64,000 nucleotides of DNA, taken from Kappaphycus alvarezii (taxonomy: Eukaryota > Rhodophyta > Florideophyceae > Gigartinales > Solieriaceae). Under the pieces are notes generated by a model. The model did no database searches, had not been told where the DNA came from, and saw nothing but the letters and a program-made list of their open reading frames with translations. Positions 1 through 64,000 of the stretch are shown here, piece after piece (positions within the stretch are counted from its first letter, which is position 1; each line of letters begins with the position of its first letter). The stretch covers positions 62,001 through 126,000 of the forward strand of contig NADL03000614.1 in assembly GCA_002205965.3 (NCBI GenBank), given 5' to 3'. The translations under genes were made by a program, and so were the position numbers.

Positions 1-196
1 TACCTTCGAGATGAGGAACGCGTGTTGATCCGCTTCGTCATCTTCTTTGGTGACCTTTTCCTCCATTTTCCTCCAACATGAGGCCCTCTAGATCGGGATC
101 ATACGGGTTCTTGCTTCAGGTCACTAGCCCCAATTCATGCTCGGTGTCCAAACCACCAGCGCTGCTGCCTGACTCTGATGAGGACGAAAAAGGAAA

Positions 197-1150
197 CTAC
201 TCGCAATGAGACTCTCCAGGGGATTTGGAACCCTCACTATCAGTTTGCATTCCGCCAATCTCTGCGAGGTCACCGAGTAGCGGTAAAAGCTCTTTCTTCT
301 TCCCAACCGACAGGGTGACCTGTTGGCGTCCATAGTCCAAGTTTGTGGGTATGTATTCTAATGCATGGCTTACGATAATCTTGTTGAAAGGCGTGTAACG
401 AACCACCAACACGTCTAGGGGTACCCACAGGGTCCCAAAGGAGACTGAAACCTTTTTTTCACACACCCTATAACTTCGGCAACCGTTCTATTGGCGCCAG
501 TGGTCTGACAATCCGTATATATCAGGACGAGTGCCAGCTCAACATAATATTACACGGTCAAAACCTCCAACTGACGAGAGAAATCGGGGTGACATACCAT
601 AGACGCCTTATTCACCATGAAAGCCTTGAATACTAGATGCCTCAAATGTTTCCTTGCTTCGTTTGCGTCTCCACGGAAGAGATGCCCGTATTTTATTAGC
701 GAAGAGGCTGAAGCTAGTTCCATGACCACATTTTGCTTCCGTACGTGGCCCTGGAGGGCTCCAGAAGCCTTCATGGCCTTTCTTGTTTGGGCTTTCTTCT
801 TCCTTGGCTCCCACACGACCATCGACTTACGAACGCGAGAAACGTCTTTCATTAACGCGTCGATGTCCACAAAATTGTCTATTCGTTGTTCCATAAGGGC
901 CTGGCCTTCGGCTTTCCTCTTTTCCGGCAGCCAATGTATGGCCCTAACGAGACTCCCGTTCTACGGAAACGGACCCTTCGTCATTCTTTTCCCTCAAATA
1001 AATTCTTCTCTCGACTCTGAGTTTGTTACAGCAATTCGAAAACGAAAACCTCCATTTTGCTGTCCTTTGGACCAGAAGGTTGCCTTTGAGTGGCCCCTTT
1101 TCCCACAGAAGGAGCAAAAATTGTGGCGGTTGAGATTCTGAGGGCACTGC
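197..1150 (-). pseudogene. gypsy gag-protease remnant
   Basis: Read on the minus strand, the zinc knuckle lies near 1080-1150 as CSFCGKRGHSKATF. The first two Cys and the His are kept, but the last Cys is Phe (TGC to TTC) compared with CTICGRKGHSEATC in the better copy near 8100. The linker with the DIDA motif is at 550-894. The end of the aspartic protease, including the TDSEGSKSPGE tail that matches TDSEDFTSPKG of the other copy, is at 197-466. No intact DTG active site can be read. The frames change at least twice. It cannot encode a functional product as written. Confidence 0.75.
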
Positions 1151-1844
1151 GTGGCACTGTGTCTTTAAGAATGGCTACAATTCCGTAAACTGTCCCGCTA
1201 GCTGGTCAACATTTCCTACAGCTGCTTCGATTTGACAGCTTGCGCACAAGATCTCTGCAGCGTTCTTCTCGGAGCCACAAATGCGCTTTATCCGCCTCCT
1301 TGTCGGCGAGGAGTGTCTTTTTTCCTAACGTAAAGTCTTCAACTACCTTATTAAGTTCCTAGTAGTCCAGCAGCACCCGATAAGTGTGTCCGGGTGTCCC
1401 TCCATTGCTCTTCAAAGCAAACCGAATAACACTGTCTTGTTTAAGCATAAGTTCTTTTACAGAGCATTCCTTCGCGCCAGAGACACTCCTATTTCTACAG
1501 CTTCCAGTCCTACTGCTACATCTTCTTGAACCTCTTCCTCCGGCTTCGCATTCTTCGCGAACTCGGCGAGGAGTTTCATCTTAACGATATCTTACTTCTC
1601 GGCGTCTTCGATGAGAGAAACTTCCTGCGCAGAAGATTCGCAGTATAAAACAAAAAATCCTTCTCCAGATAACACATAACTACATAATCTGGATGGCCTT
1701 CTCAGTGTCCGTCGTTCCGCACATAACGATGTTCTCGAGCTCGATAAGGGAACGGGAAACGTCGGAAGAGGTGGATACACCAAAAGAGAGGTGAGGGGCG
1801 TTGTAGTCGGCCATGGTGTCGCCGAGCCTTTGGATACGGTACCA

Positions 1845-1990
1845 TGTAATGCTTTTAATAATCGTTATTTTTTTCGTTTCCTATCCTATGCCAAGCGGAG
1901 GCTACCTTACTATACCTACCAAGCACGACACAGTAAAGTAGATATATTGTATTGTGCCGTGTGGCGGGTATACAGAAAGAAAGAGAAATT
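1845..1990 (-). repeat. 5' LTR remnant of the degenerate gypsy copy
   Basis: Starts right after the primer-binding-like motif. It keeps the TG start on the plus strand and a later ccaagcggaggctacc stretch that matches ccaagcggaacctacc inside the LTRs at 2753-3048 and 8611-8893. The outer end could not be placed: the expected cgcgcgaca terminus is not recognisable. Confidence 0.5.
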
Positions 1991-2747
1991 GCACAGCCCC
2001 CACCCTTCCAAAATTTTCTGCAGAGGCTACTTTTAATCTGTATTTCCTTATTTCCTTTCAAAATTTGTGTATTGTCGATATAAAAAGGGATCAAAGAAAT
2101 TCAGAAAAAAGTCCAGAAAGCTAAAAAACAATCTCACACAAAAATATTCCTACTACTTCCACACACAGCCCTAAAACTGACTCTATACCACTAGTTTTGG
2201 ACTGTAACGGCGGGTTTGACACCCGTTTCAGTGGAAAGAAGGTGTGCATTTCGAAGTTCATGGGTGCAACGACCTTTTCAATTGATTTTTTAAACAGTTT
2301 AATTGACGAAAGGAGTTTTTTTTTGGCAAGGCGACCCCATTTGATCTGCTCGCGGAGATCCATGAAACTGGTACCAAGGATTAATTCCCGGGCTCTGCGC
2401 TTCTGCTGGTTACTTCAGGTTACGCTGATATCCACTCTCAGTAACAACATGCTCTGAAACCACTGTACTATATGTGCTGTAATGCTACTATACAACTGTT
2501 GTACAGCTGCCTACCGTGCGGTTCAACCTGGCCCTGTACAGATGGACCATACAACCGAGGCTGCACCCGTCGACCGTGTGACCAGGACCAACGCGTTGGA
2601 CTTCCACTCGCTGAGTAACCTGTTTCACCTATCTTCTCTAATTTTAGCTACTAGCCATTTTAGTGCCGTAAAGGCAGATTTTTCGTTATGTACTATCAGG
2701 CCAATCTAGGACTCAAAAAAATATCAGCTTAGAACCACTACAGTAAA
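1991..2747. other. Unassigned stretch between two gypsy copies
   Basis: No gene is recognised. A short minus-strand reading frame (2121-2363) carries the peptide APMNFEM. A related APFNFEM peptide occurs in a minus-strand frame at 9153-9473, on the other side of the complete gypsy element, so both may be scraps of one older sequence. Bases 2460-2550 are rich in tactgtac/ttgtacag words. Confidence 0.4.
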
Positions 2748-2752
2748 GATAC
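2748..2752. repeat. Target-site duplication GATAC, left copy
   Basis: GATAC directly precedes the left LTR (starting tgaaatgc at 2753). An identical GATAC directly follows the right LTR at 8894-8898. A 5-bp duplication is normal for Ty3/gypsy integration. It fixes the left LTR start at the first, not the second, tgaaatgc. Confidence 0.85.
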
Positions 2753-3048
2753 TGAAATGCTTGTTTCTGTTTACTCTCTCTCTCTGCTTTTTCGGCCAAG
2801 CGGAACCTATCTATGAAATGCTTGTTTCTGTTTACTCTCTCTCTCTCTGCTTTTTCAGCCAAGCTGAACCTACCTCTCATTCTCCCGGACTCTGGCAGCC
2901 CTCCCGTCATCTTATAGGGGCGGCCGGTCCGGAGTTTCTACTCATGAACGTGCTCGTACAGTGTACACTACTACTGAACACTGTACGAGCACACCGGGCC
3001 AATCAACTAGCGACCCTGACTATCGCGCGACACAAAAATCGCGCGACA
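2753..3048 (-). repeat. 3' LTR of gypsy element
   Basis: 296 bp, tgaaatgcttg...cgcgcgaca on the plus strand, matching 8611-8893. Its outer 61 bp (2753-2813) are duplicated in tandem at 2814 onward, each copy starting tgaaatgcttgtttctgttt. It carries one long hairpin at 2949-2987 (gctcgtacagtgtac...cactgtacgagc), where the 5' LTR has two. Confidence 0.88.
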
Positions 3049-3060
3049 CTCCCGCCCACT
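3049..3060 (-). other. Polypurine tract of gypsy element
   Basis: In element sense this reads AGTGGGCGGGAG directly before the LTR start TGTCGCGCGA. It is a purine-rich run in the expected place for plus-strand priming. Confidence 0.7.
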
Positions 3061-3230
3061 GATTGTGGGCCACGGGCGCCACAAGATAATAACGGACTTC
3101 CAGCTCAGCTTTCCTCTCACCCAGTGGCCCCCGCATCATCGCTCTCCCTGCACGGCTCACCCACCACGACCGTCACAACCAACCCCAGCTCCCCTCAACT
3201 TCTCAGCTTAACCAACCTTCCAACTTCCGT

Positions 3231-3350
3231 CGGGCGAACGACTGAGGTGCCGACAAACGGCCAGTATACGCCCGAAGTGCAACCATTCTCCGGGCGAACG
3301 ACCGAAGTGCTGACAAACAGCCGGTATACGCCCGGAGGTCCCAATCCTCC
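3231..3350. repeat. Two tandem 60-bp units in the gypsy 3' region
   Basis: Units 3231-3290 and 3291-3350 both begin cgggcgaacgac and share a tatacgcccg core, with about ten differences. They lie between the 3' LTR and the integrase end, in non-coding 3' sequence. Function unknown. Confidence 0.8.
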
Positions 3351-3403
3351 AGACTCCGTCAACACGTTTCCCTGTTTCAATCTTTCGATGGCCTAGAAAC
3401 AAT

Positions 3404-4130
3404 TTGAGGTTCAATGTGTTCTCCTCTCTCCCCCACCCCTACCAAGGTACGCACCTTCTCACGCCATCCTGTTTTGCTGCTACATCGCTTCGTCTCGGAA
3501 TATCTCTCTCTTCTGGCAACACGCGCTGTCCCGTCTGCTCAAGGCGCTCTAATGAAATGGCCCCGCTTCTCGTTCTCGATGGTAAGCACGCTTTGACTTG
3601 CAAATACGAAGACGGTCAGATCCGAAGTCACAATGTCCTCTGCAATGCTCTATACCGCTTTTGTAGGGACGTCAGCATTACCGCTCTATTCGAACACCCC
3701 TTGCATCTAGCTCTACCTCTGCTCCTTCGTCTTCGTTGCTTCGTGTTGACGTTTACATTCCAGGAGCTTACGGCATCGACATCCATGGTGCCCTCGGGCA
3801 TGAAGGCGAACAGTTCTTCCGCCGCTTTGCTGCCCACGTTGCTAGACTCCGTAATTCCACTCCCGTTCAAGAGTTTCACGATTTCCTTTCCCGTTTCAAC
3901 TTTTGCCTGCACGGCATGGAAGCCTGTCAGTTCCTCTCCCGATGTCTCTCGGATTAGTTTCTATTCCAATCGTTCCCGGCGCCTCTGAGTGCTTGTTGTC
4001 AGGGGAAATTATTCATTGATTTCCGTTTTAGGGGCCCGTAAGGCGGTGTTCGCGACTGCAAAAGAGAGCAGGAAGCGGCGTCCTGGTCGCAACTCCTTGT
4101 CCATCCGGAAGCGTGAGCGGAAGATGAGGG
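3404..4130 (+). pseudogene. Antisense RLE-type endonuclease fragment inside gypsy 3' region
   Basis: Plus strand, opposite to the gypsy genes. Frame 2 shows CPVC, then KHALTC and IRSHN: a C-X2-C...H-X3-C cluster followed by a His-Asn pair. A second frame from about 3703 continues with LRVDVYIPGAYGIDIHG, resembling the R-D...D core of restriction-like endonucleases. Other copies in this window show the same order (60253-61341, 34039-34420, 18860-19580). A basic stretch near 4030-4130 may be its tail. The frame changes near 3700. It reads as a nested or captured piece of a non-LTR retroelement. An antisense accessory frame of the gypsy element is the alternative. Confidence 0.45.
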
Positions 4131-4264
4131 AAAACCAAGGAGGCAGCGCCACTCTCTAGTTACTAAGGATTCAAGACTTCACCTGCCATGTTTACGGTTT
4201 CTCTGGGTGCTTCTTCGATACTTGGCCTTCTATCATGTGTTCTTTGCTCTCCTCACACTTCAAT

Positions 4265-5515
4265 CTACTTGATTCTTGCTTCTTCTTCTCTCATGTCCTC
4301 GAATTTCTTTTTCTTCCTTAATTGAATAAACGGGTCGATCTCTTCTGATACGGGAAAATCCGGCGCGCGTGAATTGCCTTCCTCGTAACGCGGCCGGTGG
4401 AGGAAAGTAACTCGTAGCGAGGGAGGTTCGCCTTCGTCACCCTGCACCGCCCATAGAAACACGAGTCGAAGGCCGGCCAACTTCGAACTTCCTGACTTTT
4501 CCTTTGGTCTCGCGGGGTTCCCTGGTCTTCTCCACCACGCCAGCCCGCGTTATCGAATCGGCTAAGGTCTCTATAAGCCGATGATGGGGGCCGGCGTCAT
4601 TGAGAAATGCTACCGAATCGCTGGCCAGCACCCTCGGATTAATTACATACATCAGTCGAAAAGGAGAAGGGGCATCGCTTCGGTCGCGTTTGCGGTAACC
4701 GTATAAGACTTTGGGGAAGCCTTTTGCACAGTCTACCTCACTGCGGACGACAGACCTTTTGATTGCGTGCTTGATAGTTCCCACCATCCGCTCCGCGCGA
4801 CTGTTTGCCATCGGCGCGTAAGCAAGCACCGCTTTCCACTCGACTCCCCTCTCTTTCATGTACTCTTGTACCGATCCCGCCATAAACGCAGTCGCATTAT
4901 CCGAGAAAATTCTCTTTGGCGGCCCGAACGGTGATATTATCTCTTCCTCGATGAACCTCATCACCGTACCGGCCGTAGAATTCATCGTAGCCCACGCTAT
5001 GGGCCACCCTGTCATATGTTCCACAGAGATCAGAATAAATATTTTCCCATTCTTCGAAGGCTTGTAGGGTCCAGCAAAGTACATCGAGAAGGTCTCAAAG
5101 AGTCCAGTAACGGGAGCTCTTAAACTAGAGTGATACGTCGGCAACCTTCTCGCATGCTGACACCCATCGCAAACTTGTACATAATCGGTGACATCACGTT
5201 ATACCCAGGCCACCAGAATCGGTCCCTCACGAACTTTCTTATCGACCCGACGTACCAGTGGCCAATATCATCATGAAATGTGGCCAGTATCTCCGAGCGC
5301 TGATCGATCGGAGGCACGACACCGAGCCCGTCCTTCTCACGACGAAAGAGGGTGTCGTTCCAGAGCATGAAACTTTTTGCGCTCCGTCTGACTGCGACCT
5401 TCTTCTTGGGGTCGGATTCTTGAACTATTTCTCCGGCAAGGAACCGTGCCACATCTAGCAAGTGCGGTTCCAAACCGTACAACTTTGGGTCTGCCCAATC
5501 CACTGTCGCCACCAA
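4265..5515 (-). pseudogene. gypsy integrase
   Basis: Order on the minus strand: H2C2 zinc-binding part (HDDIGHWYVGSIRKFVRDRFWWPG followed by a CDGCQ-type pair in an adjacent frame, about 5170-5300), then the catalytic core at 4437-5144. Core motifs are ISVEHMTGWPIA, FSDNATAF and NSRAERMVG. The second Asp and the Glu of the DDE triad are present. The first position is Glu in SVEHMTGW, where many gypsy integrases have Asp. A charged C-terminal tail continues at 4265-4480 in a shifted frame. No chromodomain is seen. Frame changes near 5140 and 4470 break the frame as written. Confidence 0.85.
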
Positions 5516-5647
5516 TCCTTCTGTTATGTTTTCCCCGTTTCTTCTTTCTTCCTTCTTGTTAGGTCTTTTCGAGAGATAATCGGCCGCCCCATTCAGCAGT
5601 CCCGGACGATACTTGATCTCGAAGTCTTATTCCGCCATCAAATCCCT

Positions 5648-7000
5648 TCACCTTGCCAACCGCCCTTGAATATCTTTCTTCTTGAACGCCGTTTGAAGGG
5701 CTTGATGATCCGTGTAGACAACGAAGGGCTTGTCAGACAGGAGGTACACTCGAAACTTCTTAAAGACCCACACCACGGCGAGTGCTTCTCGTTCGCTCGT
5801 GGAGTAGCGGCGCTCCTCCTCCGTCATCGTTCTAGAAGCAAACTGAATGGGATTTATTTTCCCGTCTTCTTTCTTCTGCGAGAGAACAACCCCAAGGGCT
5901 GCCGAAGAGGCATCTTTTTCCACTAGAAAAGGAGAATTGGAATCCGGAAATGCCAATACTGGAGGGGTAGTCAGTTTCCCCTTCAAGTATTCGAAGGCCT
6001 CTTGCATCTCCGGAGTCCACTCGAAAGCCTTCTTAACAGACGTCGCCGCGTGCAACACTGCTGAGCTGTCGGCAAACACCCTTATGAACCGTCGGTAGTA
6101 CCCCGCGAGTCCCAGAAAACTCCTGAGTTCAGTCACGTTTTTCGGCACCGGAGCTTCTAAAATATCTTTGATCTTGTCGGGATCCACCGTCACGCCACTT
6201 GAATTAACGATCTGACCAAGCAACTTCACTTCTGATTGAGCAAAGCTGCACTTGGTAACCTTCAATTTCAGTTTCGATTCTTTTATCCTCCTGAACACTT
6301 CCTTGCAATGAGCTATGTGTTCCTCCAATGTCTTCAAGAAGATGACAACGTCGTCCACATAAACCGTAACGAATGGCAACCCGCGAAGGACATCATCCAT
6401 CATCCTTTGAAATGTCGCTGGAGCATTCATGAGCCCGAACGGAATTACTTCGAACTTGTACGTTCCATATCGAGAGACAAAGGTCGATTTTTCCTTGCAA
6501 GCCTCGGACATCCTAACCTACCAGTACCCTGTGTAAAGGTCCAATGTTGTGAAGAACTCTGCACCAGAAAGTTCATCGAAGATTTCTTCTATCTTCGGCA
6601 GCGGCCAGCGGTCTGGCTTCATCACCCTGTTCAACTGACGGTAATTGACGCATAACCGGGGCCTTCCGTCTTTCTTCGTGGCTATCACGACCGGAAAGGA
6701 CCAGACGGACCTTGACGGCGTAATGATTCCCGCTTCCAATAATTCCTTCACTTCTTTCCTTACGACCTCGTTATGCCTCGGCGGCATTCGGCGGGCCTTC
6801 GAATGTATCGGTGTCTCGTCCGTCAACTCAAAAGAATGTACCACCGGCACATTAGCAGGCTCTAGGTCGTGAATATCCCAAGCTATGACATCCGTTTCCT
6901 TGAGAGCTCTCGCCAGCTCCTTCTGATTCTTCTCTTCGAGGTGGTCCAGCTTCGAGGCCAATAGAGCCGAGCGGTCCACCTCGTCTTTTACCTCCTTCTT
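5648..7000 (-). pseudogene. gypsy reverse transcriptase and RNase H
   Basis: The N-terminal part (6518-6979) has SFPVVIATKKDGRPRLCVNY and LDLYTGYW. An in-frame TAG at 6518-6520 takes the place of the usual Gln codon in GYWQV. The same frame then continues at 5648-6511 with FGLMNAPATFQRMMD, the catalytic FVTVYVDDVVIF, the thumb LRSFLGLAGYYRRF, and RNase H motifs KDASSAALGVVLSQ, STSEREALAVVW and YTDHQALQTAF. Apart from the single nonsense codon the polymerase domain looks whole, so decay is mild. The end after 5648 is frameshifted toward the integrase. Confidence 0.9.
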
Positions 7001-8587
7001 AACTTCAGTCTTCGTCGAGCGAGGTTGATCAGGCTCGTATGGTTCCTTGTTAATGATAGCTAAGACCAGGTCTTGTTCGGTATCCGATCCACCATCGCTT
7101 TGCTAGACTACGAGAAAGGGTGGAGAGATTCCTCATCGCCTGAACCTTTGGGGGACGTGAAGTCCTCACTATCCGTCTGAGCCCCATTGATTCTGGACGG
7201 CTCGTTGACGAATGGCAACACAACCTCTTCATCTCCAATAACCAAAGTGTACTGTTGGAGTGCATAATCGATGCGCGTCTGGAGGGCTTCCAAAGTCGGG
7301 CTTCCAAAAATAACGTTAAACGGGGCATTTTTGACAACCAGGAACTCAAGGTGCACAACCATTGACCCACAAGACACCGGCACTCCCTTGAGACAACCAA
7401 GAACCTCGGCGACAGTTCCGTCTGCTACTTTCACCTGACGATCGGTTTCCGTCGGGGTGAGGGCAAGCCTTCTGCAGAGGTCCCAAGAGATCAGGTTAGG
7501 AACTGCACCCGTGTCCAAAAGGGCATGAGTCTCCGTTCCATACAACTTCACGGCTACTACCTTGAGTCGGCGTGGACCTCCTGAAGAGTTGACCATCGAC
7601 GCCTGTGTAACCGGTAACCTCTTGGAGAACAATCTCCTTAAAACCTTTCTGGCCTCCTCGGCATCCCCGCGCAATAGTTGCCCGAAGTTCATTCCTGTGG
7701 CAGCGGTAGCAAGTTCAGCGATCACGTTATACTTCCCTACATGATCCTGAAGTCCACCTGATTTCTTCTTCGACTTCCGATTTCCTCTCTTAGTCTTTTT
7801 CTTTGGGTCAGGAACCACCATCGGCGGACGATTACCAGGGGCCTTGTTCAAGATGGCATCAATATCCATCAAGTTTTCCCTCCGCTGTTTCGGGAGGGCC
7901 TGCCCGTCCGCACTTCTCTTCGCAGCGGCAACCACGTCCTTTTTGCGAGATTCCTGAACAACGGCGACCTTGTCCTCGTCCTTCGGTTTCTTCATTTTCA
8001 ATTCTTCTCCAGACTCAGACCGGGCCCTAGCAACTCCTCCCCGCTGATCATCACTACGGGGGTTCTTGGACCAGCATGTTGCTTCCGAATGTCCTTTTCT
8101 CCCACAAATTGTACAGCGGGTATCTCGATGCGGATTATGCGGACAACGGATCGCCCGCCATGTCCTGATCTTCTGCCACTGCTTTCCGAAGCAGTCCGAG
8201 GGAGGCGTTATCGTTGATTACCACTCTCTTGTATAGAGCGTCCAACTGCGCCAGGGATCCTATTACATCCTTCGAGTCCATCATAGCGTTTATAGCCTTC
8301 TGCAGTTCTTCTTTCGGCTTCGGGGTCTTCCCAAACTCCTCGATGAGCTTGGCCTTAACGATCGAATAGTCCTTCGCCTCCACCACCAATGCTCTGTCTC
8401 TCGCTAAAGCCTCGTAGTAACGCTCAAAAGCCGCGCCCTCGAGGTGGCAAAGGATCTGGAGCGCCTTTTACTCGTCGTTTTTTCCGCGCATGACTACATT
8501 CTCGTACGCGAAAGGGAAGCGCGCGACGTCGGAAGAAGGGGATCCGTTGAAGTTAACGTGGGGTCTAAGGGAATCGTTCATGTCCAT
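7001..8587 (-). pseudogene. gypsy gag and aspartic protease
   Basis: Gag probably starts at the ATG at 8587 (MDMNDSLRPH), only about 24 bases from the 5' LTR. It has an in-frame TAA near 8469 and continues to 8135 in the same frame. A one-base surplus in a GGG run near 8160 then shifts to the frame with the knuckle CTICGRKGHSEATC (about 8085-8130) and the protease ORF 7108-8001. The protease active site is ALLDTGAVPNLIS, followed by the flap-type region GVPVSCGS. The frame closes at 7108. One base more leads into a linker that ends in the reverse transcriptase frame, with another TAG on the way. Gag is short for a gypsy element. Confidence 0.85.
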
Positions 8588-8592
8588 AGTCA

Positions 8593-8610
8593 ACCCTGGA
8601 TGCGGTACCA
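8593..8610 (-). other. Primer-binding site of gypsy element
   Basis: In element sense the LTR end ...CATTTCA is followed at once by TGGTACCGCATCCAGGGT. The leading TGG complements a tRNA 3' CCA end, the canonical arrangement. I could not name the tRNA. The degenerate copy keeps the same site as TGGTACCGTATCC. Confidence 0.75.
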
Positions 8611-8893
8611 TGAAATGCTTGTTTCTGTTCACTCTCTCTCTCTCTGCTTTTTCGGCCAAGCGGAACCTACCACTCATTCCCCCGGACTTCGGCAGCCCTC
8701 CCGTCATCTTATAGGGGCGGTAGGTCCGGAGTTTCTACTCATGAACGTGCTCGTACAGTGTACACTACTACTGCACACTGTACGAGCCCACTTTCCGCTC
8801 GTACGGTGTACAGTAGTACTGTATGCTGTACGAGCACACCCGGCCAATAAACTAGCGACCCTGACTATCGCGCCACACAAAAATCGCGCGACA
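8611..8893 (-). repeat. 5' LTR of gypsy element
   Basis: 283 bp, plus-strand tgaaatgctt...cgcgcgaca. It carries two adjacent long hairpins, 8749-8787 (gctcgtacagtgtac...) and 8798-8836 (gctcgtacggtgtacag...tgctgtacgagc). The 3' LTR has only one, so a segment of about 47 bp was duplicated here or lost there. The right duplication GATAC follows at 8894-8898. Confidence 0.9.
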
Positions 8894-8898
8894 GATAC

Positions 8899-11162
8899 CG
8901 CTGTCTGACATAGACTATGGACCCTCAATTTGGACCCCTAACTCCATTTTGGGGCTTGTGCAATTATGCATTAGCTTCAGTTCCCCTCACCCATTTCTGG
9001 CTAAGATCTCGGACTCGCTTCTTTGTTGCGTCATCCCCGGCTAATCCTGCACCCGGAGTCCCGTTTTACAGTCTTAATACTCTCTCAGTTCGCCAAGCTC
9101 TACCCTCCCCTTTGCAATTACTTCCCTTTTTGTTTATCTTCTTGTTCGTGCTTTATCGCAGTATTCCCTTTAAGTGAGCCGGGACAACTACCATTGTTTT
9201 GTAATTTGGTGCCCGTGCGTGTCTTAATCTGTCACGCGACTGTTGCACTACATTCATCTCGAAGTTAAAAGGGGCGATAGCGTTATTGGCTGCCTTAGCA
9301 ACCAATCCGGCCGATGGAAAGGAAATATCGGAGGCCTTTAGAACCCGCTGAATTTGCAGGAAGAACGCCACCGCTACCAAGAGTTGAGATAGAGGGAAAA
9401 GCGGCAGGGAACTAACGAAGAGTGGCAGTTGGAAGACTTCTGAAGAATCAAAGTCGTACTGGATAGAATACACCAGGAACTCGCTAGTCGAGGACGAACT
9501 TGAGGGTTATGACGGGGAGGGTTCAGGCTCTCAGTACTGTAGGATGTAGATTTGCGTCAATCTGTTGTTGAAAGTAGAGCAAGCAAACCCGCCCATCCCA
9601 TTACTTTGCCGCTCTTGAAGCGTAATCATCAATTCCAAAATAAGAGAAGGGAGACGTAAATCGACCAACAAGCGTAAGACGGCGTTTAAAGTCTACTATG
9701 AAAAGGAGATAAATTCAATTATCCAACAGAAGAGGCGGTGATCAAATTACTGCAAGGATAGCGAGCAGAGTCTCCTGAGAAAACACCAAAAATGCGACAA
9801 TGGTAGAACAATCCCGAATTAAAAAAAGCTGCAAGGAGGGGGAATTAAGCACGATATCCCGAGACGTTTAATGCGTGTGGCATAGTTTTTGTGGAGCAGA
9901 TCGATTTGGATCAGCACGTCGCTCGCAAGAAACACCGAAGGAAAAGAGCATTCCTGAGCATCCAATGTCGGAGCTAAAGTTGACAAACAGTTTAAGAAAA
10001 ACCAAAATGAAAAAAATGAAAAAATGAAGGAAAAAGAGCAGAAAATGAAAATGAAGAAAACAGAGAGAACACAGAAAGGAGAAAAAAAATAACTCAAGGA
10101 AGAGAGATGAGAAGTTTAAAGAAGAAGAACAATGACCCGTTCTAGCATTTGCATTACATACAAAAGGTAGGTAATACTGCACAGTACTATGCTGTACAGG
10201 ATGTCATTTCTTATAGCCTTACAGTACAGTGCTGTTGTGTTGAAAAAATTTGGACAGCACTGCAAGGCACGTGTGCACAAGTTTGGGCCACAAAATTACT
10301 GTTTGACTACAGTACGGTCCCTACCATGGAGAAAATCCAGCGATTTCACTACGGTAGTGCTCATTTTTAATCAAAAGTATTATATTGCAGTACTGTTGTA
10401 CGGGTTATCAAAAATTGGTAGGGTCTATATAAACCTTGGCCTTGGAGTTTTCAGACCTCGACCAACCCGATTCCATAAACAACAACAGCTCAAACAGCGT
10501 TTGCCCGGTGTGCGCCTAAACTCCTAGACCTGGTATATCGACAAAAGTTTGTCTGCATTCCGCGTTCTTTCAATCTGACAGAAGGTCAAAAATTTTATTA
10601 AATTTGCCTTTCTGCCCGATTGCAAGCGGGTTAAAACATTCTATTTTACTCTGATCCCTCGGGGTAACGCCCAGTACCGATAAACAAAAGCCTTACAGGG
10701 ATCAAATCTCGTGCATCAATCCCAGTCAACGACGTCATCTAACGGGAAAAGAAAGGATTGGCAAAGATCTTTCGGGCATCTGCAGGGACGGAAGTACCAT
10801 ACCCAGAGAGGGTGGTAACCGCAAGTGCCGCCGCTTGAGCATCAAGCTTCGCAGGGAAGATCGTATTCTAGGGCGATCAAAAGGAAGGACAAAAGAGACC
10901 CTTGATGACAGAGAACAGACATCGAGGATAGGAATCTAGTGGTTGAGTCTGCATGCAAAAACCGGAGCTATACCAACAACGTGTCTCGTTTCACTCTGGG
11001 GTAAACGTTGAATTTATCAAGGACAGCCGTTGCATGAAAAGAATTCCTAAAGTTTCGCAAAAAGGGAACCCTTCCGAGCCGAGCAATTTCTCGACTCCGC
11101 AAGCACTCCCAACACGAAAGTTTACATCAAATGGTTGCAATAACCAGTCAGTACTCTCATGT
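8899..11162. other. Intergenic region upstream of host island 1
   Basis: No supported gene. The peptide APFNFEM lies in a minus-strand frame at 9153-9473 (see 1991-2747). A purine-rich A/G tract covers about 10003-10130. From 10170 on, tactgtac-type words recur. A TATA-like tctatataaacc is at about 10424, but no convincing reading frame follows. Confidence 0.5.
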
Positions 11163-11378
11163 GCAGTACAGTACTGTGTACGCTACAGTACAGTGTACTA
11201 TACAGTACAGTATACTGTACTGTAGTGTGGTACTGTACATGTACTGTACGGTACAGTATTTGCTTCGAACATGTGATTATCTCTAACAGGATAGTACAGT
11301 ACATACCAGTCAGTGTACCGTACAGAAACAGTTTCAACTGAGAGGAGTTTCAGAGTACAGTACAGTACAGTACAGTAT
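11163..11378. repeat. TACAGTAC/TACTGTAC low-complexity repeat
   Basis: Two dense blocks, 11163-11261 and 11354-11378, made almost wholly of overlapping tacag/ctgta words, including a run of (tacag)5. They lie within 400 bases upstream of the F-box-like frame. Similar clusters occur beside the other host genes (14421-14450, 33528-33544, 38322-38360, 61921-61970). Confidence 0.9.
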
Positions 11379-11568
11379 ATGTAGCAACCTCAACACAGCA
11401 GATTGTCCACTCGTATTTCCTACAGTGTGCTCCTTTCTCGAGTATCGCACTTACTATCTGCACAGGCAGAGGCTGTACTACGGTACGCTTCGAGTACGGG
11501 CTTTTGTTCCTTTCACGGTCAAACGTTACTTCCCAACGTGATACGCGCGCGCTTACCTCGAAGGTACG

Positions 11569-12045
11569 ATGACTCCAACATCTCTCTCATCTCTTCCAGC
11601 TGACGCTGTCCGCCACATCCTCAACTATCTTCGCCCCGCCGATATACACCATCTTCACATCGCATTTCCACCCACATCTTCTCTCCGCCAACACACTCAT
11701 GACCCTCACCTTTGGCATAGCCTCTACCGTCGCGATTTCCAACCGCCACCTCCACCTCTTCTCCGACTTACGTCCACTGGCACCTTGGATTGGCGTGCTG
11801 CTTATGTAGAGGCTGAACGCAGGCAGCAGTCCGTCAGACGACAACGGGACCGTGGATGGGGATTTCCCGAACACCGCAGACACCGTACACCAAGACCGGG
11901 TGTCGTTAGGTTTGCGTGGTCTGCAAGGCTGGGAGGTGGCCAACTAGTAAGCACAGAGTTACCGCGAGCGTCCCCACAAGTAGACCATGACTCAGCACGC
12001 TCTTCGCATCAAGGCGTTGCTGGACCAAACCAAGGGGACGTTTAG
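11569..12045 (+). CDS. F-box-like protein, incomplete model
   Basis: The frame from the ATG at 11569 opens with SSLPADAVRHILNYLRPADIHHL and continues DPHLWHSLYRRDF and WRAAYVEAERR. This is the Leu-Pro...Asp...Ile...Leu pattern and the trailing W..LY...F of an F-box, which recruits substrates to SCF ubiquitin ligases by binding Skp1. The first 80-90 residues look convincing. After about 11835 the frame turns into Arg/Pro-rich sequence while another frame looks more protein-like, so an indel or intron is likely. A GTAAGC donor-like site stands at 11947. A further protein-like frame runs over 12050-12240. The 3' end is uncertain. It is convergent with the WD40 gene downstream. Confidence 0.45.
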   Translation: MTPTSLSSLPADAVRHILNYLRPADIHHLHIAFPPTSSLRQHTHDPHLWHSLYRRDFQPPPPPLLRLTSTGTLDWRAAYVEAERRQQSVRRQRDRGWGFPEHRRHRTPRPGVVRFAWSARLGGGQLVSTELPRASPQVDHDSARSSHQGVAGPNQGDV

Positions 12046-12286
12046 TTCTGAGATATAATTCCTGTCCAGGAGCCCGTCTTCGCCAGTTGTATGTTCACTT
12101 TGCTACCCGAGCACATTCTCTGGCAGGATCCGGGTTGAGCGACTGTTACGACTGGAACTGTGTCGGACTGCCGATGCGGTTTGTACATCCTCTTGGTGCA
12201 CAGTTGGTGCCTGTCAAATTTTGTAAGTACCCAGTAAATTAACCGAAAGCTATGTGAAACATCTGTATCCTGACCATGCCTACCTC

Positions 12287-14133
12287 CTATGAGCTGTCAA
12301 TCTCACGATCATAGCCCCATGACGAAACGACACCGTCATGATTGCAGCTCGCCAACACGCTCTGTCGAGCATTCCACTTCGCTCCATATACCGGGCCCTG
12401 CGCTGGTCCAAGCTTTCCAACCACATCTGTTGTCTCCAAATCCCAGATGTATACAAAGCCGTCCTCTGAACCTCCAACCACCACCTTCTCACGTGGGCCG
12501 AACCGCGTGCGAATAAAGTTCTTGCTTGTATTCTGATGGCCTTTGAAGCGACGCACGGCCTTTGTGGTGCGCAAGTCCCACAGCCTATTCGAGTTATCCT
12601 TCGAGCTCGAGAGCATCAGCGTTCCGGATTGGTTGGTCTCAACTGATGTTACTTCTCCCAAGTGAGAGCTCATTGTTTTGATGCAAAGCCCGGAAATGAT
12701 ATCCCAGAACTTTATGGTCGAGTCTTTACTTCCAGTGATGATCACATTTCCTCGCGCATTATACGCAATACTTGATATCGAACTCTTGTGACCACTGAAT
12801 GTCTTCAACAGACTGCCCGTGGCTGTGTCATACAATCGAACAATTCTGTCGTACCCACCAGAGACCAATGCGTTGCCGTCCGGATGAAACCGAACGGCGT
12901 AAACATCGTTTGAATGGCCGCTTAGCTCTATCTTGCACTCAGTTGTACTTTCGGCATCGCCTGTCCGCGAGACGTTCTCTACCTCGCCGCTCAAAACTCG
13001 GACATCATCTGCAAGTTCTCCGCACCAAATACCGTTGACTAGACTTGACGACCTCATGTGCCTCACTGGAAAACCCTCACTGTTTGCATCCAATAAGTGG
13101 GAGGTGTCCCATATTCGTATTCGACTGTCTCCACTCGCACTGGCTAGCAACCTGCCGTTAGCAGTGGCACTGATATCCCAAATCCGTGATTTATGGCCCG
13201 TAATACAGTCTTGCAGATGCCAGTTGTAGTTTGCCATATCCGTACCGTGTTGTCACTGCTCCCGCTCGCCAACGTGCAACCCTCCTCACCCAAGAAGGTA
13301 GCACATTTAACATTGCCCTCGTGACCAACGAACGTGCCCATACGGAGATTGGGAATCACTACAGCCTCATAGTCTTCTAGAATAGTGCCAATGTGTGGTG
13401 GTACTTTCGGCAAATGACGTGAGGATCCTATCTGAAATGCAAGCGCTTGTTGTAGCAAGTGGAGCAGTCTCCCCGGTGGCACGTCCTTAGCATCAAGAAC
13501 AGTCGTGCTACTTGCAGATATGGGTGCATGGCCATCGCGTTGGTAAGTGTCAAATTCGAGTAAGCGAGAATATTGCTCCACAAGGGCAGTTCGAGATGAT
13601 GCAACACCGTCCCAGTCCCGGAACGAAGGGGCTTCAACGACAGACTTACACGTGAGAAGGTAGCACATATCGCGGAATTCGTCAGAAGTTCTTGCGTAGG
13701 CCTCCAGCTCCTTGAGCCTCCTCTGCAAAATAGAAAACGCCTTCTGAAAATCATGGGCCTCAATGAGCTCAAGAAACTGCTGTCTGTGCACAGCATAGCG
13801 AAATGCTTTCATATTCTTAAACGTTGTGCGTGCAAGGAGGCGCTCAACCTCGGTCCATTCCCCATCCAGAATGGCGCGCTTCATACGTCTTAGCTGGGAC
13901 CGCTTGGAGGCCACATTGCGAAGCTTCACGTTTGTCTCATCTTGGATAATCATGGAAGAACCAGTGTAACCCTCATCCTGAAGGTACTGAATGATGGTGC
14001 GAATGATTTCATGCTTCACAATAGGATCATGTGGATCGAAGATAGACTGATCAAGAACGGCAGCCCGAAGCCCAGCCCCTAACGGACTTCGCTGCCTGAA
14101 GTTGGGACTTGAGGCCGGGGGTGAGTCAGACAT
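12287..14133 (-). CDS. LisH/CTLH/WD40-repeat protein
   Basis: About 615 residues from the ATG at 14133 to the stop at 12287. LisH helix pair at residues about 38-66 (HEIIRTIIQYLQDEGY). A CTLH-type region at about 80-140 is followed by a conserved helical block (FRDMCYLLTCKSVVEAPSFRDWDG). WD40 repeats start near residue 270 and fill the rest, with clear GH...WD units such as SGHKSSISSIAYNARGN and SKDSTIKFWD. Proteins of this build (WDR26/GID7 or SMU1-like) act as scaffolds in ubiquitin-ligase or splicing complexes; I cannot assign the exact orthologue. The frame changes once at about 13200, between TVRIW and TGHKSRIWDI. One added base there restores a seamless repeat, so I read it as an assembly deletion rather than a pseudogene. 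The region just upstream (14421-14450) carries a TACAGTAC cluster. Confidence 0.8.
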
Positions 14134-14972
14134 GGTGCACGCGGGATGATTGCTACTACACGTTCGCGACGTTTGACGTTGATTTTGCTGTGTTTGGCAG
14201 GACAAAATGAATTCCGAGGCTGGTGGCTGGGCAGAGCGAGCGCGCCAACTAGTATGTGGTCTGCACATACACCAGCGAAGTCACTTATCGCATGGCATGG
14301 TGGTTTGCAGTTCCTGCGAGAGGCCCTTGCAACCGTCAAGTCAGTCTCGTCGAGCTACCACCACTTTCGACCCAAGTTCCTACATTGGCCGTCGAATTGC
14401 TTGCTCCAAACTGGAGCTACAGTACAGTACTGTACAGTATATGTACAGTATATGCCATTTCATGAAATGTAAGATTGGCGGAATTCTGCGTATTTTTCTG
14501 TTCAGAGGTGTGGTGTGGTGAAACTCTTTTGACTGACGAAAAGCCAGCTAAAGGGCTATATTTGAGAGTTAACGCATGTAATTTTCAGAACAAAATATGA
14601 CCAAATTTGGGAAACGAGTTCCAATGTGTAATTCAATAGCATTCTTCGAGGATTTTATGAGCGCAATTCCTGAAATCGCTGTAATTAGTGAACATCTATG
14701 AAGAGCGTTTCCGCGGAAAACACCCGCGATTGGTATGACATGGAGCGGCAAAAAGAGAGAAAAAGGTAATCCCAACAGCCTCACCCCACCACACCCCCTG
14801 TTGCGGCAGTTCGGGGTCTGGTTGTGGAAGGGGTGGCGCAAGCGCAATCTCACCATTTAACCACACTCCACGCACTGCAGCGCCATAGAGCGCAGCTGGA
14901 AGGTGTTGTGGGGACTACAGTAGCTGCTGATTCTAGATATTTTCATTCTGGGTAGTTTTATCTGTATTTTAA
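14134..14972. other. Upstream region of the WD40 gene
   Basis: No gene recognised. A tacagtacagtactgtacag cluster lies at about 14421-14450 and may belong to the promoter region. The remainder has no clear coding signal. Confidence 0.4.
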
Positions 14973-14998
14973 GGCGCTGTGCGCTAAACGCACAGCGC
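14973..14998. repeat. Short perfect hairpin
   Basis: gcgctgtgcg, a 5-base ctaaa loop, then cgcacagcgc. The right half overlaps the outer end of the fold-back element that follows, so it may be a terminal structure of that element. Confidence 0.75.
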
Positions 14999-15386
14999 AA
15001 AATAAAAAATATTTATTAGGGTGGCCGGCCCCACCGAAGGGGGGAGACCGGCAGCCAACTCCCTCCAAGCCTACTCTGGTCCTCCCCTCCCCTAGCGCAT
15101 ACACCAGCCCTCACCTCTTCGCGCGTTCCAAATTACGCCCTCAACATAGAAGTACCATCAACATAGAAGTACCATGTAGCATAGAAGTCCCATCAAGATA
15201 GAAGTACCATGTAACATAGAAGTCACATGTTAAGGGCGTAATTTGGAACGCGCGAAGAGGTGAGGGCTGGTGTATGCGCTGAGGGAGGGGAGAACCACAG
15301 TAGGTTTGGAGGTAGTTGGCTGCTGGTCTCCCCCCTTCGGTGGGACCGGCCACCATAATCAATATTATCTAATTTTCGCTGTGTGT
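14986..15386. mobile_element. Fold-back (long inverted repeat) element
   Basis: The left arm 15020-15141 (gtggccggccccaccgaagg to aattacgccct) is mirrored by the right arm 15232-15354 (agggcgtaatttgg to ccggccacc) with few mismatches. Weaker pairing extends outward to the cacagcg/cgctgtg motifs near 14988 and 15380. The loop (15142-15228) holds short tandem units. There is no coding capacity. It resembles a non-autonomous fold-back or MITE-type transposon. No convincing target-site duplication was found. Confidence 0.75.
15142..15228. repeat. Five 17-18-bp tandem units in the fold-back loop
   Basis: Units such as caacatagaagtaccat (twice identical) then gtagcatagaagtcccat, caagatagaagtaccat and gtaacatagaagtcacat. 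They fill the loop between the long inverted arms almost exactly. Confidence 0.85.
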
Positions 15387-17338
15387 CTAGTAAAGAACTT
15401 TTCACGTACTTTCAAGAAAAATTGAACACGTCTCTTTCATACTCTTTCTCAGATATAAACTATCTACTTATCGCTATGTGCTCCGAAGCCAGTTTCTCTT
15501 ATGCTGAGGACTTCGCAGCCCAGCTCGGATTTTTTTGTTCTTCTAATGACTTCTTTACTTTACCACAGATATATGCAGGTGAAACACGCAAAGTACTGAG
15601 TATCTACTTTAAGAAACACAACCCAAACATCTTCTTGTGAATGCCTGGGAAAAGCCCCATATATTTCACTACTTCAGGAAAAACCCATCACTCTGTAGGC
15701 TCCTTTCTAGCAGCTGATTTTATTGTCCTCGTCTATTCCTTCTATTTTTCTTGTACAATTCGAATCAGTATCCGTACATTATTTTCTACATAAATTCCTT
15801 TGAAATTTTTGACAGAATAGAATTCCCTACTCTACGTTATTACAACATGATAACCTGCAGACAAAAAACACTTCTAATACACATCACTATAGTCATAGAT
15901 TCCTATGGTCACAAGAATAATTCCAGTAGTGAGTTTAGTTGTACAGCTTTAAACCCATAAGACACCTCCATCAAGGCAAATCGCTGCTAATCATTGACTA
16001 CAATTCCGGAAAGACACCTTTGCATGCTTCCAATTGAGCAATGAATCATACGCCAAATCATCACTCTGTAGCTTATGAGTTTGACGACCAAAAGATTGGG
16101 ATGTTGAAATAATATTTTAGATTATATTGTGTCGTGTGGACTCAGTTACAGTAAGTCATTTATCAAAAAAGTGTGACTACGTACAGTGTAGGTGATCATT
16201 AGTGACACAGCCACCTACATCATACGCAGTCAATTTATTATGATTCAATTCCCTTTTTGGTTCCCCTCACAGTTGGATCTACTTTTAATTAAGTTCATCC
16301 TATTGGTACAAACCCAAACCCCTTTCAAGGAAAATCTTCTTTCCGCACTTGGCCAAGTATATTAGAATTTTCTCTGTTCTGTGGTCTTTCAGTCTCTTAC
16401 AGACCTCTGCCCGCTACCTTTTGTCATTTGGTTTTTGGTTTTTGATACTCTAACCGCGTTAAAATAAATACCTGCATTCGGCCAGGTAGCGATCTGATTT
16501 CATCAATTTTCCAGGATACAATAACGCAGCTCAACTGAAACCAACAGGCTCTGTTATGCTGAAACTTTCCTCAGTCCTGTCCTTTTTTCTTGAATCCTTA
16601 TATTGCACTATTCAGCTCAATCAAACTAGAAATGTATCATAATTTGCGTTTCTATCAGAAATTCTCATAAATGTATTTAGTTTTTCAGTTGTTCTGCGTT
16701 TTTCGAGGCGGTTCAAGCTCATGATCTTACTTCACTATAGCCATAGATGTTTTCTTCAATAGCTGCCTATTTTACGAAAGCCTCGCAATATTGTGAGTTT
16801 GTTTTTCGGGGATGATTTTTTCTCTCTTACCTCTTATTGCTGAGCTTTCAACACCGTTGCTTCATAGATAGCATGGTATGAAGGGTACCTTACACATTCT
16901 TTCAAAAGAAGATTTCCGAAAGAGCATATAAACGGATAACCCTCAGCTACTGTCTGTTGTATAGCAAGAAAGCAAGTAATCACTAGAGAAAGAGCCAATT
17001 CAGGAATATTGGTCTTCGCAAAGAAACTATGTTTAATTTGATCGTTCCCGCCAATTTCAGTAAACCTGCTTGGCATAAGTCAAGTTCGAACTCTGGTTCC
17101 CGTAGAAAAGGCTAGTCAGTTAATTACGGAGGAGAGACAGGCATTGTTGATTATTTTAGAACTGAGAAGACCTTTCCAGAGTATTTCTATCCTAGATCAT
17201 TTTGAACAGGAAAATCCAAATCCTCAAGGCAAGTTGGAAGTCAAATTCGGAGCAAGAACTTTGAATCCGCTCTCTAGCATCAAAATGAGATAGGGAGGAC
17301 CTGCTGTAAAAAAAATGAATGATATTCGTAGATCTTAA
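15387..17338. other. AT-rich gene desert
   Basis: No supported coding region on either strand. The longest frames here are short and compositionally like random AT-rich DNA. Confidence 0.5.
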
Positions 17339-17834
17339 ATAGGTAATTCCAAATAAATGAATAATAAATTACCCTAATAGAACTGAGAATAATTATAGAA
17401 GAAAACCAATATTTATTGATCTACGGGGACATTTCGATGGACTTAGACTTGCAAAAATTTTAGAACTGCCTAAGAATATTTATACTGCAGATAGAAAGCT
17501 ACAAATATGATTCCACCGGTATAATAATAAATAGAGACCAAATTCATGCTCAGTAATAATTGTAGAATAATTATCCAGGTGACAATTAATCTAAATAATA
17601 ATTTGCTGGGAATGTAACTTCAGTGATTATAGCGTATAATTTTAATACCAACTGACAGACAAAAAATCTTCACGTGTAATAAAGTATAAAACATGGGAAA
17701 GTGAAAATAGATAAAATATTTTTCGATGATTCACAATAAAACAATTGTTACGACCTCTAATAAAAAAAATTGTTCCGCTATTTATCATCACTGTATCCGA
17801 TATGGAAAACCAATTAAATAGTTTTCCAATACTT
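17339..17834 (+). repeat. Dispersed AT-rich repeat, copy 1
   Basis: About 495 bp, diverged but collinear with 58516-59008 in the same orientation. Shared words include ataggtaattcc/atagataattcc, aatatttattgat/acatttattgat, catgctcagta, aataattatccaggtga/aataattctccaggtga, accaactgacagaca/accaactgacataca and gattcacaataaa. No coding capacity. Identity unknown; LTR, MITE or intron-like sequence are possible. Confidence 0.75.
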
Positions 17835-18372
17835 TTAAAAATATTTTCCGATTTTCAGACCTGCTCCCTTGGAATTGGTTACGAGAGCAGTAGCCCCTTC
17901 TTCATTTCCACTCCTCTTTCTTGTCTATTAAAATATACGATAGCGCCTTGGTCGCTTGCAAAAACTCTCATCTCAATTAGTTGCTAGTTCCTCTTCTCAT
18001 TAGCACCATTTCTCCTTTCATACTGACCAGGGAGTCATATACTTCGAGCAACTAGTGGAGCTGTCAATGAGGATACTGACAGGAGGTATCCTCTGCACTG
18101 CAATCAAAAACTCTTGTGATCGGCCTCAACTCAGCCAAAGACATCGCCGCTGTCGATTTCATCGCGATTAGCTCCAAAAAAAGAACCTGCCATCAGTTGT
18201 GGTCGACTTGGCTGTTTACACAGAGGCCAAGATAGGATTCACCGAACGGAGTTCATCTTGCCGTTCTGTTGACAGGATTCCTATCATTTCTCCATTCTCT
18301 AACCCTCCATCGCAAAATTACTGACCGAAGCAGTCTAAGCAGCAGCGTACGAAGAGTTTTCCTGAGGTAGTT

Positions 18373-18760
18373 GCCGCACAAAGGCTATCCGGGCCTTAAT
18401 GAATCTCCCGGGAGCCAAGAAATGGGTCTACTGCCCTCTAGCAGTATGTTAAAAAGACAGCAAATAGCACCCGACACTCCTCAGTGGGTTCGGTATAATT
18501 TTGTCAAGCCCTTCTGTTCGGCAGGGGAACATCCCGCCGACGCTAGTTTCTGTCCCTATCTCAACGCCCGAAGGCTGGTATCCGGCAGCGGCTATCCGTA
18601 TCCGGCTCATATCCATCAAAAAGATTGTGAGAGTCGTCGCCAGTCGTGCGATAGAAAAGATTTCGAATGTGTGAGGTATTATTTTTCAACAACACTACGC
18701 ATTGGCAACAACCTCCAATGTGGCTTGTTTGCTTGCTTCACCCCCCCTCTACTTAAATAA
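18373..18760 (+). pseudogene. RLE-type non-LTR retroelement fragment A (internal deletion)
   Basis: Begins with AIRALMNLPGAKKWVYC, which corresponds to AFRASMGLPGAKEWVYC in the well-kept copy at 60253-61341. It continues to a first Cys of the zinc cluster, then jumps to the C-terminal end (VPISTPEGWYP and SNVACLLAS, against VPIPISTLGGWHP and SNAACLLAG). The endonuclease core is missing. Several stops are present. Confidence 0.65.
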
Positions 18761-18859
18761 TGGAGTGAAGTGCCATCAGCCCTTACCCCTATATTTCATA
18801 TACAAGGACACCACTATTCAAGTTGACTGGGTACCAGCCAGCCTATCTGTTATAGTAAA

Positions 18860-19580
18860 GGAGGTGAAGGTTGGGATGCTCTAATCTTGGAAGATATATC
18901 CGATCTAGTTACCGAAAATGACCCCCAGTATTCCCCCTGCCCAAAGGCTGAGATTCGGGAGACCAGAACGCCTACCGAGACCACCTTACCAAGTGCAGAT
19001 GCGGCCTTCAGTGAACCGTCAGCGACGATGACCAGTTCACTTGCTTAAGTACTTACATCAGCTTAAGCCCCATGTATCCCACTATCGAACCCAGGTTTGA
19101 AGGGTTACACAAGATCAGTCCAGATATCAGCGCAGCTGGCGCCGACAGCGACACCAACTACTTTGATGTCACTTTGGTGAGCCCGCTAGCCCCTTTTCAT
19201 CTCACAATGAGAACCTCTCGCCCCCTTACGAGCGTGAAAGCAGCCCGAGCGGAGAAGCTACGGAAATACAAGGGGTTTATATCCAGATTATCTGGTAGCG
19301 ACAACCTAGTCCCCGTCCCCATCTCCATGTTCGGAGGGTAGCATCCCGATGGGCTCTCTTACGTCAAGGAGACAGCCAAGTCGGTCAATAGCCGAGCCGT
19401 GGACCAAAATTCCAGCGAAATGGTTGGGCATTTTACTCTTTCGAGATAAATCCCAGGGTAAAGTAGATTCTACTTCAACGCAACGTCGGGTCTATGGTCA
19501 ATTTCCAACGCAGCATGCTTGTTGTCTGGGTTACTTTATATTCGGTGGACACGCTCCATTTTTTGTATTGTAGACTCACA
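18860..19580 (+). pseudogene. RLE-type non-LTR retroelement fragment B
   Basis: Starts inside the zinc cluster (YRDHLTKCRCG, against HRDHLMHCLHGG) and runs through the endonuclease core EGLHKISPDISAAG...NYFDVTLVSPLAP to LVPVPISMFGG and a decayed QR...ACCL end. It lies head to tail behind fragment A, so this locus holds two partial copies in the same orientation. The core Asp residues (PDI and FDV) are kept. Confidence 0.7.
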
Positions 19581-20588
19581 CTTGGTATGAATTCAAGTTC
19601 ATAGGACTCATAATCTTTGCACATTTTGCAGTAAACCAACTCCAGTAAGCCCAGCTTTATAGATTAATGCAGCAATCTCTCCAGGAAATCACTAAATATA
19701 TTGATAATACTGATTCGCGACTCATCCAGTACTTGTGCAGCGGCTTTCATTAACTGTGCGTTGCAAAAAGCACCATCGGGGTTGCTTGACAAAATGGTGG
19801 ACGTTAATTTTATAGGCCTTGTAGTAGGGTTAAAACAGGGGTGATACTCAACCTGTGAGTGCCTACTCCGCTCTGTGGACGATTTAGAATTACACATCGG
19901 CATTAAGGAAACATTCATATTCCTATGGTCGGGAATTGAACCGTTAGGTTGAAGTATTGATGGTAGTGACAAAATTACTCACCTTAGGCACTCACATACT
20001 TCAAGCGGAGTGGGTCAAACCGACCAAATCTTCCGAAAACATTTAATCTAAAATTTCCCACTTAGGAAATGACCGTATGTCCATGTATTAACTACCCAAA
20101 CTTTTTCTTCACTGAGGCATCAGAGGTACTAGAAGTAGTATAACGCATTTAGTATCTAACTCTGAAGCCTTTTTCGTTGCAGTGAATGAGGAGCGTTTTG
20201 AATATTTCAACTCCTGAATCGCAAGTCCTGCAGATTTCGTGCGGTATCTGTTAGGCGCGTGCGGATCGGAACAGAATTTTTTTGTCGCTGTCATCTACCG
20301 ACTTTTAATTTATTGAACTAACTCCCCTTTGTCCAAGATTGCTTATTGTTCTGGTCCTTCCGCGCCCTCCCTGACCATGGCTTATCCTTACCGCGGTCCT
20401 CCCCAAATTCGCGTCCATTATATCTAGATATTTTTATACTGTATCTACCCCTCTAAATCGATCCCGAATCAAGTTCTTTTTCCATTTTCGTTTACCTTCT
20501 CCTCCAAATTCATTTTTTTGAGAAAAAGGCGCAAATGAAATACTATAAATATCCTTGTAGATTTATTTTAACTTTTCCAAATATAAAT

Positions 20589-20625
20589 AAATTTTAATAT
20601 ATATATATATGTATATATAATATGT
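20589..20625. repeat. TA microsatellite
   Basis: A run of ta dinucleotides with few interruptions, immediately before the start of the acidic pseudogene. Confidence 0.85.
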
Positions 20626-20626
20626 A

Positions 20627-21219
20627 ATGCGCCCTCGGGAGCCTTTTCAAACCCCTTCATTCCAAGTTTCAAACGCCCCGTATCATTATACTCACCGCCC
20701 CTCTCAATCTGCCGATTCAAAACACTCTCAATTGCCTACCACTCCCCAAAGCCCATCAAAGTGGACAACCTATGCCCTTCCGAAGTCATTTCCAAAAATC
20801 GCCGCCCCCGCCCCTAAACTCCGTTCCCCTACTCCCTTTCCGACCTACTGACCGTGATGACTATTTACACCAAAAAACCAAAAAAAATTTGATCGAATTC
20901 GTGCGTCGCTTGTTCGACGAGGATGAGGCGGAGGAGGTAGGTGATGGGCAGGAGTGGGAAGTTGAGGAGGGAGCTGGGGAGACCTTCGAGGAGTGGGCAG
21001 CCCCGTAATTGGTCTACGAGAATGAAGTTAACGAGTAAAATGGCGAGAAGGGTGAAGAGAAGGATGAAGAAGAGTACGTCTACGAGGAGGACGAGGAGGA
21101 CGAGGAGGATGAAGTGGGGGAAGGTATGGAAAGTGTTGGTATAGTGGGGCCGGGGCTGGACAGTATGGACCAAGAGGTCCCGATGCTGGAACCGGATGGG
21201 GAATCTTTAGCGTTTTAGA
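20627..21219 (+). pseudogene. Acidic-protein pseudogene of unknown family
   Basis: The first part (20627-20851) is Ser/Pro/Thr-rich. One base added near 20825 and one in the A run at 20879-20888 lead into KTKKNLIEFVRRLFDEDEAEE. That frame stays open in composition, very rich in Glu and Asp, to a TAG at 21217-21219, but it is cut by in-frame TAA codons at 21006-21008 and 21036-21038. The strong Glu/Asp bias on both sides of the stops shows the frame was once translated. No domain recognised; it may be a transposon accessory protein or a chromatin-type acidic protein. Confidence 0.45.
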
Positions 21220-22914
21220 TATCTCTCAGGAGGAATAGAAAGTTATGAGCCGTTCGCGGATATTTGTAGGGACTGCTTGGGCAGCATGGATTATGGAGTT
21301 ATTTGGGTCTGATCTAGAGAAGGGGAAATAAGAGGACCAGATCGAGTGTTCGTTTCTTAATTATCTTTTTTTTTAGAGTATATCATCCACACAAAGTGCT
21401 TTTATGCATTTCCTGATATCTTCTGTAGTTTTGTTCGGACTTTAGGCCAAAATTCTATATAAGCTGAGTAAACTCCTTCCTCTTAGAGAGGTCAAGCAAG
21501 TTAGGAGACAACTTCAAGTCAAATCCAGAGTAGTAGGAAGTTGAGAGTCAACTTCCAGACCCAAGAAAAAAATTTCTCACGCTGGTCGCAGAGCATCAGT
21601 GGCAGACCCTGTCCCTTCTATATTTTCTTGTAGCCCTCTCAACTGCCTTCCTTATCCACTCCTTTTTGTTTGTTCAACTATACCACGGTAGCACTTTTGT
21701 CGCTTGCAACATCTCCTTCTTGGGTTAATTGGTTCGGAGCATCTCTTCTCCGACGATTTATCCCTATCAGTAGCCATTTTCCCTTACAAAAAACTACCAT
21801 TATCTAGATTCAAGAAGATTTTTTGGCGTTTGACGATGAAGCTTTGCGTAGTGTAAGAAAAGAGTTGTGATTTGCTTGTTGCATCAAACCATATCCATAT
21901 TTTTTCTGCAAGGTCTGTTATGGGAACACCGCCCGAGAAGGGCTGCTGCTGGTTTTCTACAAATAAAGAAATTTTGGAAGTTTAATATTTTCAAAGCAGG
22001 GTTGTTTTTCCAACCAAGTGGTGTTGAATCTGAGCAGTCTGGAGGGATCTAAAATTCTAAGAAACAAACATGTTGAGAGTAGAGTTCAGTGTAAAAATCG
22101 GTGTTTTAGCCACGGAGTTAAGGATAAAGGCACCCAAATACGGCATAGGGACTTTAAAGACAACACTTTTAGACCAGCATAAGTTCAGGAGCAGCAGCAC
22201 CTCCCCCAGCACGAAAGTCGCAACTTCGTTACCCGCCTTGCGTTTAGCCTCCAAGTGATGCAGTAGCGACTGGTTGCCACCCGCCGCCTGCTTGCGTAGT
22301 TGATCACTGAATACTCTTCACACACTTTCGTGCCTTAGAACTTGGATAGATTTACCACTATCACCAGGAGCACTAGAGAAAAAGATGCTCCACGGTCCTG
22401 GAATTACGCGGTCAGTTTGAAAATTGATTTGCGCGCTTTGTAATTGCCACTCTCTTCCGAGCTCGAGTACCCATACCAAAGGATAAGCCCCAAGAAGGAG
22501 AGTAAATATATAAGCATTTCAGAAATTCTGGATTGCTTTCGTTTGTACTTCTGAGGTGAGGATATACGGTTTTGTTCTTCGTAACTGTTGAGAGACGTAG
22601 AAGAAATGGATTCAAATGAGAGCGAATTCGTTCTAAAAACGTGGTGCTTGACGGCTTCACATGTGGCATACCTGCCTCCCCGTAGTCTTCGGAAAATAGC
22701 CGTCCTCCGTACCTAATCGATAAAGCACCCCAATTTCCCCTGTGGCATACCGTGCGTGAATTTGGAGAAAAGTTTCTCACGATGGTTCTCAAGGCCAGTG
22801 CGAGAAATAATTTGATAAATCTACCAGTTCACAAAATTATATAGTAGGTCATAGAGCATGTAGAGGCCGGTCTGCAATCTGATCAATAGACAACCTCAAA
22901 GGGGGAATTTTTGG
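21220..22914. other. Region without a recognised gene
   Basis: A minus-strand frame at 22412-22792 (126 residues, rich in Arg and Ser) is the only notable one. I do not recognise it and it has no motif. Otherwise AT-rich sequence up to the copia insertion. Confidence 0.4.
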
Positions 22915-22919
22915 GTTAT
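22915..22919. repeat. Target-site duplication GTTAT, left copy
   Basis: GTTAT before the left LTR and an identical GTTAT at 28841-28845 after the right LTR. The uninterrupted target is seen in the related sequence near 60150 (gggttattttaatgcat). Confidence 0.88.
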
Positions 22920-23234
22920 TATTGAATTTACGCCTCGATTCGAGCGTAACTGCAGTGTTAAACTAACAGCAAACAACTAAACGAATGAAACGAGGTGGAA
23001 AGCTTTACTTAGAAATTAGCTAGACAAGTCTAACAACCTGCCGAGTGAAAGAGGTTCCACGCACAGCGGCGGCGCCGGCCTGTAGTACTATCCCTAGCGC
23101 CCTGGGACGCATCAATCAACGTGTCCTTGATTGATTGCCCTCCGTGGCACTGCGCTTGAATTGTTGATTGTCCCCGTGGCGGAGCATTTGAATTGTGGGT
23201 CATTTTTCCGCCCTTGCGGCCGTCACTCCCAACA
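22920..23234 (-). repeat. 3' LTR of copia element
   Basis: tattgaatttacgcc...actcccaaca on the plus strand, matching the right LTR with roughly fifteen differences by eye. In element sense it begins TGTTGGGAGTGACGG. The sequence inward of it shows only a weak polypurine tract (GCAGGAGTG). Confidence 0.9.
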
Positions 23235-23247
23235 CACTCCTGCGGCT

Positions 23248-24774
23248 TCATACCTCGATGTTAAAGACCGCATCACGAAATTTGCGAAAGTACATCCCCT
23301 GGAGTGGCTTCGTGAAAAATTGACCAAGCATTTCTTTCGTAGGGCAGTGCTTGATCGCCTGTTCTCCAGATGCCACTCGATCCCGGACAAAGAAGTATCT
23401 GATGTAAATGTGTCTAGTTTGCTTCTCATTAGACCCTTTGTCATTGGTCTCCAGTAGAATGGCTCTTTGGTTGTCCTGAAATATCACGTTATCACGCACG
23501 TCATATCTCTGCGCGAGTAGAAAATATCGGGTCCATATTACCTGTGGCATGAAGTCGTTCACGGGCGCCAACTCCGCTTCGGTTGAGCTGAGGGTGTTTA
23601 GACGCTGTCGCAGCGATGAGCTGTAGACGGCCCCCTTACCTAACGTCATAGCTCCACCACTTTGGTTTCGCATGTCTTCTGTAACTGCGAAAGCGACATC
23701 GACCCACCACTTCACCACATGTCCGTTGTCAGCCCCTAGAGTCAATGCTAGGTCTACTGTGCCACGCAGATATTCTAACATTGTACCGAGCTTTTTCCAG
23801 TCATGCTCGTTACAGTCGCGCACGCGAGTGCACAGGAAAGAAACAACAAGTTGTATGTCAGTCCTTGCTCGCTTGGCCAAGAAGGGAGCTTTGGCAACGA
23901 TATGGTGGAACTGTGCCGAACGCTTTTCGTTCAGCTTCGGTGCGTCATCATTTGTGCCGACTAGGTGCCGTTCCGCAGGGGTAGTGGCGGTGCAAGAAAA
24001 TTCACTTGGGGATTCGTCGAGCATTTACTTGATTTAATCAATCATGGAGATTCGGACCTTTCTGGTAGCAGAGAAGTCGATGCACATGCCTAGATAATCT
24101 TGTTCCTTCCCCCTGTTTACTTTGACAGGGGTTCTCTTTCCACATTTATCATTGAACCATTCGGCGAGCTCGTCTTTTACAGCGGGATCCACGTGAATGA
24201 CCACAAATTCATCAACATTCCATCCCACCGTTTGTTAGTTCCCGTCAATTACCATGTTTGCAACATGCCAATCATAGGGTTTCACTTTGAAGCCTAGTGT
24301 AGCAAGTTCACGCAGTACTTGTTCCCAAAAGTGTAGTGCCGATTGAAGTATTCCAATGAGAGCCCGTTGAAGCGCAGCATACAGAACTGGCTTCCCTTTC
24401 TCCATGATAATATGTGGACTGTAAAGTGCCGGGTCGATGATGGCGAGGAGCTCAGCCATTCGGCCCACAAAACGCCCGTGTACTCGCTCGCCGTTTAGCT
24501 CCGTCTGCAGGAACGCACCAGGAATGTCCATCGTCATGACGTCTCGTCCTTCTTCTGCCGCTATGATCAAAATTAGGAACACTGCCTCTGTTGAAATGGT
24601 TAGAGAGGATGCGTCGCCCACGTCGCCCTTCACCGCGTCCTGCGGCTGTTGTCGGCCGTCCGCGCAACCACGCCTCTTGGCCTCCCCATCGCGTTTTCGC
24701 TTCAAGAACAATAGATACTGAAGCGTGGCTCGACGTTCCTGCTTGCTCAGAGTCCCTGGAGATTTGGGCCTCAT
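23248..24774 (-). pseudogene. copia reverse transcriptase and RNase H
   Basis: All in one frame with three stops. Reverse transcriptase: FLKRKRDGEAKRRGCADGR, MTMDIPGAFLQTELNG and KPVLYAALQRALIGILQSAL. TAA at 24235-24237, then GWNVDEFVVIHVDP, where the catalytic YVDD-type box reads NVDE (second Asp is Glu). Two stops at about 24024-24036, then RNase H: KWWVDVAFAVTEDMRNQSGG, LNTLSSTEAELAPVND, VIFQDNQRAILLE, TRHIYIRYFFVRD. The Asp, Glu and Asp of the RNase H site are visible. Confidence 0.88.
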
Positions 24775-25975
24775 GAATTTGAGCTCATGGAGCTGCAGAA
24801 TTTCAGCGTTGACGGCATCATCCCTTTCTTGCCGAACACCTGCAGTCCTTCCATGATGCCGTATTGAATTAGTAGCACGTTGATGAGAGGTGTGTGAGAG
24901 TTGATGAGACCAGTAAGCTGGGCGACATCGAATTTCGGTGCGATGACCTCGGTGTCCGTTTGTTCCAGCATGTGATCATTCTGGATAATGTCACCAGCCA
25001 TGGCCTTACACGCATCGATATCATAATTTGGCCTTTTTCGGCATCGTAGGCCTGTCCTTCTTCTGGGCCCATATCTGGTGTCCATCTCGGCGTCAATCGT
25101 ACGTCCACCCTCATCATCTGCACGCTCTGTACCTCTGTCACCGTCCTCCTCTTCCTCCATGCTCGTCACTCCTGTGTGCTGCGCACCGACGATGCGTCTC
25201 ACCTCCTTGCGCTGTGCTCCTCTGCCGCGATGCACTCCTGGAGCTTCCGTGTCATGGTCGCTTGGCTCTGAGCGGTTAGGTTTCGAGCTTGATTGTTCCG
25301 TGCGGTTGTTAGGCGGCGTGGATTCTTCGGCAGCTTTCTCAGCCATTGGTGCATCGTCGTCGTGACCCTGGGTTGGGTGTTCGGTGCCCTCTTCACCAGA
25401 TATCAAGCCATCTCCCTCGTGGTTCTCGGGGCTCCATTCATTATCGGAGCCTGCCTCGCCATCGATATGATCATTGGCGTCTTCTGTCGGCTCCATTTTA
25501 ATGCGCGCGTTCTCCTGTTTGATTTTGGCCGTTCATTTTGCTCCGTATTGTCGATGGGCCCGTCTTTGTGTGAGGGATCCACGTGGTCTAGCTCACCGCC
25601 GGACTCTTCTCGGTTTCCGTCTTCCTGCTCGCTGCCGAAGACCGATGACATATCGCTATCAGACCCGTCGGAGTCACATGGAAGTGATACCACGTCGCCA
25701 TCTTCTTCCTGGGGTTCTTCGTTGTGGCGGTCACCGAATGTGAGGCGATTCATGGCTTTTTTCCCTTCCATCTTCTCGACGCGTGGGATGGCTTCACCTG
25801 GCGTCGGAATCTCCGTCCAATTGTTGCGCACTATTCGCTGCCCCGACATGAGACTGTAGAAGTAGTGGCCTCCCTGTGCGTTTCCTGTCGGCCGTAGCGC
25901 AATAGAGCCAATGGTTCTTGTGGCGAGGGTGTTGTCGCGCTCCTTGTGTGTCTGCACGTATGAACCAAAAGGCAC
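24771..25975 (-). pseudogene. copia integrase C-terminal part and acidic linker
   Basis: The 25403-25975 frame begins with FGSYVQTHKERDNTLATRTI and GNAQGGHYFYSLMSGQRIVR, the region after the integrase core in algal copia elements. It then becomes Glu/Asp/Ser-rich. The linker continues in the next frame at 24771-25496 to the start of reverse transcriptase. One added base joins the two frames. Confidence 0.75.
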
Positions 25976-27480
25976 AACGCAGTGCTTGTTGGCGTCAATT
26001 TAGACGCCGGATACCAACTCGCGAGGACTGATCGTGGCCAAAACCCCGTCCTGAGGTGGAAAAACATGCAACCAAAAGTTCATGGCGTACACGAGCTCAA
26101 CGACCATCCGGTTTGGTATTCGTCTAAATGGTGGCGAGTTGTAAACCACTCGGCATCGCTCTTTGAACGTTCGTATGTAGCGTTCGATTTCGGGGACGTG
26201 TTTGCCTCTCGATACCACGTTCAATGACATGCCAATGCTAGACAAGAGCCCCTACAGCGACGCGAAATCGTTATCTGCGGCCACTCGGTTAGCCAGGAAT
26301 CCTCAGCGTCCGTACATTGTCTGTATGCTTTTGATGCTGTTGAATAGCGTTTGGGACTTGCGGTTCTCAATAGCCTCGGCTGTCCCGAACTTCAGCGCAC
26401 GGCTGATGGAGACTGCGAACGGAATTCCATTGACGAACATGACGTCGAAGCAAATAACGACTTCGCAGTGTCGTTTCACTATGTCGCTTGGTATGAGGCG
26501 TGCAACCAGTTCTACATGCAGCTCTCTTGTCCGGGTCTTCTTGCCTTTTAGCGACCCAATATCGGGGCCGGAGATCTTTAGCGCGTTGCGAACGTCTTGT
26601 TCGTTGACATCGCAGTTTATCAACTGCCTCCGCCCCACAATTTCGCGCATCTGCCGCTCGCTTGGCCTCCTTATAATATCCATTAGACGTCGTGCTTGTC
26701 TAGTCGGCTTGACTTCACTATTGGTGAAAGATTTGGCGTCCACAGTGGTTATTATAGCAACTTCTTTCTTCGGCTCCGACCTCGTCAGTAGCTGCGATGC
26801 GTATAGGCCCTTTCTTGTGGGCTTGAACACGCGCTTTGTACCGCCGTCGTGTTCCAGCGTAAAGAAGTCGCCCTCTGTAGCGTACCTTATACCACTTCTG
26901 CACGTTACTCAGCGATAAGATATTGGCGATAGTGCCGGGATGATAGCACACCGGGCCGTACCCCGCGGTCTCCCATTTGCGTGACGAGTACTTCAACAGC
27001 ATTACACACGATTCTCATCTTGCTTGGTACGGTGCGGATGTTAGTGAGTAGTTGGCTGTCACTGAAAACGTCCACTGAGGACATACTGCCCAGCCCTATG
27101 CTCCCAGCTGGGAACACATATGCGCGTTTAGAGTTGAACGAATGCGTCATGACGCTTTCAACTATCTCCCAGCCTTCGCCGATCACGTGTCCCTCAGTAT
27201 CATACTTTCCAGCGCTCTGCACCTTCTCATGGGCAGTGCAAAGCATCACTTGGTAAACGCCATCGTCGCAGTCGTCGCTCTCATCGCTGCTGTCGTTCGG
27301 CACGCCGGTCATGTGATTGTCAGTATGTGTCGCAATGTTCTCCTTCTTTTTCTTGTTCTGCCACTTTTCGACATCTTCTGGATCACACTTTCCTTTGTGA
27401 CGCTTGCGCCCGTACTTCCCGCTTTTGTAGCATTGTATTTGCGAAGGATCCTTAAGCCCTGTTTCATTCCCAGATGGTGC
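25976..27480 (-). pseudogene. copia CCHC, protease and integrase
   Basis: From the N-terminus: CYKSGKYGRKRHKGKC (about 27380-27440), a knuckle with the second Cys replaced by Ser; a protease region with GLGSMSSVDVFSDSQLLTNI, where the expected DSG/DTG Asp is Gly; CYHPGTIANILSL; a GAG-pre-integrase zone (26303-26830); and the integrase with ERYIRTFKERCR near 26200, whose Glu belongs to the DDE triad. The active-site changes in protease and knuckle point to a non-autonomous or dead copy. Confidence 0.78.
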
Positions 27481-27486
27481 ATCCGT

Positions 27487-28522
27487 TTAAGCAAAGCTGA
27501 CGCCGTCGTTTGAGGGAGTTTCAACATGCATCACAGTACACTTCCAGTTGTCGAGAAAGTTACATGCCACAGTGACGTCCTTGGGAAAGTTGTCACTTTT
27601 GGCCACATATTCATTTTCCAAATACACCACCACGTTCCCAAATCTTGCTTTGTCGGCGGCGGCGATAAAGCGGTACGCCAGAAACTTCTCGAGTGTTTGT
27701 TTCTCAGCCTTGGTCTCAGCCGACTCTTCTACCTCCTTTCTCGTTTTACCCTCCACGGATTTCAGCGACTTGTCGACTATGGTTACAAGCGCTTTGCCGA
27801 GGTCTATTCCTATGTGTTCCAACACTTCTGTTGTTGCAATGAGTCATCTTTTGTATTCCGTTAAAGACTCGTATCTGTCCTTCCTAATCTTTAAAATGGC
27901 CATTATCGAGGCTTCTACTGCTGCCACTGGGTTCCTGGATCCCTCCTGGTTGAGCATCCATACCTTAATGCTTTTCATTAACTTGAGCAAGTCGTTTTTC
28001 TCGAAAAAGGATTCCCAATCTTCTTGGCCCCGCAGTATCGCCTGAAGCGACTCGCTGCATTGGACGTAAACTACTGTGAACACGTTACAACAGTTTTCTT
28101 CAAAGCGACTGACGCCTTTCAAGTATATCTTTATGTTGCCGTCGAAAATCTTCTCCTCGACCTTGCCAGCATCCTTGGCGGGTTTCTTTGGCTTCCATTC
28201 ATCCTTATTTGGCTCTTAAAGCGTTGTGAGGATCCGCCAGACGTCCATCGGGAACGTAAAGTTCATCTTGACCCACTCAGCGATCTCTTCGGACGTTTTC
28301 GTGTACTGATACGCCCGTGCCGAAGTGTCGTAAGTGTACACTCACCCCTGCAGATCTTTACGTTTCCCGCGGAAAGCATCGGGGGTGGTTGGTTGTCGAT
28401 CTGCTTTCCGAATTCGTTCTCGGTCGCAGCGCTTCTTCAGGTCGCGCTTGTCTTCTTGATTCTCCCGCGATCCCTTGGTCTTCTTTTACAGATGAGCGAG
28501 GTGTAGCGGAAGTTGTTAGACA
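27487..28522 (-). pseudogene. copia gag
   Basis: The first ATG lies at 28520-28522, two bases inside the 5' LTR. Peptides TSEEIAEWVKMNFTFPMDVW, TVVYVQCSESLQAILRGQED and DLLKLMKSIKVWMLNQEG match the gag style of algal copia elements. Stops: TAA near 28216 and TGA at 27844-27846, where a single transition from CGA would suffice. The C-terminal part is 27487-27825. Confidence 0.75.
28510..28521 (-). other. Candidate self-complementary primer-binding site of copia element
   Basis: In element sense GTCTAACAACTT starts three bases after the 5' LTR. It is perfectly complementary to AAGTTGTTAGAC inside the same LTR (28633-28644). No TGG start complementary to a tRNA CCA end is present. This mirrors the Tf1 self-priming layout; see findings. 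Confidence 0.5.
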
Positions 28523-28524
28523 TG

Positions 28525-28840
28525 TATTGAATTCACGCCTCGATTCGAGCGTAACTGCAGTGTTAAACTGACAGTAAACAACTAAACGAAGGAAACGAGG
28601 TGGAAAGCTTTACTTAGAAATTAGCTAGACAAGTCTAACAACTTGCCGAGTGAAAGAGGTTCCACGCACAGCGGCGGCGCCGGCCTGTAGTACTATCCCT
28701 AGCGCCCTGGGACGCATCAATCAACGTGTCCTTGATTGATTGCCCGCCGGGGCACTGCGCTTAAATTGTTGATTGTCCCCCGTGGCGGAGCATTTGAATT
28801 GCGGGTCATTTTCCCGCCCTTGCGGCCGTCACGCCCAACA
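28525..28840 (-). repeat. 5' LTR of copia element
   Basis: 316 bp, tattgaattcacgcc...acgcccaaca on the plus strand, followed by GTTAT. Contains gtctaacaactt at 28633-28644, paired with the site just outside the LTR, and a short hairpin tagac-tt-gtcta overlapping it. Confidence 0.92.
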
Positions 28841-28910
28841 GTTATTTTAATGCATAGAAGATGTGGTCGGTTATATCCACTGGGTTAATACGTTATTCGG
28901 GATAAGTCAA
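28841..28910 (-). mobile_element. 3' tail fragment of the RLE-type retroelement
   Basis: gttattttaatgcatagaagatgtggtcggttatatccac...gggataagtc matches 60154-60220, the sequence just downstream of the endonuclease ORF at 60253, with few differences. It is the right flank of the copia insertion. The left flank (tttgggttat, to 22919) supplies the other side. Confidence 0.85.
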
Positions 28911-30231
28911 CCTGAAAGTGCAGGCAGTGGTACTTCGGTAGGCTACAAGGAGCCGCGGGACAGAGAAAGCGGCTCGCCTGATGACAATTTTTCTTAAGTG
29001 GGATCCGTGTGGATTTGCTGGTGGATCTAGCTCCCGAATAGAGAATTAATTGATTGATGGTTTGCTTGCGGCAATGGCTGTCAGCTTCGGTACAGCGGGT
29101 TGGAGGTGTAAATACAAATTTAGTAAAGCTGTTCTGTCGAGTGACAGTCACGGTCTAGATTTGCTTATTCTGTGGGAAACAGAGTACTCACGGAAAGTGC
29201 TGGCAATCCGAGTAAGGAATAATAATCGGTGTAGGGATATTGTGATGTCATTCACCAGATATTTGGTAAGAGCCAAGTGTGCAACATGAGTCTGCAAATT
29301 GAACTGTTTTTACACCGTCCATGAGACTTCATCCTAACCTGTTAATGAGGCCAGTTGGAGCCTAGCATAGGGCCCCTCGTGACTTGCACACCATGGGCTG
29401 GAAATTAAACTCAAGGACGATTAGAGGGTCGTTGTGGAAGTTTCGAGTTCGACAGCGCAATTTGCGCTTGAGGTCGCCGACTTTATCATGCCAGTCGATC
29501 TCCGCCGTACCCGACGCAACTTGAGCGGCCTTTGCGTGGGTGGTGGTGGCTCTGAAGGATGTCACGATTGTCAATAAGAAGGCGATTGGGCTGGCGGCGG
29601 CCACAGAGGATACGCCCAGGGACTTGAAGAGGGTTCTAAAGGCCGTAGTCTAGTGTCTAGATGGCAACGTGTGGGTTCAAACGCAAAGTTGCGGACATAA
29701 CGTGGATAGGAGGAGCTCTTCATGGAGAAGAAAAATCTGGCTTCTCCGGTTTATCCTAGTCAACTTAAGCGATCGATTTTTTAGTTGCAGAATATGGAAT
29801 AGGATTGGAACTTGCGTGTAATATAGTAGTACTGTTTCCAGTTCGCAATGTCTGTCTGAACCACTCTGAGAATGCCTTAGTACCTGGTGCGCCATGCGCG
29901 CCATGCATCGACGGGGGAAAATATTCACACTTCACTGCAGAACCGACCATATCTTTCAAATATTAAATCATCCACATTCCCCCCCCCAGCAGAAGTGCCC
30001 CGGGGGTACTGTGGAATTCACTGTTGGATTGCTTTCGAAGCTAGGCTTCCTCGATGTCCTAGGCACATTGCGGGATTAATTACATACGTACCATAACCGC
30101 ACTGACTACTTTCTTTTTCTCGCTCCGTGGCAAACAAGCGCTGTTGACAATTTCTACGCTAGTGCATTGGTTTCAGTTGATCTTCTTTAAAAAAGAGAGC
30201 AGGTCTAAAGAATTACTCTCTGCTTCTTCAC
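28911..30231. other. Intergenic region without a recognised gene
   Basis: Short frames such as 29050-29289 (plus) and 29362-29604 (minus) show no motif I know. A stretch of nine C with two substitutions near 29981-30006 could hide assembly errors. Confidence 0.4.
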
Positions 30232-33200
30232 TCACAAGATTAGTTCTATATGGCAGGTCTGCCAATTACAGACAGCCGGTTTTCCTCCGTTCCTCCCAAA
30301 GAAAGTCATTAACAACCCTTGAACCCATCGACCAAACTCCCCTCGCCCTCCGCTAGCCTTTTCTATTTCAGTATCTCCTCCCAAAACTTCGCCAATCACC
30401 TCCCGGAACCTTACCCAGTTTCCCTTCGCAATTCCCCACAACACGTCAATGGCCTCCTCCCAGAGACTCTCCCTTCCATGTACGATCCCTGCGCATTTCA
30501 AACACTCTAATACCACTCTTTTTCCCAAGAACCCCAGGAAAGCCTCTTCCCTCTGAAATAATCGTCTCGCGGCTTCCAACCTTAATAATCCAAGCAATCC
30601 AGCCCTACATAATACCAAATCCCCACTTTCCACTGCCCCAACGATCCCCTGTATGCTCTTAAAGTACACTTCCTTCCATTCTGTCCCGCCACTCGCCTCT
30701 CTTCCATTAACTCCTCCATTGTCCGCTATGGCCACCGGCCAGAACAATCCCCAGTGCATCCTCAACCCGTCTACCAACATTCCTACAGCACTAACCCCGA
30801 CCTCAACATCGCCCCCAGCTAGACATCGACATCCCAGTTCTACTCCATCTTTAAGCAATCTCACCTCCCCATTACTAATCTCCTCCTGGACCAATCTTAA
30901 TGCTGCCTTGGCCAAGCCAACATTATCCTCCACTCTCGCTACCTCCACCACGATGGAGACAACCTCTCTTCCGATTCCGATTTCCCTTGTCTCATGCCGG
31001 CACACTCTCAATATCTGCTGCATCCCACCGACAATAACCCCATTACCTTATGGATTCGATTCCGTATCTCCATATCTAATTCGCCTGCTTTCGCACCCTC
31101 AAGTTCTTGTCTCAACGTCCGCAGCGCTGTAACGCATTTTTCACACGCTAATTGTCCAAATCCTCTCCAAAAAGCAGTACTACTCAAACCATGCCCTAAT
31201 GAAACCCGAACCGCAGCCGTCCGAATCATACCCGCTCCCTGCTCCAATGTCTCTAATCTGTCAGTCCCAATTATCCCACCTCCATTGCAAGCAGCAGTAA
31301 ACCTTGCAAATACTGAAGACCAAAGCATCTTCAGTGCATCTTGTCTATTACGCCATTCTCCGTCCCCCCACTTCGCAGGTAGTCCAGTTTTTTCGTCCCG
31401 CGGTGGTATAATGGTCCATTGAATTGCGGCTGCAATTCCTAAGGCAGATACAATCCCATGCGGAGATGTCGTAAGCACATTGCATGGAATTGGAGGCTCG
31501 TTCGAAGGAAAGGTCGCAGGGCATGCGTGGTGTAGAGAAAGAATGACAAGTGCACCAGCACATGCAAGTCTGGCCGGTATCTGGGGGTAATTATGAGATC
31601 TGAAAGCGCAGGTACAGAAGATGACGTTACGGACTGAGCGAGGTGTGGAGATGCTTCTCGGACAACACGGCTTAGAATGCTCATGGCACGGAGAAGTGCG
31701 ATACCAAGGCCCTTGCTCTTTCTCCATAATCCGGCTTTCACTAGCGGCCAAGTAGTCTCGAAAAGCGCTCGAGTGACATTGATATTCCCTTTCATAATGA
31801 CTCCAAGGCCACGTGTGATCTGTGCTGCCGTTGCTAGGTCCTCTAAGTCATCTCTCTTGGCCGTCCCATCTTCCAAAGCCAGCGGCTCACCCTTTTCGCG
31901 CAATATCCGTATCAAGAGCTCCGCCACAAAGCCACCAACTTTGTCCGGGCTTGCAGATACACATGACATCAAGATCTCAATGCAGCGTTGGATATAGTCC
32001 TTCCTTTCTATAATTTCCCATTCCTCTGCTGTGACGCGCTGCTCCACAAAAAGTATCCCCTCAAACCCGCGAATGTTTCGCACCACCTCAGCCACAACAC
32101 CACACATCTCTTCCCAGTCATATTCTATATCCAGTAGTTCGTCATCATCCTCCAAATCGTTCAACTCATTGCTATTTCTCATCCAGAAACATCGCGCCAA
32201 ACATTCCTTACTGAGCACCCCAACCACCTTTTCAACAAGCTCATTGCTCTCCTCCATCTCCTCGTACAAATCCAAAACCTCTGACCAACACTCCAGCCCC
32301 CTTATGAAAACACCCCCTTTAGCCTTCATCAACAAACCCATTAGTCCATTCAACAGCCTCTCTGCTCGCCTGCCATTGGAAATCACGCGCCTAAGAACAA
32401 GCTCTGTGTACCCAAACAAAATGACACAATATTCATCCCCGGCCCTTGCTCCCAAGGTCGCTTCCTCCAACAATCCTCCACAATGCGCCTCCACTTCTGA
32501 TAAGTTGCCGACTCGCACCCCTTCGCCGAGCAAGTCACACAGAGCGCTAATCATGGAGACATCAGCAGCACCAGAACATCGCATAAGGACCTGACGTACG
32601 GAGTCTGCAACCTGTGGAATAAGCTTTCCCAATCTTCCCAAGGCATAAACGGCATCGGACTTGACATGTGCTAAAACAGCGGTACCTGCCATACGAGCGG
32701 CGACCTCGAGAACAGCGACAAGATCTGAGCCCATTTGCCTGAGTCGGTCGACGAGAAGTCGACGAATTTGCATTTTCCAGACATGATGTCGAGGCTCAGC
32801 GGCGAGCTCAACGAGAGTGGCTGCCAGGGTGGCACCCGTAGCGATGCAAGCGAGGTTTTTCGGGCTTGTTGGTGCGTGATTGACTAGCGATTGAAGAGTT
32901 TGCGGGTATGGATTGATGAGCGGGGATTGGAGCCAGGCTGGGACTGCTATTTGGGTGGCGAGGGTGGCAGCCTTGCGGGTGAGGTGGGGAGGTGTTGAGG
33001 TTGAGTGAAGTGTGATTAGGAGGGAAATAATGGAGGGAAGAAAAGAGGGGGATGGGGAATTGAGATGGAGTGCATGGAGATAAAAATAAAGCAGGTAAGG
33101 ATCGATTGGGTTTTGGGGATTGGTTAGGTAAGCCTCGGCTGCTTGATGACACGAAGGAGTAGTGAGATAGTGGAGCAGTTGGCTGTGAACGGAAGCACGA

Positions 33201-33268
33201 TGGGCGGGTGGCGTTGATGGAGAATAAAAGTGGTGTAACAAAGAGGAAAGGTCGAGGGTAGGATTCAT
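30232..33268 (-). CDS. Exportin-like (karyopherin-beta) HEAT-repeat protein
   Basis: About 1,010 residues from the ATG at 33268 (MNPTLDLSSLLHHFYSP) to the stop at 30232. Helix-rich throughout, with paired-helix HEAT-type periodicity. The N-terminus (LLHHFYSP...RASVHSQLLHYL) and the stretch with PLINPYPQTLQSLV and RRLLVDRLRQMGSDLVAVL resemble the importin-beta N-terminal domain and the following repeats of nuclear exportins; exportin-6 is the nearest I can think of. Such proteins carry cargo through nuclear pores with Ran-GTP. The reading frame changes twice. One added C in the minus-strand run opposite 31583-31587 and one added G opposite 31038-31041 give a continuous protein. A clear acidic loop (NDLEDDDELLDIEYD) lies mid-protein. 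Family call moderate, exact member weak. Confidence 0.6.
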
Positions 33269-34038
33269 AGTGAAATTGAGTTGGGGGTTAAGAAGGACGT
33301 GGGATGAATGAGTAGTGTGACTTTTGTTACGACAAAGCCAAAGGAAGGCGCCGGAACAAGCCGGATGGGTATTGTCAAGGGAGGGCTGAACAATGGTGAG
33401 GCGGATCAAATCGGAGCTAGGTTGGTTACAGGTTACTGTAGTGTATCTTGAGACCAGCAGTGCTGTAAGCTTATTGTCATCAACTGAACTTTGTTGTTCT
33501 CTTTATTGGTGTCTAAGTTGCCCCCACAGTACTGTACAGTATAGGAGATAGAAACACGTTCATTGCTTGCAGGTCTGCTTACAGTAGTATGCAGATGCAG
33601 GTAGAGCTTCTGGAAAGTACCTACTGTAATACAATTTACAGCACATGAAGGGAGGAGGATCGTATATACTGTAAGCTATCGCAGGTTGGAGTGAAGATTT
33701 TACAAATTCACCTCTAAGCGTTTCGCACCGCTTCCCTACTTCCTCATCCGCAGTATCGATGCGTCTTGCAACACAGGCGGCATAGTACCCTGGGACACCA
33801 CTCGCAGCATTCAAATATTAAGGAACCCAACCTTCCCCTCTGCGGCACACGGAAACTAATTTCCCAATCATTAAAACTCCTCAAGGTTTTCCCTTCAAGT
33901 CAGCACAGCGATCTATTTCCGAAATAGGGCGCGTTATGTATGACTATACTGCGAGGAAGTTCTAGAGGGCTACGAACCAAGCACGTTATCAAGGTCGGCT
34001 ATATATACCGAGGAAGACGGCAGACGTCTTCACTCTGT
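33269..34038. other. Upstream region of the exportin-like gene
   Basis: Contains cagtactgtacagtata (33528-33544) and further tactgta words to 33680, similar to those beside other host genes. No gene recognised. Confidence 0.45.
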
Positions 34039-34420
34039 CTAGAAAGATGTGCGGAGACCAGATAACAGACAGGGCACGTAAGAAGAGACCACTACCGCGG
34101 CATGCCGCTGGTGAACAATCGATTTTGCCCTCGACAAACGCTCCGTGCCTCTATCCGCAACAAATTTTGCCAGGCCTGTGGCAATGGAAAATGCAGCAAG
34201 ATGCCGTCCTTCCAAGCAGTGCTCGACCTTCGATAGACCGGCGGGCTTGAACACATGTCTGGGAAGAGATTCCGAATGGTGCTGTGCACAACGCCATATC
34301 CAGAGTTGCAGGTCGAGGCGTGATCACCTCGGGGGTTGGTCTGGCCACGGGAATGGCGGCAACGGATCAGGTTTACCGAGTCCTCGTAAATGCGGAGGTC
34401 GAGATTTCAGCGCAGCATAA
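34039..34420 (-). pseudogene. RLE-type non-LTR retroelement fragment
   Basis: Minus strand: one frame reads RGDHASTCNSGYGVVHSTIRN (an H-X3-C zinc element with a trailing His) near 34280-34340. The other ends with QRHAAVVVSSYVPCLLSGL near 34060-34110, against QRHAAAAVMSNAACLLAGI in the copy at 60253. The endonuclease core between them is largely lost. It lies between two host genes. Confidence 0.6.
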
Positions 34421-35070
34421 CTGACCAGACATCGTTGTGGACCTTGACGCTGGCGGAGGGATGGGCAGTGGGGAAGGCGAGTCGCCGGGGTAGAGAAGGG
34501 AGTTGTGGAGAGCGCGTTGGGGGACAGATGCTGCGCTGTGGCCCCGAGGCTTGGGTGGGCGTTCTAGAGGTCATCCTCCCAGAAATTTTCGCTCCTCGGT
34601 AGCTTGCAACATCTGCACCAGGAAGGTGAAGGGGGGACCGGTGCGTTGGGCGCACGTTTCCGGCTCTAAGGGGCCTAGCTCGAGGGCCCCAAACTCAAAG
34701 CCCGGGGGCCGGAGGCGCTCTGGGAGGAGTGCAACGTAGCCACGGATGGGATTGCGGGGAGCGCGGCGTTAAGAGGGGTGAGGATGGTCAGGGCTAGTGA
34801 TTCGATGCTTTGCGACGGCCAGTAGGCTTGCGGCGTTGGACATTTGGATGTTGCTGTTGATGGGCACTTTTACGGTACTGTAGGAGGACAGGATATGCCG
34901 TAAGAAATCTTTTTGTAAGAAATCTTCTTCCTCCCTGTAACTGTTTCCGTAAGCCTCACACTTTGACCAGCCAGTTCATCGGTGGATGCTTTGACGTTGA
35001 TGTTAACATCTGAACACTAAGTTTCAAGAAAACATCGTCCTGAGAAAACAACCGAAGATGCTGTTGAAGT
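34421..35070. other. Intergenic, GC-rich, no gene recognised
   Basis: Several overlapping frames on both strands reflect high GC content only. May include more decayed retroelement sequence. Confidence 0.35.
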
Positions 35071-37957
35071 TTATGGGTTAAACTGACTATCAGGGTAGAG
35101 CAAAGAATCCTTATCCTGCTGAAATTCCCGAGTGACCATCTCGTTCCACATTGTACGTAGCATTTCAACCGATACATGGTCGGTATTTTCAGCACGGGAA
35201 GAACGTGACGGAATGCGTGCAGGACTTTTGTCAGGAATGGAGAATTGATTACCTAAAACAGTGTTATCTGCGCCACTGAGACCCTCTGCCTCTACATTAA
35301 TGTTACCTTCGTAATTGAGAGGAGGAGATAATTCATGTTGATCTTGACTCGATCTAGTGTCTCTATTCACATCAGTTCTGCCTTCGCGCACTCCCTTACG
35401 TCTGGTCCCTCTCACATGTACACTATTTCCCTCCGACTGTGACTCTAAATCCATCTGCGGTGTCCTCGAGGCCAATTTCTCGAACGACCGGTTCTGTGCT
35501 GTTCTGGAAGATAACTGAACGGAGAGTGAACTCGGGAATTCCGCGCGGTCCTCCGTGTAACGACGTCCACCCATGTACTCCTCGAATAGCCCAGAGCCTT
35601 CTCCCTCAGAGTCTGAGTCTGTGAGAGAATAGTCCTCTGAGAAGTAATCCATCTTCATGGAGTTCTGCCTTGAAGAATCTGGGGTCACTCTTCCACCAGA
35701 GAACCCGAATGCACTTCTGCCGGAAAAGCTATCAGTTATTCGAACTGCTTGAATATCCGCGTTCTGCGAGTTTGCTGCAAGTGCGCCAAGTGTTGGATGA
35801 TATACGACTCCAGCTACTGACTCTTCTCCCCTTGACTCAAAACTTGATCCCAATGCACCGTACTCAAGTTTCTCACCTTCATTTGATGCCTCTCCCCCAC
35901 TACGACAATACTTAGGCGCACGGTTCATTCCTGAGCTGGAGTCTGCTCCACGGCTAGACCCTTGTAAACCATTGGCGTACCCGTCCTCCTCCAAGCTAGT
36001 CTCCACATTTCCAACCTTTTTCCAAATCGGTGCAAGGATCTTTGGTCTCTTTGCAATCGCGAGCGCTCGCAAAGCCGAGACATCAATCGCCGTCTCCTCA
36101 GCCACTTGCTCTGATTCGGCATCTATTGAGGCAAATGCCGCGAGATGTGTCTCAGTCTTGGTTATGTTTGGTTGCTTTATCTCTTGCGAGCCCAGAATGC
36201 CTGATAATGGTCCTTCTCGAAATCCATTTCTTGACGATGGGAGAGATAAACTGTTGCCAGAGTTATGCTTGGATAGAGGCAATCGCGAACTTGAGTCATT
36301 TTGTCCTTCTGATAGAGTGCCCGCTTGCGAAAGGTTTCGCCTGGACGTTTGGATTTCTAGTTTCTTCCATGCGAGCTCTAAATTTGCTTCGTCCCTAGCA
36401 CTCTTGAAAGCCACGCTGTCTAGACTTGGTTCCACACTCTTGTCGGTTCCTTCTAGCACATCATCTACCACTCGCTGAGTCGGAATTCTGTGAATATGCG
36501 ACAATTCCTGTTTGGAGGGCGCGCGAAACAGTCGTTCCCAGGCATCTGGAAGCCATTGCGGCGCATCTTCCATGACAAATCTGGGCTCATCTATCATTTC
36601 TTCGTCGTCCATTTGCTTCAACAGGGCCCTTACGGCACCAATGCTCTTTGCAGAAAACTCAGTGGCACTCTTAACTGCGGCTCTTGACAGAGTATTGATC
36701 GATAGTCTCGCCATTCGATGGTCTTCTACGATCCCCTCAAATGGATCAGCGATGGCGGCATCAATTTCTCCCGCCTTGACGAAACTTTCCTCTCTTTCCA
36801 ATCCTTCTATCCACTGCTTTCTCCTTTTCCTAACCAATCTCAACCCGCATGTTGCCAGAATTACGGTAATCAACCCCAGCAAGGACAGTGCCGCAACGAC
36901 AATAATACTTACCCTCGCCGCCGTACTCAAACCCTCCTCTGGAGCCAAATCTACGTCGCCAATACCGTCCCCTGGTATAAAGACCTCCACCAATTCCTCC
37001 TGGCCAACAATCCCTCTGATCCAATCTATGTATTCTGCAACGGCTGTATACACCACCGGCCTGCTACTACTTGTGCATGCTGCTTCTGCATCAAACAATA
37101 ATGCCTGCAAACCAAACGTGACCACCCCAACCAAGACACTGACAGTGCCAGAGGCATCAACATCATACAATGGGGCACCAGTATCCCCCAACAGGGACCG
37201 CAATCGCCATTTGGGGAGGTGCAGAGTCTTCGGCGACCGTCATTCCCTCCCGGGCCGCAACGAGAGGTCTCCAAATCGGTGAATTTGAGTTCGCGAGTCT
37301 CCCCGATGAGTGGGTCAGAGCGGGCAGTGAGACCAAATCCTTTGACGCGCAGATAACGAGTGCCATTCATTCCGAATGTAGGATTTGTATTGACCCTCAT
37401 GAAATTGAATGCTGGAGCCTGTGGTTGTGCAACAGCATCAGGCTCTCCGTCCAATGGTTGTGTATTTTGTGGGGGTGGCGGACTGGCAGAGGGCATTCCA
37501 CCAAAAGCCGGGGCAGCTAGCCGAACTAGCTGCAGATCGCCTCTCGGGATTTCGCTGGGACGGTCCCACGAGGGATGCGGTATGGCATTTGCGATAGGTA
37601 GGTGGCGTTCGTTGTCAGGGTCGTGGTGAGGGGGTTGACAAGGGCGATCCATTGAGGAGAGACGAGACATTGCGCGGAGGTGATGATCCAGAACGAAGAG
37701 AGAAGTGAGCCTGCACATTGGATTTGATTTTGGGGGTCAAGCAATACGACAATGTTGTCAAAGGTGGTGGGGGGAGGCTGAAGACCGGCAAGAATACGAG
37801 AGATTGGGGCGGCAGTGGGAATGGCAGGGATGGGGGACGGAAGGACAGCGGGTGGGGTGGGCAGTTGCAAAGAGCATTTTGCGGTGGTCAAGGTGGGAAG
37901 AAAGAGGATAAGTATGAATCGAGAGAGCAGTGCGATGGGTAAAGGGAGCGAGAGCAT
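35071..37957 (-). CDS. Membrane-anchored trypsin-like pseudoprotease
   Basis: Start ATG at 37957. Signal peptide about residues 1-26 (LSRFILILFLPTLTTA). A chymotrypsin-fold domain follows: WIITSAQCL (37663-37690) is the catalytic-His block of S1 proteases with Gln in place of His; GDLQLVRL (Asp codon 37536-37538) is the Asp block and is intact; CTSPNGDCGPCWGDTGAPLYD is the Ser block with Thr in place of Ser; VVYTAVAEYIDWI is the terminal helix. A transmembrane segment follows (36844-36912, IIVVAALSLLGLITVILATCG), stopped by RLVRKRRKQ, then a cytoplasmic, Ser/Glu-rich tail of about 580 residues. Two frame changes each need one base: near 37590 and in CCCCC at 37185-37189. Inferred role: binding or sensing at a membrane, not proteolysis. 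Partner unknown. Confidence 0.72.
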
Positions 37958-38805
37958 GCTGTCTCAAGAAATTGAGAGAGGGGACATGGGGAGGAGGATG
38001 CAGCCTGGAGCGAGCGGAAGGGTGGCGTAAGGATGTGCAAGACCGAAGGAAGGCGCGCAGGCTGGGGCGCGTCAGTTGCACTGTAGTGTACGGTAGTGTT
38101 AAATTCCTGGAGCTCTGAAAGAGCAAGAATGGTGCGGTTCATAGTGGGGCTGGTGGCGGGGGTATCGGTTTGAACATTGTATCGATTCACGGCTGGTACA
38201 TTTTAGCAAGTTGGATGTAAAGTTTCTATTGTGAGGGGAATTTTTCAATATTTTTGTTCTTGTGCTCCGGTTACTCGCCATTTGGCGTAATAACAGGACT
38301 GGCAGGAAAACTTCAAAAAGTTACTGTACCGTATAATCGCATATTGTACTGTACTGAACACGACACTAGTCCGTACAGTAAGAGTGCCTGTTTCAAACGG
38401 ATTTAAATATTGAAACATCTGGACGAACAGTATCCTCATTTCATACCGTGCAATGTGGTAAACATTCATTGGTGGACAAATTCAGTTAATTAAATGTGTA
38501 CTTTAATGTTTCGAGTTTGGTTCACTGTCCCACGCGACGATGCCCCTGGGTGTTGCCGTAGCTTTACCAAACATCTACATAGGTGCAGCATACAAAGTCA
38601 AGTCAACCCAAATACCATCCTCTCGCATCAACACCAACACCACCATTCCGCCGGCTACGTACGCCGCCTTTGCAGCATCGCCGTCTCTTATTGCCCCGCC
38701 AGTCGCGCAAACTCGCATGCTGACACTTCCCCAGCTTCCATCCCGCACCCCGAGTCCGCCCTTTATTTGTCCCCGGCGCCCGCCACGCCTTCAGGTCATA
38801 GCATC
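37958..38805. other. Divergent intergenic region between pseudoprotease and Pro-rich genes
   Basis: The two neighbours are transcribed away from here. tactgtac/gtacagta words occur at about 38086-38100 and 38322-38382. No TATA box stands out. Plausible shared promoter region. Confidence 0.45.
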
Positions 38806-39697
38806 ATGCCCAAAAGGCCCTCTGTCAAGCCGCCCCTGCCGCCAACCTCCACATGCCCTCGCACGTCCTCCTCCCGCACTTCGGTCGATGGACCTACGCG
38901 TTCATCCCGAAATCCCCCTCTCGCGCTTCATGAAAATATTTGCCCACCTCCGCCGAACCATCCAAGACCTCCGGGTCACTGCCTTCTCCCCCGCCGACGC
39001 CTCTGCAGAACTCTCCGTTCGCGCTGCAGTAGGCGCCAAGGCCTTTCTGGCCAGATATCGCCGAGCCATTATGAGCCCGCCCGCCTCCAACCCGCCTGGA
39101 GGCCCCACCGGAATCAAGCCAAGCCCTCTGCAGCGCCCTCGACACTGCCGCCCAGGCCTTGCGCCAGGCTCTTACCGCCCTGTGCAAGGCCCGCGCTGGC
39201 AAGCACCCCCGCCGCCCACCCAATCTCCGTTGAGCAAATGGACGCCACCGCCACCACCGCCACAGCCGCCTCTCTCACCAACACCAACCAAAGCACGCCC
39301 CCTCCTCCTACATCGCCCCCACCCCCCCCCCCGCACGATGGGCAACAAACACCTCACCCCATCCCGGTCACTACGGCGTCTCCCGCTCAACCCAAGCGCG
39401 CCTGCACTCCCGCCGTGCCCACCTCGGACTCCCCGCCGCGCCTGCCCTTCGGCCATATCCAAATGCTGATGCTCCACAGCTTTGAGAGACCAGACCGTGG
39501 CCCGCGTGGACACTCGTACGGCGTTCTCACTTCCCCCCGTCTCCGCCCTCGATCACCAAGCCCTTAACGCCATGGAGGACGTGATGCCCGCTGACCTCCC
39601 GCACATGGGTGCCTCGGCACATCTTGCTGCAAATGATCCCCCGCTGGCCGCAGCGGCCACGGGCCACTCACTCAACATTCGTCATGAAGTCGCCTAA
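38806..39697 (+). CDS. Pro/Ala-rich protein of unknown function, frame broken by C runs
   Basis: The ATG at 38806 opens MPKRPSVKP. Adding one base at CCCC 38833-38836 gives HVLLPHFGRWTYAFIPKSP; adding one at CCCCC 38914-38918 continues LSRFMKIFAHLRRTIQDLRV and then an Ala-rich helix (SAELSVRAAVGAKAFLARYRR). After a Pro-rich middle, with an 11-C run at 39322-39332, and a TTT at 39481-39483, the last frame reads RDQTVARVDTRTAFSLPP to the stop at 39697. The non-repetitive segments look like real protein; the middle cannot be fixed from this sequence. No family recognised. Strong C bias marks a GC-rich host segment. Confidence 0.45.
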
Positions 39698-40509
39698 ACC
39701 AGCCCCTGTTTCCCCGTTCTCTTGCCCTTTGCCGGCCCCCCACGACATCCTATGCACCCCTCATCGAAAGGCGGACATCTTCCGGGACATCCCCTCCACA
39801 CCCGTCGGGGTGACAAAGGGCGGAGCTCCGCCCAAGGATAACGCTCCGCCTTCCGGGACCGGCTAAGGACTGCACACAATGGCTCACCATGGGGCGCCCT
39901 GTGAGCTGATGCTCCCAACGTGTATAACCGCCGGGGCAGAGAGGGTCATCGAGCACTTTCCCAGAGCACTTTCCCAGTGCTCGATCTCCCGCTACGTCCA
40001 CTAACGCCAAACTTTTTTGGCGGGTGGAGGCCCTCTGCAGATGCATGTTATGGCAAGTCTATTAATTCTGCTGTTATTCAAGCCTTCAATACACATATCT
40101 TTGATCCCAACTCCAACGGCAGAGCGATACACCCCAGTCTACCTTGAGGTCAGCCTACAGTTGTACGCCCAGGACACCCGTTGTCGTCGAACCCCTTGCC
40201 CTAAAATCAGATGCGTCCATTTCGGGATACAGCTCCGCATCAATTCGGGAGACACTGCCTTCCCATCTGTGTGTGTCCTCCCCTAACACAATACAGCCTG
40301 TTCCGAACGCAGCCTAAACGGGCACAAAGACCGTGGAATTGAATGTGTAGATTTGTCAATGCAAAAGCTGAAGTAAAGCATCGTAACGCCCCTAATTCCG
40401 TTTCTACTTTCCTCCACGACCCCCAGCAATATACTTAAACGCCCGAAGGAGTTCTATACTATAACTCCATCCGAGCTGATTTTGCAGTTGACAGATTCCT
40501 CGCCTCACG
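39698..40509. other. No gene recognised
   Basis: GC-rich until about 40000, then ordinary. A 15-bp direct repeat tttcccagagcac/tttcccagtgctc stands at about 39956-39985. Confidence 0.35.
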
Positions 40510-41034
40510 TTAAATTGTCGTTCTCAGGCTTTTCTTTAAAATTACTGCACGCACAATCCAAGCTACAATTTGGTACCCTTTGCTCTTCAACGCGCTCAAT
40601 TGCCTTGCGTACTCTCCAACTAAAATCCCAGTATCCATAACTTCCCGCTCCCCTGCATTTCTACGCAAGGCCAACTTCTGAAATCGAATGTTGCTGGTAT
40701 TTGCCAAATCAGAAATAAGGCCAGAGTAGTGGTTGGTACAGTTGATTGCAATGCCATTGGGCAAAAAAACTACCTCTACAATAAATCTGTACAGCTTCGG
40801 TTTGCTGCTGTAGTACTTCCTCCTTGAATATTCCCACTTGGGACGGTTTGTCTGTTGGAAAGCAACATCGGTGACACAGCGTGCAGTTCGGGAGCTGCGA
40901 AATTTCACTCCATCCCTCAGTAAATCTGCAAGTATCATAGTTATTTCAAACTTAGTCACAAAATAGGCGTAGACAGGCTTCCTTATGCCATCGATGAACT
41001 TAGTTATCAGCCACTCGAAAGCTGGCACCTCCAC
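40510..41034 (-). pseudogene. DDE transposase fragment (DDE_Tnp_4, Harbinger-like), copy 1
   Basis: VTDVAFQQTNRPKWEYSRRK, LYRFIVEVVFLPNGIAINCT and HYSGLISDL match the copy at 48086-49164 (TDVNFQQANRPSGN, VSVLPNGKALHCSTHYPG). These cover the first Asp of the triad and the following beta strands. The C-terminal catalytic Glu block is lost. No terminal inverted repeats located. Confidence 0.7.
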
Positions 41035-41802
41035 TCCAAAAAATCCTCGCTAGTACGTCCCAATTCAATCCATGTTCCAGTACTACTAATGACATGATAA
41101 AACACCTTTTCCCTCGTACAGAGATTTGCGGCCAGGAGTAGCCTTGTAAAATCTATCTACTGTTTTGGAGAGCACGTTTCAAACGGCGCGAAACTCAGCT
41201 GTAATGAAGTTTGCCATTTGTCATATTGAGATACCCCCTTCACAATCGTAAAATATATCAAGAATGGGCAGCTGGAGTGCTGCAAGGAGTCGAAGCGAGT
41301 TCTGTGCTACGACATAGGTAGGCACCGGAATGCCCGGCTCTTAGGTATCTGGAGGGATTGCATGCTGGCTGTTCATGTTGGATGGTAGTGGCTACTTTCA
41401 GGGGCCCCAAAATGATTTACGCTGCAGCGAAAGGGCTTTTGTTATTAGATAATGAGGACTCAATCTGCAATAAACAAGCGTTTGAGTAAGCACGACAATT
41501 TTAAATATTGCTGCTCAGGGTTTTAGTTATACAACAATAGATAGTTTGCGCAGTACGAATTCAGCAATATGTGAGAAATACAGCAATGCAAGCACCATAA
41601 AAAATATTCATTGCAGAACTCTGCAATTATGGCGTGACCCGAAATACAGAATCAGGACTGTTTCGTGAAGCAACAGGAGCAATGATTTTCCCGCGATTTT
41701 TACAGTGGGCCTAACAAAACGCAAAACGACCGAAGCTATTACGTCCGCAGCAGCGACTTGCCCCAGGTCATCCAGGTTACTCTACTCACCTCCACACCTA
41801 CC

Positions 41803-42790
41803 ATGTCTTCCGAACAATCCAGCATCGATCCCACCTATACGACAGCCCCTTCCGAACCTCCGCTTCCCGTTCTTCAATCGCTTTCTACGCCTCTTCCTGT
41901 CCCCAACATTCATGATGCAGACGCATTTCCAGTTGTCCCCGATCTTTCCGCAAACGACGGAGCAAATAGAGGGCGCGTCGGGCACCGGTAGCGGTTTACA
42001 ATGCAGAAGACCTCATAATTGTTCGAGAGGTGGCGGCCGCAAAAGCACACCTTGCTCCCAAGGGGCAAACGCGGGAAAGGTACGAAATCGTGGCATAAAA
42101 AGTGAATGCAACGAAACGCGTAAAAGAGGCTGTATCATAGAAGGCAGTGAATGATCGATACGCTAGACTGCAGCGCCGATTCGACGAGGAGAACATGTTT
42201 GACGCTAGACTTAGCGGTGTGGGTGGAGAAATCGGTGAACTGGACGAGCTGTTGGGAGAAATGGGAGACGCGAGGAGAACATTAAAGGATGCGAAAGACT
42301 CGAAGAAGCAACGCATTTTGGATCAGGAAGAGGAAAAGGAGAGGATCGGAGCTGCCATTAGAGATAGAGGTACTAAGCGAAAAAGTGCAGACTGCGGTGC
42401 GGAAAGGACTGTCGTTGTCGGATAGAATCGGACGATTCTGATCGTGCAACTCGCAAAATTGCGCGTCGTAGTGGTTTTGCGTCATTCGAGGACGAGGCGG
42501 TGGCATTTACTGCCGCTCTGGAAAGGGTATATGCTGCTCTTCATGAAGTGGAGAAGGAGCGGTTGAAGTTGGATAGGGAGAAATTTGAGGAGGAGAGGAG
42601 GGAACGAGAGAAGGAGCGTGAGATTCGTAAGGAGGAGAGGGAGCTTGCTGCAAAGGTTGAACTTGAAAAGTTCAAGCTTATGATAGAAACTTTTGCGCGG
42701 GGGGGTGTTCTGTATAAGCGATTTGGTGCGTGGAGGGGAGCAGACGGAGCGTCAGTAATTGGAATAATCCGCGAGCAGCCCAGAGAGTAA
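41803..42790 (+). CDS. Myb/SANT-like transposon accessory protein with coiled coil
   Basis: ATG at 41803. After a Ser/Pro leader and one added base, DLIIVREVAAAKAHL...VNDRYARLQRRFDEE has the spacing of Myb/SANT-like domains linked to Harbinger-type elements. FDARLSGVGGEIGELDELLGEM follows, then, after a second added base near 42420, a long charged coiled coil (VEKERLKLDREKFEEERRER and onward, about 42550-42700). Two in-frame stops (near 42095 and 42135) remain, so this copy is likely dead. It converges on the transposase at 43060-43903, the two-gene layout of PIF/Harbinger elements. Confidence 0.6.
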
Positions 42791-43059
42791 GAAATTTTCT
42801 TAACTCATCTCTCCAACGCAAGACGTCCTCTAGTGTTGGAGGTCTGCAATGATAGTACTGTGCCACCGGGTTGGGATACAAGCAATTTCGAACATTGCTA
42901 AGAAGTATAGCCCTAAATAAGGGAACAAAGGGAGACTGTAGCACCATCATCTTTCTTTTAAAATATACAGCACTTCAATAAAGCTTCACCTCCTTGAAGA
43001 TCCACTCAATATTAAAGAAACACTCTAGGGCTGTGTCTACTATCTCCGTATATGCAGTA

Positions 43060-43903
43060 CTACAATTCGTTCACATTCAGGCATAATTCGAGCTGCTCTT
43101 TAAGATTTGAACGCACATACAACGTCCAATCAGGCCTTCTTCCTTCGATAGGTCCAAACACGTGTGCAGTCATTCCGTCCGGAGTCATGAAAGTTTGATA
43201 CTTTAAGGCATGCTTACGCTTATGTCCGTTGTAAACAACCGTCTGAAACACGTTACCCTTTGGGCGCGCAACCCCTATAACGGTACTGTCAATATATCTG
43301 ACGCAGTTGTCGATTGCACCGTTCTTGCGCTTGAATTCTTCTGCAAATCTCGCTGCGTTGGAAGAAAATAAGAAGAACTCAAGCATCCGGTGATGAGATG
43401 TAATTTGTCATGTAGAAGAGATTCAATTACTTCCCCAAAAATCTCCGACATCTGTGATGAATGCTTTCTAAAGAAAGTTTCCATAAGAGACCACAAAAAG
43501 GTGGCGATAAACGCTTCAGAATGATGCATAAAGTGAGGAGTGGAGTATTACTGTACCGATTACGTGAAGTGAGATATGCTTCGCCATAAGTTACGAGAAC
43601 CGGAACCAATTTGAGTACGTCGGACTTGATAAAGCGGAAGTGTAGAAGGCATTCCTAACCATTCAGCACAGCGAATGTTTTCTCGAATGTATGCCTTGAG
43701 ATGATGTATTTTTGATCGATGAAACGCGTACAGTTGTGATGCTGGCGGATAAAATTGTTATACGCATGATTGAGTAGTGATGACGGGACAGGAATTCCTG
43801 CAGCCCGTCTTGAAATAAGAGCATACATTGCAGCTCTCCAATACTGTGCCTGCTTCTGGCTGTGTGCCTTTGTGTTTCCGCGAAGGGTGGAGTAGTATGC
43901 CAT
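43060..43903 (-). pseudogene. PIF/Harbinger-like DDE transposase
   Basis: N-terminal block YWRAAMYALISRRAAGI (43655-43903) and HFRFIKSDVLKLVPVL, then GAIDNCVRYIDSTVIGVARP with the first catalytic Asp (YID), and YNGHKRKHALKYQTFMTPDG and VFGPIEGRRPDW with the second. Frames 2, 2, 0, 1: each change takes one added base. The expected catalytic Glu block is not seen after 43060. This is a different family from the 48-kb and 52-kb DDE genes. Confidence 0.72.
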
Positions 43904-44150
43904 GGCATTGAATGAGATGACAGATCTGGGGGTGGTTTGGTAACCTAAAAGTAAAAGGGTCCCTCGAGTGAAACGATACCACGGTAATACTCACAAATAC
44001 TCCTGTTGATGTGTACGTATTGGCTCTTTGCTAAATATCAATGACTGAATTCTGGAATTGCTTACAGACTCAAGCTTACAGTTACTATTGTGAAAAATTT
44101 CTGAATTCTGGTTGTGCGTAAAACGTATAATGTCACCGGTTGTGTTAAAG

Positions 44151-45328
44151 GGGGTGTTCGGTGTCATAGAACATCACAAATTTATTGCATGTCTATCGGC
44201 TCACAACAGTACTCAATAGTCAATATAACAACTTTGACGGGCAGGCACGTCTAGATTCCGCTTGTGCATCGACTTCTGCAGATTATCGGCCAGTTCCAGG
44301 CTGATGGACTCCCAACATTCCTTTATGCACTCCATAAGGTCCCCCGGGGTTGTAAACTGGCGAATATTTGCGTAAACAGCCCTTTACAGAACCTACCATA
44401 GATTCTCAATTGGATTCAAGTCAGGCGAGAGGGCTGGCCACTTCATAAACCGAATTTCTTGGTCATTAAGCCTGTCTATTGCAGACCCTGCTGCATACGC
44501 CGGAACATTATCATGCTGGAATGTACAGCTAACGGGCATGTGGTTGTCAGTCCAGGGCAGCACTTGGTTCTACACCATCTGAATATAGCGCGTCGAGTCC
44601 AAGCGCCCCGTAGTCTGCACCAATTTTGTCTTCCCATGTCCACAAAAAACTGCCCAAACCAAATCTCCGTTTCCTCCATGCTGACGCTTCTATAAAACCA
44701 CTTCTCCTTTCCTCAAGTCATGCCAGTAGTACTGTAGCCCATCAGGGTCGTCGCAGTTGAATCTCTTATAAACCGTTGACAGAACAGACCTTCAGAATTC
44801 AGAATCCTTACCAGCGTGTGATTGAGCCCATTCAATTCGCGCAGTTTTATGCCGAAAGGTTATTGGAAGGGCACGCTGCACGCGCTGGTAACACAATATT
44901 GCACTACCAAAGAGAAAGGCGTGGTTTCTGCCTGCGGATATCGGCAGCTGAAGCGAGTCACGGAGCGCGCGGGAGCTCAGGGTTGAATTTGAAGCGCATC
45001 GTGTGAGCTTTCTTTTATCTCTAACTGTCATTTTCCGCCTGTTTCTTCGCTGGTTCTTGGTTCCATATGCTCCTGGGTTCTTCACGTAGCTGCCAATGAC
45101 CTTTCGTGACCTGTTGAGCTGTTGTACAATAGCCGAGATGCTTTGCCCTGCTGTATGCAAGGAATCGGCTTGTGCGCGCTCTTCTCTCGTGAGTTGTTTC
45201 ACGCGTGGCATGAGGAATGGGGTCTGGGGGTTCGGAATGGCTACAGAACGGCAGAGCGTAGGGCTTTCTGTTGTTTAGGGGCTGCTGTTGGCTTTTCCCG
45301 TGGGATATTCGATGACCCCAAACACCCG
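44151..45328 (-). mobile_element. Tc1/mariner-type DNA transposon
   Basis: About 1.18 kb. Imperfect terminal inverted repeats: GGGTGTTCGGTGTCATAGAA at the left (from 44152) and, on the complement, GGGTGTTTGGGGTCATCGAA at the right (to about 45328), 17 of 20 positions equal. Encloses the transposase remnant. A TA target duplication could not be confirmed. Confidence 0.7.
44235..45211 (-). pseudogene. Tc1/mariner transposase remnant
   Basis: The N-terminal frame 44792-45211 (MPRVKQLTREERAQADSLHT and SYVKNPGAYGT) is a paired-type helix-turn-helix. Further down the minus strand, in other frames, KWFYRSVSMEE, GRLDSTRYIQMV, FQHDNVPAYAA (second catalytic Asp) and SPDLNPIENLW (third acidic residue) appear. 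Several frame changes and stops. Confidence 0.8.
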
Positions 45329-45356
45329 TTGAACATGGTCAATGAGTTTTCTGTAC

Positions 45357-45372
45357 GGGGACACTTGTCCCC
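45357..45372. repeat. GGGGACA/TGTCCCC palindrome
   Basis: ggggacacttgtcccc, 7-bp arms with a 2-base centre, just outside the Tc1/mariner end. The same half-site recurs at 54414-54447. Confidence 0.8.
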
Positions 45373-46964
45373 ACCTCAAAGGGTGGCTATCTCTTAGTTT
45401 CTAATAGCTCAGAATTCATTGAGCAGATTTCTTTAAATTTTGAAATGTATTTGGGGGCGTAATGCGATTTCGGGGGGGTGTTCTAAGGCATCGAGCAGCA
45501 AGTGTACATACCACACAAGTCATGCCACGCTACTATTGGGTTTCTCCACCAAGGACTGAGTGAGGTCTCAATCTTTTGATAAATGATGATTGACTTACAG
45601 GGAATACAGTATATATCGTCGAATCCAAGAGGATTGAAATGTTATCTCACGAAAATTACTTTATCCTCTTTCTGTACGGTGCGAGTTATTTCTTAATATG
45701 TGGCCATTTACGAATAAGCACATTATTAAAATTTTATGTATTGATTAGTTAGACGTTACCTCTGCTACGTATAAAAAACAAAGCTTTTCAAGACCGCCCA
45801 AACTGACTTCGAGAAGTACAGTAATCAAATTTCCTTGATACAGATGCTGGCTTTCACCATGCCAAGCGTCCCGACTCTACCAATGCGACGAAAACCTGCC
45901 CGCTTCTGCGAAGATCAGGCCGTCGCTTGGGCACTGTTTCCTCAAGTATAAGAATAGTTTTTTACCGAGACAGCGTTTCAGAGGCTGTTTGGTGGCACCG
46001 GAGGGTCATAGCGGACAATTTTTTTAACGAAAAAGGGAAGCTGGCTGTCAAGTTAGGAGGTATGCTCATTCGCAGCCGAACCAGAGGGGGAAAACAGCAG
46101 GAATTAGAGGTAAGTGGGCGGAGGAGCAGTTTACTTGCCAGTAGCATAGATCAGGTTGTCTTGGAACATTTTTTTTTGGAAGAAGTCGACCACAATGCAG
46201 AAGTGCTGGCCCCAGACGAACAATATATCACAGTACTAAACCGGACGCATAGTTTGCCCTTACAGGCTACACATTCCCTACATCGACAAGAGGACATTTT
46301 TCAAAGCATATTCCCGTGGTGTCACACATTACACAGAGGATTAGGGCAGAGTATGTGGCAGTCTTGTCAGAAACTTTTTTTCAAGCGGTCCATTCAGTTG
46401 AGCCAGGTTCCCTAACTGCAGAAGAAGACTTCAGGAAATTTTTTCTTCTTCCGGCAGTCATACTTGGGACAAACAGCCACGCGAAACTCCGCCTCAGAGT
46501 CTGTTAGGTTGTACAAATCTAACTTTGAACTTTTTCGGGAACCTGTAAGGCTTTGGAACACTTCATAGTCCCAAATATTTTGGGAGCAGGCCGTTACGCT
46601 TGCTACGTAGCGAAAAACCTCCATCCTATCAAAAGGGGAACAAATGAAAGCAAATGTCACTCACACTATCCGTTTTACCAAGGAAGGGGCTTATGGTAAT
46701 GCAGAAAATGCCCTCAGCTCTCGATATATTTTGCCTCCTTTCCAGGCAGTATAAGATGCGCTCCAGAGGAAACATCCACGGCACACAACGAACTCTGAAG
46801 GACTTACACACGTTTCTCCCACGCGCACTCCGATCGTTTCAGCCTTCAATTTCGAATAAATAATAGCAGAAGTCGAATGATTGAAGACCTGTTCTTCCCC
46901 TTGGGTATCTGGGCTTCGCCGGAATCATCTTTGTGAGTTGCTCAAATTTTCTCATTAGCCATCA
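45373..46964. other. Region without a recognised gene
   Basis: The longest plus frame is 45927-46415 (162 residues), without any motif I know. The minus frame 46412-46660 is likewise unassigned. They may be decayed transposon parts. Confidence 0.35.
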
Positions 46965-47560
46965 AACAATGGTATACTACATGAACTCACACCAATTGTC
47001 AATACACGCGCAAAAGGGAGGGCACTTTATGATCTAACTGCATGTATAGCGGGTGCCCTGCTCACAGAGTCTGCTAAAGAAGATATGGGCGTCGCCTTAT
47101 TGTAGTAGGTGAGACTATTCGGCGTCTCGTCAGCGAAATTTTTATGCGCTGTGCCTCCGCGAAAGCTACGGTGTTTATTTAAACCACCTCAATTTGGTAT
47201 CGTGCCACAAGCAGGGACGGATGCCTTGGTCCACGGAACTATATTCGATGCCTTGTGAAGCGTGAATAGAGTCCAACAAGGCGACCCTCTCGAACACCCC
47301 TTGTTTGCACTCGTGCTTCATCCACTGGCTATTGGACTAAGCGCGGTGCTTCGTTTGAAAATCGATGACGAGTAATACCTCGCTAAAATCCTCCGCCAAG
47401 CATTTTGTTTGAACGACAGCTACATCGTTACCTGGCACTACCTCCTTTGTAATGCAAAGCAGGTGCTCTCCTCGGCCGCCGCGAGGGTCAGAGGGTTGCA
47501 TCTTAATTCAGCAAAATCCAAGCTTTGCTTGCCCATTGAGCGACAACAGAATGTTACAAT
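46965..47560 (+). pseudogene. Non-LTR reverse transcriptase remnant
   Basis: VVGETIRRLVSE (from 47102) and VQQGDPLEHPLFALVLHPLA (from 47271) are the reverse transcriptase blocks that precede the catalytic box. The box itself appears as FCLNDSYIV near 47410, where YLDDG-type sequence is expected, so the first catalytic Asp is Asn. Then LNSAKSKL, the usual follow-on. Stops and shifts are present. Probably the polymerase part of the RLE family whose 3' part is at 60253. Confidence 0.75.
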
Positions 47561-48085
47561 TTTGTATACAAACTAGCTCACGCAAGACTACTGCAAAGGA
47601 AGGGCCGTCCTTGAGGCCCCGATCGGAGCAGATAATACATGGAAAAGTACTCACGAACCATTTCGCCGCTCTGAATCCGTTGATAGCCGCCATTGATGAC
47701 CTCTATAACAAACACATGGCTTTTCAGTTCCTCCGAAAGTGTTTCGGAGTTTATCAGATCAGCTATTTGCGCCGTTTGATTCCCCGTCCTCATCAAAAAG
47801 GGGATCCAGGCTTCCGATGAAATTATGTAATCATTTTTACGCTTCCTAACGTGTGGAGTTCTAGACCATCACATATTCAGAGAGCTGCAAATCTCAGTGA
47901 CAAGCCTAGAGAAGGAGAAAGCATAACTCGCCGCCGGATTGACTTCAGCCACCTATATCAGTGCGGTTGCTTTCCTTGCATCCAGATCTGTAGTGTCCAA
48001 AATCCGCTGAACTTTCACCCTCTCCCCGTTCCGTATCCATTCGCATTGAAGAAGGCGTTCTAAAAAGTAAAGTTTGTTCTTTTCC

Positions 48086-49164
48086 CTAATAGGACTCAAA
48101 CTCTATACTGTTAAAATATACAGTACTAAACTGAAATTCAATCCGCCTGCACCGCTTCTTACAATAAAGCTCCTGACCGTTGCGGCTCCTAGTGGAAATA
48201 TCCTCGCCAATGGAATATAGCCTCTTTTTAAACCGATTTTGCTGAGTGCTGTCTTCCGAGCGCAGAGGATGCATTTGAATGCGAATATTTGACAGCGCTA
48301 TACAAAGACGAAAATAGCAATCATGGCAGTCTTCTTTGCAGCGCCATTCACTCCCAACTACCGCCCACAGTGAGCACAACCGCCCGAAAAAATTTCCACG
48401 ATAATAAGATCAGACGACATTTTTTTGTTTCCGGCCTCTTCTTCACGACTTCAGTTTCCATTATGCGACTTCTTTTTCGGAATCAATGCCCTGGTCAACT
48501 CTATCGCGCCTTGGTATTTTATCCATTTATACAATCCAAAAGTTTGGGAACTCACCATAGAGGGGACTAATGATGGCTATTTCTCTTTCGAAGATTGTCT
48601 TCTTGAGGGCATTTCTGTGGAAGTAAATATTCGTCTGAAATATTTCCAAATCAGCCACACACCCAGGATAGTGCGTCGAGCAGTGCAGAGCTTTTCCATT
48701 CGGTAGCACAGAAACTTCGACTTTGAAACCATAAAGCTTGTGTTTTGCGCTAAAAAAAAGCCCTTTCCCTCCTACCTATTTCCACTCGGCCTATTCGCTT
48801 GTTGAAAATTGACATCAGTAGCTTGCATATCTCCAGGGTAGTACTTAAATTTATTACAGTCTTGAAGCATCTGATCAAAAGGAAAAAGGGTCCCGTTACG
48901 TTCTAGAACTGCTCCAAGAAGAGGACATCTAAGCAATTATATGAATTTTGTCATCATTTTCTCGAACGTTGTACCTTTCACGCTGGAAGCTTTCGCTAGA
49001 ATTTCCCACTGGCCTCCTTCTTTTAATGTCGTTAAAAGCATAAAAGACATATCCTTTCCCCCGCAATTCCCCTTCCTACCAGGCCCTATGCTATAGCGCT
49101 CACTGAAAATTGGCTCCACACTTCCCCAAAAAGTATTGAATTCTGGAGCATCTAATTTTGTCAT
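48086..49164 (-). pseudogene. DDE transposase (DDE_Tnp_4, Harbinger-like), copy 2
   Basis: The most complete copy of this family here. N-terminal block YSIGPGRKGNCGGKDMSFML and TLKEGGQWEILAK (48937-49164), ATDVNFQQANRPSGN with the first Asp near 48800, VSVLPNGKALHCSTHYPG, VADLEIFQTNI (48527-48709), then CSLWAVVGSEWRCKED and LCIALSNIRIQMHPLR (48086-48379). The Glu block reads IVEIFSGG where the 52-kb copy has IVENFFGRL. Several breaks. Confidence 0.75.
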
Positions 49165-52100
49165 GTCGTGTACTGCTTTCCCACCGCCCGCTCCATAAAA
49201 TATGTCTAAAACTGGGGAAAGGGATAAAGTATCATCGACAGCGGAAATGTCGCTTTCGCTGCCATCAAATTACTACAACTCCTCTTCTCGCTCTACCGCA
49301 GCGTTTGTCAGAATATGCAGCGCATCCGCTGCTTTTTGATTGGTTGGGATAAGGGCGGGTGTTTCAGAAATTTTTGCTTGCTGTGAGGAGGGCATTTTAG
49401 TGGAGGGGTCCATGAAGGATGGGAGGGGCAACTAAATGATACTATAAGAGGACTGAATAGTGTTTCTGAGATTGAAAGTATTTGGTATGCGTACATTTGA
49501 AGTAAATTATAACAAAATTGAGCGTTACATCAAGGCTAAAGTCCTTTACAAAACGAGCGGGCTTTCTATTAAGTTTGCCCTAATTTCTAGTTGATTTAAT
49601 TTTAATTTTCTCTTTTAGTCACTGTACGACATTATGTCATACTGTACATACTTTTTCTTTTGTTTTTTAATATATCATCGCGAAATGATCAACAGTATTT
49701 CACGGGCAACCCTCTTTGCTAGGAATACGTTGTCTCTTTCGGAGTATCCTTCATTTATGAGAGAGCGGTTTATTGCAAACATTTGTTTTGTACTGTACTT
49801 AATATAGTTGCGAGTAATGTATGGTTTTTTCCACGTTTCCGCCTAAATTTGATTGAGACGTCTTATTGCTTCTCAAGAAATATGAAGTTAGTGACGAAAT
49901 GTTGACCCACTTACAAGGTATGCAAAGGGCAGGAGTCTGACTCCTTCCAAGAAGACTGAACATAAAGTGTGAATACCGTCATGGAGCAGTTAGTTTTCTC
50001 CAAAAGCACGGTCCTTTGAAAAGTTAACAAGATGCGGCAATATATAGAAATCACTGTTGTTGGTGTCTTTGTAGAAGTATGGTATGCTTGGATGAATAGA
50101 ATTTATTCTGAAACATTTACCTACCTTGTAATCTCTAAGGGAATTAAAGGCGGTTTTCCTTTTTTGTAAACTTCCAGCGCTTGTTGTCGACCATGAAAAT
50201 TACCAATACGAACAGAATAGCAATTATGCAGTATCATATTAGTACATATACTATATAAAATGTACTGGTCTTACCAAAATCGCCCGAGCACTATTGAAAT
50301 TATACTGTGTGTACTAAATTAGTATGAAATGTAAAGAAATCGCTAAAATGGATGTAAACACTATATGCTATATTGAAAGAAAGAAATTTACTCAATATAA
50401 ATCATCATACAGTTAATTATGAAATTAACAGATTTATGGAAAGCTCCTTCACAATTTAAGGATTTGAATACGTTTCAGCTACTCAGCAACAGGATAAACT
50501 CCCCAATATGAGTCCCTAGTACACATTTTTTTTGTAATTTAGGACTTGCTCAAATTCAGACTGCCTACAAAAGTTATTAGTTAAGCATGATAATAATCAA
50601 CAAAATGCAACGTAATAAATTAGAAAATAAAAGTATTATCCAAAAAAATGGGGGTTTGGAGTACTAAATGGTTTTACTAATTAAATAGAAATATAATGCC
50701 TAGCGCACCATGGAGGATACTATGGAAGCATATCTCTCTCACATCGAGATCGCGGAATTTGGCTACTTTTAATGGATTCATAATTAAATTAAACTGAAGA
50801 GGAGAACCGGAAAAACGCGAATTACAGAGAATGACCTCACTGATGTACGCTATACTAGGTATTTAATGATGTGGAACAAGAAATATGGGGATAATCAAGT
50901 TAGTTGGATTAGATTTTTGATTCATCTAACATGGTACATTTCTCAATTTGAAATCGCGAGATTAGACTATGCATAAAATTTGTACCCAAAGTATAAGCCT
51001 TGATTTATTTTCGTTCTTCAAACTGCTTAAATTTTTCTATAATCTGCTGCTCCAATGAAAAATTTTCTTTTCAATATACTAAAAGCTTAGGTTTTTTTCG
51101 TATTTGGTAATTTTCTAGTCAGAAAATACTCTCAAATATCTAAATGACAACGATGTATCATTTTTTAAACTTTAAGGAGCTATAAATTCTTTCGTTTTTC
51201 TGTTCGAGCTCTTCCCGTTCCACTACATACTGAATTCATGATTCAAGCCGATTTGTTACGTTTTTGAGCTGCTATGAATTCATAAAATAATTTTATGTAC
51301 CACTCTACTCTTCTGATGTTACGATAGCTGTCAATACGGCAGTCTAAGTTAGAACAGTAGAAGATGTCATGGGAGATATTTGTTTTAAGTATAATAGTTT
51401 CTTATGATTCAAAACGCTTTTTATAACTGATTGTATCTCGGAACAATGATATTCTCGTAGAAAAATTTCTGAGTAAAGAGCTCTGTATGCCCATAATTAA
51501 TAAAAATTGTTGAAAACGTTAACTACTGAGCCACATGCGCTGGATCCCTAGTGCCACTGAGCGGAAACAACATACATAACTCAACACACCCAGTCGTTCA
51601 GAGGCACTAACACAAGTTGATTGTCAAGGGTTTCAGTTCTTATGTATTACAAGTGCCTATTACAGTATTAAATGGTATTTTGCATGGAAAATTCGGTTGA
51701 CTTCCTTATGAACTTTCGTATTTACCTGAAGACGCAGGGATTGGCACAGTAGCTCCTATAATAACATTTTAAAAATTGAAAAAAATTGTAAACTTCAAAT
51801 CAGTGCTCCATAATTTTAAATTGATTCAAATGATCTAACCATAGGCTCACGTAATCATGTGTAAAGCATCAGCAGAAAACTTTCAGGATCTCTAGAATAT
51901 TGTATTCAAGAATGAAAAAACGAATTGAAGCACTTGTCTAAGTCAAAATGAATGAAATGCATGTACGTCTTGTCTTGATTCTTTCGTTCCCTTATTTTCA
52001 TCTGCCTATGTAGCGAATAATAATAAAATTATGTGTAATTATCCGTCTCACATGTAATATATTGTTAATAGACTTCTTAACAAAATAAGAGGGACACTGC

Positions 52101-52538
52101 GAAAGAGCCAATACTATTCCAGAACTACAGTTGAATACAGCAACACGTATTATTTTTAATGAAATATAGGGAGATTACAAATTTTATGCGGCTCTACTGT
52201 AAAGACTGTCAACTACACAAAATTCAAAACAATGCTCCGAGAATACAGTACTAACTAAAGTCGCCTGCATTTTATTGAGTGAGGCGACCAATTGAAATAT
52301 TACTCAGTATTTAAATATTTGAGTGATCTCTTGCTCGCAAGCAGACACCAGCTGTACTGTACAAACCCCTTCTCTGTATAAACTGATCAAAACAGCCCAA
52401 AATCCTTTATTCTCAACCTGAAACCACCCATACGAATTGCCCTGAGCACTATGCCACGCAGTCCCTCCACAGCGCCCAGACCCAACTGAGAGACGCAAAC
52501 TGGCTCCGAACGCGAAGAGTGCGCAATAAGCACGAGAT
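49165..52538. other. AT-rich gene desert
   Basis: More than 3 kb without a plausible coding region on either strand. Tactgtac-type words occur at 49660 and 49790. No repeat unit was resolved by eye. Confidence 0.55.
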
Positions 52539-52883
52539 ATGTGGGCCGTGCTCATGGATAAGGGCTACACTGGAGTAGAGGAGATTTTCAGGGCAATTAT
52601 TCCCAAGAAAAAATCACGTAATGTGAATCTATCGAGAACTGATGAGAATAGGAATCCCAAGATCTCTAGCGACTGGATTATAGTTGAAAATTTTTTTGGA
52701 CGGCTCGGAGGTCTCTGCAACGTTGTATACGGAAAATGGAAGAGGACAGAAAAGAGTTATGACAATTATTTAAAGCTCTGTGTGGGCCTTACAAATCTCC
52801 ATATTCGTTGGCAAACGTTGCGCTCTGACAATCACAGTCTCTTTCACTGTATGCGCAATCGAATCCACGAAATTGGCTCCTGA
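52539..52883 (+). pseudogene. DDE transposase C-terminal fragment, copy 3
   Basis: MWAVLMDKGYTGVEEIFRAI holds the second catalytic Asp (MDKGY) and DWIIVENFFGRLGGLCNVVY the Glu. The end is CVGLTNLHIRWQTLRSDNH. Same family as 48086-49164, here on the opposite strand and with an intact Glu block. The N-terminal half is absent. A basic tail continues past the stop near 52880 (RRRIQERYRQWRKARMDL). Confidence 0.78.
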
Positions 52884-54073
52884 AGCGGCGCCGTATTCAG
52901 GAGAGGTACAGGCAGTGGCGTAAGGCACGTATGGATCTGCAGTTTAGGTATATTGAGGCTCGTGGAAGGCAGTCCTGTGAGTATTTCTAAGGTTATTCAT
53001 GAGTTACGGCGGTTATAGTAAATCTGCATACATTTTATTTATTTTTGTTACTCAAGTGGTACAGTATATGTACAAGAATTCTGCACCGTATTTCATTCAA
53101 TCCCTAATGTCTTTTTATAATATTTAGTCTTCTTCCATATTCGTTGCTCACTCTAGAATCACTTGTTGTTTGATGAGAATCACACCATCTGGTTTAGAGA
53201 CCTAATGAATATAATTATAGGATTTATTAAATCTTCTTCGGCTCATAAAAGTAAGTTTGATTTTAATGATCTTTTACTAGAAATTTTCTTTCAATTTCAT
53301 GATTAAAGGATTTGCGATACCTAAATCTAGCCAAATTTCGTTTCCCACTGTAATTTACTGGAAAAGAATCAGGAAAGAGTCTGATCAGATTGAATAATAT
53401 CCGCTTATGGAGGTCACACACACTGTGGTATTCCAAAGGCTTTAATTATTTAAATGAATTACTTATACTAAGAGGTCTTCTGGAGTCCACACTTAGACCC
53501 TCCGTAACCTCATAGATGGTAACAATAAGTAATTTGATTTCATTGGAATTTTCCTCTAAGTTTCTTGACACAACGTTTTGAACCCATTGGTAGGTTGCGG
53601 GCGAACTACATACTGGAATATTTATCAATAATTTAGCAATCAAAAGTTTGCTTGGTATCCCACGCTACCTGGATCAATGACGGTGCGACACCTTCTCAAA
53701 GTGATTCAATAATACCAAGGAAAATTCTGAAGCGATACTCACTGTACGGCCAGGGCTCTTTTACCGGAAAACTTTGCATTTACTAAAGTGAGACGAAACT
53801 TTCTTTCCACAATTATCTATCTATAGTTCTGCATAAACACTGCTTTAAAGCGGCGGGCTCCATCCAGCTAGTCTCAAACATAATATCACCCCAAGCTCAA
53901 ACCAGAGCTACCAGTATGTGTCTAACACCCTAAATAAATGCTAGGTTCAAAAAAGAGGACAAAGGGTACTTAATAATGCATGTTGACCGGACTTGTTTGA
54001 AATCTGTCATAAGCGATCCGAATAAGGCAAAAATTATTCCTGTCTATTCTCCACGCCAGTGTCTATAGGGCTA
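52884..54073. other. AT-rich region without a recognised gene
   Basis: Nothing supported on either strand. Confidence 0.45.
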
Positions 54074-54093
54074 TTGTCCTCATATGAGGACAA
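54074..54093. repeat. Perfect 20-bp palindrome
   Basis: ttgtcctcatatgaggacaa followed by agtttaggg. A variant of the same sequence in the same direction lies at 54408-54440 (attgccctcatatggggacaaagtttg). Confidence 0.85.
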
Positions 54094-54413
54094 AGTTTAG
54101 GGTTAATATTTGAAGGAAAAATATTTTTCTTCTATTTTTGCGCTAAGCTATTCTCTAAGAAGTATTTAAGTTCAATCAAATCAAAAAAATACGCTGATCA
54201 GAGTACGCGATACTTTTTACCACTCGATAAACTTCAATTTTCGTGCCAATGTGGCGCATTTACCCTTTCACTACCTGCAGGTGGACACTTATAAGCTACT
54301 GAGCAGTTTTTTGCATTAATTCTATATTTCTAGAGTATATTTGCAATGAAGAGCCCAACAAAAGTTTTAAACTTCCTCACCTATTGTAAATATTTGTATG
54401 ACAAAGAGATTGC

Positions 54414-54447
54414 CCTCATATGGGGACAAAGTTTGTCCCCTATGAGG
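54414..54447. repeat. 34-bp inverted repeat
   Basis: cctcatatggggacaaa facing gtttgtcccctatgagg, with one bulged base. Paired with the palindrome 340 bases upstream, it may bound a small non-autonomous element. Confidence 0.8.
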
Positions 54448-54663
54448 AAAGTGTTACGGCGGATACGCACTAGTCATGCGCCAACTCATGCATAAATATA
54501 TAGAACGAAATTGATGATCCCCGTACTAGGCCTCCGATATACAATATAATCTTGCTATTAAACAAAGTAGGATTAAAGATACAGCAAAATCGTTCTGATT
54601 AGTTGTAAAAATGCAGATATTCTATCCAAAAAATACTCAATTACGCACTGTTATCATGTTTCG

Positions 54664-56110
54664 TCTTGGCTGTCAAGACTACATTTGATGGAAAGATCAA
54701 ATACAAGGGCAGATATTTAATTGGCGGGCACAAGGACAAAATGAATGATCTGATGGTTTATTCCTCAGCCACCCTACATCCTCAATCTATGCTCTTGCTA
54801 CTTGGCCTATCAGAAGCTTTTTTCGCTTTTGTTTGGGATGTTTGGACTACTGATATAAAGCAGGCTTAATTGCAGTCTTCAGAACCTCTCGCGCGCCGAG
54901 TATTTATTAAGAAGCCAGTCCCGGAGTTCGAGTAAGATCCACATCAAATGTATTCAACTTCTCCGCCCTCGTTACTTACTTTGTGATGCAAGCGATCTAT
55001 GGAACTCTAATCGAGATAAAAAACAACCACAGGAACTTCAATTGATGCCTTTTCGGATATATTCGGCATTAAGGTACCTTCTATCTAACTTTTTACTGAA
55101 GGGCCATAGTAGAAACTATTTAGATGATTTATTAAGAGACGGTGACCAATAGTTCAAGAAAGTATCTGACCAAACCAATGAACGTTTCGGAATAGCGGAT
55201 TATATCTCTCTTCCGAATGTATTCACTGGCTTAATCCTCGAACGGGATGGCAAAAAGAGATTTTAATAGACCAAAGCTCTTCCATAGAGAAGCTTGAGTA
55301 TGTACCAATGGATATGTCATGTAATACACCTAAACCACCTAAATCCCCTAAATCCTGTAGATGCGCATGAAGCTTGCTTGGTTATCAAACTCTCGACCAG
55401 ATTTCGTATCTGAAAATTCCCAAATCGCAAAAGTCACAGAAGGTATGTTCGATGAGCAGAATGGCGATATTACTCGTTGGATCAACAGAGCTATCAAATA
55501 CGCCTTTGGCAACAGGATCAAACTCAGGATTCGAAGGATCGGCCAACATTCCTTGAAATTTATCGGATTTCCGATTCCTTGGTTTCTAATAACGCAGAGT
55601 TATCGTTACGATTGGGATAAATTGTATTTCTTAGCGACTAAGGCGCAAAGTGGCTCCTATTTATTTCAGGTCATATAATTCCAGGCGAATCACAAGATCC
55701 GCAATGCCAGCTGAGATGATCGCGTTTAGCGATATGATCGACCTATGATCGACATGGCAGTTCTCATCTCGCAGGAACTCGGAAAGGTGCTGGAAAAGTC
55801 CATCCCGGTTCAAATTTTCACGGACAGCAGAATTTTGTTCCATGTTATTTCGAAAGCTTCACAAACTTCGAAGAAACGCAAGATGCTTGACATCAACTCC
55901 GCAACGGAAGTTTTTCGCGATAGGGTGATATGTGATATCGGTTTCGTTCGAAGTCGTAACATGTTATAACAATGTCGCAGATCGAATGACTGTATTGATG
56001 TCCCAAGCGGTGCTAAGGAATGTTATTAAGACCGGGGGAATCAATGTTGTACGGGTTCAGTGGATGGTTGGTTCTGAAGAGATTACGTGCAAGGACTCTC
56101 TTCCTTCACA
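54664..56110 (+). pseudogene. Second copia element fragment (reverse transcriptase to RNase H)
   Basis: GKIKYKGRYLIGGHKDKMND, SSATLHPQSMLLLLGLSEA and VWTTDIKQAYLQS (54666-54890) are the copia reverse transcriptase start. RNase H remains in MIDMAVLISQELGKVLEKSI, VQIFTDSRILFHVIS, TSKKRKMLDINSATEVFRD and DIGFVRSRNMLADRMT (55745-56000). Its motif style is unlike the 22.9-28.8 kb element and closer to copia elements known from fungi, so it is a different lineage. The middle is badly decayed. No LTRs seen. Confidence 0.78.
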
Positions 56111-57581
56111 TTTTACTTCGCTCTACCATCTCCCTAGCCTCTGCTAACTCAAGTTTATTTATATTTGGTCTAACACACATTCCCAAACTATCAGGGCATA
56201 AACGGATTCCTAAGGTCTCTGTTGGATCTAAGATGAATCTTGTTTGCGTTAACAAGGACGGAATGGTTGACGCGGTAACTGGATTTTTGCACAAGCCTTA
56301 CCAACCATATCCTAAGTACTAATGTGGCAACCATATCGAACGCATAATGCCTCCTATTTCTGTGCAGTTCCTTTCGAAAAAGTGGGTCACGTTAGGTCAG
56401 ATACAATCCAAGACTTTGCACCATTCCCCTACTTTCCTCATATTTTTTGGCCTAAACTTCGACAACATTAACTTCCTCGTTGCAACCTCAACTCCAGACG
56501 TCTAACAAGAATTAGAAGCCGTTCCATATTGATGCCCGGACGCAATCCAGTTTGCCGGAAAATGAAATGAAATCAGTATTATTCGCAATTCTGTATTCCA
56601 CAAGACCGGGACTTCCAGGCCAATCTGCAATGATAAATGTACGTCTAGATGCCACTTACAGAATTCCAAGGTGTTTTCTAGGAAACAACAACTTGCCGGC
56701 TAATCAAGAATATCTCCTCTCAAGGCCCTTCAAGGCGATACCGCACACTCATTTATAGTCTGGCCTATACCTTTATCTGGTGCCTTCACTAGAAATGCAA
56801 CGGCCCTTACCCTATAGTCCGGGGGTGTCAAAGATTTTTGTGCAATCTCAAATTATCCAATTGCACCGTTAACGGCGGTTACACAGCCATATCAAGTTCC
56901 CTTCTGCAGTGTTTACTTACCAATGGCCATGCCGATACCACACCGAACAACGAAAGTTTCGTATCTAGTTCGGCCTACAACGAAGACCACCCGTTCTTTC
57001 CTCCCCTCTGAAGGCTTATCAGTCGTTACTGCATCGTTTCCATTTTGTGCCCTGTTTTCATCGCTATGTGGCTCCCATTCAACATCAACATCTTCATCAA
57101 AACTGTTTTGGTTTTCTACTCAACTTCTTCTATTGTTTAGACTCATTCCTCTGTCGAATGAAAAAGGAGATGTACTCCCCGGTACAACAGGGAAAGTTTA
57201 GTCGGATATCACACGAAAACCGTATCGCTTAACAGGACGTAGAGTACCAGAATCTGGCCCGTAGCTTCATGGCCGGGAGCTTATGGTAACATCTTGTGCT
57301 TGTCGCCCACTCATTGCGCGCACAATTCTGACAAAACAAAACAATTCAGCACAAGACGAAAGAGGTCAATGCGATCGAACAGGTATCCACCGGAAGATAA
57401 GCCGCTGGTCGTAAGAAAAAGGGGCGGTGGTGCTACTTACCCTGGTCATGTTTCATTTTTATAATACTGTGCAATGGGGGGTGTGGGGTGATTTAGTAAA
57501 TTATTTGAAAGCTGTGGTCAGTTGTGGCCCAGAACATGCGACGGGGTGACCAGTAATACCTCCTAATTTCCCCTAAAAAGT
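56111..57581. other. Region without a recognised gene
   Basis: Short frames at 56552-56758 and 56923-57201 carry no motif I know. A minus-strand frame near 56930-57070 is hydrophilic and open, but unassigned. Confidence 0.35.
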
Positions 57582-57660
57582 CGGCTCAAGGCCGACTATC
57601 GGGCGAGCTGCTTTGGATATTACGGTCGCGACAGCATGCCATGCAAAGAATTTGCTCTGG
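57582..57660 (-). pseudogene. RLE-type retroelement C-terminal scrap
   Basis: The minus strand reads WHAVATVISKAARPIVGLEP, which follows QRHAAAAVMSNAACLLAGIEP of the copy at 60253 position by position. Short and weak on its own. Confidence 0.45.
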
Positions 57661-58079
57661 GAATGGGTGATGGTGTCAATTTACTCTAATGGGCAGATGA
57701 ACACTGCGCTTCAGATGCAGTGTGCCACAGCTTTGTAGGTTAAATATCTACGAGCTACACTGCACCTCGTCGACGCTGGAGGAAAAAAGGGAGAACAATC
57801 AAGAAGTAACGCTACGTCTCATTCCCATCGAATCCGTAGCCCAGCTCATGCTACCGCGTCTGCCATTCTCTCCAGTAAAAACAAATTTTATACATCTATC
57901 CGTTGTGCTTGCAGCTCATCAATAAGGTTGCTTGTAAAACCTTACAATTGATGTCAATATTCGCGGGATATCACGATACAAACGGGCTATTGTAGGTGGG
58001 AAATTTTTAAAAGAAAGTGACGATAGATTTTAGTAGAAAAGGCTCAGCAACTCAACAACAGAACTCTCAAAACTCCAGT

Positions 58080-58447
58080 AAATCGTGAAATTGCTTGCAC
58101 CATTAGAGGCGATCTTATTAATAAGCATGCAAGAACTGTAGCTCCGTTCTGTAAAGCTAAATTTAAGAGGCATTCGCCGAATGCTTTTATTCAGTGTTAC
58201 AATGATGAGATCCCAGGAGTTGTTCTGCTACCTATTGACCACATCCGAATTACATATTTATTTACGTCCAAAACAATTACTGAATTGTTTGCTCAAGTTG
58301 AGTTACTTCCTCCAAACTGTAAAACAAATCCTATCGGGTCAGGTTTTCAATTTGGATGAAACAGGATTCAATTCGAGTCGACACTTGAAGGGAGAGAACA
58401 ATAATCAATCGGTTAGCTTAAAAAAAGAGAGAGTTTGTAACTTCTAG
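58080..58447 (+). pseudogene. pogo-type (DDE_1) transposase, N-terminal core fragment
   Basis: VFNLDETGFNSSRH (about 58345-58385) is the first-Asp block of DDE_1 transposases. It is preceded by helical sequence in two frames. It is cut off shortly before the AT-rich repeat at 58516. Confidence 0.65.
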
Positions 58448-58515
58448 GCCCACCCAACTTTAAATACAGGAATAGAATATACCCGTAGAAAGTAATTAAA
58501 ATGCATAGATTCAAA

Positions 58516-59008
58516 ATAGATAATTCCAGTAAATCAATAATAAAATTACCTGAATAGGATTGGTAATAATAAAAAAAGGAAACTAACATTTATTGATAGG
58601 TGATCGACAGGGATAGCTCGATGGTTCGAGGCTTGCTGAAAATTTCAAACAGCTAAAGAATATTAATACTGTAAAGAAGAGTAGAAAATCTACAAAAATA
58701 ATTCCAGCAGCATAATAATTTTGTACACCAAAATCATGCTCAGTAGTAATTAAAGAATAATTCTCCAGGTGAGCATCAATCCAAATAATCATTTGCTGGT
58801 AGTATAACTCCAGTAACTATAACTGTACAATTTAAAAACCAACTGACATACATAAAAATTGCTTCATGAGTAATACAGTATAATAAAACTAATTTTCAAT
58901 GATTCACAATAAATAAAAAATTGTGAGCCTCTGATAAAATATTGTCCCACAATTTTTCATCACAGTATTCGATATAGAAAACAAATTAATTAGTTATCCA
59001 ATACTTGA
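58516..59008 (+). repeat. Dispersed AT-rich repeat, copy 2
   Basis: Collinear with 17339-17834 over its whole length (see that entry). It sits between the two halves of the pogo-type transposase, so it most likely inserted there, which would make it a mobile sequence. Confidence 0.75.
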
Positions 59009-59349
59009 TATTATGAAAATTGAAAAATTGAATGTCTCTTGCCCATAGCGTCAAGTTTAGCTGTGAGTACTATTTACCGAGTCCTGTTTTAAAAGACGTG
59101 TATGAGCCCCTTCTCGTAACAATGATTCGTTGAGAACTAAGATGAATGAACTGATTACGAAGGGATGGGAGACCTGTTTGCAAAGGGAAATTGAAAGTAC
59201 TGGCACTTTAATTTTCGAGTCCTCGGCCTATCAATCCGTTGTTAGCAAACAGAACGGCAACGAGTAGCGGATAGTTTTTTTTCCATTTTCTCTCTCTCCT
59301 GTCTCATGTGTCTTGCGGTGTTGAAAAGGAAAGGTCTCGGTGATTTACT

Positions 59350-59976
59350 CTTGGAACAGTTATTCGACTTGAAAGTGTTCAAGAAGAGGAATATTATCGC
59401 TTTTGAGTCCATTACAAACTTCGTGAGCGGCTACAGCCTTTAGAGGTGTCATTCACCGGTCCTTGCAACTATTATGCTGTTGCTACCAAGTGCGGCAGAG
59501 CTATTTAGCTGGGATGATTGGGATGCCACAAAGGCAGATTGCATTACCGTCTCAGCTTCAAAGAATATTTCGGATAGATTCATGTGTACAGGAATATGGC
59601 CTATTGATGTAACCCTCTTGGTGGTGATATCCGGGCGGGCGCCGATGAAACAATGATTTGTTACCCAGCGGGTGTTGTTCGTAAGACGAACACCAGAATG
59701 CTGGAATTCAGGCTATTTGGGTGCCCAGAGGCAATTGCGAAATATGAGCTCGTGGATGCAGTACGCGGTATAGAGCTGACTTGTGATGGCATATTGTCGT
59801 TGACAGGGAGAAGTTTACTTTAATGAGTACAATAGCATTAAAAAGGATAGGGTACAAAGAGCGAAGAAAAAGAAAATAATATTAGATTATTTCCTCGCTT
59901 GGCAAGAAATTGAGCAAGAGATTAAAGTGAAGGGGTTTAGAAAATTCAATATGCGAGGCCATCCAAAGATCGAATA
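59350..59976 (+). pseudogene. pogo-type transposase, C-terminal part
   Basis: LKVFKKRNIIAFESITNF, then after stops ISDRFMCTGIWPIDV near 59560-59610, the GIWP(F/I)(N/D) motif at the end of pogo and related transposases. A Lys/Arg-rich tail (KRIGYKERRKRKK) runs to about 59976. It continues the protein begun at 58080. Confidence 0.6.
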
Positions 59977-60139
59977 GGCATAATGACCCTCTCATTATAT
60001 CGCGCACTTTTCGAAAACAGGGCCCGGTTGTACGTAGGCAGGCGTCGAAGAGGGCTGTTCGGTAGAGCGTGAGCTGTACAGACGGTACGGATCAAGGTGG
60101 GTTCAAATTTTATTAGAAAGCACCAAGAAATGAAGGGGA

Positions 60140-61060
60140 AAATGTTGGGTTATTTTAATGCATGGAAGATGTGGTCGGTTATATCCACGCGGCTAATGCG
60201 TTATGCGGGACAAGTCGTCGCTGATGGGTAACACTACAGTAAATGACCTTGCTTACAGAGCCGGCTCAATGCCGGCGAGCAGGCATGCCGCGTTGGACAT
60301 GACGGCCGCAGCAGCGTGCCTTTGAGTAAGCACCGCTCTAACCATCCCATAGGTCTCCATCGCTCGAACGGCCACGTTCCGCGCGACATCGGTTAGCACC
60401 GCGTACGCGTCTGGGTGCCAGCCTCCGAGGGTGGATATTGGGATAGGCACAAGCCTCCCTCTAGTAGCAGTCGCGAGCAGTGGTTCATACCTTCTACGTT
60501 TGGCGGAGATGGCTGCGTTGAGGGAGGTGAGTGGGTTGAAAGTACGCGCTCTCCTATTGGAGGGCGCAAGAAGATTGACGAACGTGACGTCAAAAAAGTC
60601 CGTTCCTCCGTTGCTACCCATTGCCTCTATATCCGGCCTTGTGCGGTGAAGCCCCTGTCGCCGCTCGATAGCCGGATGACGGGCTGCCTTCTGCAGGTCT
60701 TGGGCGAGGAGGACGACTTGACGGTCGTGTCGTCGGGTGCGGTGCCCACCATGCAGGCAGTGCATGAGGTGATCCCGGTGGCAGTCGAGGACCTCAGGGC
60801 AGTTTGGGCGTGGGCACGGCGTGTCTGGGGCGAAGAGCGGGACCTGGAGGTAGTACTGGAGCCACACTGAGAACTCACGGGCGTCAATGTTGGTCTTGAG
60901 GCCGGGGCACGGATGACAATAGACCCATTCCTTGGCGCCGGGAAGGCCCATGGAAGCCCGGAAAGCTTGCCTTCGTTGGTCGCCGAGAGGGATCCCCAAG
61001 AAATGTCCCATGTGATTAAAAGTATTAGAGGCCACCAGAGATGCCGAGAGGGACCAAGAG
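60140..61060 (-). mobile_element. RLE-type non-LTR retrotransposon, 5'-truncated copy
   Basis: Bounds estimated: homology to other copies starts near 61060 (LGIPLGDQRRQ) and the 3' tail ends near 60140 at gttgggttattttaatgc. Truncation of the 5' part, with reverse transcriptase missing, is typical of non-LTR retrotransposition. Other remnants of the family: 18373-19580, 28841-28910, 34039-34420, 46965-47560, 57582-57660, and perhaps 3404-4130. Confidence 0.7.
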
Positions 61061-61341
61061 CAGGGTGTGAGGGATGGACACACACCAGGGGAAAAACCAC
61101 GGAAAGAGGGCAGCCCCTGAGGATTTTCCCAAAGTTTGAGAGGAAAGAGTGAAAAATATTGCCTTGAGAATTGCTCGTGTCCGTGCATCATATTAATGTC
61201 TTGCGAAGCTATAGTCGGACCAGTCAGTGTATCACACAGACACGGTTTGAAACAAACATAGAGTCTCATGCATGTGATAAGAAATACTGTATATGTAAAG
61301 GTAAAGTTTCTGTAGGTGCAGCAGGCAAACACATTGAACAA
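60253..61341 (-). CDS. Retroelement C-terminal zinc finger and restriction-like endonuclease
   Basis: An intact 362-residue frame; the first 100 or so residues are likely foreign sequence. Domain order: LPGAKEWVYC, a Cys/His cluster (CPRPNCPEVLDCHRDHLMHC, ending H-X3-C), GGHRTRRHD, then the endonuclease core GLHRTRPDIEAMGSNGGTDF and FDVTFVNLLAP, with PDI and FDV giving the paired Asp of R2-type PD-(D/E)XK enzymes, then LVPIPISTLGGWHPDA and QRHAAAAVMSNAACLLAGIE. In R2-like elements this part nicks the genomic target to prime reverse transcription. Without a polymerase it cannot move alone. The open frame suggests a recent insertion. Confidence 0.72.
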   Translation of the reverse strand: MFNVFACCTYRNFTFTYTVFLITCMRLYVCFKPCLCDTLTGPTIASQDINMMHGHEQFSRQYFSLFPLKLWENPQGLPSFRGFSPGVCPSLTPCSWSLSASLVASNTFNHMGHFLGIPLGDQRRQAFRASMGLPGAKEWVYCHPCPGLKTNIDAREFSVWLQYYLQVPLFAPDTPCPRPNCPEVLDCHRDHLMHCLHGGHRTRRHDRQVVLLAQDLQKAARHPAIERRQGLHRTRPDIEAMGSNGGTDFFDVTFVNLLAPSNRRARTFNPLTSLNAAISAKRRRYEPLLATATRGRLVPIPISTLGGWHPDAYAVLTDVARNVAVRAMETYGMVRAVLTQRHAAAAVMSNAACLLAGIEPAL

Positions 61342-62665
61342 ACTACTGAAGCAAACCTAAAAAGATAGTTTTGAAGGTGGCCAAACCCTGCATGTTGCGG
61401 GGCGCGACGTCTCATTGATGCTGCGGACGTGGATCAAATGGCACACCTAAGCTGCTGGTAAAGCCGAGTCTTCTCTCTTCCCTTCGACCATTCACTGCAG
61501 GTCCCTACAACGGCGCCGTGCTCAATCTCGGGAATTGTATAAAATCCATAATCGATTTCCGCGTTTTGATTATCACACAGTAAAACATCCCGCTGAGCCG
61601 TTTTGCTGCAAAGTTTGAGGCAATAATTTTTCGTCATTACAGCATTACACAATAAGCAGTTTACTGTTTCGAATTTACAGTACTGTAATTCTTAGTATAG
61701 AGTTCTGTTTTTTTTTGAATCATACTGTCAGCGTGATTGATTGTTGCCTGTATCAAAAGATACAGTGAAATTATAATGTATTGCGCAAATTTCATTTCTG
61801 TCGTGAGACCTTGATCTCGGAATAAAGGCCGTTCACATAAGGTCAATTGTCAGCTTAGCCATTGGGCTTTCTTTCGAAGAACACGTAAAGGCCTCTCTAC
61901 CGAAGCTCAGGTGTACTTACAGCACAGTAAAGTACAGTACTGTACAGTACAGTAAAGTGCTGTACAGTGTATTGCATTTTGAAGACGAAAATGACATATG
62001 TTTGTTGAAAACCCCTGTGCAATGATAGTTGACTATTTCTGCAAAATTCGCTGTATTTATGAACACTATTGAAATAAGATCTTTTCCTAGAAGTCTCTTG
62101 TGACTATTTTTTGGGAATAAATGTACAATGTCAGCAAGGACAATCTGTCTGTCCGCGACATTGCGTTCAAGATAGATTGTTCTCTGCACCACGTTAATGC
62201 TGAGCAAAGGGCCATTTTGAACTTTTCATTATTGTGATTACGGTTAGTTGACAGGTGGCAGATAAATTTGGGAAGGGACAGCGCTGTACAGATCTGTACA
62301 GAACTACATCAATAAAGCCTTCATATATCCTGCAGAATTACCCGGTCGGGATTGTGCGGCGACATCAATTTTTGACCCCTTGGGACCTCCAGTAATACAT
62401 TGAATGCTTACCATTGAAAATAAAAAAATAAAAAAATTCTTTGCGCTTCACAAAATCTGTCTTAAATTCCAGTTCATCACAGATTCAAACCTCGGCGGTA
62501 CCGCAGCTTGACCATCACACCCGTCGGACAAAAGTGTGCTTATCAACAACTCAAGCCTCGTTTGTAACCGTCAAGCTTTCTCCACTTCATCATCCGCTTC
62601 CTCCAACTCACACCATCCGCAAAGCTAACGCAATCAATATTCTCCTATTTTCTCCAGAACAAACC
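61342..62665. other. Upstream region of the copine-like gene
   Basis: No gene recognised. tactgta words at 61675-61690 and 62283-62305 flank a dense cluster at 61921-61970. Confidence 0.45.
61918..61975. repeat. TACAGTAC/TACTGTAC cluster
   Basis: tacagcacagtaaagtacag and onward, overlapping ctgtac words over about 55 bases, 700 bases before the copine-like start codon. Confidence 0.85.
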
Positions 62666-63713
62666 ATGGGTCGTGGCGGGGTTCAGACCCACGACGCACC
62701 ACCATCGTTGTCTTCACCTCCCCCTTCAACCCATCTCTCCACTTCTACTGCTTCCTCTACCCAATCCCCCGACCCTTCTATCCGTCTGCAGTATCCCAAG
62801 TCATCACGCCTTCTACTCGGCACCACTGCGAACCTTCAGCAACCGGGTTTTCTCAAGGCGTTAGAAACAAATTACCCGCTCGAGCTTTCCCTCTCATGCG
62901 ATTCCCTCACCCCGCCCCCAAAGCTATTCCCCTTTCCCCGCCCCCTTCGCCCCTTTGCGATGTTTTTCTACCGTGACACTCCACATGCCCAGTGGGAACT
63001 TATCGGCCGCACGGAGACCGTCCTTCACGATTTCCAGCATCGTTTCGTCACAAAGCTCAAAGTTTGTTGTGCCACATCAGCAGACAGGGCCAAGGTTCTC
63101 CGAGTCGAAGTCTACGATCGCCGCACTCGGTCAGAGCTAGTCGAGGATCAGATCTTCCTTGGAGCGGCAGAATGTACATTGGAGGATATCATTGCTGAGC
63201 CCTTGTTGCGCCGTCGCATGCGTCTGGTGAGTTCCCGTGTCATTCACCCGGATGGATTACGTTGGCTGCAGATGTGGTGCGCCCGGTGGCTGGAGGTGGC
63301 AAAATTACTATGAACATTGACATGTCAAGTATCACGAAAGGAACTAGCCGAGTGTTCTTTGTTCTCAGTCGACAAGGATTTGGAGGGAGTATACCCCACT
63401 GTATCGATCTGAGATTTTGGGTAAGGCAGAAAAACGATTTAAGCCTTTGACACGGGAGGTCTGCGCTGTAACCGCAGGTGTAGATGACAAGCTGCTCAGG
63501 ATCGAGATGTTTCAGTGGAGTAAGGGAGGGAGCGTAAGGTTAGGGTTTGTGCAGACAACTCTAGAAAAGTTGAGAAGCACAGAAGTTAATGGCAGCTTGT
63601 TATGGTGGCCGTGTGGGAGCGGAGAAGGAAGGATTGAGATTGGCAGGGTTGTCCTCATCGAAAAGGAGGTAGCGGGTAACGTGCTCAAGGTCCGATTGCG
63701 CGTGACCACCTAG
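62666..63713 (+). CDS. Copine-like protein with two C2 domains
   Basis: ATG at 62666 in a good context (aaaccatgg). A Ser/Pro-rich leader of about 60 residues, then C2A (PLELSLSCDSL, AMFFYRDTPHAQWELIGRTE, VLRVEVYDRR, FLGAAECTLEDI) and C2B (GGGKITMNIDMSS, VFFVLSRQGF, LYRSEILGKAEKRFKP, LLRIEMFQWSKGGSVRLGFV). The WxxIGRTE and YRSE signatures are those of copines, calcium-dependent membrane-binding proteins. The frame ends at 63713 right after C2B, so the copine von Willebrand A domain is missing. Two frame changes: near 63250, and in CCCC 63394-63397, each repaired by one base. The total would be about 350 residues. Confidence 0.68.
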
Positions 63714-64000
63714 CCAGAAACTGTTGCCGATTGAAATGTTGGGGAGTTAATCCTTAAACCCTGCAGGGATGCCCCATTACAACTTAGAAGAATTATACTT
63801 TTGAGGAATCACAGATGTTGGAGAAACCCATGGATATAATGTGGGGTGCACTCTATGAAGGAGACATGTTGAGCCGTTTAGGTCTTTACGTTCTCTTTAT
63901 TGAATAATCAGAGTCTAGAATGTAGGTCGCACCTGGTACTTCATTGTTATCAGTTTCAATCCAAAGATGCACATGAAATACGAAGTAGCCCAGGGCTTGT
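63714..64000. other. 3' flank, no gene seen
   Basis: Less than 300 bases to the window edge; nothing recognised. Confidence 0.4.

Follow-up and report, generated by a model that had tools for sequence, protein, structure and literature searches.

Results

Layout of the locus

The window, by which we mean the whole 64,000-nucleotide stretch of Kappaphycus alvarezii DNA analysed here, carries on its minus strand, at 35071..37957, a coding region that reads as one protein of 962 residues once two missing bases are allowed for. As assembled, it is spread over three minus-strand frames: the first holds the His block of a peptidase S1 domain after a signal-like N-terminus, the second the Asp block and further cysteines, and the third the Ser block, a membrane span and a long tail. 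All parts given below lie on the minus strand. The hydrophobic N-terminus (residues 1-26; 37880..37957) is a probable signal peptide, judging from its sequence and from the hydropathy of a second copy of the gene on contig C783, with the cleavage site placed by inspection. A Pro-rich stretch of residues 27-53 (37799..37879), closed by an Arg that is R54 of RILAG, resembles a propeptide and may act as one. The S1 (trypsin-fold) domain, delimited by PF00089 and by our own S1 model, starts with RILAG and covers residues 54-315 (37015..37798). A stalk of 34 residues (36913..37014) leads from it to the membrane span (residues 350-372; 36844..36912), which has a mean hydropathy of 2.88 over 19 residues and is followed by LRLVRKRRK; the remaining 590 residues (35074..36843) form the putative cytoplasmic tail. 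The signal peptide, single span and tail of about 580 residues described in the sequence-only reading are thus borne out by the hydrophobic N-terminus, the single strong hydrophobic segment after the S1 domain and the tail of about 590 residues. Our somewhat favoured assignment of the product is a type I membrane protein consisting of a signal peptide, a short propeptide, an S1 domain, a stalk, a span and a long Ser/Glu-rich tail.

Just downstream of the gene, at 34235-34852, lies a dispersed repeat of about 600 bases, which holds most of the at least 44 matches recorded (40 of 349 candidates scored). The neighbour gene, at 30232-33502 on the minus strand, has no Pfam match over the cut-off and is laid out in three overlapping frames whose breaks are partly missing bases. 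Farther along the minus strand, a protein with CTLH-like and WD40 domains is encoded in two overlapping frames at 12287-14280; from the domain order we take it to be SMU1-like. Pieces of a retroelement (aspartyl protease, reverse transcriptase with RNase H, and integrase) occupy 4437-8217, also on the minus strand.

Frame breaks and the second copy

The frame of the assembled window gene shifts twice, with one base missing each time: near 37622 (37621..37622), where one G of the C783 copy is absent, and in a run of five G (G5) at 37189-37185. The second copy, at C783:216459-219343, is 96% identical and syntenic, with the neighbour gene also there at 96%; it is free of the first break and has three breaks of its own. 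When both copies were merged and one G was added to the run that is short in both, a single 962-residue frame resulted. The coding region shows four single-base indels between the copies, with the base absent from the window once and from C783 three times, and each, including the first window break, is confined to one copy. The G5 run has equal length in both copies, so that the second break is present in both, and the S1 motif needs one extra base there. A similar picture was obtained for the 3.6-kb stretch with the neighbour gene, where single-base events make up 12 of the 16 internal indels, the base being absent from C783 in 10 cases and from the window in 2; the frames of the neighbour gene become longer once the copies are merged, yet at least one break remains, showing that shared breaks occur there as well.

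Two other S1 genes of the same genome provide a closer comparison. L011 and L037 have 0 mismatches over 851 columns and two one-base gaps; one gap falls in a G run (7 versus 6) that lies five codons ahead of GDSGGP, where the frame stays intact only with 7 G. The run of L048 is also 6, making the short form common to two of these three copies. L018 and L003 differ by 19 mismatches over 696 columns, and their sole gap falls within GDSGGP itself, in its G run (4 versus 5; L004 has 5), the shorter run of L018 breaking the frame. The G5 run of the window gene is at the same place as this gap. With G runs varying by one base among near-identical copies of these two genes, the frame breaks are more probably assembly errors than signs of decay, and by this analogy we infer that the G5 break is a base undercalled in both copies.

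Introns were considered at the frame changes and rejected. A single base present in C783 is enough to remove the first break, and the second lies inside CWGDTGAP, with one frame coding right up to that point; several relatives have an intron-type gap at the place of the second break, as seen by eye, but the window gene does not. What had earlier been taken for junctions to be confirmed by cDNA are, from the C783 comparison and the CWGDTGAP motif, missing bases and not introns. As far as can be told from sequence, the gene appears intronless in its coding part, and it is probably a real, working gene.

Contigs C460, C619 and C620 share S1 genes that are 97-99.8% identical in four compared pairs, and haplotypes therefore seem to have been kept apart in the assembly; these contigs look like uncollapsed haplotypes, possibly three. 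We take the C783 copy as probably allelic to the window gene, with a recent duplication as the alternative. On the merged frame, with codons touched by indels removed, dN/dS between the window gene and the C783 copy is 0.31 (bootstrap 0.19-0.51), from 33 synonymous and 33 non-synonymous differences in 957 codons. By part, it is 0.19 (0.05-0.54) for the S1 domain and 0.32 (0.16-0.63) for the tail, both with wide intervals. The non-synonymous divergence is 0.015, against flanking sequence that differs at 4.4% and 6.1% of its aligned sites. These values indicate purifying selection on the pair, which consists of two copies only, perhaps alleles of one plant.

An S1 domain with an altered triad and pocket

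The merged reading matches PF00089 with an E value of 1.3e-15 and 58.3 bits (cut-off 20.6) over residues 62-314, corresponding to profile positions 8-220 of 220; the peptidase S1 fold is thus recognised above the curated cut-off along the whole domain. The homology to S1 is no chance match: an untouched 240-residue frame of the C783 copy also scores above the 20.6 cut-off (E 5.3e-8, 33.4 bits). The three uncorrected window frames all stay below it (17.2 bits, no match and 13.0 bits). For our own S1 model we drew on 12 S1 frames from this genome in which the His and Ser motifs are intact, haplotype copies and one frame of bacterial type among them; it aligned to the window gene in two pieces over positions 4-234 of 236.

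At the triad positions, the merged protein has Gln96 in TSAQC (codon 37670..37672), Asp141 in RGDLQLVRL (37536..37538, placed by alignment to the S1 model) and Thr260 in GDTGAP (37180..37182). The C783 copy has the same Gln, Asp and Thr, so that neither copy carries the His, Asp and Ser of an active S1 peptidase. In chymotrypsin numbering, for residues and bridges alike, the aligned pocket has Gly for Asp189, Thr for Ser214, Val for Gly226 and a Trp at 192; the Asp at 189 and Gly at 226 of trypsin-type specificity are thus replaced by Gly and Val. Ala stands at the place of Gly197, and Gly193 and Asp194 are retained. Cysteines 81/97, 234/246 and 256/295 occupy the aligned places of bridges 42-58, 168-182 and 191-220, their pairing being predicted. 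The ectodomain still has two His, residues 119 and 128. The earlier description of a trypsin-like domain with a dead triad, in which His is changed to Gln and Ser to Thr and the Asp and bridge cysteines are retained, therefore holds, and for both copies.

The active form of trypsins starts at R-IVGG, and the window gene retains an activation-like site, R-ILAG. In an alignment of 18 relatives and the C783 copy, which was used for insertion and activation sites, the C783 copy has a Pro-rich insertion of 29 residues after the Asp strand that is lacking in all 18 relatives; the window gene has a counterpart.

Catalysis is unlikely because the general base and the nucleophile are lost in both copies, together with the pocket changes. 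We regard it as highly likely, on these sequence grounds, that the domain is catalytically inactive and that the whole is a single gene. With the fold kept, the triad lost and selection maintaining the gene, the product has the features of an S1 pseudoprotease, its inactivity being predicted.

A long tail confined, within this genome, to the gene and its second copy

The tail of 590 residues (594 when counted as in the relatives) has 17.1% S+T, 15.6% D+E and one Cys. A Pfam search of it returned only matches below the cut-off, and a PDB search a single match with an E value of 0.11. CK2-like sites are not enriched in it, with 20 found versus 15.9 in shuffles and 131 of 1000 shuffles as high. 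A search of the own genome with the 722-residue frame found the gene itself, two C783 pieces and three weak matches (E 0.08, 0.19 and 0.58), which begin in the Ser block and reach no more than about 50 residues beyond the span; no full-length tail paralogue was found by this search beyond the C783 copy. Within this genome, the long tail is seen only in the window gene and its C783 copy.

The S1 family of the genome

The genome searched, in which phycobilisome-domain genes occur (3 matches) as would be expected for a red alga, comprises 336,021,096 bases in 884 contigs and gave at least 114 matches to PF00089, many of which are exons or haplotype copies. The window gene is missing from this list because of its broken frames; the C783 piece at 216642-216911 is in it. 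From the listed places, a subset was examined that comprised 48 loci together with their flanks as well as 16 short pieces. Eight of these 64 gave no chain above 20 bits and were left unjudged (L028, L039, L041, L046, L060, L061, L062 and L064; four without a match).

A strong hydrophobic segment follows in frame after 26 of 59 S1 C-terminal matches. Leaving out the window gene and double counts (L017 twice, L072 identical to L035, and one L005 frame identical to L007) and counting haplotype copies, 22 other anchored places remain, and His, Asp and Ser are intact before the span in 18 of them; the other four are L035, L040 and the second domain in each of L015 and L017. Among the 22, stalks measure 18-66 residues, except for L006 (141), and in-frame tails 4-144 residues, these being lower bounds where an intron or break follows. 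A receptor-like layout had been seen as something special to the pseudoprotease; since 18 of the 22 other anchored places keep the triad, the anchored layout is instead a family trait, and what stands out is the combination of a dead triad with a long constrained tail.

Other members of the family have also lost triad residues. The sequence-only reading allowed for the case that all homologues have His and Ser and this copy alone is changed, which does not apply: both changes recur in the C783 copy, and another, distinct branch made up of six places (L035, L040, L042, L057, L058 and L071) has Gln for His in five of six (the His block of L071 is unread) and a replaced Ser in five of six (Gly in L035, L057, L058 and L071, Glu in L040; the Ser block of L042 is unread). 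The Asp is kept in five of the six, L058 reading otherwise there. In L015 and L017, the second domain carries Arg at the His place and Glu at the Ser place. Further changes are Arg for Ser in L022, Tyr for Ser with Asn for Asp in L067, Glu for Asp in L014 and Tyr at the His place in L068. L015 and L017 (1880-3796) are tandem S1 genes in which an intact first domain is followed by a dead second domain and then a hydrophobic segment.

In a tree of 60 rows with at least 130 columns each (this length excluded L068 and the second domain of L015, among others), the ten rows labelled inactive require five changes, L014 not being labelled. Inactive S1 domains thus occur in several branches of the family. 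The six-row Gln branch has full support and is separate from the window gene, whose end branch is 2.04 and whose placement, like that of long rows in general, is unsure according to the program's warning. Nearest to it by path are L003, L018 and L004, all with intact triads; no well-supported group contains it, and its highest identity to any relative is 32% (L047). L022 groups with the bacterial-type L008. The latter, on contig C581 of 59840 bases, is a bacterial-looking S1 gene with a lipoprotein-like start as judged by eye, and the contig may be a bacterial contaminant.

Discussion

Based on our findings, we propose, as the explanation we consider somewhat more probable than all others together, that the window gene encodes a membrane-bound S1 pseudoprotease for binding or sensing. 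It would have arisen within a large family of membrane-anchored S1 proteases. Its ectodomain would no longer cut; the S1 fold, held outside the cell, may instead bind a partner such as an inhibitor, a protein of the wall or of a pathogen, or one of the active S1 relatives, and the tail could be a platform for docking and phosphorylation. Binding and a cytoplasmic role are argued from the constraint on both ectodomain and tail. The layout and animal cases such as hepatocyte growth factor (HGF) and the insect homologues lead us to two narrower ideas: a role as receptor or co-receptor, which we put forward tentatively as falling a little short of an even chance, and a switch operated by cleavage at R-ILAG, which is possible and rather doubtful.

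The rival that survives best, although unlikely, is a membrane-held decoy, in which the dead S1 domain absorbs inhibitors or competes for the substrates of active relatives and the tail merely places or recycles it. In favour of it, the same genome contains anchored relatives with intact triads. Pathogen responses of P. tenera, presumably Pyropia tenera, also bear on this idea. Serine protease genes are reported to be among the commonest pathogen-induced genes of this alga in a review passage (PMC8307928) that names neither S1 nor the window gene; the induction would suit a decoy and be compatible with a role at the wall. Against a decoy, the altered pocket (Gly189, Trp192, Val226) would be expected to bind inhibitors that mimic trypsin substrates only weakly, and a tail of 590 residues with a dN/dS of 0.32 exceeds what anchoring needs.

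The gene could also be a decaying pseudogene, an anchored S1 protease that lost first its triad and then its frame. Two frame breaks in the assembled gene, the second shared by both copies, and the long end branch of 2.04 in the tree are what such decay would leave. However, dN/dS has an upper bootstrap limit of 0.51, and the non-synonymous divergence of 0.015 lies below the 0.044 and 0.061 of the flanks. The breaks are single missing bases like those of the neighbour gene and of near-identical copies of other S1 genes, and the bridge cysteines and R-ILAG are retained. We therefore consider a pseudogene improbable.

Far less probable is a protease that is still active, by means of a Thr nucleophile or through some other catalytic layout. 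In its favour, Asp102, Gly193, Asp194 and the bridge cysteines persist, the pair shows purifying selection, and His119 and His128 are left in the ectodomain; but His57 is Gln in both copies and the pocket residues are changed as well. It is unlikely that Thr would serve as nucleophile in the absence of His57. We give equally little credence to G5 as a real slippage site, at which reading on would yield a truncated form ending before the span and a slip back by one base the membrane form; although G5 is found in both copies and the slip yields exactly CWGDTGAP, five bases are short for slippage, no canonical slippery heptamer was seen by eye at G5, and two other S1 genes have close copies whose G runs near this motif are one base apart in length, with the frame lost in the shorter form.

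The membrane-bound pseudoprotease that we favour recalls several animal systems. HGF and MSP have an S1 domain with Gln at His57, a replaced Ser195 and a preserved cleavage site, and bind receptors without cutting; the window gene resembles them in the first three of these features. Both are secreted, as ligands whose S1 domain is preceded by kringle and PAN domains, whereas in the window gene the S1 domain itself is tied to the membrane, and no kringle or PAN domain was found in residues 1-391, where PF00089 is the sole Pfam match at E up to 1. Animal membrane S1 proteases also tie an external S1 domain to the membrane, either as type II proteins, with an N-terminal signal anchor and a C-terminal S1 domain, or by a GPI anchor. 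Unlike these, with their N-terminal span or lipid anchor, the window protein combines a signal peptide, a C-terminal span and a long inner tail; with its S1 domain before the main span and 590 residues of tail after it, it is not a type II transmembrane serine protease. The insect serine protease homologues, which belong to another kingdom and are mostly soluble, and of which we know none with a long cytoplasmic tail, are like the red algal family in belonging to a large S1 family with many members that lack the triad. In the S1 family of Tenebrio, the triad is reported to be conserved in 137 of 269 members (PMC11172050). Our literature search on S1 proteases and pseudoproteases of red algae gave none on red algal S1 pseudoproteases among the matches listed.

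To our knowledge, little is known of the cell-surface receptors of red algae, and a membrane-bound dead protease kept by selection and carrying a long inner tail is a concrete candidate for one. Going further, one may speculate about a red algal surface system in which anchored S1 proteases cut and switch anchored S1 pseudoproteases whose long tails signal inside; we regard this as a long shot. If true, it would be a walled, plant-like counterpart of the animal cascades of proteases and protease homologues, invented within one gene family. The large anchored S1 family with intact triads, together with at least one further inactive branch, would allow the repeated change from protease to binding module to be studied outside animals.

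The closest likenesses are found within the same genome. L003, L013, L037/L048 and L038/L047 share with the window gene the S1 domain, a stalk (25-53 residues), a C-terminal span and an inner tail, and L003, L013 and L038 also the R-I start of the domain; they differ in having intact triads and tails of 55-144 residues versus about 590. In the Gln branch, L035 and L040 have a span like that of the window gene but a tail of 23 residues, and the Ser block of the branch reads GDGGGP or GNEGSP, in contrast to the GDTGAP of the window gene.
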